37,129 bases of DNA from a virus, in the IMG/VR virus record IMGVR_UViG_3300046653_000045, positions 1-37,129 of that record, one strand, 5' to 3'. Every line of letters starts with the position of its first letter. Position 1 is the first letter of the stretch. Both the position numbers and the translations under genes were made by a program. Of this stretch, positions 1 to 37,129 are shown in pieces. Below the pieces are notes generated by a model. The model was not told the DNA's origin, did not search any database, and worked only from the letters and a program-made list of their open reading frames with translations.

Positions 1-127
1 ATCTTACGCTCGCGCAATCTAACCAGAATGCACAATTGCAGACCAATTCCCTAAATACAAACAGGGCACAGTCGCTCGTAGGCGACACGCAAAATGCCGT
101 CAACGGCATATCTACCATCGACCAGAA
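1..127. repeat. 127-bp exact terminal repeat, copy 1
   Basis: Bases 1-127 are identical to 36862-36988. The first mismatch is T at 128 against C at 36989, after which homology continues with rising divergence. A 127-bp exact match equals a k-mer size commonly used by short-read assemblers, which fits a graph overlap at a branch between two strain variants. A true short terminal redundancy is the alternative, but then the diverged sequence beyond the repeat would be hard to explain. Confidence 0.9.
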
Positions 128-251
128 TGCCCTGACCGCACAGACGGACTACGAGAAGGTGAAGAGGGGAGTCGCATCCGGGGTGTTAAACTCAATAGGC
201 ACCGTAGCCACAGGTGGCAAGCTTGGCAGCACCCTCGGGGGTATCCTGTAA
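3..251 (+). CDS. C-terminal part of Gln/Asn/Ala-rich ejection-type protein (variant copy)
   Basis: The window opens inside a reading frame whose 82 visible residues end at a TAA overlapping the next ATG (TAATG). The first 127 bp are identical to 36862-36988, inside the full-length gene at 35949-37085, so this is the same gene seen again at the other end of a circular or permuted genome. After the identical block it diverges: the tail reads KRGVASGVLNSIGTVATGG here against KSGALTGALNAGGSLLIGG at the far end. Early differences are mostly synonymous and later ones are not, so both versions look functional. Role by position and composition: virion protein of the ejection group; inference only. 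Confidence 0.75.
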   Translation, partial: LTLAQSNQNAQLQTNSLNTNRAQSLVGDTQNAVNGISTIDQNALTAQTDYEKVKRGVASGVLNSIGTVATGGKLGSTLGGIL

Positions 252-1750
252 TGGATGATAAAAACGACACCCAAGGCGTAGGGGCCAACGGCCTGCCCCT
301 GGTCGAGAACGTCCAGAGCTACAGCCCGCAAAGCACGACCACGAGAGTAGTGCCCACGCAGCAATGGAGGGATTCCGAGAAGGCCGTCTCTCAGGCTGCC
401 GGTGACGAAATCACCGGAGTGCAGAACGAGACCGCGGCCAAGGTCCAAGCCGCTAGCGACGAAGCCGCAGTTATGCAGCCTGGGGTTGATGCGGACTTTC
501 GACAGCAGACCGACCGCATCACGCAACAGGAAGAAAGCCGCCAGCGAATCGAAGAGGCTCGTCAGAAGGTAACTCAAACGATAGCGGATGCAAGCAAGGA
601 GCCCACGAAGTTTTGGGACGACCGAACCGCCGACCAGCGCACCTATGCCCGGATCGGCGTTGCACTCGGCGGGCTCGCGCAGGGGCTGTCAGGATCGAAA
701 TCAAACCAGGTCCTCGACTACCTGGAGCGCGAAGTAGACCGAGATACCAAGGCCAAGCAGGCCCGAGCAGAGCACCTCTACAAGCTCGCCGAGCAGTCGC
801 GCGGGATGCTTTCCGATGCCTACCGAGAACGGGCTGAAGACCTGTCCAATGCCGACCTCAATCGGGCGGCGAATTGGAGCATCATTCAGAAGCAGGCCGA
901 GACCATTGCGAAGAGCGGGATGGCTGGGCAGCTCACGGCTCAGGGTCAGCAGCTGATTGCCCAGATTCAGGGCAAGACGGCCGGGAATATCCAGGCCTTT
1001 GAGAACAATCTCAACACCAAGACGGAATCGCAGTCTGCCCGCTCGGTGACGACGCGGAAGCTCGGAGGAAGCAGCGGATCCCCCGCACGGGTAGCAGATG
1101 CGGACAAGGCCGCAATGGCGCAAGAGATGGCAGATAAAGCGCAAGATTTCGCCGCCCTATCGGCGAAAGGGGCAGCGCCCAGCGCCGAGCAACAAGCCGA
1201 CTACTATGACCGAGAAAATAAAATGGTGGCTCGACAAAAGTCTGAATCAGAAAGCACGGTGCAATCTGCGCTTGGATCGGTAGGAAGAAAAGCCGGGGTA
1301 CTCCCCTCGGGGACGTTCCCCGAGGATTGGACAGAGGACAATCGCCGCTATATGCAGCTCAAGACCGACATGATGCACGCCTATAAAGTTGCGCAATTGG
1401 GCGGATCCTCCGGCCTGAACACGCCCGAAGGATACCAGCACTTCGTGAGCACGGGCATGACGGGGCGGGGCGTTACGCCAGAGCAGGCCGCAGCAGAGGA
1501 CAAAGACCTAATCCGTTGGGCGCAAACGCAAAATCAATATGTCAAAGACGCCTCTCGTACAGGAAACATCACAGAGGCCAAGGGCTCCGACGCGAAGGTC
1601 GCGCAGCGGATGGGTAACCCCTCCACCGCCAAGGCGCAAGACCCTATGGCCAGCATGGACCTTGCAACAGCGAAGGCCAAGGCGCAGGCAATCCTAAAAG
1701 CTGACCCGAATAACGCGCGCATGGCCAAGTTTCTGAGGGATCACCCATGA
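251..1750 (+). CDS. Ejection-type internal virion protein, 499 aa
   Basis: No family recognised with certainty. The 499-aa product is polar and Gln/Ala/Lys/Glu-rich with long predicted helical stretches: roughly residues 50-210 are charged and alanine-rich with few prolines. A short Gly/Leu segment (ARIGVALGGLAQGLSGS) lies near residues 132-148. The ATG overlaps the upstream stop (TAATG), indicating translational coupling. It is the middle of three consecutive genes (35949-37085/3-251, this one, 1747-3492) after the nozzle-like gene. That is the position of the P22 gp7/gp20/gp16 ejection proteins, so a DNA-ejection role is inferred from order and composition. A diverged allele of its N-terminus (MADENQTAGVGANGL against MDDKNDTQGVGANGL) is seen at 37085-37129. 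Confidence 0.7.
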   Translation: MDDKNDTQGVGANGLPLVENVQSYSPQSTTTRVVPTQQWRDSEKAVSQAAGDEITGVQNETAAKVQAASDEAAVMQPGVDADFRQQTDRITQQEESRQRIEEARQKVTQTIADASKEPTKFWDDRTADQRTYARIGVALGGLAQGLSGSKSNQVLDYLEREVDRDTKAKQARAEHLYKLAEQSRGMLSDAYRERAEDLSNADLNRAANWSIIQKQAETIAKSGMAGQLTAQGQQLIAQIQGKTAGNIQAFENNLNTKTESQSARSVTTRKLGGSSGSPARVADADKAAMAQEMADKAQDFAALSAKGAAPSAEQQADYYDRENKMVARQKSESESTVQSALGSVGRKAGVLPSGTFPEDWTEDNRRYMQLKTDMMHAYKVAQLGGSSGLNTPEGYQHFVSTGMTGRGVTPEQAAAEDKDLIRWAQTQNQYVKDASRTGNITEAKGSDAKVAQRMGNPSTAKAQDPMASMDLATAKAKAQAILKADPNNARMAKFLRDHP

Positions 1751-1850
1751 GCGACTTTGACCCAGACGCGTGGGAAGCCGCCCACCCAACAGTCAAAGCC
1801 GCATCGCCTACCATGAGCGACTTTGACCCAGACGCGTGGGAAGCCGCCCA
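1745..1850 (+). repeat. 40-bp direct repeat duplicating a start region
   Basis: Bases 1745-1784 and 1811-1850 are identical (40 bp, offset 66 bp, or 22 codons). The repeat includes the ATG and 12 further codons of the 581-aa protein. The offset is a multiple of three, so the frame is kept. It looks like a recent tandem duplication, or a repeated short linear motif that binds a partner. Confidence 0.9.
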
Positions 1851-3492
1851 TTCCACCCCGACGGCCACAGCTCGCGCCAGGACGGACAAGGACACCACCC
1901 TGGCCACAAGTCCCCAGGAAGCCGTCAAAGAGCGCAAGGCAAGCGAGATGGGCAGCCTGCGCGCAGAGTTGGGGGGCGGAGCGGCGGCGGCTGCCGGCTA
2001 TGGACTTGCCCGCGGGGCATCGCTGGGGCTGGTCGACAGATTGGCAGGGGCGGGGACTGCGATAGGCGAGCAGCTCGGAGCCACCCCGCAGACGCCGGCC
2101 GATCCAAATGCCTACGCGCAGGGGCGCGGCGAGTATCTTGCCGGCGAGAAGCAGGCGCGCGCCGCTCACCCAGTCGCTGGAGCTGCGGGAGAGATTGCCG
2201 GCGGGATGGTGCCAGCTATTGCAACCAGCGGCATGAGTAGGTTTGCGCAAGCGGGAGCGCTGGGGGGCGTGGCGGGGGCAGGGAATACCGCTTCCGACAA
2301 CCCGCTCGACGTGGCCAAGAGCGCGGCGTTCGGCGTGGGCGGTGGGCTGGCCACGGAGGGTACTCTCGGCACCGGATTGCGCGCGCTGTTGCGAAGGGCG
2401 CCCAAACGCAAGGAGGATGCCTTCATCTCCGACGTGGCGGAATCAGACGCCGGTCGAGCTATCCCCACCGTCACCAAGAGGCTGGTGAAAGACCTGGACG
2501 ACGTGCGCTCTGTCGCGGCGAACGATCCAGAGGTTGCCGCTGCTGTGAAACTTCCGGCTGACGAGGGACGCCCCGTGATTCAGCAGCGCATGAAGGTCGC
2601 GCGCGAAGGCCAGCCGGAGCGCTACGAGGTCGCAGACCGTGCGTTGGCAAAGGATCCGATCACTGTCACGCAGCTGCTTTCCAGGCTCGTGGACGCAGAG
2701 AAAGGTCTTCCCGATTCCGACTTGGTCATGGGGAAGAAGGCCCTCTTGGCCATGCGCGATGACCTTCGCAATGATTTCGCCCCGCGGTGGTCGGGAGGCG
2801 CGTCGTGGAATGGCGAGCATCAACCCATCACGATAGAGCAGTTGCGCGGGTGGGTTTCTGCTGCTCAGGCAACGGGCGAGCGGGCCATGGGTGGCATCAA
2901 CGGCACCAACGCGCACATCATACCGCATCGTATGGAGAACATCGCCAACTCAATCCTTGAGGAGCGCTTGGACAAGGCCGCCGGCGCCGGGGCAAAGCAA
3001 GCCGTGGATGGAATTCGCGAATCAGACCGGGTCTTCTCCGCGCTCAAGCGGATCGACGAAACCATGGAATCGCGCGGGGTGAAAGAGCAAGCCCAGGCCG
3101 CGGGGCTTGGCACCAAGATGGAAAAGGAATTCCGCAAGCAACGGCTAGCTGCCGCCGTCGCTCTGGCATCGACTGGTAACCCTAGAGCCGCCGCCGCCGT
3201 GGTTGGCTCTGATCCGCTCATGCAGGCGGTATCAAGCGGCGCGCGCGCTATCAACGATTCTGTGCTGGCCCCTTTGCAGAAGGCGGCAGAAGCAGGCGTT
3301 CCTTGGGCTCAGCTTTCGCGCATGGCCATCGAACAGGGGATCCCGCTGTCGACGGCGCGCATGGTCCTGGACCGGGTCACCAATAAGCCCTATCAGCCGA
3401 CGCCTACGCTTGCGCCAAAGGTTGGGATCGCTCCGTCTGTCGACCTCACCGGAAGAGCCACGAGCCTTGCGACAGGACTAAGAACGCCATGA
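1747..3492 (+). CDS. Ejection-type internal virion protein with duplicated N-terminus, 581 aa
   Basis: The ATG overlaps the upstream TGA (ATGA) and has a GAGGGA ribosome site. The N-terminus carries MSDFDPDAWEAAH twice, 22 residues apart, encoded by a 40-bp exact DNA repeat, so the ATG at 1813 is an in-frame second start. Gly/Ala-rich, weakly hydrophobic segments follow (about residues 75-115 and 140-205), then a charged helical C-terminal half. Such membrane-compatible Gly/Ala stretches with short Asp/Trp motifs at the N-terminus are typical of podovirus ejection proteins. No lytic transglycosylase motif was seen. It is the last of the three-gene ejection block; the next gene is convergent. 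Confidence 0.7.
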   Translation: MSDFDPDAWEAAHPTVKAASPTMSDFDPDAWEAAHSTPTATARARTDKDTTLATSPQEAVKERKASEMGSLRAELGGGAAAAAGYGLARGASLGLVDRLAGAGTAIGEQLGATPQTPADPNAYAQGRGEYLAGEKQARAAHPVAGAAGEIAGGMVPAIATSGMSRFAQAGALGGVAGAGNTASDNPLDVAKSAAFGVGGGLATEGTLGTGLRALLRRAPKRKEDAFISDVAESDAGRAIPTVTKRLVKDLDDVRSVAANDPEVAAAVKLPADEGRPVIQQRMKVAREGQPERYEVADRALAKDPITVTQLLSRLVDAEKGLPDSDLVMGKKALLAMRDDLRNDFAPRWSGGASWNGEHQPITIEQLRGWVSAAQATGERAMGGINGTNAHIIPHRMENIANSILEERLDKAAGAGAKQAVDGIRESDRVFSALKRIDETMESRGVKEQAQAAGLGTKMEKEFRKQRLAAAVALASTGNPRAAAAVVGSDPLMQAVSSGARAINDSVLAPLQKAAEAGVPWAQLSRMAIEQGIPLSTARMVLDRVTNKPYQPTPTLAPKVGIAPSVDLTGRATSLATGLRTP

Positions 3493-3548
3493 AGCAAAGT
3501 CCAATGACGGTGAATTCCACCAGCAGCGTCTTGAATTCGTTGCGCATC

Positions 3549-4316
3549 CTATTTCTCTGCCAGGCGTTGGTTGGGGGTGCTCACCTCGGTGTTGAGCTTC
3601 AGGGCGCTAGTGCGCGACTTGGTCTCAGCGGAGCTTTGTTTGATGGCGGACTCGATATCAGCCAAGAGCGTTGGACTGACGGGAGAAACGCCCAGAATGG
3701 TGCACAGCTGCTTCTGCAGCCACCACGGCACGGTCCACTCTGGGTCTTTGGCGATGGCATCGGCCAGAGAATCTTGGATGGCGGCGCAGACGTCCGAATA
3801 GATGCGGGGGAACATCGCTTGCAGGTGGGTCACCTCGATACTGATGAGCATGCCTTCTTGGGCGAGCTCCAGCATCACCAGCGGGTTCTTGGCGATGCGC
3901 CAGGCCCAGCCCCACTCAGCCCACTCGCCTGGGCTCGGATCGTGGAGCTTGGGGCCGGTGAGGAGCGCCTGGACGCGGCGGGGGAAGATTCCAGACAGGT
4001 ACGCCACACCCCGGGCGAAGGCCTGCGCGGTGGACGGCATTATTTCTTGCGGAATGTTGACCATGGACTCGCTGAGGGATTCCTCGTCGATGTCTCGCGC
4101 GAACGCTTCGTGCATCTCGTGGTAGTCGGGCAGCTCGGGCGGCCCCATCTCCTTGCCGGCCTTGAGCGTGGCCACGAGTTCCTTCACCCGCTTGCGCAAC
4201 GTATCGGGGAGCTTTTCGGCCCTGGCAACCTCGGCTTCGGTGATGTCCTTCCATTTTTTGCTGAGGGCGTGCGATACTCCCAGCACAGCAACCAGATACT
4301 CGCCTTTTTCGGTCAT
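3549..4316 (-). CDS. Isolated minus-strand gene in late region, 255 aa, unknown
   Basis: Function not recognised. The start was placed at MTEKGEYLVAVLG (ATG at 4316) because the open frame further upstream has odd composition and overlaps the next gene's ribosome site. The protein has a charged N-terminal half and a Trp-rich, partly hydrophobic second half (GEWAEWGWAWRIAKNPLVM, later EWTVPWWLQ). It is the only minus-strand gene between the ejection and tail genes. It is convergent with the 581-aa gene (56 bp between stops) and divergent from the gene at 4366. No clear SD is visible; a weak TTGGCA (4353-4348) with a poorly placed TACCAT lies just upstream. The long plus-strand frame over the same bases has an antisense-like composition. 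It could be an independently transcribed accessory gene such as an exclusion or regulatory protein; inference only. Confidence 0.65.
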   Translation of the reverse strand: MTEKGEYLVAVLGVSHALSKKWKDITEAEVARAEKLPDTLRKRVKELVATLKAGKEMGPPELPDYHEMHEAFARDIDEESLSESMVNIPQEIMPSTAQAFARGVAYLSGIFPRRVQALLTGPKLHDPSPGEWAEWGWAWRIAKNPLVMLELAQEGMLISIEVTHLQAMFPRIYSDVCAAIQDSLADAIAKDPEWTVPWWLQKQLCTILGVSPVSPTLLADIESAIKQSSAETKSRTSALKLNTEVSTPNQRLAEK

Positions 4317-4365
4317 GACTTGATGGTAGCACGATCTTGCAAAAACGTGCCAACAGGAGAACGAC

Positions 4366-4773
4366 ATGCAGTCAGCGCGTAAACCAGCAGCGGAAATCAA
4401 CACGCAGGTCACGATCCCCGACAACGCGGGCTACACGTGGCTCTTTGATTCGACCGACCCCCGGCGATTCAAAAGCGTGGCTCTCGGGAAGACGGCAGGG
4501 GTTCGCGCGCCAATGGCAGACCGAGGAGGGGCCAAGGGCCAGATCGCTCTCATCGGCGCTTCATGCACAGGACAAAACGTAAACCTTGTAGCCTACACGA
4601 TGGATGGAAACGGGGCGTGGCAGTTGTATTCATCCGTGACCATTACGGCGGGAGCTTCCCCTCAGTTCGTCGATTGGACCATTTCTGCTCCTGATGTCCT
4701 GATCGGATTTCTTGCCGGAGCGTCCGCGCCGTCGGACATCATAACAACGCTGCTTCTTCTTGATCGGGCATAA
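4366..4773 (+). CDS. Small beta-rich virion-associated protein, 135 aa
   Basis: Begins at ATG 4366 behind a good AGGAG site. The 135-aa product is rich in Thr, Ala, Ser, Gly and short hydrophobic stretches (GQIALIGASCTGQNVNLVAYTMDG), as in small beta-structured virion proteins. The next gene follows 9 bp downstream with its own AAGGAGA. Probably a tail-appendage or accessory structural protein by position; no family recognised. Confidence 0.6.
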   Translation: MQSARKPAAEINTQVTIPDNAGYTWLFDSTDPRRFKSVALGKTAGVRAPMADRGGAKGQIALIGASCTGQNVNLVAYTMDGNGAWQLYSSVTITAGASPQFVDWTISAPDVLIGFLAGASAPSDIITTLLLLDRA

Positions 4774-4782
4774 GGAGAAACC

Positions 4783-5115
4783 ATGGGAACAATCATATGG
4801 GGCGCTCCACCTCTCGGGACAGTGGCGGCCATATCTGGTGCTGCCATAGTGGATTTCGGCAGCACACCGAACGATGAGGCACAAGTTGTCGTCACGGGGC
4901 TAACGGATCTCACAGCGTCGTCTCGGGTGTCAGCGTTCATCCTCGACGACTCGACCACGAGCGACAACACCGCAGCGGCGCACGCCTCTTTGGCCTTCGC
5001 GTCCAAGGTTTCCGTCGGCGTCAGAGTCGCGGGGGTTGGGTTCACGATCTCAGTGCGCCTTCTGATCGGCAAGGCAACCGGGACATATGATGTCGATTAC
5101 CTTTACACACCGTAA
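4783..5115 (+). CDS. Small beta-rich virion-associated protein, 110 aa
   Basis: ATG at 4783 with AAGGAGA immediately upstream. The product alternates short hydrophobic strands with Thr/Ser/Asp turns (GTIIWGAPPLGTVAAISGAAIVDFG; AQVVVTGLTDLTASSRVSAF), suggesting a small beta-sandwich. It lies between two other structural genes, 15 bp before the 499-aa gene. Its amino-terminal design differs from the 135-aa neighbour, so they are not obvious paralogs. Structural accessory role inferred. Confidence 0.6.
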   Translation: MGTIIWGAPPLGTVAAISGAAIVDFGSTPNDEAQVVVTGLTDLTASSRVSAFILDDSTTSDNTAAAHASLAFASKVSVGVRVAGVGFTISVRLLIGKATGTYDVDYLYTP

Positions 5116-5130
5116 CCAGGAGAAATCACA

Positions 5131-6630
5131 ATGGGCTTTCTGACACAGATTCTAGGGCTAGGTGGCAACCGTATTGCTGACGTGGACGCAAATGCACAGC
5201 TAAAAGTAGGGCTTCCGACCGTTGCTAATGCGATGGGCGTTGCTCTCATTGGTAGCCAGAACGACGACGGGACATATACGGGAAACGTGCAGATGTTTTC
5301 CCCGGAAACAGACGCGGACTATCGCATGCGAGTTTCCGAGGATTGCATGCTCGAAGAGGAGCTATTTAACTACACTTCTCAGAACACGGGGAAACATACA
5401 AGCATTGCGGCGGCAGCCAATCTGGCACCGTCGTGGACAGCTGGAGGATACAACACCAATCCGACGGGGGTGGTTACTGCGTCGAGTGGTGCCACGCTGC
5501 AATCCTACAAGTTCTTCCCTCAGATATCGACGGGAACGCTGTCTCTCGACATGGAAGCGTCGTTTTCTGCGGCACCAACGGCAAACAGCACAATTGATTT
5601 TGGTCTGTTCCTTGGCGGGGCATCCAATCCGTTCGCCCCAACTGATGGCGTCTATTTCCGCCTTGGACCGGGAGGGCTGTACGGGGTGCTCAACTATGGT
5701 GGAGTCGAAACCACCATCGGGCCATTCCCGGCGTCTTTGGGAGCTGGCGTCTGGGGATACGCTCTAAATCAGAAGTATCAATTCATCGTCTACACTACAA
5801 ACAGAAGTGTGGAGTTCTGGATCAACTCGGGAGACCCTGTCGGCGCTGTCTTGGCCGGAATAATCCCCACCCCAGTTGGCCAGGGGTCTAACTTCATGTC
5901 TGCGGCACTGCCTTTTCGGATTAGACACGCAATCGTCGGTGGAGCAGCCGGAGCGGGGCTCAACATGATCTTGTCCAGATACTCCGTCCGAATCGGCGGC
6001 GTAGCCCTTGGTGACACGATGGCCGGGAATGGCTCGCGCCTGCTCGGAGCGTACGAAGGTCTTTCCGGTGGAACGGTTGGCTCGCTCATGGGCGGTACGG
6101 TTTCTTCTGGTTCCATTGCCGCCCCAACGGCAGCGGTTCCGACCAACACAACGAACGCTCTAGGCATCGCCGGGCTCGGCGGGTTGGTCTATGAGACCCC
6201 CACTCTCGCCATCGGTACCGACGGCATTATCATCGCGTATCAGGTTCCAGCGGGATCGACATCGGTTCAGGGACGCAGGATGAAGGTCAACGGTGTCTCG
6301 CTGGCGTCGTTCATCCAAGCAGTACTTACTGGCGGGCCATTGAATATCCGCTACTACCTAGCGTTCGGAGGAACAACCGTTAGCCTCGCAACGGCGGAAT
6401 CCGCAACCGCAAAGGCGGCCAGGCGTGTGAATCTTCCTTTCGTTCAGACCATCACAGCGGCGCAGGCCGTGAGCACGGCGGTTGCGCAAAACGTCTACTC
6501 GGAGAAGTTCGTCAATCCGATTTACGTCAATCCTGGAGAGTGGGTTATGCTAGTCTCGGCCAAAGTCGGCACGGCAATCACAGCGGGAACAATCGCTCAC
6601 CAAATCGGCTTCGATTACTCCTGGGAATAA
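5131..6630 (+). CDS. Tail-appendage/virion structural protein, 499 aa
   Basis: ATG at 5131 behind CCAGGAGA. The N-terminus MGFLTQILGLGGNRIADVDANAQLKV looks like a short virion-attachment segment. The remainder is Gly/Thr/Ser/Ala-rich and beta-predicted. Residues about 110-280 resemble a carbohydrate-binding-type jelly roll (FSAAPTANSTIDFGLFLGG; PTDGVYFRLGPGGLYGVLN; RSVEFWINSGDP), but no catalytic motif was seen and this fold is a guess. The stop abuts a GTG start. Likely a tail-appendage protein by position and composition. Confidence 0.6.
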   Translation: MGFLTQILGLGGNRIADVDANAQLKVGLPTVANAMGVALIGSQNDDGTYTGNVQMFSPETDADYRMRVSEDCMLEEELFNYTSQNTGKHTSIAAAANLAPSWTAGGYNTNPTGVVTASSGATLQSYKFFPQISTGTLSLDMEASFSAAPTANSTIDFGLFLGGASNPFAPTDGVYFRLGPGGLYGVLNYGGVETTIGPFPASLGAGVWGYALNQKYQFIVYTTNRSVEFWINSGDPVGAVLAGIIPTPVGQGSNFMSAALPFRIRHAIVGGAAGAGLNMILSRYSVRIGGVALGDTMAGNGSRLLGAYEGLSGGTVGSLMGGTVSSGSIAAPTAAVPTNTTNALGIAGLGGLVYETPTLAIGTDGIIIAYQVPAGSTSVQGRRMKVNGVSLASFIQAVLTGGPLNIRYYLAFGGTTVSLATAESATAKAARRVNLPFVQTITAAQAVSTAVAQNVYSEKFVNPIYVNPGEWVMLVSAKVGTAITAGTIAHQIGFDYSWE

Positions 6631-8559
6631 GTGCAACCGATAGTTCCGCCAGTCTATCGCACCGGGAATCCTGACCTTGACAGGAATTTCGATGCGATAG
6701 CTGCGGCCTTTCGTCGCCTCAACCTGGGGTCTGGCGACCACCTCGTCATTGTCGACAAGTCGGACACGCCAGACACCGTAGAAAATAAGGTCGTGCAGGG
6801 AACGGGCGTCACCATTGAGAAGACGGGCAAGGCTGGCGACAGGCAATTGACGGTGTCCGCGGACGCGGGCGGCATCGTCAACGAGATCACGAACAACGAA
6901 ACGCTAGTCACGAACATCAGCAACAGCCTGACCACGAACGAGACCTTCGTCACCAACGTCACCAACATCACCGAGGTCAACTCGACGACGCCGACAGCGG
7001 TCGCAACGACGCTCTTTCCCGCGCTGAAGCCAGACCCGCTCAATGATGGATTTTTCGCATGCGTGTTCAAGGGCGGGCACAACAAGGGCGGAAATGACCC
7101 GATGCTGTTCGGGTGGGTTGAGATCTCGCCAGGTGTCATCGAATACCAAACTCTCGGACTGCTCGACAGTGCGTGGCTTGACGGTGTAGACCCAACGCCA
7201 GCCTACGGCAAAGCCTCTTCGCTAATCGGCAAGGCTGTGCTCGCCTACTACCAGGGCGACACGTCCATTCTGGGTGACGAAGAAAAGCTCCAGGGAAAAT
7301 GGATCTTCGATTCGGTTGGCTTCGAGTGGCAGCCAACGTCCGGTCACCCCGGTACGTATAGCGGGGTGACGACCTACCCCCGCATGCACCGAGCGCCAGG
7401 GTTCACGCCCGGCACTTCGCTGCCGGCGGGCGCCACCTTGCAGGCCCAGACAGGCAACTCGTGGGGCACCAAGTTCTTCACGCTCAACACCACCGCGGTC
7501 ATCGGAACTGACCCGCTCTCATTCACCGTCACCGATTCGAAGACGTGGACCGACCGGCATCTTCTCTGCACGTCGCCCGAGCTGACCACCGAGAACGTTA
7601 GCCTGGCTGCGCAGACCGTCGAGGGGACGATAGGGGGATCTGCTTCATCGGATACCACAAACCCGATTGCGAATTCTTTCGTGGCCGCCAGCGCGTTAGG
7701 CATCACGTCGATACCCGCGGAGCCCTTCGAGATCGACATCGCCTCGGTCTACGTCGCCGGCCTCAACTACGATTCGGTTCTGACCGTGGGAGCCCAGCTC
7801 TGGGAGGTGACGCCAGACGGGGTGAGCGAGGTCGGGGCCATGATCGCGGCCGGCGAGTGCACGCCGCTCTCGAACGGAACGACCTCGAGCATCGTTTTTC
7901 ATGCCACGCCGTCGGCTGTCCGGTCTGTCTCTCCCACCAACAAGCTGATGATGCTGTGGACGCTGCACCTAGAGGCCACGTCTGCGCAGGCCACGATCAC
8001 GGTGCGGATTTCCTACGGAGCTCCATGGGGCACGAAAATCACGGTGCCCTGGCAGATGAGCGTCACCGGCGTGGCCACGGGGGCGCACGACCAGCTTGAC
8101 CACAGAAATTTCAAAAATCAGCACCCCAATTGCTCGGTACACCCCGTACTCAGCACAAGCGCTAGCGTCGGTTGGATTTGGCTGGGGAATGGTCCTGCCA
8201 ACGACAGGGGCGTCTCCGACCGAAGCGACTACGTGAAGGTCACCCTCCAGGGGGACACGTACGGGGATGGCGTCTACGGCATCAAGCCAACATGGCAGGA
8301 CGGAACCGAGATTCCCGACGGGTTCCTCGTTGGCGTCTACATCGCCAACGCCACGCCGTCGACCCAGAAAAAGGCTGTGAGCGGAGCTACCCCGCCGACG
8401 GGAAGCGGATTTCTTCCCCTCGCCAACGACGCCCTGCCCAACGGAGCGGGCAAGCAGCACACATTCAATGGACCGACCGAGTTGGTGTACCGACTCGACC
8501 TTACCGAGCAACGCTGGCGCCTTGTCAGCTTCCAAACCTACGCAGTGGTGACCTCATGA
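6631..8559 (+). CDS. Tail-appendage/virion structural protein, 642 aa
   Basis: Starts at GTG 6631 immediately after the upstream TAA, with no spacer, so coupling is likely. The N-terminus (PPVYRTGNPDLDRNFDAIAAAFRRL) is a short helical segment of the kind seen in phage appendage adaptors. A Thr/Asn-rich coil follows (NEITNNETLVTNISNSL near residue 85), then a beta-rich body. The C-terminus ends in a compact beta domain with PTELVYRLDLTEQRWRLVSF. The gene lies directly before the fibre gene, so an adaptor or baseplate-like role for the fibre is a reasonable inference; no enzyme motif seen. Confidence 0.6.
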   Translation: MQPIVPPVYRTGNPDLDRNFDAIAAAFRRLNLGSGDHLVIVDKSDTPDTVENKVVQGTGVTIEKTGKAGDRQLTVSADAGGIVNEITNNETLVTNISNSLTTNETFVTNVTNITEVNSTTPTAVATTLFPALKPDPLNDGFFACVFKGGHNKGGNDPMLFGWVEISPGVIEYQTLGLLDSAWLDGVDPTPAYGKASSLIGKAVLAYYQGDTSILGDEEKLQGKWIFDSVGFEWQPTSGHPGTYSGVTTYPRMHRAPGFTPGTSLPAGATLQAQTGNSWGTKFFTLNTTAVIGTDPLSFTVTDSKTWTDRHLLCTSPELTTENVSLAAQTVEGTIGGSASSDTTNPIANSFVAASALGITSIPAEPFEIDIASVYVAGLNYDSVLTVGAQLWEVTPDGVSEVGAMIAAGECTPLSNGTTSSIVFHATPSAVRSVSPTNKLMMLWTLHLEATSAQATITVRISYGAPWGTKITVPWQMSVTGVATGAHDQLDHRNFKNQHPNCSVHPVLSTSASVGWIWLGNGPANDRGVSDRSDYVKVTLQGDTYGDGVYGIKPTWQDGTEIPDGFLVGVYIANATPSTQKKAVSGATPPTGSGFLPLANDALPNGAGKQHTFNGPTELVYRLDLTEQRWRLVSFQTYAVVTS

Positions 8560-8642
8560 AAAGACCGAACGACATCTACATCGACGCCGGCATGTTCGCT
8601 GCGCTCTGTGTACTCGCACGTGCAATTGGAGGTGCTCCGTGA
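8556..8642 (+). CDS. 28-residue bridging microprotein
   Basis: A 28-codon frame (MKRPNDIYIDAGMFAALCVL and eight more residues) whose ATG overlaps the upstream TGA (ATGA) and whose TGA overlaps the fibre GTG (GTGA). The double overlap, the fit between two coupled genes and the presence of the fibre's GGAGGT site inside it support translation. It has a basic N-terminus and a short hydrophobic centre. It could be a real small protein or only a device to couple translation into the fibre gene. Confidence 0.45.
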   Translation: MKRPNDIYIDAGMFAALCVLARAIGGAP

Positions 8643-11245
8643 ATCGACTTCGTGCAATTGTTCTTGGAATTCTCATCATCGCGACTGCGTGGGCGCCTTC
8701 CGCCTGGACGCAGACCTGCCCCGGTGGCGAGACTGGTAATCTTGCGGACCTGTGCTCGGCAGACGGCAAGATCGACCCAAGCCAGCAGCGGGGTAAAATA
8801 GTCGCGGGTCCTGGGGTCCAAATCACGGCGACGACAGGTACTGGCACAGGAACGGCCACCGTCACCGAAGCGCCATCAACCAGCACCATGACTCTGTCGG
8901 CATCGGCGGCCAGCAACAGCAATACTCTCTACGCCCACGACGGTCTAGGCTTCTACGGCACAACCACGACAACTAGCACAGCTACCAGCTCGACACCGGC
9001 GACGCTGACCAATACGTCGACGGTCACGAACAGCGCCACGGTCACGAACAGTCAGACGCTCACGGGCAGCACGACCAACACAAATAGTCAGACGATCACT
9101 GGAACTAATACTCTCACCGGCACCAACACGGTCACCAACACCAACACGGTCACCAACACCAACACGGTCACCAACACCAACACGGTCACCAACACCAACA
9201 CGGTCACCAACACCAACACGGTCACCAACACCAACACGGTCACTGCTACAAACTTCTACGCTCTTGTGGCAAATCTTGGAGACAATAGCGCTACACCATT
9301 GACGCTTAGCGGATCTACCTGGACACCGGGTACGACAATAAACGTCGGAAATGGACCATATGCTGTCGCAACAGGCTTACAAGGTCTGCGCTGGTTAATT
9401 TCAGACTATAACAACAGCGTGGCATATCCTATTGCGCGAAGTGGAATGAACTGGACTGTTGGCACAGGTTTGGGCATAACAAGTACGGGGTCTCGTTGCG
9501 CGGCAATGGACTCTAGTGAGACATACGCACTAATAACTAACGACGACTCTGTTATGACGACTATACCTTTGTCGTGGAACGGATCCGTATGGGTAGTCGG
9601 GGCAGGGCTGAGCGCGGGATCGGCTGCGTATTGTGTCGCAATGGATGCTAGCGGCGGTGTAGGATTGGTAACGGACTACGCCAATATTTTTCCATTGACC
9701 AGGAGTGGAACAACATGGACCGTAGGAAGCGCTGTAGGCATAACAGGGGCGACACGCTTATGGGGAATAGCGACAGATTCTAGTGGTACGTACGCTCTAA
9801 CAGTAGACAATTCAACTTCACAATTGATAACGCCACTAGTGCGTAGCGGATCTACCTGGACACCAGGTTCGGCAATAACTAACGGGGCGCAGCCGCGAGG
9901 ATTGGCCTCTGATTCCAGTGGTGTGTACTGGCTTGTTGCTAACGCTGGAGGGACCGTGCTTCCGTTCGTGCGTAGCGGATCTACTTGGACGCCTGGTACG
10001 GCGATAAGCGTGGGCGCGTATCCATCTTATGTAGCCACAGACCCTAGCGGCGTGTATTGGCTTGTTACCTTGACGAATGGGACCGTGCTTCCGTTCGTGC
10101 GTAGCGGATCTACTTGGACGCCTGGTACAGCGATAAGCGTGGGCGCGTCTCCGAGAGGCGTGGCGATAGCGGCGCCAACATCTACCGGCACGCAGACATC
10201 TACCGGCACGCAGACCGCTACCGGCACGCAGACCGCTACCGGCACGCAGACCGCTACCGGCACGCAGACCGCTACCGGCACGCAAAGTTCAACCTCGCTC
10301 AATACCTACACACAGAGCTACACGTATTTGCAAACTTCAACCGCTCTCAGCACGTGGACATACCTGCAGACGAGCACAGCACAGCAGACCTCGACTGGAA
10401 CACAGACAAGTACGGGCACGGTTCCAGGCACGCGGACGCTCACGGGAACGACGACCACAACTAACACTGTGACAGTGATGGAAGTCGCAAACAACCCTGA
10501 AATCGTTAACACGCGGACCAGCACAGCGTCGACAACCAGCTACAGTCTGGCTACCTTCAGCGCCGGAATTGCGCAGTCGGTTCGCCAGATGACATCTGGC
10601 GATGTGACCGGGGCGCTTGGCTACACGCCTGGAACCGGAAATGGCAATCTCAACGGAAACGGCGTCAGCTGTTCAGGCAACTACATCAGCCACGCGAACG
10701 GACTCGCGACAGGGTGTTCGACCTATAGCTATCTTTCGGGGAATGGGGTATCTGCGAGCAGACAATTGGTTGATGCCACCAACGGTTTGATCACGGGGGC
10801 ATACACGTTAGTCACGTCGGACATCATAGGAGCCCTCGGCTACGCACCACTGCAAAGCACGTCGGCTGGACTCGTTCCTTCATTTAATTTCACGACGATT
10901 CCAAGCACCGATAGATACAGCACATCGGGATGGGTCCAATTATATATTGCGTCCACGACAGGGACGGCAAATCAATGGGAAACCGTGTACGTGACGGGTT
11001 CCCTGTACCAGACCAACGCCACTGAGCAGCCGTGTTCACTTGGGATATTCCTAGATGGAACACAGATAGGGGCGTCTGGGAGCGCGTCCCAGGTTGTCAA
11101 TCAATACGTTAACGTGTCGACTATGGCTGTTTTCCAAAAATCGTCTACTTCGCGCGGACTAGAGATTAAGATGTATAGCCCGTTGTCGTCGTGCTTGGCC
11201 ATCACCAACTACGTCACGCTAGAAACCAGGACGTATAACCAATGA
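8639..11245 (+). CDS. Tail fibre with predicted seven-bladed propeller and Thr-rich stalks, 868 aa
   Basis: GTG start at 8639 behind GGAGGT. Order of parts: residues 1-25 resemble a secretion signal (MNRLRAIVLGILIIATAWA, ending near WTQTC). A Thr/Ser/Asn-rich stalk with six perfect TNTNTV repeats extends to about residue 201. About residues 206-512 hold seven repeats of 43-46 residues (LV or LI strand, PLxRSGxxWTxG, a Gly turn, xGxAxDxSG), the expected pattern of a seven-bladed beta-propeller. A second stalk of [SA]TGTQT repeats follows. The C-terminal part has two fibre-type motifs, DVTGALGYTP (about 656) and DIIGALGYAP (about 730), and a beta domain. The ALGYxP motif is common in phage tail fibres, which supports receptor-binding. 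A secretion signal on a virion protein is unusual. Confidence 0.8.
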   Translation: MNRLRAIVLGILIIATAWAPSAWTQTCPGGETGNLADLCSADGKIDPSQQRGKIVAGPGVQITATTGTGTGTATVTEAPSTSTMTLSASAASNSNTLYAHDGLGFYGTTTTTSTATSSTPATLTNTSTVTNSATVTNSQTLTGSTTNTNSQTITGTNTLTGTNTVTNTNTVTNTNTVTNTNTVTNTNTVTNTNTVTNTNTVTATNFYALVANLGDNSATPLTLSGSTWTPGTTINVGNGPYAVATGLQGLRWLISDYNNSVAYPIARSGMNWTVGTGLGITSTGSRCAAMDSSETYALITNDDSVMTTIPLSWNGSVWVVGAGLSAGSAAYCVAMDASGGVGLVTDYANIFPLTRSGTTWTVGSAVGITGATRLWGIATDSSGTYALTVDNSTSQLITPLVRSGSTWTPGSAITNGAQPRGLASDSSGVYWLVANAGGTVLPFVRSGSTWTPGTAISVGAYPSYVATDPSGVYWLVTLTNGTVLPFVRSGSTWTPGTAISVGASPRGVAIAAPTSTGTQTSTGTQTATGTQTATGTQTATGTQTATGTQSSTSLNTYTQSYTYLQTSTALSTWTYLQTSTAQQTSTGTQTSTGTVPGTRTLTGTTTTTNTVTVMEVANNPEIVNTRTSTASTTSYSLATFSAGIAQSVRQMTSGDVTGALGYTPGTGNGNLNGNGVSCSGNYISHANGLATGCSTYSYLSGNGVSASRQLVDATNGLITGAYTLVTSDIIGALGYAPLQSTSAGLVPSFNFTTIPSTDRYSTSGWVQLYIASTTGTANQWETVYVTGSLYQTNATEQPCSLGIFLDGTQIGASGSASQVVNQYVNVSTMAVFQKSSTSRGLEIKMYSPLSSCLAITNYVTLETRTYNQ
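9122..9241 (+). repeat. 18-bp tandem repeat encoding TNTNTV
   Basis: Six perfect copies of ACCAACACCAACACGGTC at 9134-9241, preceded by a 12-bp partial copy at 9122-9133. The unit is a multiple of three, so copy-number change lengthens or shortens the first stalk of the fibre without shifting frame. Perfect identity, including wobble bases, indicates recent expansion. Confidence 0.95.
9950..10148 (+). repeat. Duplicated propeller blade DNA
   Basis: Bases 9950-10019 and 10079-10148 are 70-bp copies with one mismatch (G/A), offset 129 bp (43 codons). They encode the C-terminal halves of the sixth and seventh blades. Near-identity at DNA level, against much weaker similarity among the other blades, shows that the last blade arose recently by duplication or was homogenised. 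Confidence 0.9.
10183..10290 (+). repeat. 18-bp tandem repeat encoding [SA]TGTQT
   Basis: Unit TACCGGCACGCAGACCGC: an ATC-ending variant at 10183-10200, four perfect copies at 10201-10272 and a degenerate copy at 10273-10290. It forms the second Thr-rich stalk, after the propeller. Same 18-bp period as the first stalk but unrelated sequence, so the two arrays expanded independently. Confidence 0.95.
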
Positions 11246-11481
11246 TTCCAACCCTTCCCGCAACCATCCTAGCCCTCGCCGACCTGTGTGTCGCCGTGTA
11301 CGTGGTGGCGGGGAATTTCATTCACGAGACGCCGGAACAAAGAAGCCATCGAGAAGGAAGTAGCACACCATGCAAACCACCTATGAGCACGAACTGCACT
11401 GCGGTCGGGCCGAGAAATTGGAAAAGCGGATGGACAAAGCAGAGGAAACCGTCAACCAAATCCGGGCAACGTGGAACGTGA
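11242..11481 (+). CDS. Possible small membrane protein, 79 aa
   Basis: The ATG overlaps the fibre stop (ATGA). Residues 4-25 form one good transmembrane segment (TLPATILALADLCVAVYVVAG). After about residue 40 the frame overlaps the next gene in another phase, and its composition there (Pro, Lys, Ser, Arg) looks non-coding. Either a short membrane protein with an unconstrained tail, or a decayed or chance frame. If real, its place in the lysis cluster suggests a holin or holin partner. Confidence 0.35.
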   Translation: MIPTLPATILALADLCVAVYVVAGNFIHETPEQRSHREGSSTPCKPPMSTNCTAVGPRNWKSGWTKQRKPSTKSGQRGT

Positions 11482-11567
11482 CAAAGATTCTCGTGCCACT
11501 CTCGGCGCTCGCCGTATTCGCTCACACGGTCTGGCAGCTCGTGGTGGACCTTCGCGGCGGTCGGTGA
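11370..11567 (+). CDS. Coiled-coil plus single-TM protein, XhlA-like, 65 aa
   Basis: 65 residues: a charged heptad-like helix (RAEKLEKRMDKAEETVNQIRA) followed by one transmembrane helix (TKILVPLSALAVFAHTVWQLVV) and a short basic end. A coiled coil followed by a C-terminal membrane helix is the layout of XhlA-type holin-associated proteins. It sits three genes before the endolysin. AGAAGGA lies 11-12 bp before the ATG, a little far. Holin-accessory role inferred from layout and context. Confidence 0.55.
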   Translation: MQTTYEHELHCGRAEKLEKRMDKAEETVNQIRATWNVTKILVPLSALAVFAHTVWQLVVDLRGGR

Positions 11568-11608
11568 TAGCCTTAGCCCGACCATGAGAAACCAAAGGAG
11601 ATCTGACC

Positions 11609-12277
11609 ATGAAACCGATTGACCTGTTGACCATCGTTGTTGGGGTGCTGTGCTTGGTTGCGATCAAGTTCGCGCCCGACCAGACCACGCTGCTTGTCGC
11701 TACGGGGATGTTCCTCATCGGCAAAGGGCTTCCGCAGGGTCTGGGCAACACCAAGACGAACCCGAGTCCTCCCAGCACCGGGGCTACGCCCACCGTCGCC
11801 TTGATCTTGGGCTTCGCTCTAGGAACGCTCGCTCTCGTGTCGTCCGCTCGCGCCGACAGCAACAACCCGTCGAGCGGGGGGTGCGCGATCTACCAGCCTA
11901 ACCTTGACGGAACCGCGTGCGTCCCCTCAGCGACTGTGGCATGCACCTGCAAACTGTCATTTCAGGCAAGCGCCATTACTCCGCTCGTTGTGGCCGATCT
12001 GAAGACAGGAGACGTATCTGTTGGCGTGCAAAGCCTGGGCGCCTGCTATGGAGCTACCTACGCGCCGACGAAATGGTATGCCAGTGGACTCGACTACTGT
12101 TTCGCAGCCAAGTTCGCGCAAGACTCCCCGAACACGCTGTCGCCGCTAACGTTCATGGTCCACTTAGCCGACTATGGATCGTTCGGAGCTGGCCCCACCT
12201 GGACTGCTAGGTCTGGCAGCAATGACGGCTATTGGCGGTGGATGTTCTACATGAGCGGGCGTTTCTCAATCAACTAA
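11609..12277 (+). CDS. Membrane-anchored Cys-rich exported protein, 222 aa
   Basis: ATG behind AAAGGAGAT. Hydrophobic segments at about residues 7-21, 27-41 and 63-81. The third ends in SSARAD, which resembles a signal-peptidase AxA site. The domain after it (about 83-222) has six cysteines (near 92, 104, 112, 114, 146 and 164) and many aromatic residues, suggesting a disulfide-stabilised domain outside the cytoplasm. The first two helices resemble a small holin-like hairpin. Its place in the lysis region could mean holin, spanin substitute or surface modification. Function not recognised. Confidence 0.55.
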   Translation: MKPIDLLTIVVGVLCLVAIKFAPDQTTLLVATGMFLIGKGLPQGLGNTKTNPSPPSTGATPTVALILGFALGTLALVSSARADSNNPSSGGCAIYQPNLDGTACVPSATVACTCKLSFQASAITPLVVADLKTGDVSVGVQSLGACYGATYAPTKWYASGLDYCFAAKFAQDSPNTLSPLTFMVHLADYGSFGAGPTWTARSGSNDGYWRWMFYMSGRFSIN

Positions 12278-12279
12278 TC

Positions 12280-12669
12280 ATGAAGTTCTGGATCCCCGGC
12301 CCGCTTCCGGGCATGAACGAAATAATCGCAGCGGCCAAGGCTGGCGGCCGGGGAGCGGTCTACGCGAAAATGAAACGCGAGTGGACGCAGAATGTGGCCT
12401 GGCACGTTAAGGCGGCCGGAATCCGCGCCAAGCTCAAGCGCGTGCGCCTGCATTTCCACTGGATTGAGCCGCGCAATCGCAACGGTGCTCAACGCGACCC
12501 GGACAACATCGAGTCCGGCGGCCAGAAGTTCGTCTGGGATGGCCTGGTGCTCGCTGGCGTGATTTCGAACGACAAGCGCGAGCAGAACGCGGGAACCACG
12601 CACCGGCACAGCCTGGGAGCGATTGCCGGCGTCGAAGTCGAGATTGAGGAGGTGACCGATGGAACCTGA
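12280..12669 (+). CDS. rusA: RusA-family Holliday junction resolvase
   Basis: 129 residues starting MKFWIPGPLPGMNE, matching the RusA N-terminal pattern of a beta strand, Pro-Gly and Asn. The acidic core RDPDNIESGGQKFVWDGLVL with GVISND places aspartates at about residues 73, 75, 87 and 98, equivalent in layout to the catalytic Asp cluster of RusA (D70, D72, D91). RusA dimers cut Holliday junctions and resolve branched replication intermediates before packaging. The ATG lies 2 bp after the previous stop and no convincing SD is seen. The 3' end overlaps the endolysin start by 11 bp. It is placed in the lysis cluster, far from the other recombination genes on the opposite strand. Confidence 0.85.
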   Translation: MKFWIPGPLPGMNEIIAAAKAGGRGAVYAKMKREWTQNVAWHVKAAGIRAKLKRVRLHFHWIEPRNRNGAQRDPDNIESGGQKFVWDGLVLAGVISNDKREQNAGTTHRHSLGAIAGVEVEIEEVTDGT

Positions 12670-13237
12670 ATACCTGCAAGACCTGATTGCACATGAGGGT
12701 GTGATTCCGTGGCTCTATTGCGACATCAAAGGGCTTCCGACGATAGGAATTGGGAACCTCGCAGGAACGGAGCAGGCCTTCGTCGCGCTTCCTATGGTCC
12801 ATCAGGGTGGGGCGCATGCCACCGATGAAGAAAAACGCGATGTCTACGCGCGCACTCTGGGAGCCTTCGCCAAGGGCATGACCGCGATGGGGTACAGGTG
12901 CAGAAGCGACCTGCGCCTTGACCACAACGACACCTTGTCCCTCGTGACCAAACGGCTGGAAACGGAGTTCATTCCCGGCATCAAGGCGGTCTGCCACGAC
13001 TTCGACGAATGGCCTCTGGCTGCTCGCCGTGCCACCGTGGACATGGGATACAGCCTAGGCGTCCACGGACTGGTGCACGGGTATCCCAGCCTCGTAGCGG
13101 CCCTGCAGGCGCGCGACTGGGCCACGGCTGCAGGGGAGTGTCACCGGCGCAAGGACGGCGAAGACCCGAAGGACCCGACCACGTGGGGAACGCGCAATGC
13201 TTGGACTCGCAAGATGTACCTCGCTGCGATGGGGTAG
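12659..13237 (+). CDS. Endolysin, GH24 (T4-type) muramidase, 192 aa
   Basis: The N-terminus has the T4-lysozyme catalytic layout Glu-8-Asp-5-Thr: E13, D22 and T28 in HEGVIPWLYCDIKGLPTIGIGN. These hydrolyse the MurNAc-GlcNAc bond of peptidoglycan. No signal peptide or SAR helix is seen, so release probably needs a holin; candidates lie upstream. Start chosen at ATG 12659 behind GAGGAGGTG, overlapping the resolvase gene by 11 bp. Length is near the usual 150-190 aa of the family. Last plus-strand gene before the convergent early block. Confidence 0.9.
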   Translation: MEPEYLQDLIAHEGVIPWLYCDIKGLPTIGIGNLAGTEQAFVALPMVHQGGAHATDEEKRDVYARTLGAFAKGMTAMGYRCRSDLRLDHNDTLSLVTKRLETEFIPGIKAVCHDFDEWPLAARRATVDMGYSLGVHGLVHGYPSLVAALQARDWATAAGECHRRKDGEDPKDPTTWGTRNAWTRKMYLAAMG

Positions 13238-13303
13238 CCGCGTGGGTTGCTGGTGGCCTTGGTGCAAGCTGCTGCCGTTCGCCAAGTGCCCATGCGAAAA
13301 CCA

Positions 13304-13331
13304 GTGACACGATTTGCGCTAACCGTGTCAC
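13304..13331. promoter_or_regulatory. Inverted repeat GTGACACG-N12-CGTGTCAC, copy 1
   Basis: Perfect 8-bp arms with a 12-bp spacer, located between the endolysin stop (13237) and the convergent stop at 13344. The same arms and same spacing recur at 26135-26162 with an unrelated spacer. Arm centres are 20 bp apart (two helical turns), as for a dimeric DNA-binding protein. It could instead fold in RNA as a terminator-like hairpin, but no U-tract follows. Confidence 0.6.
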
Positions 13332-13343
13332 GGTAATAACGGT

Positions 13344-13964
13344 CTACTCCATCTCTTGCTTAACAGGCCGTACGCGCAGGTGGGTCATTCTGATGGCCCC
13401 GAGGCACGTTCCGTCCTCTGTCGTGATGACCGCGTGGGTGTCCGTGACCTGTGAGCACGTCAGGCGGCTGTTGAGTCGTTCGGCGCCGTAGACAGGAAAA
13501 AGCTCGTTCCACTTGTGCAAGACGAGCTGGACAGAAGCCCCGTTCTCGATCTTGGCCCGCGTGCGAGTCGCTTCCGTGGTTTTCGCGACGAAGCCTGACG
13601 CCTGCATCACCGCAAGCAAGTCAAAAAGATTAGAGAGCGAGCCTTCGAGCGAATCGAGTGCTTCTCTAAGCTGGTCGCCCCCTCCGGGAACGAAGAAATC
13701 GAGCTTTCTCATATCCCACTTGCGTATCCTCGCCGCCAGAGGGGCAATGTGCTTGTCTCGGTGAAGGCGCACGGACTCCATCGCCACGTCGATAGACGGG
13801 CGAGGAGGAACCTTGACGGCAGAATCACCGTGAGGAGATGTAGCGGCTAACTCTCCCTGCTCGGGCGTTGGCTCGCCGGGGTCTTTCTCAGCTGGTTGGT
13901 CCGACGGTTCGGGCACCGCGGGCAGGTCTTCGATTGGTACGTTTCCAGGTGTCTCTACTCGCAT
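13344..13964 (-). CDS. Unknown early protein, 206 aa
   Basis: Last gene of the leftward early block, with a strong AAGGAGA before the ATG at 13964. The first 55 residues are Pro/Glu/Asp-rich and probably disordered. The rest mixes a helical part (SLEGSLSNLFDLLAVMQASGF) with a small beta-rich C-terminal domain (GAERLNSRLTCSQVTDTHAVI). No motif recognised. Its start overlaps the HNH-type gene by 10 bp. Confidence 0.65.
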   Translation of the reverse strand: MRVETPGNVPIEDLPAVPEPSDQPAEKDPGEPTPEQGELAATSPHGDSAVKVPPRPSIDVAMESVRLHRDKHIAPLAARIRKWDMRKLDFFVPGGGDQLREALDSLEGSLSNLFDLLAVMQASGFVAKTTEATRTRAKIENGASVQLVLHKWNELFPVYGAERLNSRLTCSQVTDTHAVITTEDGTCLGAIRMTHLRVRPVKQEME

Positions 13965-14257
13965 TGCATTCTCCTTTGTTCGATGTTGGTGTACAGCTTT
14001 CGGTACTTCAGGGCTTGCTTATCCATGAATTCTCGCACCATGTCCCTGGTCCATCCTTTGAACGTTCCCCACGTGAGCCGGTGAATGCTCTCATGGCACT
14101 CCGGGCACAATGGGACAGCTCGATGATCGTGTGCGCGCATGCCCATTCCTACGTCATGACGTGGGTGACGCGGCGGCCCCGATTTGTTTCGGCAGTCAGT
14201 GGCGCAACAGGTTTGAACGCCAAGCCAGCAGACATAGTCTCTATCCTCGTTTGCCAT
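13955..14257 (-). CDS. HNH/YbcO-like putative nuclease, 100 aa
   Basis: Cysteine/histidine pattern CxxxxxxCCxxxC, then HPRHDVGMGMRAHD and PLCPECHESIH. The run GMGxxAHDxxxVPLCxxCHxxxH resembles lambdoid HNH-type proteins of the YbcO/DUF968 kind, in which the cysteines hold zinc and the histidines form the cleavage site. ATG at 14257 has AGGA just upstream. It overlaps both neighbours by 10-17 bp, in an operon with recombination genes. Family-level assignment only. Confidence 0.55.
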   Translation of the reverse strand: MANEDRDYVCWLGVQTCCATDCRNKSGPPRHPRHDVGMGMRAHDHRAVPLCPECHESIHRLTWGTFKGWTRDMVREFMDKQALKYRKLYTNIEQRRMQCE

Positions 14258-14471
14258 CGGTCCTTGGTCTTTCTGCCCACTTCGCGCGGGCCATGTCGTC
14301 GCACGTTGGTCTTCGACTTGTTGCGTGCATGCACTTCCCTGTGATTGCTTCCTTGTTTCCGAATTCCTTTTCTACCGCGCATATTGCGATTCTCAGCGCG
14401 CACAGATTGTGCACCCCAATTCCGCGCATCCATTCCATTAGCTCAAGCATTCGTTGCAGTTCTTTCGTCAC
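14241..14471 (-). CDS. Small unknown early protein, 76 aa
   Basis: GTG start at 14471, overlapping the upstream gene by 29 bp and the HNH-type gene by 17 bp. Begins with an amphipathic helix (TKELQRMLELMEWM) and holds four cysteines; the C-terminus is basic. No family recognised. Overlaps on both sides and same-strand packing support it, but the competing frame at 14149-14433 means some doubt remains. Confidence 0.5.
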   Translation of the reverse strand: MTKELQRMLELMEWMRGIGVHNLCALRIAICAVEKEFGNKEAITGKCMHATSRRPTCDDMARAKWAERPRTDGKRG

Positions 14472-14670
14472 TTGCGTCCATTGCTTGATAATACAGTTGC
14501 AGCTTCAACTGATGCCACATTCCTAGAACGACTCCGCGGCTCTTGTGGCGCCAGTCCTTGGGGTCTTCGGATTCATCGCGCATCATTTCCCACACGGTTT
14601 GGTAGTCGAGTCCGGTCCTGAACTTGTCGAAGCCTGGCAGGCCGTGCCGTCTTCCCCATGTGCTTGGCAT
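14443..14670 (-). CDS. Small unknown early protein, 75 aa
   Basis: ATG at 14670, 7 bp after the preceding stop; no obvious SD. The sequence includes GFDKFRTGLDYQTVWEMMRDE and a Trp-rich middle (KDWRHKSRGVVLGMWHQLKLQLYY), consistent with a small folded protein. Unknown function. Packed in the early operon between two other small genes. Confidence 0.55.
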   Translation of the reverse strand: MPSTWGRRHGLPGFDKFRTGLDYQTVWEMMRDESEDPKDWRHKSRGVVLGMWHQLKLQLYYQAMDASDERTATNA

Positions 14671-14677
14671 CGGGCCA

Positions 14678-15019
14678 CTATGGCATACCAGCTCGGCATC
14701 GACCGCACGCCCGCACGCCGTCCGAGTCGACGATCTCTGCCACCTTCTCGACGCCGCACTCGCTGCATCCGCGCTCCATTGCCTTGGCCTTGAATGCGGC
14801 GATAGAAGCCTCCTCGAATTTCTTCAGTGCTTCGCTTGGCTTCGCAGACTTGTCGCCCATGATGTAGCGATGGGTCTCCGCTACTGCTTTTTTCTCCGCA
14901 TCACCCATTGCGCGCGTGTAGACGTAGTTCTCAATGTAGACGCCGTCCAACCGCTGGTACAGCTCGGACCACGCTTTGCGGGCTAGGCCGCGTCGTCTGG
15001 TTTCTGCTGGAGTTGGCAT
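14678..15019 (-). CDS. Small protein with C-terminal zinc ribbon, 113 aa
   Basis: Helical, charged N-terminal part (RKAWSELYQRLDGVYIENYV; AEKKAVAETHRYIMG) and a C-terminal CSECG ... CGRC pair spaced about 20 residues, a typical zinc ribbon. Probably binds nucleic acid or a protein partner. ATG at 15019 with AAGAAGA upstream; its 5' end overlaps the 51-aa gene by 37 bp. No specific family recognised. Confidence 0.6.
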   Translation of the reverse strand: MPTPAETRRRGLARKAWSELYQRLDGVYIENYVYTRAMGDAEKKAVAETHRYIMGDKSAKPSEALKKFEEASIAAFKAKAMERGCSECGVEKVAEIVDSDGVRACGRCRAGMP

Positions 15020-15138
15020 TGCGGTTCTTCTTTCTTTTGACTGTCGACGTAGGCAGCGAATTGTTGTTGACTCAAAGCCTCTTGCTCGTATTGGTCCATG
15101 AAGCGGTCGAGCCCTTGCGCTGATTCGAGGCTATCCAT
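14983..15138 (-). CDS. Small Gln/Glu-rich protein, 51 aa
   Basis: The start chosen, ATG 15138, overlaps the helicase stop (ATGGATAG), indicating coupling. A longer frame exists upstream but would run deep into the helicase. The product (MDSLESAQGLDRFMDQYEQE...) is acidic and Gln-rich with a probable helix and a low-complexity end. Unknown; possibly a helicase partner by coupling. Confidence 0.45.
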   Translation of the reverse strand: MDSLESAQGLDRFMDQYEQEALSQQQFAAYVDSQKKEEPQCQLQQKPDDAA

Positions 15139-16783
15139 CTTCGCCCGGTTGCCTTTCTCGGTTGAGTATTCCGTCGATAACCGACTGCGGAGGAAGCTTG
15201 TTGTTGGCGCGCTTGATTTCCCACATGAGATCACAAGCGTTCTTGTAGCTCAAATTGATTGCGGGAATTCCCAGTGCTTCCAGTGTCTTCGTCTGGTTGT
15301 AGTTGGCTAGGCCCTTCGCTTCTCGCATTTTAAGGTTTCCGATTAACTTCGAAGCTTGCGCCTTGGTTAGGCCCTTGGGAACGTCGATCTTGCGGGATTG
15401 CATCCACGCCATCTGCGCCTCGCTTGGTACCGCGCCACTGAAACGCTCGTCCCAAGTGTCCTGCTTGGTCTTGGACATGTGCATGACATCGAAGGGGTTG
15501 TAGACTTGACCCTTCTGGTAATTCGAGCGGGCAGCAATGAGGGCCTTGCGAGCCTTCTCGTTGCGGATTTTCTCGCGTGCCTCTTCGAGGGCTTCGCCGG
15601 CCTGCTTGCCTTTGCTGGCGTTGACGATCTTCTTTGCTAGGGCTACTTCGTCTTCGTCGTACTTGCCTCCGAGGATATCAAGTGCGCTGGCCAGGTCGTG
15701 ACGCCCGCTGTTTCCCGTGAATTCCAGGACCAGGCAGTCCTCCTTGCCAGGGTAAGGGCGCAACCCTCGACCGATGATTTGTGCGTGCAGTGAACGGCTC
15801 TTGGTTGGCCTGCCCTGCGCGATGCAGGACACAGGCGGGCAGTCGTAGCCCTCGGTTGCGATCCCGCAATTGGTCAGGTATTGGAAGTCCCCGCGCTCGA
15901 ATCCTGCGAGGATGCTACGCCTGACATCGACAGGGGTCTTCCCGTTCACCGACCGTGCAGAGCCTGGCTTGATGACGTTGAACAGCTCGGCGCTGCGAGT
16001 GGCGTTGTCAACGCTCGTGGTGAAGAACAAGGTCTTTAAGTCCCCGGACTCCTCAACCGTAGATTTCACCATGTGGGCAATGGCAGCCTCTACCATCGCT
16101 GCATCCAAATCCCCCTGATTCAGGTCTCCCGCCGTGGTCCTGCATGATGACAGGTCTAGCTCTCCCAGGAAGATGGGCAGGATCCGAATGGGGCACAGGT
16201 AGCCGTCTTTTATTGCATCGTCGATCTCGTAAACGTAGGCGACGGACTCGAAGACCAAGCCCATCGCTTTTTCGTCTGCTCGGTCAGGGGTGGCCGTAAC
16301 TCCGAGTAGCTTGGCTCCAGAGAAGTGATCGAAGATTCTGCGATAGCTAGGCGATGGCGCGTGGTGGGCCTCGTCGCACACAACGATACCGAAATGGTCC
16401 GGTTTCCATCTGGACAATCTGTCTGGCTGGGACAGCGTTTGCACGCTGCCAACAACAATTCGCTCGTTGCCAGCGTAGAAATCAGCTTGCTCGAGCCCAA
16501 CCATCTCACCGGTTTCTTTGCCTAGCCTTCCCCGTGCCTGCTGTAGCAGCTCGTCCCTGTGGGCAAGTACCAAAACTTTGCCTGGCCAATGACGGGCAAC
16601 CTCGGTGAACACGCGTGTTTTCCCGGTGCCCGTTGGTATCACGAGAAGCGTGCTTCTGAATTCCGCAAGCTTCTCCCCAATGCCATCAACAGCATCACGC
16701 TGATATGGTCGCAGCGATTGGTCGGTTGAATGCGGAACCACCAGGCCGGAATCGAGCGTATCGAAAGCAAGTCCTAGCTGCAT
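15131..16783 (-). CDS. SF2 DEAH-box helicase, 550 aa
   Basis: Full superfamily 2 motif set: Walker A PTGTGKT (about 50-56), motif II DEAH (137-140), motif III VTATPDR (162-168), motif V IATEGYDCP (308-316) and motif VI QIIGRGLRP (335-343). A RecG/RAD25-like two-domain core with a C-terminal extension of about 150 residues. It uses ATP to move on or remodel DNA, likely at replication forks or recombination intermediates. The start at MQLGLAFDTLD (ATG 16783, AGGA upstream) was preferred over a longer frame that runs antisense-like through the ParB-like gene. Overlaps that gene by 10 bp. Confidence 0.85.
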   Translation of the reverse strand: MQLGLAFDTLDSGLVVPHSTDQSLRPYQRDAVDGIGEKLAEFRSTLLVIPTGTGKTRVFTEVARHWPGKVLVLAHRDELLQQARGRLGKETGEMVGLEQADFYAGNERIVVGSVQTLSQPDRLSRWKPDHFGIVVCDEAHHAPSPSYRRIFDHFSGAKLLGVTATPDRADEKAMGLVFESVAYVYEIDDAIKDGYLCPIRILPIFLGELDLSSCRTTAGDLNQGDLDAAMVEAAIAHMVKSTVEESGDLKTLFFTTSVDNATRSAELFNVIKPGSARSVNGKTPVDVRRSILAGFERGDFQYLTNCGIATEGYDCPPVSCIAQGRPTKSRSLHAQIIGRGLRPYPGKEDCLVLEFTGNSGRHDLASALDILGGKYDEDEVALAKKIVNASKGKQAGEALEEAREKIRNEKARKALIAARSNYQKGQVYNPFDVMHMSKTKQDTWDERFSGAVPSEAQMAWMQSRKIDVPKGLTKAQASKLIGNLKMREAKGLANYNQTKTLEALGIPAINLSYKNACDLMWEIKRANNKLPPQSVIDGILNRERQPGEDG

Positions 16784-17892
16784 TTTCCTAGGTCCGTCAC
16801 GAATTTCATTTTTCCGTTGAACATCACCACCGCGTGCGTTCCATCGTCCTTCAGCTGTCCGGGCAACGAATGCATCTCGTGCGCGCGTAGCCACCCGCGC
16901 CCAGAGCAAGCCTTGCACTGGTTCTGCACCTTCTGAATGACCTTGCAGTACAGGCACACGGTCTCGGGCATCAACTGCCGGACGGCTACGGCGGAAGCGT
17001 GCAGGGCAGCCTTTACCGTCGGATAGTCAATCAGGTGGCGGGTGCAGTCGGCCTGCATCCGCTTGAGCTTGTCGTCGAGGTGAGAAAGAAACACATGCTC
17101 GCTGTAGGCGTCGGAGATTACCTCCTTGGGCACGGCCAGGCCGTGGCAGTCGATGCACTCCGTCTCCTCGCTCTCCTCTTCTGCTTCTGGCTTTTTCTTT
17201 GCTCGGTGGACGGCAGACTCGACCGCGCTCGGTGTTTTCCCGGTGAGCTTGGCCACCTTTTTGATGGCGTTCTTCTTGGCGCCGCCGGAGTGGCGTCCGG
17301 GCTTGGGCGATGGCGTAGGGGCCGTTTCCTCGTCGCCACCATCTGTCGGCAAGTCCTCCATGGCGTACGTGCGTGTGACGATTCCGTTCTCGCTTTTTTC
17401 AATCTTTGTCGGAGCTTGGCATCCAGAATATGCGTCGCTCTCCCCATCCCCATCTCCGTCATCATCCTCCTCCTCCTCAACCGTCGGGAAGTCCCCTCCG
17501 TGCTCGGCTACGATGCGCACCAGCTCTGCCAGGCTCGCGTCGCGTTCCGCTGAGTCGTGTCGGCGGTAGACGTTCTCGACGTGGGTCAGAGCCTCCAGCG
17601 CCGCCGGAGAGCCCTTGACCAGCAGCACATCCACCGCTCGCAGGCCTAGGTTGAGGCACGCGGCGATTCTATCGGAGCCAATGACCAGCCTGTTCGTCCT
17701 CCACGCTACCACCGGGGGCTGTGCAGGCTGCCCGCCAGAGGCCGCGAACGACTCGCCCAGGGCAATCACGCGGGGAAGTTTACGGCGGGCCGCTATGTCG
17801 CCGGGGAGGCGCATCTCGGCGATGGGGAATGATTTGAAAAACGCGCGTTCAATGCCGAGTGACGCGACTGTGGACCAGTTGACGATGCTCAT
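16774..17892 (-). CDS. ParB-like N-domain protein with HTH-like helix and zinc motifs, 372 aa
   Basis: Residues about 60-125 resemble the ParB/Srx nuclease-like fold: PPVVAWRTNRLVIGSDRIAA, a Leu/Val strand, then HVENVYRRHDSAERDASLAELV, like the ParB xENxxRxDLsxxE helix. An acidic disordered linker follows (a Glu/Asp run at about 139-153). Next are an HTH-like helix (KKNAIKKVAKLTGKTPSAVE) and two zinc-type sites: CIDC, and CLYC ... CKACSGRG, the last like a DnaJ CxxCxGxG knuckle. Probably DNA-binding; partition, nuclease or transcription roles are all possible. The ATG at 17892 overlaps the upstream stop (ATGA). Confidence 0.6.
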   Translation of the reverse strand: MSIVNWSTVASLGIERAFFKSFPIAEMRLPGDIAARRKLPRVIALGESFAASGGQPAQPPVVAWRTNRLVIGSDRIAACLNLGLRAVDVLLVKGSPAALEALTHVENVYRRHDSAERDASLAELVRIVAEHGGDFPTVEEEEDDDGDGDGESDAYSGCQAPTKIEKSENGIVTRTYAMEDLPTDGGDEETAPTPSPKPGRHSGGAKKNAIKKVAKLTGKTPSAVESAVHRAKKKPEAEEESEETECIDCHGLAVPKEVISDAYSEHVFLSHLDDKLKRMQADCTRHLIDYPTVKAALHASAVAVRQLMPETVCLYCKVIQKVQNQCKACSGRGWLRAHEMHSLPGQLKDDGTHAVVMFNGKMKFVTDLGKCS

Positions 17893-18563
17893 GTTGCGCT
17901 TTCTGTCCACGGAGCGGACGGCTGGAGGGTGAGGAGGTCTGCGATCTGCTGGTCGAGTTCGGCGTTCCTGGCGGCCCTGGCGCCCCTGGCGGCGCCCCAG
18001 GCGGCGCCCCAGGCGGCGCCCCAGGCGGCCCTGGCGGCACTGGCGGCACTGGCGGCGTCCCCGGCGGCCTCGGCGGCGTTCCTGGCGGCGCCCCTGGCGG
18101 CGTCCCTGGCGGCCCAGGCGGCCCAGGCGGCGGCCCTGGCGGCGTCCCAGGCGGCGTCCCTGGCGGCGTCCCTGGCGGCGTCCCAGGCGGCGTCCCCGGC
18201 GGCCCCGGCGGCGGCCCCGGCGGCCCTGGCGGCGGCCTCGGCGGCCCTGGCGGCGGCCTCAATTTGCTCGCAGGTGGCGTCGTCTGGGAGAGCTCGCAGA
18301 GTGGCGGCGTGGTCTAGGATGCCGGATTTTTCGCACGCGTTTGCTGCGTGGACGCGGGCGGCTCGCAGCGCCCACCGGCGCGCCAGCTCCGCTGCTGCTG
18401 GCGCTGCACCGTCGACGCATAGCCACCAGAGCAGCCAGTCCAGGCGTTTTTCTTTCGCGAGCAATTCCCAGCACTGCTGGGCCGTTGTGCAGTTGGCGGC
18501 TACCCACGTTCGACCGGTCTCACACGCGTCGATTTCGATAAAATGTTCGTCAAGTTTTGTCAT
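17889..18563 (-). CDS. Ala-repeat protein, paralog B, 224 aa
   Basis: N-terminal domain of about 100 residues with Trp and Cys (TAQQCWELLAKEKRLDWLLW), then a long Ala-rich array of period about four (AARDAAWDAARDAA), then a short conserved tail (NAELDQQIADLLTLQPSAPW). Similar DWLLW-type domains with AA-rich repeats are common as unknown phage genes. The Ala array would form a helical rod or solenoid. It is a paralog of 20820-21485. It lies between the ATPase gene and the ParB-like gene, coupled to the latter by ATGA. Frames on the other strand read as Gly/Pro collagen-like sequence and are shadows. Confidence 0.75.
   Translation of the reverse strand: MTKLDEHFIEIDACETGRTWVAANCTTAQQCWELLAKEKRLDWLLWWLCVDGAAPAAAELARRWALRAARVHAANACEKSGILDHAATLRALPDDATCEQIEAAARAAEAAARAAGAAAGAAGDAAWDAARDAARDAAWDAARAAAWAAWAARDAARGAARNAAEAAGDAASAASAARAAWGAAWGAAWGAARGARAARNAELDQQIADLLTLQPSAPWTESAT
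17978..18218. repeat. GC-rich short-period repeat of Ala-repeat gene B
   Basis: About 240 bp built from GGCGGC-containing 9- and 12-bp units, encoding the AAxDAAx array. It is longer and differently ordered than the equivalent 20969-21140 in paralog A, while flanking DNA is identical, so length change occurs inside the array. Confidence 0.8.
18219..18462. repeat. 244-bp exact repeat (second copy at 21141-21384)
   Basis: Bases 18219-18462 equal 21141-21384 with no mismatch seen, including wobble positions. They encode the central and N-terminal region of both Ala-repeat paralogs. A second identical block, 80 bp, covers the 3' ends of the genes (17898-17977 and 20889-20968). Outside these blocks the copies differ. 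This pattern indicates recent duplication or ongoing gene conversion. Confidence 0.9.
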
Positions 18564-18581
18564 GGCCGTTTCTCTCTCTCT

Positions 18582-19841
18582 CTACACGTCCGTGTTGTAC
18601 GACTCGGCCACGCCATCGACGAAAACGATTGCTCCTGGCTCCTCGCTGTGAATGACCTCCCAGATAATCTGTAGGTCGTTCTCCAGTGCGAATTGCTTGA
18701 CCACCTCTGTGCCGTCCTCATCCACGCACTCTGCGTCCTCGATCAAGATGGCCTTGAGCTGCGGATGGAGCCCGGCAACGATTGCACACGAGCAGCGGAT
18801 GCGGGCCGCCTTGGACGCCTGTGAGAACGGGTGCCCCTTGTAGAGCACGCCGCCCTCTGTGGCAAAGGCCAGCTCCGGGATTGGCCAAGGAGCCGCGGCA
18901 GTAAGGCGTGCCTTTTCCTTGTCTATCTCTGCAATCTGCAGGGTGAGGGCAGCTTTCTGCTTTTCGAAGTCGTCGACCTCGCCCTTTGCCTTGAGGCGCG
19001 CCTGCTTATTTCGCACGTTCGCATTGACCTGTTCGGCGGAGCGTATTCGCTCGGTGATTGCCGACGTGTCGATTGCGGGCTTGAGTTCTGCGACTGCCTT
19101 CTCGGTCTCCACCCGGCGCGCGCGCGCGGCAATGAGGGCTTCGTGCAAGCGCTTGCATTCAGCGGCCGCTTCCGAGTCTGTCTTGATGACAGCGTCGCGA
19201 TTGCGGTTGTGATCTTCGGCACGCTCCTTGTCGCTCACCAGATCGGCTACACTCACCTCTGCATCAGGTGCGGTCAGGCAGGCGATGGGGTAGGTGTTGA
19301 GTCGGCCAAATGCCCCATCGAGCTGGTTTCCCACCCGAGTGCGCTTGTCTTTCAGTTGGGCGAGCTTGCTGTTCTGCTCGGTGAAATCGAGATTGAGCAG
19401 CCGCCGAAGAATTTTTTCTTGCTCGAGCTTATCGGCCTTCTCGAATTCAATCGGAGAGAACGCCAGTAGGTTATAGAGCTTCTTCAGGATCTCCATCGGT
19501 GCGGACTGCTTGGTGCCGTCCTTGTCGCGCACAATGACTGTGATTTTTCCGGCCCTATCGATGCGTGATTCGACGGTGAGTTCTCCTAGGTCAATCATTC
19601 CCTCGGCGTGGTGCGCTCCTCCGTGTACCGGATCGTCGGGAACTTGGCGGCCGCCTCCTAGGGTGCCGCGAATGAACTTGAGCAGAGATGATTTACCTTG
19701 CTCATTCTTGCCCTTGAGCACGACCCAATTTCGGTCTAGCTCCACGTGCGCGGACTGCAGGCGCATGAAGTTTTCGACATCCACCTTGAGGATGCGCAGT
19801 GGTCCGGTCGGCTCGAATGGTTTTTCGTCTGTGGTTTTCAT
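18582..19841 (-). CDS. SbcC/RecF-like SMC-type ATPase, 419 aa
   Basis: N-terminal ATP-binding lobe with Walker A GKNEQGKSS (44-52) after the RILKVDVENFMRLQ strand typical of RecF/SbcC/Rad50 proteins. The middle is a coiled coil (about 210-310, rich in Glu/Lys/Ala), and the C-terminal lobe has a Walker B-like ILIEDAECVDEDG (about 365-377). It is compact compared with full SbcC. Likely a DNA-end or recombination ATPase. ATG 19841 has GGAG inside the last codons of the annealing-protein gene, whose stop lies 3 bp upstream, so the two are co-translated. No SbcD-like nuclease partner was recognised. Confidence 0.8.
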   Translation of the reverse strand: MKTTDEKPFEPTGPLRILKVDVENFMRLQSAHVELDRNWVVLKGKNEQGKSSLLKFIRGTLGGGRQVPDDPVHGGAHHAEGMIDLGELTVESRIDRAGKITVIVRDKDGTKQSAPMEILKKLYNLLAFSPIEFEKADKLEQEKILRRLLNLDFTEQNSKLAQLKDKRTRVGNQLDGAFGRLNTYPIACLTAPDAEVSVADLVSDKERAEDHNRNRDAVIKTDSEAAAECKRLHEALIAARARRVETEKAVAELKPAIDTSAITERIRSAEQVNANVRNKQARLKAKGEVDDFEKQKAALTLQIAEIDKEKARLTAAAPWPIPELAFATEGGVLYKGHPFSQASKAARIRCSCAIVAGLHPQLKAILIEDAECVDEDGTEVVKQFALENDLQIIWEVIHSEEPGAIVFVDGVAESYNTDV

Positions 19842-19844
19842 TGT

Positions 19845-20786
19845 CTACTCCATATCGGTTGGGTCGGTTGGGAAGGTATCGTCTTGTTCTTCTGGTCTGT
19901 CGTCGTTCGGATCGGTTGGCATTTCTCCGTTTTCTGCTGCGGTGATGAGCGTGGCCACCTGTGATTCGGATAGCTCCGCGAATGCTTTGATCGCAGTCGG
20001 GAGGCGAAGCATTCCGTTGGCCCATTGGAGTTTTGCGATCTTCTTCAGCTCGGCTGCGGCCTTAGCGTCCTTCATTCCGTCCAATTCCTCGGTCCACGGA
20101 TGTAGCTTTTCGAGAGCCTTGTTGAGACGACTCGCCGGGGTTGCGGTAGCCGGAGCAGGTTTCGCAGCTGCTGGCGCTGACTTCGGCGTGCTCCACGCTG
20201 CCGATGATGTGGCGAATTCGATCATGGTCTTGATCTCGGCGTTCGTAATTGCGTCGGCATCGGGAACAGATCGCTTTAGAGCCGTCTCGATCCACGTCCG
20301 CATTTCCGCGCCCTCGTGCACCCCGTGGCACAGCAGGATGTCGCACAACTCGTCCATGGGGTCAGTGATGACGGCCTGCTTACCATCGCCAACGTTTCCG
20401 TCGTCGTCGTAGTCCGCAGAGATTCCCGATAGAGGCGCGAGCAGATAGCGCCAGCAGTACGTGCGAGAGCTGCCAAATTCCTGCCAGCCGCCGGAGAAAG
20501 GTAGCGGCATAGACGAGGATTTCCATTGATCGTGCCAGTGCAGCGATACGGTCAGGACTCCGTCGTTGTAGGTCGCAGAGTGCGCGATTTCGTTTTTGCT
20601 AAGCGCTGGCGTGATCGCTTCCAGAACCTGGTCGAGTGTCGCGTATTTGTATCGGCCAGCTTTGCCACGGTCGGCGGTACGATTCGTGGAGAGTTTTTTG
20701 TATTCCCCTTGTGCCTTGGCGAGCGCGAGCATCAGCCCGCTAATGTCTTCGGATTGGGATTGTGTTGGTCCGGTCATAATAAGCAT
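19845..20786 (-). CDS. erf: ERF-family single-strand annealing protein, 313 aa
   Basis: N-terminal ERF core: LMLALAKAQGEYKKL, GRYKYATLDQVLEAITPAL, SKNEIAHSATY, then GSSRTYCWRYLLAPLSGI ending in SADYDDDG (about 105-130), the signature of ERF proteins (P22 Erf group). These bind ssDNA and anneal complementary strands during phage recombination and genome circularisation. The C-terminal third is a Pro/Ala linker and a small helical, acidic end. Start MLIM at 20786 or the second ATG at 20777; neither has a strong SD. A 70-bp repeat covers its first codons. Followed directly by the ATPase gene. Confidence 0.85.
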   Translation of the reverse strand: MLIMTGPTQSQSEDISGLMLALAKAQGEYKKLSTNRTADRGKAGRYKYATLDQVLEAITPALSKNEIAHSATYNDGVLTVSLHWHDQWKSSSMPLPFSGGWQEFGSSRTYCWRYLLAPLSGISADYDDDGNVGDGKQAVITDPMDELCDILLCHGVHEGAEMRTWIETALKRSVPDADAITNAEIKTMIEFATSSAAWSTPKSAPAAAKPAPATATPASRLNKALEKLHPWTEELDGMKDAKAAAELKKIAKLQWANGMLRLPTAIKAFAELSESQVATLITAAENGEMPTDPNDDRPEEQDDTFPTDPTDME

Positions 20787-20920
20787 GCTTTCTGTCCACG
20801 GAGCGGACGGCTGGAGGGGTTAGGTTTGGCGGCTACGGGCGAGGGTATCGTCGGATTGGGATTGTGTTGGTCCGGTCATAATAAGCATGCTTTCTGTCCA
20901 CGGAGCGGACGGCTGGAGGG
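20749..20920. repeat. 70-bp direct repeat across the 5' end of the annealing gene
   Basis: Bases 20749-20818 equal 20851-20920 (offset 102 bp). Copy 1 holds the functional start of the ERF gene. Copy 2 holds the same start codons fused in frame to the end of Ala-repeat gene A (TESMLIMTGPTQSQSDD), so gene A is now extended through a dead copy of the ERF start. The 32 bp between copies match 21847-21878. This is a recombination scar from tandem duplication. Confidence 0.9.
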
Positions 20921-21485
20921 TGAGGAGGTCTGCGATCTGCTGGTCGAGTTCGGCGTTCCTGGCGGCCCCGGAGGCCCTGGCGGCGGCCCCGGCGGCGCCC
21001 CTGGCGGCCCTGGCGGCCCTGGCGGTGGCCCCGGAGGCCCTGGCGGCGGCCCAGGCGGCGTCCCAGGCGGCGTCCCTGGCGGCCCAGGCGGCCCTGGCGG
21101 CGGCCTCGGCGGCGTCCCAGGCGGCGTTCCTGGCGGCCCAGGCGGCCCTGGCGGCGGCCTCGGCGGCCCTGGCGGCGGCCTCAATTTGCTCGCAGGTGGC
21201 GTCGTCTGGGAGAGCTCGCAGAGTGGCGGCGTGGTCTAGGATGCCGGATTTTTCGCACGCGTTTGCTGCGTGGACGCGGGCGGCTCGCAGCGCCCACCGG
21301 CGCGCCAGCTCCGCTGCTGCTGGCGCTGCACCGTCGACGCATAGCCACCAGAGCAGCCAGTCCAGGCGTTTTTCTTTCGCGAGCGATCCCCAGCACTGCT
21401 GGGCCGTCGTACAGTTGGCGGCTACCCACGCTAGCCCGGTCTCACACGCGTCGATTTTGATAAAATGTTCGTCGAGTTTTGTCAT
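20820..21485 (-). CDS. Ala-repeat protein, paralog A, 221 aa
   Basis: Same design as 17889-18563: an N-terminal Trp/Cys domain, an Ala-rich array (AARNAAWDAAEAAARAA), then NAELDQQIADLLTLQPSAPW. The C-terminus is extended by an inactive copy of the ERF start (MLIMTGPTQSQS) and the tail DDTLARSRQT, which is shared with the frame at 21847-21951. ATG 21485 follows AAGGA. The N-terminus differs from paralog B at a few residues (FIKID against FIEID; GLAW against GRTW; CWGS against CWEL), then is identical. First of the recombination genes in the leftward operon. Function unknown. Confidence 0.75.
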   Translation of the reverse strand: MTKLDEHFIKIDACETGLAWVAANCTTAQQCWGSLAKEKRLDWLLWWLCVDGAAPAAAELARRWALRAARVHAANACEKSGILDHAATLRALPDDATCEQIEAAARAAEAAARAAWAARNAAWDAAEAAARAAWAARDAAWDAAWAAARASGATARAARAARGAAGAAARASGAARNAELDQQIADLLTLQPSAPWTESMLIMTGPTQSQSDDTLARSRQT

Positions 21486-21536
21486 GAGGTGTCCTTGTCC
21501 TTCCGTCGTTTTCGGGATTGTTCTTACCGGGTCATT

Positions 21537-21752
21537 TCAGTTTTCGGGATCGTCGTCCGCGAATGGCGAATAGCGCGCAGCCGCTCGGATGCGCTCGCCG
21601 TCGAGCTGGTCGAGCCACTGCCCTAGCCTCTCGGCTCTATCGTGGCGGTCCGCACGCACAGCCTGCGCGGTCTGCAGGTAGGCGGTGACATCCCAGACGA
21701 CGGTGCCAGTGGTGGGGCTATTGAGGATGTATGCGAGCAGCATTGTGAGCAT
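21537..21752 (-). CDS. Small early protein, 71 aa
   Basis: ATG 21752 with GGAG 8 bp upstream. The first residues are hydrophobic (LTMLLAYILN); the remainder is charged and helical (RADRHDRAERLGQWLDQLDG). Could be a small soluble protein with a buried N-terminal helix. Unknown function; second or third gene of the leftward unit. Confidence 0.6.
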   Translation of the reverse strand: MLTMLLAYILNSPTTGTVVWDVTAYLQTAQAVRADRHDRAERLGQWLDQLDGERIRAAARYSPFADDDPEN

Positions 21753-21846
21753 GGAAAATCTCCGTGGTAGGTGCGGGCCCGGCCAATTCCGTAACCGAGC
21801 CCGCGGTTTCGACGCATCTATTGCTCCATGGTCCTCCGGTGTGGGG

Positions 21847-21951
21847 TTAGGGTTGGCGACTACGCACGAGGGTGTCGGCGTACTGCCGCTCGGTCAGCTG
21901 GACGCCACACCATACCCAGCGCGAGCTGGTGGGGTGGTTAGCGTAGATGGG
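21847..21951 (-). other. In-frame open extension behind an amber stop
   Basis: Directly after the TAG of the 74-aa gene (21952-21954) the same frame stays open for 34 codons to a TAA. It reads WVWCGVQLTERQYADTLVRS and ends RQP. It has no internal ATG or GTG start in frame. Its last residues ADTLVRSRQP match DDTLARSRQT at the end of Ala-repeat protein A, with DNA differences concentrated at few positions, so this is coding-like sequence. Possible readings: amber read-through giving a 109-aa product, a decayed gene, or a recombined gene end. Confidence 0.5.
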
Positions 21952-22176
21952 CTATGCTGCGACGTAGGCGATGATCGCGGCGATGTCGTCGGCAGATAGA
22001 CTCGGCATCGCGACTCGCGCGCCCGACACAAAGCGATCCCACTTGGCGGGGCATGCGCGCCTAACCTCGCAGAGTCGGCCGATGAAGTCGGAGGGGGTGC
22101 CTTGGGTCTTGCCAGTCAAGCGGGCCAATAGCGCGTTGAGTTGCTCGGTGCGGGTCGTCTGTGATGTCGTCGTCAT
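21952..22176 (-). CDS. First leftward early gene, 74 aa
   Basis: 74 residues: a Thr-rich start (MTTTSQTTRTEQLNALLARL), then FIGRLCEVRRACPAKWDRFV and a C-terminal helix (SLSADDIAAIIAYVAA). No family recognised. As first gene beside the divergent control region it could be an early regulator. No SD is seen before the ATG; a TTGGCA lies 24 bp upstream of the ATG, so a very short or absent leader is possible. Ends in TAG, with the frame continuing open beyond it. Confidence 0.55.
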   Translation of the reverse strand: MTTTSQTTRTEQLNALLARLTGKTQGTPSDFIGRLCEVRRACPAKWDRFVSGARVAMPSLSADDIAAIIAYVAA

Positions 22177-22431
22177 GTCTATGGGTAATGCATTAGCGGT
22201 GCCAAGATTTCAGCAGGCGAGAATCGACGGAAACACTGGGGATATTCTGGCACGGTCCTTGTCCTGACGAGAATTGTCACCCGAGAGTGACGTCTCTGGG
22301 CCGGAAAGCGCGCAAGTGTGCGGAATCATTGAGAGCCTAAAATTGTCACCGGGCCGCAAGAATTGCGGAGCAGGATGGAACGGACGGCTAATGGCGCGCG
22401 CGCCTGCGCGCGTTGTGCTATCATCATCATC
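22177..22431. promoter_or_regulatory. Divergent control region between early and late units
   Basis: 255 bp without a credible gene separates the minus-strand early unit from the plus-strand unit. It holds a 10-bp direct repeat AATTGTCACC at 22272-22281 and 22341-22350; the first forms GTCAC-CCGAGA-GTGAC. A hairpin CGCGCGC/GCGCGCG lies near 22395-22412. A TATCAT at 22419-22424 ends 7 bp before the ATG at 22432, which fits the -10 of a leaderless transcript, though no good -35 was found. TGTCAC is also the core of the 13304 and 26135 inverted repeats. Confidence 0.5.
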
Positions 22432-22761
22432 ATGAAGGTCGTAAAGGACGCCTCCTATTATGCGCCGGATGCGCTGCTAGACCGCGGTCTGCGAGCAATC
22501 AGTGACCTCGTGGACTCCCTGGCGGACGCACCGCCGGAGGACCAGGACCTAGACCACGCTAAGGCCCTATCCGTAGCGGTGCGCACCTGCTGTGAGGTGA
22601 GCCGGGAGAGCCGGGAGTCTCTGGAGGCTACGACAGAGCGCAACTTGCACGACGGGGACCTGCAGCGGCTGCTGGTGGCGTACCTGTCTCGCCTGCCAGA
22701 GGCAGATCGAGCGGCGCTTCTGCGTAGCACGGATGCTCAGAATCGTGCTACGCTGGCCTGA
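22432..22761 (+). CDS. First rightward gene, 109 aa, unknown
   Basis: The start was put at ATG 22432 (MKVVKDASYYAPDALL) rather than an upstream TTG, because the upstream codons read through a GC hairpin and a run of ATC. No SD precedes it, only TCATCATCATC. The protein is helical and acidic with regular Leu (LRAISDLVDSLADAPPEDQD; LQRLLVAYLSRLPEADRAALL). Its place before the packaging genes fits a small terminase subunit or regulator, but no HTH motif is clear. Overlaps the next gene (TGATG). Confidence 0.6.
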   Translation: MKVVKDASYYAPDALLDRGLRAISDLVDSLADAPPEDQDLDHAKALSVAVRTCCEVSRESRESLEATTERNLHDGDLQRLLVAYLSRLPEADRAALLRSTDAQNRATLA

Positions 22762-23186
22762 TGAGCGAGCGAGGCGACGAGTACCAGATACGACCGTACA
22801 ACCCGGAGACGGATGAGGCGTTCGCTTTCCGGGCCTGGCTAGAGGGGCACTGGCCCGGCTACGCCGGCGCGGCTGTCACTCCTAAATCCACCTACCTAGT
22901 AGAGTGGCACCGGCTGATAGAGCGCATCCTGGCCGCGCCCGGAACGACGACGGTTGTCGCGACAGTGGTGGACACGCTAGTGGGATTCGCTTGCGCGGAC
23001 CCAGACTGCCTGCATTGGTGCTACGTCAAACAAGCTTTTCGCGGCCAGCAAATCGGGTACGCGCTCAATTCCCACCTCGGTCTCGGTGGCGCAGGTGAGC
23101 CGCGCGTGTGCAGTCACTGGAGCCCGCACCTGCATCCTGCTGGGTGGTCCTACGACCCGCGCATCCTTCGGAGATACCAGCCATGA
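22761..23186 (+). CDS. GNAT-like acetyltransferase fold protein, 141 aa
   Basis: Strand-rich centre TTVVATVVDTLVGFACADPD, then CYVKQAFRGQQIGYALNSHL. The latter resembles GNAT motif A (V-K-x-x-x-R-G-x-G-I-G), which binds acetyl-CoA, though the key Gly is replaced (RGQQIG). GNAT-like genes often occur beside phage packaging genes; the substrate is unknown. TGATG overlap with the upstream gene and ATGA with the next give a coupled trio ahead of the terminase. Confidence 0.5.
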   Translation: MSERGDEYQIRPYNPETDEAFAFRAWLEGHWPGYAGAAVTPKSTYLVEWHRLIERILAAPGTTTVVATVVDTLVGFACADPDCLHWCYVKQAFRGQQIGYALNSHLGLGGAGEPRVCSHWSPHLHPAGWSYDPRILRRYQP

Positions 23187-23455
23187 GCAAAATCACATGC
23201 GTACGATTCGGCGGATACGTGCAGCTCGCGCCCCGGCGGCTCGAGGCGGAGTGGAGGCCCGGCCACAATGGCATTGTGGAAATCACGCGCGAGCCGGACG
23301 GGTGTCTCGTTTTTCGTCTGGACGCGGGCGCGAGCATCCTCGTCTATCCACAGCCAGGTACCACAGTGATGAGAGAGGGAGACGATGCCCAGCCTCCTCG
23401 AATCGCAGCTAGCAATCCTCCTGCGCAAGGCCGCGGGCGTCCGCCGGGCCGGTGA
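23183..23455 (+). CDS. Small protein before large terminase, 90 aa
   Basis: ATGA coupling to the GNAT-like gene. The first 65 residues look like a small beta-barrel (ITCVRFGGYVQLAPRRLEAE; GCLVFRLDAGASILVYP). The last 25 residues, Pro/Arg/Gly-rich, overlap the terminase gene by 71 bp and may be unconstrained. Unknown. A small terminase subunit is conceivable from position only. Confidence 0.45.
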   Translation: MSKITCVRFGGYVQLAPRRLEAEWRPGHNGIVEITREPDGCLVFRLDAGASILVYPQPGTTVMREGDDAQPPRIAASNPPAQGRGRPPGR

Positions 23456-24833
23456 GTTTTCTCCCGCTGCGTGCTCGTTCGGACCGCAGCGCCGGGCAAT
23501 AGAGAGCACGGCAAAGCGCAAGGTGTTGCGGTGCGGGCGCCGGTCAGGAAAGACCGTCGGCATCGCCATCAAGCTTTTAATGGCAGCGCTCGAAGAGCCC
23601 TGCGTGCCGGTCCTGTACATCACCCTGACCCGGGAAAACGCGCGTGAAATCATCTGGGGGGACCTGCAGCGCCTCAATGAGGAGTACCAGCTCGGATTCA
23701 TCGAGCACATCAGCCGCCTGGAATTCGTATCTCCTAAAGGAGGCGTCATCCAACTACGTGGAGCGCACACCGAAAAAGAGATTGCGAAGTACCGAGGGAA
23801 AAAATTCAAGCTCGTCATCATCGACGAGGCGCAGTCATTCCCCGACCGCGTGCTCAAGCCGCTCCTGCAGGACGTGATAGGACCGACCCTCACCGACTAC
23901 CAGGGCGAGCTATGGCTTGCGGGCACGCGCCCTGCGCTTCGTGGTGGCCATTTCTCTCGCTGCTACGAAAAGGGAGACCTGGCAGCCGCCTGGGAGCCTC
24001 ACAGCTGGACCATGCTCGAAAACGAGCGCTTCCCCGCACGCATGGCCGGCGTGGACGTCCAGAAAATCCTAGACGATGTCTGCAAGGAAAACGGATGGAG
24101 CTCTTCGCATCCTACTTTTCAGCGCGAGTACCTCGACCGAGACATCGAAGACCCGGAAAGTCTTCTTTTCGAGTACGACAAAATCCGAAACGGCTACACC
24201 AATCTCCCGCCCGGCGAATGGTCGTTCGTTCTCAGCCTCGATCTCGGGTATGAGGACAACATGGCGCTCGCGTGCCTGGGCTGGCGCACGCACGATGCGC
24301 ACGTGTACCTCGTCGACGAATGGAGTGACAACCACGTCGACATCACGGACAGCGCGTGCAAGCTGCACCAGTTCGTCGAGACCTACCACCCACAGAGCAT
24401 GGTCATCGACCAGGGGGCGCTCGGCAAGCTCATCGCGGTCGAGATGCGCCGCCGGCACGGCCTTCCGCTCAAGGCTGCCGAGAAATCGCAGAAGGGCGCG
24501 CACATCAAGCTGCTCAACACGGAGCTGCGCAAGGGCATGCTGCTCGCCAAGACCGATTCGGTTTTCGCTGAAGAGTGCGCGCTCGTCCGCAAGGACCCCA
24601 AGGCCGCTATGGATGGCAAGCTGCAGGAGCTGACCCGCGCCGCCGGAGGCTTTCACGGAAACATGACCGATGCAGTCCTGTATGGCTGGCGCGAGTGTAA
24701 GGCCTTCTTCGAGCGCCCAGAGACGGCAAAGGATCCTCTCTACGTGGCTCCGAGCCCGACGTTGGCGGCAGCCATCGCAGAGCAGAGGTGCAACGCCCAC
24801 CGCGACCCACTCGACGCATTCTTCGGCGACTAG
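23385..24833 (+). CDS. terL: Terminase large subunit, 482 aa
   Basis: ATPase domain with Walker A GRRSGKT (51-57) and Walker B LVIIDEAQ (143-150). The C-terminal RNase H-like nuclease has acidic residues D286 in LSLDLGYED, D342 in MVIDQGALGK and D429 in FHGNMTDAVLYGW. It is the motor that cuts and pumps DNA through the portal. Start ATG 23385 behind GGGAG, inside the preceding gene. Length is typical of the family. Headful or cos packaging cannot be told from motifs; the circular permutation of the assembly favours headful packaging. Confidence 0.92.
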   Translation: MPSLLESQLAILLRKAAGVRRAGEFSPAACSFGPQRRAIESTAKRKVLRCGRRSGKTVGIAIKLLMAALEEPCVPVLYITLTRENAREIIWGDLQRLNEEYQLGFIEHISRLEFVSPKGGVIQLRGAHTEKEIAKYRGKKFKLVIIDEAQSFPDRVLKPLLQDVIGPTLTDYQGELWLAGTRPALRGGHFSRCYEKGDLAAAWEPHSWTMLENERFPARMAGVDVQKILDDVCKENGWSSSHPTFQREYLDRDIEDPESLLFEYDKIRNGYTNLPPGEWSFVLSLDLGYEDNMALACLGWRTHDAHVYLVDEWSDNHVDITDSACKLHQFVETYHPQSMVIDQGALGKLIAVEMRRRHGLPLKAAEKSQKGAHIKLLNTELRKGMLLAKTDSVFAEECALVRKDPKAAMDGKLQELTRAAGGFHGNMTDAVLYGWRECKAFFERPETAKDPLYVAPSPTLAAAIAEQRCNAHRDPLDAFFGD

Positions 24834-24841
24834 TCAATTGA

Positions 24842-24895
24842 CATGACTCGTAATTTCACATGCAACTTGCATGTGAAATTACCGACCGAGTCATG
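24842..24895. repeat. 54-bp long inverted repeat after terL
   Basis: Outer 9-bp arms CATGACTCG (24842-24850) and CGAGTCATG (24887-24895). Inner 15-bp perfect arms TAATTTCACATGCAA (24851-24865) and TTGCATGTGAAATTA (24867-24881), with one central base. A 5-nt asymmetric spacer (24882-24886) lies between inner and outer right arms. It begins 9 bp after the terminase stop. It could be a transcription terminator (very stable hairpin but no T-tract), a protein-binding palindrome, or part of an origin or packaging site. Confidence 0.85.
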
Positions 24896-24920
24896 AGTGA
24901 TTACGAACACTTGCGAGACA

Positions 24921-25027
24921 GTTTTGGACATATGTTCATTACGCATTAAGAGGTGGCATATTATCCTACCCGTATTGCTTGAGCGCTGCGCAATTATGAA
25001 CATACGTTCAAAACGTGTCCCACCTCT
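24921..25027. promoter_or_regulatory. Crossed inverted repeats with GAAC-N4-GTTC palindromes
   Basis: A 21-bp element at 24921-24941 recurs inverted at 24994-25014 (18 of 21 match). Each contains a 12-bp palindrome: GGACATATGTTC (24926-24937) and GAACATACGTTC (24998-25009). An 8-bp element AGAGGTGG (24949-24956) also recurs inverted as CCACCTCT (25020-25027). So order A, B, A-inverted, B-inverted. GAAC-N4-GTTC is the known LexA/DinR SOS-box core of Gram-positive bacteria; whether a LexA-like protein binds here is inference. No gene fits this stretch. Confidence 0.55.
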
Positions 25028-25122
25028 GTATACCTTTGTCTACAATATCGCTGTGGCAGAAAGGGGCACGCGGCGCGCTAAGTGGCGTACTTCCTTTGGA
25101 TAAAGTGGGGCAAAATGCCATA

Positions 25123-25151
25123 TTGACAGCCTATTTTGTGACGCGCATATT
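25123..25151 (+). promoter_or_regulatory. Sigma70-like promoter for the head-gene operon
   Basis: Perfect -35 TTGACA (25123-25128), 17-bp spacer and -10 CATATT (25146-25151, 4 of 6 bases). Expected start near 25158. It lies just after the inverted-repeat cluster and ahead of the KTSC, portal and coat genes, so the upstream palindromes could regulate it. Confidence 0.55.
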
Positions 25152-25157
25152 CCGGTC

Positions 25158-25302
25158 ACGCGCGGGCGGGCTGTCTCTGTAGGCGGAGCCGGAGCCCCCG
25201 GTTGAGGTCGCTCTCGCTCCGGGCACACGAGATCTAAGTCGAGCGATCTTTCGGACCGGAGGCTAAGAGGCCTTCGGTTAAAACTAAGCAAGGAGATGCC
25301 GA
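25158..25302 (+). other. Probable structured 5' leader, no gene
   Basis: About 145 nt between the predicted transcription start and the KTSC ATG. It has several possible stems, including CCGGAGC (25189-25195) with GCTCCGG (25216-25222) and short GATC/GGCC pairings near 25230-25275. It ends in an ordinary AAGGAGA ribosome site. No known riboswitch or tRNA pattern recognised. Confidence 0.4.
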
Positions 25303-25518
25303 ATGGAAATGCACAAGGTCAAGTCGAGCAACATTGAGTCAATCGGATATGACGAAGGCACGCACAAGATGCGCGTGAAATTTTCGTCCGGGACTCTCTA
25401 CGAGTACGAAGGCGTGACCGAGGAGCAGTATCAGCAGCTCCGGGACGCCGATTCGATAGGAAGCCATTTCGCGAAACACATCCGAGGAAACCACGCGGGG
25501 AAGAAGGTAGAGTCATGA
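25303..25518 (+). CDS. KTSC-domain protein, 71 aa
   Basis: Short single-domain protein with the KTSC pattern: KSSNIESIGYDEG, then VKFSSGTLYEYEGV and a C-terminal SIGSHFAKHIRG. In the family, V-x-S-S-x-I-x-x-x-G-Y, F-x-x-G-x-x-Y-x-Y and S-x-G-x-x-F-x-x-x-I-R are conserved. Function of the domain is not known; it occurs in small proteins and at the ends of larger ones. AAGGAGA before the ATG; ATGA overlap with the next gene. Confidence 0.8.
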   Translation: MEMHKVKSSNIESIGYDEGTHKMRVKFSSGTLYEYEGVTEEQYQQLRDADSIGSHFAKHIRGNHAGKKVES

Positions 25519-25889
25519 GCGAACCTGTTACAGACGCGATTGTGCGAGCAGCGGAAATGCTCGAAAGGATGCAGGCCGAAGCTTCCAAGCGCGTGCTTTC
25601 TGCATTCAGGTTTGAGGGCACTACCGTACGCGGATCCGTGATTGAGATGGGAGACGCTGCGATCCTGGATACGCGAAAAGTTTTCGTAAGATTCACGCTT
25701 AATGATCGAGAAATAGAGACATCTTTCGAGGTGGATCCTAACTTGGGGAAATACGACATGGGGATGGCCTTTAAAAAGCTCATGGACAACGTCTCTGCGG
25801 AGGTAGCCGTGATAGTTTGCACCCAAGCCGCCGAAGAGTTCTCGCGCAACAGCGTAAAGGCGCATGAGTTTGAAAGGGGTATGCGATGA
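25515..25889 (+). CDS. Unknown protein, 124 aa
   Basis: Coupled by ATGA to the KTSC gene and by ATGA to the next. Helical N-terminus (DAIVRAAEMLERMQAEASKR), a beta-rich middle (KVFVRFTLNDREIETSFEVD), then helical (AFKKLMDNVSAEVAVIVCTQ). No family recognised. Part of a three-gene set between the late promoter and the second operator-like repeat. Confidence 0.6.
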   Translation: MSEPVTDAIVRAAEMLERMQAEASKRVLSAFRFEGTTVRGSVIEMGDAAILDTRKVFVRFTLNDREIETSFEVDPNLGKYDMGMAFKKLMDNVSAEVAVIVCTQAAEEFSRNSVKAHEFERGMR

Positions 25890-26116
25890 GCGTCGTTTTT
25901 TGCCCATGCGGCCGTCAGCTTGACGACTCTCACGTGTTTTCAGGCGGAGTCGAGCTGTGCACGGCGTGCGCGACTAGGATGCACGTTCTCGAACAGTGTG
26001 AGGCTGCAGCTGCCAAGGCTCGCGCAGAGTGCCAGAGCGAGATTGCAGCGATCACGGCTGAGCGTGACGCCTTTGCCCTCCGGCTGGCTCGGTTATCGCT
26101 CAGGCCTGGCCCCTGA
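25886..26116 (+). CDS. Small zinc-knuckle and coiled-coil protein, 76 aa
   Basis: N-terminal FCPCGRQL ... LCTACA, a zinc-binding CxC/CxxC pair. A helix of coiled-coil type follows (LEQCEAAAAKARAECQSEIA) with further cysteines. Such small proteins are frequent in phage genomes without known role. ATGA overlap with the upstream gene; stop 18 bp before the inverted repeat at 26135. Confidence 0.55.
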   Translation: MSVVFCPCGRQLDDSHVFSGGVELCTACATRMHVLEQCEAAAAKARAECQSEIAAITAERDAFALRLARLSLRPGP

Positions 26117-26134
26117 CATCGCTTTGACTTGACG

Positions 26135-26162
26135 GTGACACGGTTCGGTGGGATCGTGTCAC
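26135..26162. promoter_or_regulatory. Inverted repeat GTGACACG-N12-CGTGTCAC, copy 2
   Basis: Same arms and same 12-bp spacing as at 13304-13331, with a different spacer. The perfect stem extends to 9 bp here (GGTGACACG/CGTGTCACC). It ends 1 bp before the ATG at 26164, replacing any ribosome site. TTGACT (26124-26129) and TTGACG (26129-26134) lie just upstream, so a repressor bound here would cover a start site. A hairpin terminating the KTSC operon is the alternative. Confidence 0.6.
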
Positions 26163-26163
26163 C

Positions 26164-26409
26164 ATGAGTCCCGGAAAACTCGCCGAATACATCAGCGTTC
26201 TGCGAGCCGGTGGCGTGTCTTCGTACGAGCAAACGGCAGAGGGCGAGACCGTGCGGATAGTCCTCGCGCCGGAACGTCCAGCGATGGCTGACCATGTGGC
26301 CGCCAAGCCTTCGCCGGACACTCCTTCGGAGCAAGCTCTTGACAAGCTCTGCACAGATTTGGGCGTAACGAGAGACCAGGCAAGGGAGATTGTAGCCCAT
26401 GCCTTCTAA
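26164..26409 (+). CDS. Small protein before portal, 81 aa
   Basis: ATG immediately behind the operator-like inverted repeat, with no SD, so a leaderless or repressed start is possible. N-terminal part has a helix and strand (KLAEYISVLRAGGVSSYEQT; VRIVLAPERP). The C-terminal SEQALDKLCTDLGVTRDQAREI looks like a small helical domain. Overlaps the portal start by 11 bp. Unknown function. Confidence 0.5.
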   Translation: MSPGKLAEYISVLRAGGVSSYEQTAEGETVRIVLAPERPAMADHVAAKPSPDTPSEQALDKLCTDLGVTRDQAREIVAHAF

Positions 26410-28366
26410 GTCGCTCATCAAGCGACAGACCTACCGGCTACCCCACAAGGTCGGGACGATGGGTGCGAAGAGCGAAAGCCTAGCCGACGCCGGGCGCTGG
26501 TGGAAGATCGAAGGAGATGCAGGAGCAGCGGCCGCGCGCCAGTGGATCGACTGCATCTACACCACCCACGGGCAGCGCCACCTCATGGATGCCCTGTTCG
26601 CCGGGCTATACGAAGGCCAGCCGCCTTACTGGCTAGGAGCCATGGCTCCGCGCTCGCCACTGTTGGTGCAGTCGTCGCTGACGATGGACTCGTACACCAA
26701 GGCACGGGCAAACCTGATTCGCAGATGCATCGACACCGCCGCTTCGATGCTGTCGAAGAACCCGGCAGACATCCGAGTTGAGACCGACGGCGCGAGCTGG
26801 AAGCTGCAGAAGAAGGCTCGGCAGCGTACGAAGTTCGTCAACGGAATTTTGCATGAATGCGGGTTCCACGAGGTTCAGCAACGCACGTTCATCGACGCGT
26901 GCTTGGCCCGTTCTGGTGGGCTTCCGAAGCTCTGGATCGACTACACCAATAAGAAAATCAGGTGTGATAGGCTGCACCCTTCGCAGCTTGTGTGGAACGA
27001 CTACGAGGGCGAGCGCCCATTTACCCTAGGCGCGAAGTACCCGCTCTCGAAGAGCTACGTGGCTGAGCTCTACCCGGACAACGCCAAGAAGACAGAAGAA
27101 GCACCGATCGCTTTGCGCCCGGTAAATCAGGCATATCGGCGCATGTTCGGAGTGGAATCCCTCGCCGACCAGGTCAACGTGTACGAGACTTGGCGACTTA
27201 GCGGAGACGAGGCGAAGCCAGGTCGCCACATTGTAAGCCTGGAAAACGTGACCCTCCTTGACGAGGAATGGGAGTTTGACTTCTTCCCGATTCCTCGCTT
27301 CTGCTGGTCGCATGCCGACAGCGGATGGAGCAATTCGCCAGTAGCCGACCAGCTCGTGGGCTACCACATCGAGATCGGGAAGAGCATGCGCAAGATTCGC
27401 CGCTCTCAGGATCTGGCGTGCGTTCCTCGCGTGTGGATAGAGCAAGGCTCGGAAGTCGTCGAAGACGAGCTGACGAATGAAATAGGCGGCATCGGCCACT
27501 ACAAGGGGACGGCACCGCAGATCTCCCCAAGCTCAGCGCTCCCCCCCGAGTTCTACAATTATCTCGATTGGCTATTCAAACAGGCCATGGCCGACACTGG
27601 CCTCAATGAGATGCAGGCCATGGGGCAAAAGCCCATGGGCCTCGACAGCGGCAAAGCACTACGCGAGTACAACGACACAGGGGCCACTCGCCAGATCATC
27701 AAGGGCCAGGCCATCGAGCGCCAAACCGAAGTCGCCGGTGAGATCGTTTTTCGTCTCGCGGGAAAGCTGGCAGAGAAGTGCCCAGACTTCGCAGCAAACG
27801 CCTTGGGCGCCAAGAGCTTCGAGCACATCGCGTGGAAGGATGTTGCCGGAGACATGGACGATATCCGCTTCCGGTCCAACCCGGTCAGCGCTTTGTCATC
27901 GACCAGCGCGGGCCGCATACAGGACGTGACCGATATCATCAAGGGCGGACTCCTTCCTCCCGAAGAGGTGCAGGGCGGGCTGGGCCTCAAACTGCTGAAC
28001 TTCCCCGACCTTGAGAAGGTCGTTACCATGGAGACGGCAAGCCGTGAGCTTGTCGAGATGCAAGTCGACGGTGCCCTTTACGAGGGAGAATATTTCGCGC
28101 CAGAGCCGTACCAGTCGGGAAGCGGGCTTACCCTACTGAAGACCATGGCTTACCGAGCCTATGCGCAAGCGCTGCAGATGGACGGCGTCCCCTCGCGCAA
28201 CATGGATCTACTGCGCAGGCTCATGAGCGAGGCGGACCAGCTCACGCAGCGCCTGGCCGGCAAGTCCCCACAGATTCAGCAACCAGCAGCAGCGGTGCCG
28301 CCTCCGGCGCAGGCCCCACTTGAGCAATCCCCCATCGCGCCGCCCCCGATTCCAGGAGCAGCATAG
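26399..28366 (+). CDS. Portal protein, 655 aa
   Basis: Large mixed-fold protein in the classical place after terL and before the scaffold and coat genes. It has features of podovirus portals: a helical N-terminus with many Arg/Lys/Trp; a core beta/alpha region (RLHPSQLVWNDYEGERPFTL); VNVYETWRLSG; the helix VGYHIEIGKSMRKIRRSQD, which resembles portal stem or crown helices; a long helical C-terminus; and a Pro/Gln-rich tail. Twelve copies would form the DNA channel at the head vertex. ATG 26399 with AGGGAG 10 bp upstream, overlapping the preceding gene. Assignment rests on context and size plus general pattern. Confidence 0.8.
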   Translation: MPSKSLIKRQTYRLPHKVGTMGAKSESLADAGRWWKIEGDAGAAAARQWIDCIYTTHGQRHLMDALFAGLYEGQPPYWLGAMAPRSPLLVQSSLTMDSYTKARANLIRRCIDTAASMLSKNPADIRVETDGASWKLQKKARQRTKFVNGILHECGFHEVQQRTFIDACLARSGGLPKLWIDYTNKKIRCDRLHPSQLVWNDYEGERPFTLGAKYPLSKSYVAELYPDNAKKTEEAPIALRPVNQAYRRMFGVESLADQVNVYETWRLSGDEAKPGRHIVSLENVTLLDEEWEFDFFPIPRFCWSHADSGWSNSPVADQLVGYHIEIGKSMRKIRRSQDLACVPRVWIEQGSEVVEDELTNEIGGIGHYKGTAPQISPSSALPPEFYNYLDWLFKQAMADTGLNEMQAMGQKPMGLDSGKALREYNDTGATRQIIKGQAIERQTEVAGEIVFRLAGKLAEKCPDFAANALGAKSFEHIAWKDVAGDMDDIRFRSNPVSALSSTSAGRIQDVTDIIKGGLLPPEEVQGGLGLKLLNFPDLEKVVTMETASRELVEMQVDGALYEGEYFAPEPYQSGSGLTLLKTMAYRAYAQALQMDGVPSRNMDLLRRLMSEADQLTQRLAGKSPQIQQPAAAVPPPAQAPLEQSPIAPPPIPGAA

Positions 28367-28501
28367 ATGCCACTTAAGAGAGGCAAGTCAGCAAAGACCA
28401 TTGGGGCCAACATTCGCGAGATGCTTAAGGCCGGCCATCCTGCCGATCAGTCAGTCGCCGCCGCCTACGACATGGCGAACAAGAAGAGGAAGAAGAAATG
28501 A
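28367..28501 (+). CDS. Small basic protein, 44 aa
   Basis: MPLKRGKSAKTIGANIREML continues to a helix and a Lys/Arg-rich end (AYDMANKKRKKK). Proteins of this pattern (MPxKRGKSxKTIxxNI) are common small genes beside portal or capsid genes of podoviruses; role unknown, perhaps capsid or DNA binding. ATG directly abuts the portal TAG and the stop overlaps the next ATG (AAATGA). Confidence 0.65.
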   Translation: MPLKRGKSAKTIGANIREMLKAGHPADQSVAAAYDMANKKRKKK

Positions 28502-28632
28502 GCGTCAAGCGTGGCTACAAAGGCGGACGTAAGTCGTCGACCATAGATTCTCGCCCCCCATCCGATGCGTATCGCGCCGGGTGGGAACGCATGTTCGGGA
28601 AATCCAAGCAAAAGGAAAAGAAAAATGGCTGA
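28498..28632 (+). CDS. Small basic protein, 44 aa
   Basis: 44 residues starting MSVKRGYKGGRKSSTIDSRP and ending in a Lys-rich helix (FGKSKQKEKKNG). Overlaps the upstream gene by 4 bp and the scaffold start by 8 bp, and its Lys-rich codons form the scaffold's ribosome site (AAAAGGAAAAG). Like its neighbour it is strongly basic. The two may be a related pair, but their sequences are too short to decide. Confidence 0.5.
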   Translation: MSVKRGYKGGRKSSTIDSRPPSDAYRAGWERMFGKSKQKEKKNG

Positions 28633-29638
28633 CCAAGCTACAGGCACAGCACCCACCGAGACGACGACTGCCACAACTGAGACGATTGCACCGGTTGTCG
28701 AAACGACGACGGAAGCCACTGAGACGATTGCACCCGCATCCGCGATGGACAGGGCCAAGGCCGCGATGGAAAAGGCCGGCGTCGACAAGGAGAAGCCAGC
28801 CGAAGAGGGTGACAAGGCGGCGGTAGAGCCCGGTAAGGATCCCGCCAAGCCCGCAGAGGAAGAGAAGAAGCCGGTAGAGCCGCGCCTGTCGCGTGGGCTT
28901 GCCATCATCGCCGAGCGTGAGGAACGTGTACGCAAGGCAGAGGCCGGGCTGAAGTCTACCCGTGCGCAGTTCGAAGCAGAGATGGCTCCCCTCAAGGAAG
29001 ACCTGCAGCTTGTGCGCTCGATGCGCGAGGCTCTCGCCAAGGGAGGTAAGGCTGCGGCACTCAAGGTTCTAGGAATTGACATGCGCGAGGGCATCGAAGA
29101 GCTTTCCAGGAGCTATCAAGAGCCCACCGCTGAAGAAATAGCCCGCAAGGTTGCCTCCGACGAGTGGGACAGTCGGCAGAAGGCAGAGCAAGCTCGGCAA
29201 GAGGCAGCCCAAAAAGAAGCGTCGGAGCGCGCTCAAGCCGCAGACGCCGCGAGTTCTGCCGACTTCGTCCACCGCGCCAACACGCTGTGTGTGGCCGATG
29301 ATGTGGCCTACGCTCACGTGATTGCCCACGAGGTGACGGGGGCGCAGCTCTGGCAGTTCACCAAGGCGTTACAGGGTAAACTCGGGCGCTCGGTGACTCC
29401 AGAAGAAGCTTTGACCGAGGCCGAGAAGATCCTAGAGGAAAAAGACAACCAGGCCAGGGCGAAGAAGGCGGCCAAGGAAACCGCTGCCGCAGAGGCCGAA
29501 AAAGCAAAGAAACCAGCGGAAAAGAAGGCATCAGACGCCAAGCCGCCGGAGAAGAGCGCGCTCGCCAAGCAAGCCCAGGAGCGCAAGAACGCATCCCAGC
29601 GCGCAGCGGAAGCTATGCGCAGACTCAACATTTCGTGA
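28625..29638 (+). CDS. Scaffolding protein, 337 aa
   Basis: Start placed at MADQATG (ATG 28625). Very charged and alanine-rich: a Thr/Pro/Glu disordered N-terminus, then long helices and coiled coil (about residues 110-310), and a basic C-terminus (LAKQAQERKNASQRAAEAMR). Position immediately before the coat gene, low complexity and a C-terminal basic helix match phage scaffolds, whose C-terminal helix binds coat protein. No protease motif seen, so a reusable P22-style scaffold is more likely than a self-cleaving one. Confidence 0.75.
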   Translation: MADQATGTAPTETTTATTETIAPVVETTTEATETIAPASAMDRAKAAMEKAGVDKEKPAEEGDKAAVEPGKDPAKPAEEEKKPVEPRLSRGLAIIAEREERVRKAEAGLKSTRAQFEAEMAPLKEDLQLVRSMREALAKGGKAAALKVLGIDMREGIEELSRSYQEPTAEEIARKVASDEWDSRQKAEQARQEAAQKEASERAQAADAASSADFVHRANTLCVADDVAYAHVIAHEVTGAQLWQFTKALQGKLGRSVTPEEALTEAEKILEEKDNQARAKKAAKETAAAEAEKAKKPAEKKASDAKPPEKSALAKQAQERKNASQRAAEAMRRLNIS

Positions 29639-29726
29639 TAGAGTAGTTCCCGAAGCATCTGATAGTGACGGCTAAGCGACATGCCGGAGTGTGAATCCAT
29701 GACCTCAACACTTTGGAGATCGCAAC

Positions 29727-30962
29727 ATGTCTCTCGACATTACAGCCGCACAAGCAGTCCTGAAGGAAACTTACCCCAATGGGATCGTCCCCATTGATTA
29801 CGACAAAACCAAGACCCTGGCCTTGTTCCGCAAGGAAAAGGGCACAATCATTGAAGGGCCGTTCGGAGCTGGCTTTGCTCAGCCGCTGAAGTACGGCAAT
29901 CCTCAAGCCGTTTCCGCCACGTTCGCCACGGGCTACGCGCAGGCCGCCAGTGAGGCCAGCCGATACGCTCGTTGGTTCCTTACCCCCGGCGAGGTGTTTG
30001 CGTTCGCCCGCGTTCAGGGCGCGCTCATTCGTCGCAGCCAGGGCTCTGGATCTTTCATCAAGGCCTTGGTTTCCGAAATCGAGAACGCGAAGAGGGCGTT
30101 GACTCGACAGCTGGAAATCCTCCTCGACGGGAACGGATGGGGAAATCTCGGCAAGATTTCCGGCATCAGCACCGTGACCATCACCCTGCAATACCCTTGG
30201 ATGGCTCGCCATTTCGAGGTGGGTCAGGCCCTGGTGGCATCCAGCTCTATCAACGGCGCCGTGCTCTCTGGCTCTGGCACTCCCATCAAGATCACGAAGG
30301 TCAACACTGGAGCCGGCACGCTAACCATGGCTTCGTCTGCCGCTGCCTGGGGCTCCAGCGACTACCTGTTCCTCGACGGCTGCCGCCAGAACTCCTCGAC
30401 GCCTTCCCGGATCGTTCCGTGCGGGTTCGAGTCGTTCCTCCACGATGCTGACGCCGACCTTGAAACCCTTTTCACCGTCGACCAGACCATCAGCACGCGT
30501 CTCGGAGGTATTCGCCGATCTGCTACCGCTTCCGGAAACATGGAAGAAGCGCTGCTCGACCTGTCCGCAGACGTCGACGCCGCCGGTGGAAAATCCACCC
30601 ACTGTGTGCTCGGGTCGCAGACCTATGCCCGCCTCTGCAAGTCTCTCCTCAACAAGGTTTATTGCGACATTGAGGACCTGGACGGCGTCAGGCTTGGGTT
30701 CAAGGGCATCGTTCTGCCGGGGGCAAGCGGCGATGTCATCGTGTACAGCGACTCTGCGTTTAACGAAGGCCGCGGCCGCATGTTCAACATTGACGACGTG
30801 GGCATCATTCATACCGGCGATGACCTGGTGTACCTGGAGCAGACCGACGGTCTGCAGTTCCGCCAGATCGACGGCACCGACGACTGGATGGCACGCTTGA
30901 TCGCGTCCCACCAATTCCACCTGGATGCCCCCGGCCACTCGGGCGTTGTCACAGACCTGTAA
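29727..30962 (+). CDS. Major capsid (coat) protein, 411 aa
   Basis: Starts behind TTTGGAGAT. N-terminal helix, a stretch typical of the HK97 fold (FGAGFAQPLKYGNPQAVSAT; RYARWFLTPGEVFAFARVQG), a long spine-like helix (KALVSEIENAKRALTRQLEI), then a beta-rich insertion (ARHFEVGQALVASSSINGAV), as in coat proteins with an inserted domain. The end has the P-domain-like strand pattern. It sits after the scaffold, and 88 bp with no gene separate the two. Assigned on position, size and fold-like pattern. Confidence 0.8.
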   Translation: MSLDITAAQAVLKETYPNGIVPIDYDKTKTLALFRKEKGTIIEGPFGAGFAQPLKYGNPQAVSATFATGYAQAASEASRYARWFLTPGEVFAFARVQGALIRRSQGSGSFIKALVSEIENAKRALTRQLEILLDGNGWGNLGKISGISTVTITLQYPWMARHFEVGQALVASSSINGAVLSGSGTPIKITKVNTGAGTLTMASSAAAWGSSDYLFLDGCRQNSSTPSRIVPCGFESFLHDADADLETLFTVDQTISTRLGGIRRSATASGNMEEALLDLSADVDAAGGKSTHCVLGSQTYARLCKSLLNKVYCDIEDLDGVRLGFKGIVLPGASGDVIVYSDSAFNEGRGRMFNIDDVGIIHTGDDLVYLEQTDGLQFRQIDGTDDWMARLIASHQFHLDAPGHSGVVTDL

Positions 30963-30992
30963 TCTCGGTCATTGCCGAGGGAAAGCGCAATC

Positions 30993-31478
30993 ATGAGTGT
31001 CTTCAATCGCATCTGGAGGTTCTGGAAGGGCACCAACCGCAGCGGGATGGTGCACCTGACAGGATCTTTCACTATCGGGTCATCCGGTGCCGTCGCGTCT
31101 TCGGACACGCCGGGATTCAAGGTGACCAAGCTAACGGCAGCCGGCCAATACACGGTCCAGCTGCTCGACAACGACGGGGTTTCTTCGGCCGCTCCTGCGC
31201 AGCCTAAGAATGCTTCCGCCGCTGCCATCACGCCGTGGGGGATTCAGGCAATCAACGCCACGGTAGTAAGCGCCGTCGCGTCCGGGACTGCTCTCACGAC
31301 CGACAGCGCTCTCAAGCACGGGGTTAGGAACTTCTCGCCCGCCACGGGGGCTTTCGACCTGCAGTTCTACAAGGACGTGACTTCTACCAGCTCGGAAACC
31401 CACGTCGATGCGAACATCGAAAGCGGTGGCATCGTGCTGGTGGATTTCCAGGTCAAGCTTTCCAGTGTGACACCATGA
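30993..31478 (+). CDS. Head decoration-type protein, 161 aa
   Basis: ATG 30993 with GAGGGAAAG upstream. The short N-terminal basic/Trp segment (SVFNRIWRFWKGTNRSGMV) is followed by a beta-rich Thr/Ser/Ala/Val body (VSSAAPAQPKNASAAAITPW; VVSAVASGTALTTDSALKHG). Small beta-rich proteins after the coat gene often decorate the capsid. Coupled by ATGA to the acidic protein downstream. Structural role inferred. Confidence 0.55.
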   Translation: MSVFNRIWRFWKGTNRSGMVHLTGSFTIGSSGAVASSDTPGFKVTKLTAAGQYTVQLLDNDGVSSAAPAQPKNASAAAITPWGIQAINATVVSAVASGTALTTDSALKHGVRNFSPATGAFDLQFYKDVTSTSSETHVDANIESGGIVLVDFQVKLSSVTP

Positions 31479-31684
31479 AAGACGAGGGGGACGTGGGCCT
31501 TCAGGACGCCATTCAGGCGTTCTTCGAGGCCGGCGACAAGAAGGATTGGGAAGAGGCAGAGCAAGCCTTTTGCGACATGTGGAGGCTCGTTGACGTGGAC
31601 AGCGAAGAGGAAGATCCTGAAGCTGAAGACGACAAGAAAGAAAAGGGCAAGCCCCTGGCTGCCATCATCCTAGGTAAGAAATAA
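31475..31684 (+). CDS. Small acidic protein, 69 aa
   Basis: Overlaps the upstream stop (ATGA). Very acidic (DWEEAEQAFCDMWRLVDVDS followed by an E/D run), with a basic C-terminal end. May bind basic virion parts or act as an assembly chaperone. No family recognised. Followed by a GC hairpin. Confidence 0.5.
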   Translation: MKDEGDVGLQDAIQAFFEAGDKKDWEEAEQAFCDMWRLVDVDSEEEDPEAEDDKKEKGKPLAAIILGKK

Positions 31685-31691
31685 TTCAGGC

Positions 31692-31718
31692 CGCCGGCGG
31701 GCCAACAACTCGCCGGCG
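31692..31718. terminator. GC hairpin CGCCGGCG-N11-CGCCGGCG
   Basis: Two identical copies of the self-complementary octamer CGCCGGCG (31692-31699 and 31711-31718) separated by 11 nt can form a stable stem. It lies 8 bp after the acidic gene and ends 8 bp before the next ATG, which has no SD. No U-tract follows. It may be a weak attenuator or mask the start of the connector gene. Confidence 0.4.
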
Positions 31719-31726
31719 TATTCATC

Positions 31727-32404
31727 ATGTTCGTGACCACCACGCCACAGGCAATCATCGACGATGTCAACATGATGACAGACGGGGACGGTTACAACCT
31801 CTTGAGCGCAGCGCAGTTTTGCGCGCGCATGAACCAAGAGTTGAGCTCCCTGTGGCAGTGGGGCAGACGCGCGAATCGCGACGCCTTCACCAAGGTTTCC
31901 GGCTCGCTGCAGATGCCTGCAGGGGCCAACACAATGTCGATGTCCGCAGCGGCGCCTGCCGGCGCGGCTCTGACAGACTTCAGCCAGCCTCGCGGGGTTG
32001 ACATCATGATTTCTTCCGACAACTGGAAGAAGATCAGGCTCTGGACGTTCGCCGCTCGCGACAGAATCGCGGTTCTTGCCTACAGGTTCATGGGCGACAC
32101 TATCACCCTGTTGCCTTCCGACATCGCCCGGCAGTACCCCTTTCGTGTGTGGTACATGTCGAGCTTCCCCGCAGTTTCGGCGGCTGCTCTGTCGACGGCG
32201 ATCTCAATCCCAGATGGTGCAGATGAGTACGTGAAGCAGGGCATGGCCGCTCTGGTGCGCCAGCGCCAGGACGATGACCCTTCGCCGCACCTGCAGGCCC
32301 AGGCCCGCGCACGGCTCGACCTGGAGGCCTTCTTGGCCACAGGGAAGGGCGATCAAGGGGCCATCGCTGATGTGTCGGATGAAGTCGGCCCTGAGCTCTG
32401 GTGA
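31727..32404 (+). CDS. Head-to-tail connector / adaptor protein, 225 aa
   Basis: Mainly helical at both ends with a central beta part. FSQPRGVDIMISSDNWKKIR, then a strand and ISIPDGADEYVKQGMAALVR followed by RQRQDDDPSP. The last motif (IPDGxxxxVxxGxAAxVRxRxxD) is the pattern seen in podovirus head-completion/tail accessory proteins of the P22 gp4 type or equivalents, which bind under the portal. Position between coat-related and nozzle-like genes agrees. No SD; a hairpin precedes the ATG. Confidence 0.65.
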   Translation: MFVTTTPQAIIDDVNMMTDGDGYNLLSAAQFCARMNQELSSLWQWGRRANRDAFTKVSGSLQMPAGANTMSMSAAAPAGAALTDFSQPRGVDIMISSDNWKKIRLWTFAARDRIAVLAYRFMGDTITLLPSDIARQYPFRVWYMSSFPAVSAAALSTAISIPDGADEYVKQGMAALVRQRQDDDPSPHLQAQARARLDLEAFLATGKGDQGAIADVSDEVGPELW

Positions 32405-35400
32405 TGGCTACTCTTCAAAAAAACGTTCTAGATGTTCGCCTGCTCGGTCTAGACGAGAAGGCGAACCGCCGCACGTCCATCGCCGGTACCATCGTAGACG
32501 GCGGCAACTGGACGATGAACAAAGACGGCACGGTAGAGAAGCGCCCAGGCCTGTCTGCTCTCGCGATGCTGGACACGTCCGGGGCATCGGTGACGGAAGG
32601 ACGCGAGCTCGCGTCGCTCAACGATGAGCTTGTGCTAAGCAACGGGCGCAAGCTGTACTCGCGCGAACCCTCGACGGGGAAATGGATCACCAAGGGAGAC
32701 TCGGCAATCGAGCGCTTGGACATAAATTCAGTTCTTGCGACCGAGTACGTGTGCAATGGCGTCGACTCTCGGCTGTCGATGGACACGGCCCAGATCGGAA
32801 GGTATCTGCTCACGGTTGCAGCCGGTAAAGACGACGCCGGAGCGTCCAAGGCAGGCTGGGTTCTAACTGATAGCACTACTGGGGAAATTCTCACGCCGTG
32901 GGCTTCGACCAATGGTTTCGCCGATGGTTGGAGCGTGGGGACCGATGGTCACACTGCTGCACCGTCGTTCGTGGCATTTCTGTGGCTCAACGGATCGATT
33001 CGGGCGTACGTGTGGTCACCATCCAACGGCTTCAGAACCGTAGACTCGATGACGGCTCTGCTCAACACGGGAAATTCCACTGCAGTAGACCCGAATCAGT
33101 ACACGCTCACCCATCCGCTCACGCCTGCGCCGTTCGCAGTGCAGCTGATAGGCTACGGAGTGTGGCTACTGGCACAGCAAACGACGGATGGCTGGCTCAA
33201 CGTGTACCGGGTGACGCTAACTGCCGGTACGTGGGCGGTTTCGGCGCCCGTGAATGTGGCGACGATAAACACGGTCAATGCCGCTTCGATAGCGTGGGCC
33301 TACAATCCTGGCGCAGCCACCGCCCACGTTGTGACATGTGGCTCAACCACCTATCCGTTTGATTTGTATTACGCCGAGATCACCTGTGCCACAGGTGCCC
33401 TCGTGGCCGCGCGAACGTATGTCGAGCCGTCCAGCTGGTCAGGCACACACAGGTGCAGGGGGGTTACTGGGTTTTCCCTAGGGGCTAGCCCCTTCTTCTT
33501 CCTTGACGTTGAACACGTGACAGATCCTTCAGAGAGAGCCGTTTGGATGTGGACGCCTGGTTCCGCCGATGTCACCTGCGTGCTCAAGGATTCCGGGCTA
33601 GCTTCGCACGCCTTCCAGACTCGACTGCACGATGCCGATGAGATCGATCTGACTATCTGCAATCAATCCACCTGGCAGCCGAGCGCGTTCGTGATTCGTT
33701 TGCACGTGTCGGGCGCTTCCTGGACATCGTTTTCCATCGGCGCATTTCTGCACAATGGTGACTATGCTGGCCGCCCAATGGTTCAGCGTCTTCCGCATTT
33801 CGCTTTCGGATCGGCTTTGGCTCTTGGCGTGTACAACAATCCCATTTCTCTTGGGGGGCCGGGAACCGTGCTCCTAAAGATGGCTACGCTTACATCTGGG
33901 AAAGACCCATCCGTTGACAACCTCGCCCCGGTCTCCGCGTCCGCTCCGTGCCAAATCGCGGATACCCTATTGCTTCCCGGCGCAGTGCTGAAGGCGTACG
34001 ACGGGGCCCATGTTACCGAGGCGATCTTCCTGCTTGGTCCCGAAACCATCACGGCGGTAGAGAGTGCAAAGGGAAAGAAATTCACGGCGCAAACGTCGTC
34101 AACCGAGCTGACCACGGGAAATCCTCCCGCAAATGCCTCCACCTACACACAAAGCGGACTTGAGGTGATTTTCGAAACATCAGCAGCTGACACCCCGGCC
34201 GCCCCATGGCCGGCTGGAACTGTGACGCTCGACTTCTGGGCAAAGATAGTCAACCCATCCAGCGGGGCAACCTATCTGCTTGATCGAGGCTACGGTTCTG
34301 AAGCTCTGAAGCTCTTTTCTTCGCCAGGACAACTTGCCTACCAGGCTTCAACGCTCAGCCCATTATCGTTGACTGCGAATTGGCAGCACCTCACCTATGA
34401 CGTTCCCGTTAAGCTTGTGAACACTCAAGCCGGTGATGTTCTAGAGATAGACCTGCAGGCCACATCGTCCCTTGCTGGAGACACGGCTATTCTTGCTATT
34501 GCCGTTGGCGGATCGATGGCTCCAACCTTCACAACTCCTTGGCCAGTGATCGAGACGGGGACGCGAGAGTATTGCGCCGTTGCCAAGTGGTCAGACTCAA
34601 AGGGGAGGATTCAGCGCTCGCAGGTTTGCCCGTCCGTTTCTCAATCCAACGCAGGCGGGAGAGCCAACGCCGTCACCGTGGCGATGGTCAACATCACCGA
34701 GCGCGATCCGCTCACCAACATCGATCCGCGAATCTCGTCTGCTGAAATCGAGATCTACAGGACTGCCGTTAGCTCAACCATCTTCTATCTCGTGGGCTCG
34801 GTCAAGAACGTGGTCAACGGTGACGATGTCGTGTTCATGGACTACTCGCCGGACACAGACATCACCGCCAATGAACAGCTGTACACTACCGGGAATGTCG
34901 TTGGAAACTGGCCTCCAATTGGTTGCAACCTCGTCGCATCCCATCAGGGTCGCATCTTCGCTGCCACTGCAGCCGGTGAGGTGTTTTTCAGTGCCTACGC
35001 CCAGGGGGGCGAAGGCCTCTCGTTCGCCTCCGAGTACCAGATCGAGACGGAGCATATCGGACGCAACCTGACGGCTCTCCTTTCTCTCGACACCACACTC
35101 GTCATCGCCACGGCGAACTCCTATGCAACCCTGACGGGCATTGGTCCAGAGTCGAACGGTACCCCGTCATACGATACCCCGTCTCTCTTCGGGTCAGGGG
35201 TTGGCCCATACTCGCAGCGGACGTGCGCGCGCATACCAGAAGGCATCGTGATGCCCACTGCGCACGGAGTGCAGCTCTTGGACCGTGGACTATCTCTCGA
35301 AAACATTGGCCAGCAAGTCGTCGACTCGATGCCAGGTGGATTGAATTGGTACTCATCCGCGTACCACCCCACAAAACATCAGGCCAGGCTGTTCGGTAAC

Positions 35401-35949
35401 TCCAGCACTATCGTCTACGACTGGACCCTGGCCGCTCCTTCGGGGAGGACTGCGCAGTTCATGAAGTGGCAGTACGCAGCCGACATTCGAGCGTCCGCAG
35501 TTGCGGCTGGCGTGTTGTACGTTCTCGGAAGTGACGGGGTTGCGTACGCTTCCGATGTCGGTTATTCCGATGGCGCAAATCCCTACGGAGAATGGATCCA
35601 CCTCTCTGTAATCTCTCCGAATGGACCCAATGCATGGGGAAGGGTCTACGCTATGCGCCTGGCTTGCAACCTAGTAGCAAGCGGAGTGCTCAAAGTTGGG
35701 TTCAACCCAGAAGAAGGAAACCTCGGCTCATCCGACTACACGACGATAACGGCAGGGGTTAACGGCCTTCAGCACGTTGTCGCCAAACCAATGCGAGGCA
35801 GGTGCAGCAGCATGACCATCTACATCGGGGAAAGCGCTGCAAGCTCCACGTATGGTTTTGTGCTCAATGCTATTGGGCTGCTCGTGGGCAATCTTGGCGG
35901 GCTTGGACGATTGCCGGTCTCAAACCGCATGACAAGGAGTGCGACATAA
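32404..35949 (+). CDS. Large nozzle-like tail protein, 1181 aa
   Basis: Starts ATG 32404 (TGATG overlap) or GTG 32401. The N-terminus (NRRTSIAGTIVDGGNWTMNK, then GTVEKRPGLSAL) is a pattern typical of podovirus nozzle/tail tubular B-type proteins, which begin with an N-x-x-x-x-x-D-G-x-x-x-x-R-x-G motif. The body is beta-rich with repeated strand-loop units and includes a laminin-G-like stretch near residue 590-700. It probably forms the tail tube and nozzle below the connector and may hold the tail appendages. TAATG coupling to the ejection-type gene at 35949. Confidence 0.7.
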   Translation: MATLQKNVLDVRLLGLDEKANRRTSIAGTIVDGGNWTMNKDGTVEKRPGLSALAMLDTSGASVTEGRELASLNDELVLSNGRKLYSREPSTGKWITKGDSAIERLDINSVLATEYVCNGVDSRLSMDTAQIGRYLLTVAAGKDDAGASKAGWVLTDSTTGEILTPWASTNGFADGWSVGTDGHTAAPSFVAFLWLNGSIRAYVWSPSNGFRTVDSMTALLNTGNSTAVDPNQYTLTHPLTPAPFAVQLIGYGVWLLAQQTTDGWLNVYRVTLTAGTWAVSAPVNVATINTVNAASIAWAYNPGAATAHVVTCGSTTYPFDLYYAEITCATGALVAARTYVEPSSWSGTHRCRGVTGFSLGASPFFFLDVEHVTDPSERAVWMWTPGSADVTCVLKDSGLASHAFQTRLHDADEIDLTICNQSTWQPSAFVIRLHVSGASWTSFSIGAFLHNGDYAGRPMVQRLPHFAFGSALALGVYNNPISLGGPGTVLLKMATLTSGKDPSVDNLAPVSASAPCQIADTLLLPGAVLKAYDGAHVTEAIFLLGPETITAVESAKGKKFTAQTSSTELTTGNPPANASTYTQSGLEVIFETSAADTPAAPWPAGTVTLDFWAKIVNPSSGATYLLDRGYGSEALKLFSSPGQLAYQASTLSPLSLTANWQHLTYDVPVKLVNTQAGDVLEIDLQATSSLAGDTAILAIAVGGSMAPTFTTPWPVIETGTREYCAVAKWSDSKGRIQRSQVCPSVSQSNAGGRANAVTVAMVNITERDPLTNIDPRISSAEIEIYRTAVSSTIFYLVGSVKNVVNGDDVVFMDYSPDTDITANEQLYTTGNVVGNWPPIGCNLVASHQGRIFAATAAGEVFFSAYAQGGEGLSFASEYQIETEHIGRNLTALLSLDTTLVIATANSYATLTGIGPESNGTPSYDTPSLFGSGVGPYSQRTCARIPEGIVMPTAHGVQLLDRGLSLENIGQQVVDSMPGGLNWYSSAYHPTKHQARLFGNSSTIVYDWTLAAPSGRTAQFMKWQYAADIRASAVAAGVLYVLGSDGVAYASDVGYSDGANPYGEWIHLSVISPNGPNAWGRVYAMRLACNLVASGVLKVGFNPEEGNLGSSDYTTITAGVNGLQHVVAKPMRGRCSSMTIYIGESAASSTYGFVLNAIGLLVGNLGGLGRLPVSNRMTRSAT

Positions 35950-37085
35950 TGTCTTGGTACAGTGGAATCACCGACGCCGTGTCAGGCGGGCTTGGATCTA
36001 TAACTGGCGCGCTCGGCAGTGTCACGGGCACAGAAAACCCGCTGAACACAACTGTCGGGCAAAACTATCTCAACGACAAAGGGAACAAGGACGCGAACGG
36101 AAACAATCGCCAAGACCTCACCTATGGCGGAGTGGCAGATCTGGCAACGCAAAAACTCGGGACAGACTACACAGCCCCAACCGCTACCCTCGACAACGCA
36201 CAGCAGAGCACGGTAACCAACGCCAATGCCGCCACCGTGGCACCGACGACCAACGCCACTACCACCAACGCCCAGGCGGCGACGATGAACTCAGCCGCCC
36301 TCAACACCGCGCAATCCGATCAGACTAGGAACTCCCAGCAGCAACTCGCCTCCAGCCTCCAGCAGACGGCGAACGGACAAGGGAACTCCGCTGCACAAGA
36401 GCAGCTCAGGCAAACCACAGCCCAGAACGTCAACAATCAAACCTCAGCCGCCCAGGGCGTGCACGGCGCATCCCGCTTGGCCGCTCTTCGAAACGCTGGG
36501 GTTGCAGGAGCATCGACACAACAGACGGCGAACTCTCAGGCAGCAGGATTGCGCGCCACCGAGACGACCAACGCTCAGAACACTTTAGCTAGCACCCTTG
36601 GAAACACGCGTTCGCAAGATCAGTCCCAGGCAACCACGCAAGCCAACCTACAGCAGACAGCCAACTCCACCAACGCCGCCAACCAGCAGCAAGTGAACAC
36701 GGCCAATGCGAACGCTGCAAACACGGCATCGATCACCAATGCTGGTTCCGCCAACACGGCCGACCTACAAAACGCCGCCAACCAGCAGCAAGTGAACACG
36801 GCCAATGCGAACGCTGCAAACACGAGCTCCACTAACCAGGCCACGCAGCAAAACAATCAGAATCTTACGCTCGCGCAATCTAACCAGAATGCACAATTGC
36901 AGACCAATTCCCTAAATACAAACAGGGCACAGTCGCTCGTAGGCGACACGCAAAATGCCGTCAACGGCATATCTACCATCGACCAGAACGCCCTGACCGC
37001 ACAGACGAACTATGAGAAGGTCAAGAGCGGGGCGCTCACCGGGGCGCTCAATGCAGGCGGAAGCCTGTTGATTGGAGGCATCTAA
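35949..37085 (+). CDS. Gln/Asn/Ala/Thr-rich ejection-type protein, 378 aa
   Basis: TAATG overlap with the nozzle-like gene. The first 25 residues are Gly/Ser-rich and weakly hydrophobic (SWYSGITDAVSGGLGSITGA). The rest is unusually rich in Asn, Gln, Thr and Ala with few charges, predicted to be a long helix or coiled coil with repeats. A 54-bp exact repeat encodes NAANQQQVNTANANAANT twice, 33 residues apart. Short Gly/hydrophobic ends and polar helical centres suit ejected internal proteins. First of three such genes on the circle. Last part duplicated at 3-251 as a strain variant. Confidence 0.7.
   Translation: MSWYSGITDAVSGGLGSITGALGSVTGTENPLNTTVGQNYLNDKGNKDANGNNRQDLTYGGVADLATQKLGTDYTAPTATLDNAQQSTVTNANAATVAPTTNATTTNAQAATMNSAALNTAQSDQTRNSQQQLASSLQQTANGQGNSAAQEQLRQTTAQNVNNQTSAAQGVHGASRLAALRNAGVAGASTQQTANSQAAGLRATETTNAQNTLASTLGNTRSQDQSQATTQANLQQTANSTNAANQQQVNTANANAANTASITNAGSANTADLQNAANQQQVNTANANAANTSSTNQATQQNNQNLTLAQSNQNAQLQTNSLNTNRAQSLVGDTQNAVNGISTIDQNALTAQTNYEKVKSGALTGALNAGGSLLIGGI
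36672..36824 (+). repeat. 54-bp direct repeat in ejection-type gene
   Basis: Bases 36672-36725 equal 36771-36824, offset 99 bp (33 codons). Both encode NAANQQQVNTANANAANT. Exact identity including wobble positions suggests recent duplication within a helical repeat region. Confidence 0.9.
36862..36988. repeat. 127-bp exact terminal repeat, copy 2
   Basis: Identical to bases 1-127. Here the match ends 141 bp before the window end, and the sequence continues as the alternative version of the gene junction. Confidence 0.9.
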
Positions 37086-37129
37086 TGGCTGACGAAAACC
37101 AGACCGCAGGAGTCGGTGCCAACGGTCTT
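37085..37129 (+). CDS. Start of 499-aa ejection-type protein, alternative allele
   Basis: ATG 37085 overlaps the TAA of the previous gene, exactly as at 249-253. The 15 visible codons read MADENQTAGVGANGL, against MDDKNDTQGVGANGL for the gene at 251. Truncated by the end of the window. Shows that the same gene pair exists in two diverged versions. Confidence 0.8.
   Translation, partial: MADENQTAGVGANGL

Follow-up and report, generated by a model that had tools for sequence, protein, structure and literature searches.

A predicted seven-bladed beta-propeller set between threonine-rich repeat stalks in a fibre-like phage protein

Among the closest described counterparts of the protein reported here is the receptor-binding protein (RBP) Gp45 of Staphylococcus phage phi11, which consists of a stem, a five-bladed propeller platform proposed as the binding site, and a tower (PMC4901313). 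Other phage propeller proteins listed by the same source are PRD1 P2, the trimeric endosialidases and the seven-bladed PhiKZ gp131 (PDB 4GBF), a tail/baseplate protein for which receptor binding is suspected (PMC4901313). The nozzle proteins of SU10 likewise carry a seven-bladed propeller, but are part of the tail tube (PMC9509320). We found no literature linking YVTN propellers with phage tails. Among isolate phages, a search with the YVTN consensus found gp42 of Roseobacter phage CRP-9 (QSL99457.1, L027 5346-9071, annotated as hypothetical), a protein of 1241 aa with three blocks of five propeller-like repeats, which we interpret from its sequence as a probable multi-propeller tail protein.

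The present protein resembles phi11 Gp45 in the order of stem, propeller and C-terminal tower within one fibre-like chain, with the propeller in mid-protein (PMC4901313), but phi11 Gp45 has five blades and a helical stem, belongs to a Gram-positive siphophage and is without Thr-rich repeat stalks, whereas seven blades and a weakly jelly-roll-like C-terminus are predicted here. PhiKZ gp131 shares the blade number and is likened to the phage fibre by description, although its propeller is terminal and its phage a myophage. Like the phage fibre, CRP-9 gp42 is a long tail-region protein with internal propeller-like blocks and an ALGY motif near its C-terminus, but its repeats are of the SMP-30/Vgb-like type, no Thr-rich tandem arrays were noticed, and its N-terminus is without a signal-like segment. 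In an unrelated IMG/VR contig (L026), a fibre gene is immediately followed by a Lactonase/YVTN propeller gene (5881-6867), and an amidase lies downstream within the same 12 kb. The GC3 of this propeller gene, 0.42 against 0.65 for the L026 fibre gene, is low as in the phage propeller, but the gene encodes a separate 328-aa protein and not a domain within the fibre. These are two cases of a low-GC3 propeller beside or within a fibre, not a rule. Two further proteins (L022 3442-5379 and L023 4897-6897) join a collagen-like Gly-X-Y stalk to a YVTN propeller at the C-terminus, and are probably of host exosporium type. The initial annotation called a mid-fibre propeller an unusual receptor-binding architecture; it is rarer than ordinary fibres, but with phi11 RBP and CRP-9 gp42 as precedents it varies an arrangement that a few phages were already known to have, and a role in receptor binding is suggested by analogy.

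The window, i.e. the whole stretch of DNA analysed, is one viral record of 37,129 bases, of which the first 169 recur at 36862-37031 with 97% identity. A relative (L018) reads across this terminal repeat with one copy, and the last ~100 window bases differ from the L018 continuation. Because of the near-identical ends and the single copy in L018, we take the window to be a circularly permuted, near-complete genome. Its recognisable or likely products include a terminase, an SU10-like portal, a major head protein and a very large tail protein; the isolate phage collection contained no close relative. Several fibre-like genes stand in a row, the fibre gene being the last of them, and beyond it come genes for a small membrane protein, a RusA-like resolvase and an endolysin. 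Elsewhere in the window, two near-identical genes on the minus strand (17889-18563 and 20820-21485), with a common N-terminal half and Ala-rich AARDAAW-type repeats, flank SbcC-like and Erf-like annealing genes.

The fibre gene is a single real open reading frame at the annotated positions, with a GTG start and a well-placed GGAGG. The encoded protein is a long fibre-like chain with a predicted ring-shaped propeller between two threonine-rich repeat stalks and, by analogy, it is probably a host-binding device. A 28-aa ORF (MKRPNDIYIDAGMFAALCVLARAIGGAP) at window positions 8556-8641 ends in a stop codon that shares bases with the GTG of the fibre gene, an arrangement that could permit translational coupling. 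The features of the locus are as follows.

8628-8632, plus strand: Shine-Dalgarno-like GGAGG, 6 nt 5' of the GTG start (sequence)
8639-11245, plus strand: fibre-like ORF, 868 aa, GTG start (ORF list and translation)
8639-8716, plus strand: Sec-signal- or TM-like N-terminus, residues 1-26, MNRLRAIVLGILIIATAWAPSAWTQT (Kyte-Doolittle)
8987-9253, plus strand: stalk 1, Thr/Asn-rich, residues 117-205, 45% Thr and 22% Asn (composition)
9121-9243, plus strand: array 1, 18 bp x 6.8 copies, 100% match, encoding TNTNTV (tandem-repeat search)
9254-10177, plus strand: predicted seven-blade propeller block, residues 206-513 (repeat profile, AF2 model, Foldseek)
9254-9385, plus strand: blade 1, residues 206-249
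9386-9520, plus strand: blade 2, residues 250-294
9521-9655, plus strand: blade 3, residues 295-339
9656-9787, plus strand: blade 4, residues 340-383
9788-9922, plus strand: blade 5, residues 384-428
9923-10051, plus strand: blade 6, residues 429-471
9950-10023, plus strand: blade 6 stretch, 74 nt, 97% identical to 10079-10152 (DNA comparison)
10052-10177, plus strand: blade 7, residues 472-513
10079-10152, plus strand: blade 7 stretch, 74 nt, matching 9950-10023 (DNA comparison)
10178-10543, plus strand: stalk 2, Thr-rich, residues 514-635, 40% Thr (composition)
10182-10284, plus strand: array 2, 18 bp x 5.7 copies, 97% match, encoding TGTQT[SA] (tandem-repeat search)
10613-10630, plus strand: ALGYTP motif, residue 659 (sequence)
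10832-10849, plus strand: ALGYAP motif, residue 732 (sequence)
10943-11242, plus strand: putative C-terminal beta-sandwich, about residues 769-868, with a weak C1q/TNF-like jelly-roll resemblance (low-confidence model)

The protein contains exactly seven repeats. When any one is left out, a profile built from the remaining six recovers it in register (E 1.7e-10 to 1.7e-18). The mean pairwise BLOSUM62 score of the repeats is 68 compared with -12.5 +/- 2.2 for shuffled repeats. The columns L, P, G, W, G and A are invariant. The number of repeats thus agrees with the initial annotation, as does the motif SGxxWTxG, present with close variants in all seven, but the second motif it proposed, AxDxSG, is intact in part of the repeats only, and the repeat length is 42-45 aa rather than 43-46. 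Blades 6 and 7 are 86% identical at the DNA level, including the 74-nt stretch, against 57-70% for other blade pairs. This suggests that one of the two was recently duplicated, or that gene conversion took place between them, a process by which propellers are known to evolve (PMC9218822). ORFs on the antisense strand of the block were dismissed as by-products of the repeats.

AlphaFold2 was run on the single sequence of residues 202-515 with no alignment. The best model (pLDDT 61.9, pTM 0.60) is all beta, and the remaining four of the five models scored lower (pLDDT 31-49). Foldseek matched the best model over its full length to PDB entries for seven-bladed propellers of the 6-phosphogluconolactonase type, namely 6nau (TM 0.84/0.79, rmsd 3.3), 1ri6 (TM 0.82/0.77) and 3u4y_A (TM 0.82/0.80), whereas designed six-bladed Pizza proteins matched part of its length; a search of viral models returned 185 matches at E <= 0.001. 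The block starts with the second strand of a blade (FYALVAN) and ends with the first (SPRGVAIA), so that velcro closure fits. Structure prediction, which had been proposed as a check on the propeller, returned a closed seven-bladed ring and no solenoid (pLDDT 62), and supports residues 206-513 as a closed seven-bladed beta-propeller. Confidence in this fold is moderate because no alignment was used and the best model is far above the other four.

The sequence family of the block was searched with the HMM consensus of the seven repeats in tandem, a query unbiased towards YVTN. Against plasmid proteins it matched 43 records (the best at E 4e-20 and covering 98% of the query), those listed being mostly named YncE, lactonase-fold or similar, and the reversed consensus used as control gave no matches. 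The natural sequence reached 10.0 bits against TIGR02276 (cut-off 27.85), PF10282 was not among its listed matches, and plasmid proteins yielded no significant match to it. Searched against solved structures, the protein sequence gave no match and a profile only weak ones (E no better than 0.4); these were exclusively designed Pizza propellers and were given no weight as evidence. The anticipated profile match to propeller families therefore holds for the consensus, which reaches YncE/lactonase, but not for the natural sequence, which reaches no curated family. Because of the consensus E-value and the empty reversed control, we regard the propeller as homologous to YVTN/YncE/lactonase at superfamily level, judging from sequence, and by cut-off outside the named repeat family. 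The propellers of that superfamily (Streptomyces WP_329166936.1; PDB 1ri6, 6nau and 3u4y) also have seven blades of ~42 aa in a common strand order, but with the turn DTATNT in place of RSGSTW and, unlike the phage propeller, they do not lie inside a fibre. No relatives of the whole protein, the propeller or the consensus were found in IMG/VR, and no homologous virion protein matched in phages or IMG/VR. Fifteen IMG/VR matches to RSGSTWTPG were chance by the repeat profile, and the sole genome-scan match (L017) was low-complexity and failed that profile. The YVTN-type consensus matches just 2 of 50,697 phage records by sequence compared with many more fold-search candidates in viral proteins, hence phage propellers are probably under-annotated.

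GC3 of the propeller (308 codons) is 0.47, whereas 312 windows of the same length in other phage genes have a mean of 0.70 and a minimum of 0.57. Corrected for amino acid content, the propeller has a z of -9.2, whereas none of 311 control windows falls below -5.1. The deviation has the same direction in each of the seven blades, and stalks 1 (+2.6) and 2 (-1.2) are without such a shift. This departure from the codon usage of the rest of the phage suggests that the propeller is a captured module with foreign codon usage, the simplest reading being a relatively recent import between the stalks. No donor of the module was found. The bracketing of the repeat block by two 18-bp arrays was verified, array 1 being perfect and array 2 near-perfect, and the stalks may be expandable, as had been proposed. 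No relatives carrying the fibre gene were found for a comparison of array copy number: three phage relatives found via the 32401-35949 gene (L018, L019 and L020) all stop short of it, and an anchor scan with the lysis genes gave no match to further ones.

Both ALGYxP motifs described in the initial annotation are present after the propeller. The model of the C-terminus is of low confidence (pLDDT 52). Among solved folds it comes nearest to C1q/TNF-like trimeric heads and sugar-binding domains for the most part (TM 0.3-0.5), the resemblance to such heads and to BclA having a TMt of about 0.4-0.5, which would weakly suit a trimeric tip. The protein matched no known fibre family, and its PHROG matches were to two families of unknown function only, both on the Thr-rich stretch. 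It is nevertheless an elongated chain with ALGYxP motifs in a tail-gene region, as expected of a tail fibre, and a fibre-like setting is supported by these motifs, the jelly-roll-like C-terminus and the neighbouring fibre-type genes. We consider it probable that the phage is short-tailed and that the protein is its trimeric adhesin of tail-fibre type. Each chain would run from an N-terminal region through a stalk, a propeller derived from the YVTN/YncE/lactonase superfamily and a second stalk to two ALGYxP modules and, at the tip, a jelly roll. By analogy with phi11 RBP, such a virion fibre could present a ligand-binding face of the propeller in mid-fibre, the ligand probably being a glycan or a protein on a surface, while its C-terminal head would trimerise and might also contact another site. 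Spacing would be set by the stalks, possibly tuned through their length, and the propeller would have been captured as a module whose blades are still duplicating or converting, as blades 6 and 7 suggest.

Three other readings differ from this one in fold, function or location. An open beta-solenoid or a set of separate small domains, with no closed ring, could be accommodated by a single-sequence model of only moderate confidence and by the low scores of the other four models, but is very improbable in view of exactly seven repeats, termini suited to velcro closure, TM 0.8 over full length with seven-bladed enzymes, and the YncE/lactonase homology with its clean control. If the ring is accepted, the propeller of a virion fibre could still bind no ligand and serve as a structural spacer or steric platform, leaving host recognition to the C-terminal head alone. 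A purely structural role is conceivable for the most conserved propeller residues (P, G, W), and in many fibres the distal tip carries specificity; repeated propellers of the YVTN or lectin type are, however, mostly binders. The propeller platform of phi11 RBP is moreover itself the proposed binding site (PMC4901313), and we hold the spacer function to be improbable.

What speaks most against a simple virion fibre is the signal-like N-terminus, because tailed-phage fibres are normally assembled in the cytoplasm. Its maximum 12-residue Kyte-Doolittle mean is 2.84 compared with at most 1.9 in the other structural proteins tested, and from its sequence it may comprise a basic n-region, a hydrophobic h-region and possible cleavage sites A-T-A/P-S-A, resembling only the adjacent lysis-type membrane proteins. 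The host Sec system might thus export the protein during infection as a non-virion adhesin or decoy, periplasmic, surface-attached or released, that would shield or modify the host surface (superinfection exclusion, receptor masking) or aid the spread of progeny after lysis. An A-x-A-like site in a strongly hydrophobic N-terminus after a good Shine-Dalgarno sequence, a gene for a small membrane protein that starts at 11242 and overlaps the fibre stop codon, and the YncE/lactonase relatives found, often signal-bearing exoproteins such as the Streptomyces YncE protein, all favour export. The ALGYxP motifs and layout are nevertheless of tail-fibre type, the gene adjoins fibre-like genes, and metagenomic phage fibres with signal-like N-termini exist; export outside the virion is therefore possible but rather unlikely. 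A bolder proposal, which we find doubtful as a whole, is that the phage recently acquired a YVTN-type propeller from a bacterial exoprotein and placed it between the slippage-prone stalks of a Sec-signal-bearing adhesin, the arrays serving as hinges for module exchange and length tuning, and that the adhesin may act from the surface of the infected cell besides or instead of the virion.

Propellers are versatile binding scaffolds, yet they have been recognised in few phage adhesins. A compositionally foreign propeller between tandem-repeat stalks would be a clean case of a phage grafting a bacterial binding domain into a fibre, and the propeller is a testable unit that can be expressed alone.
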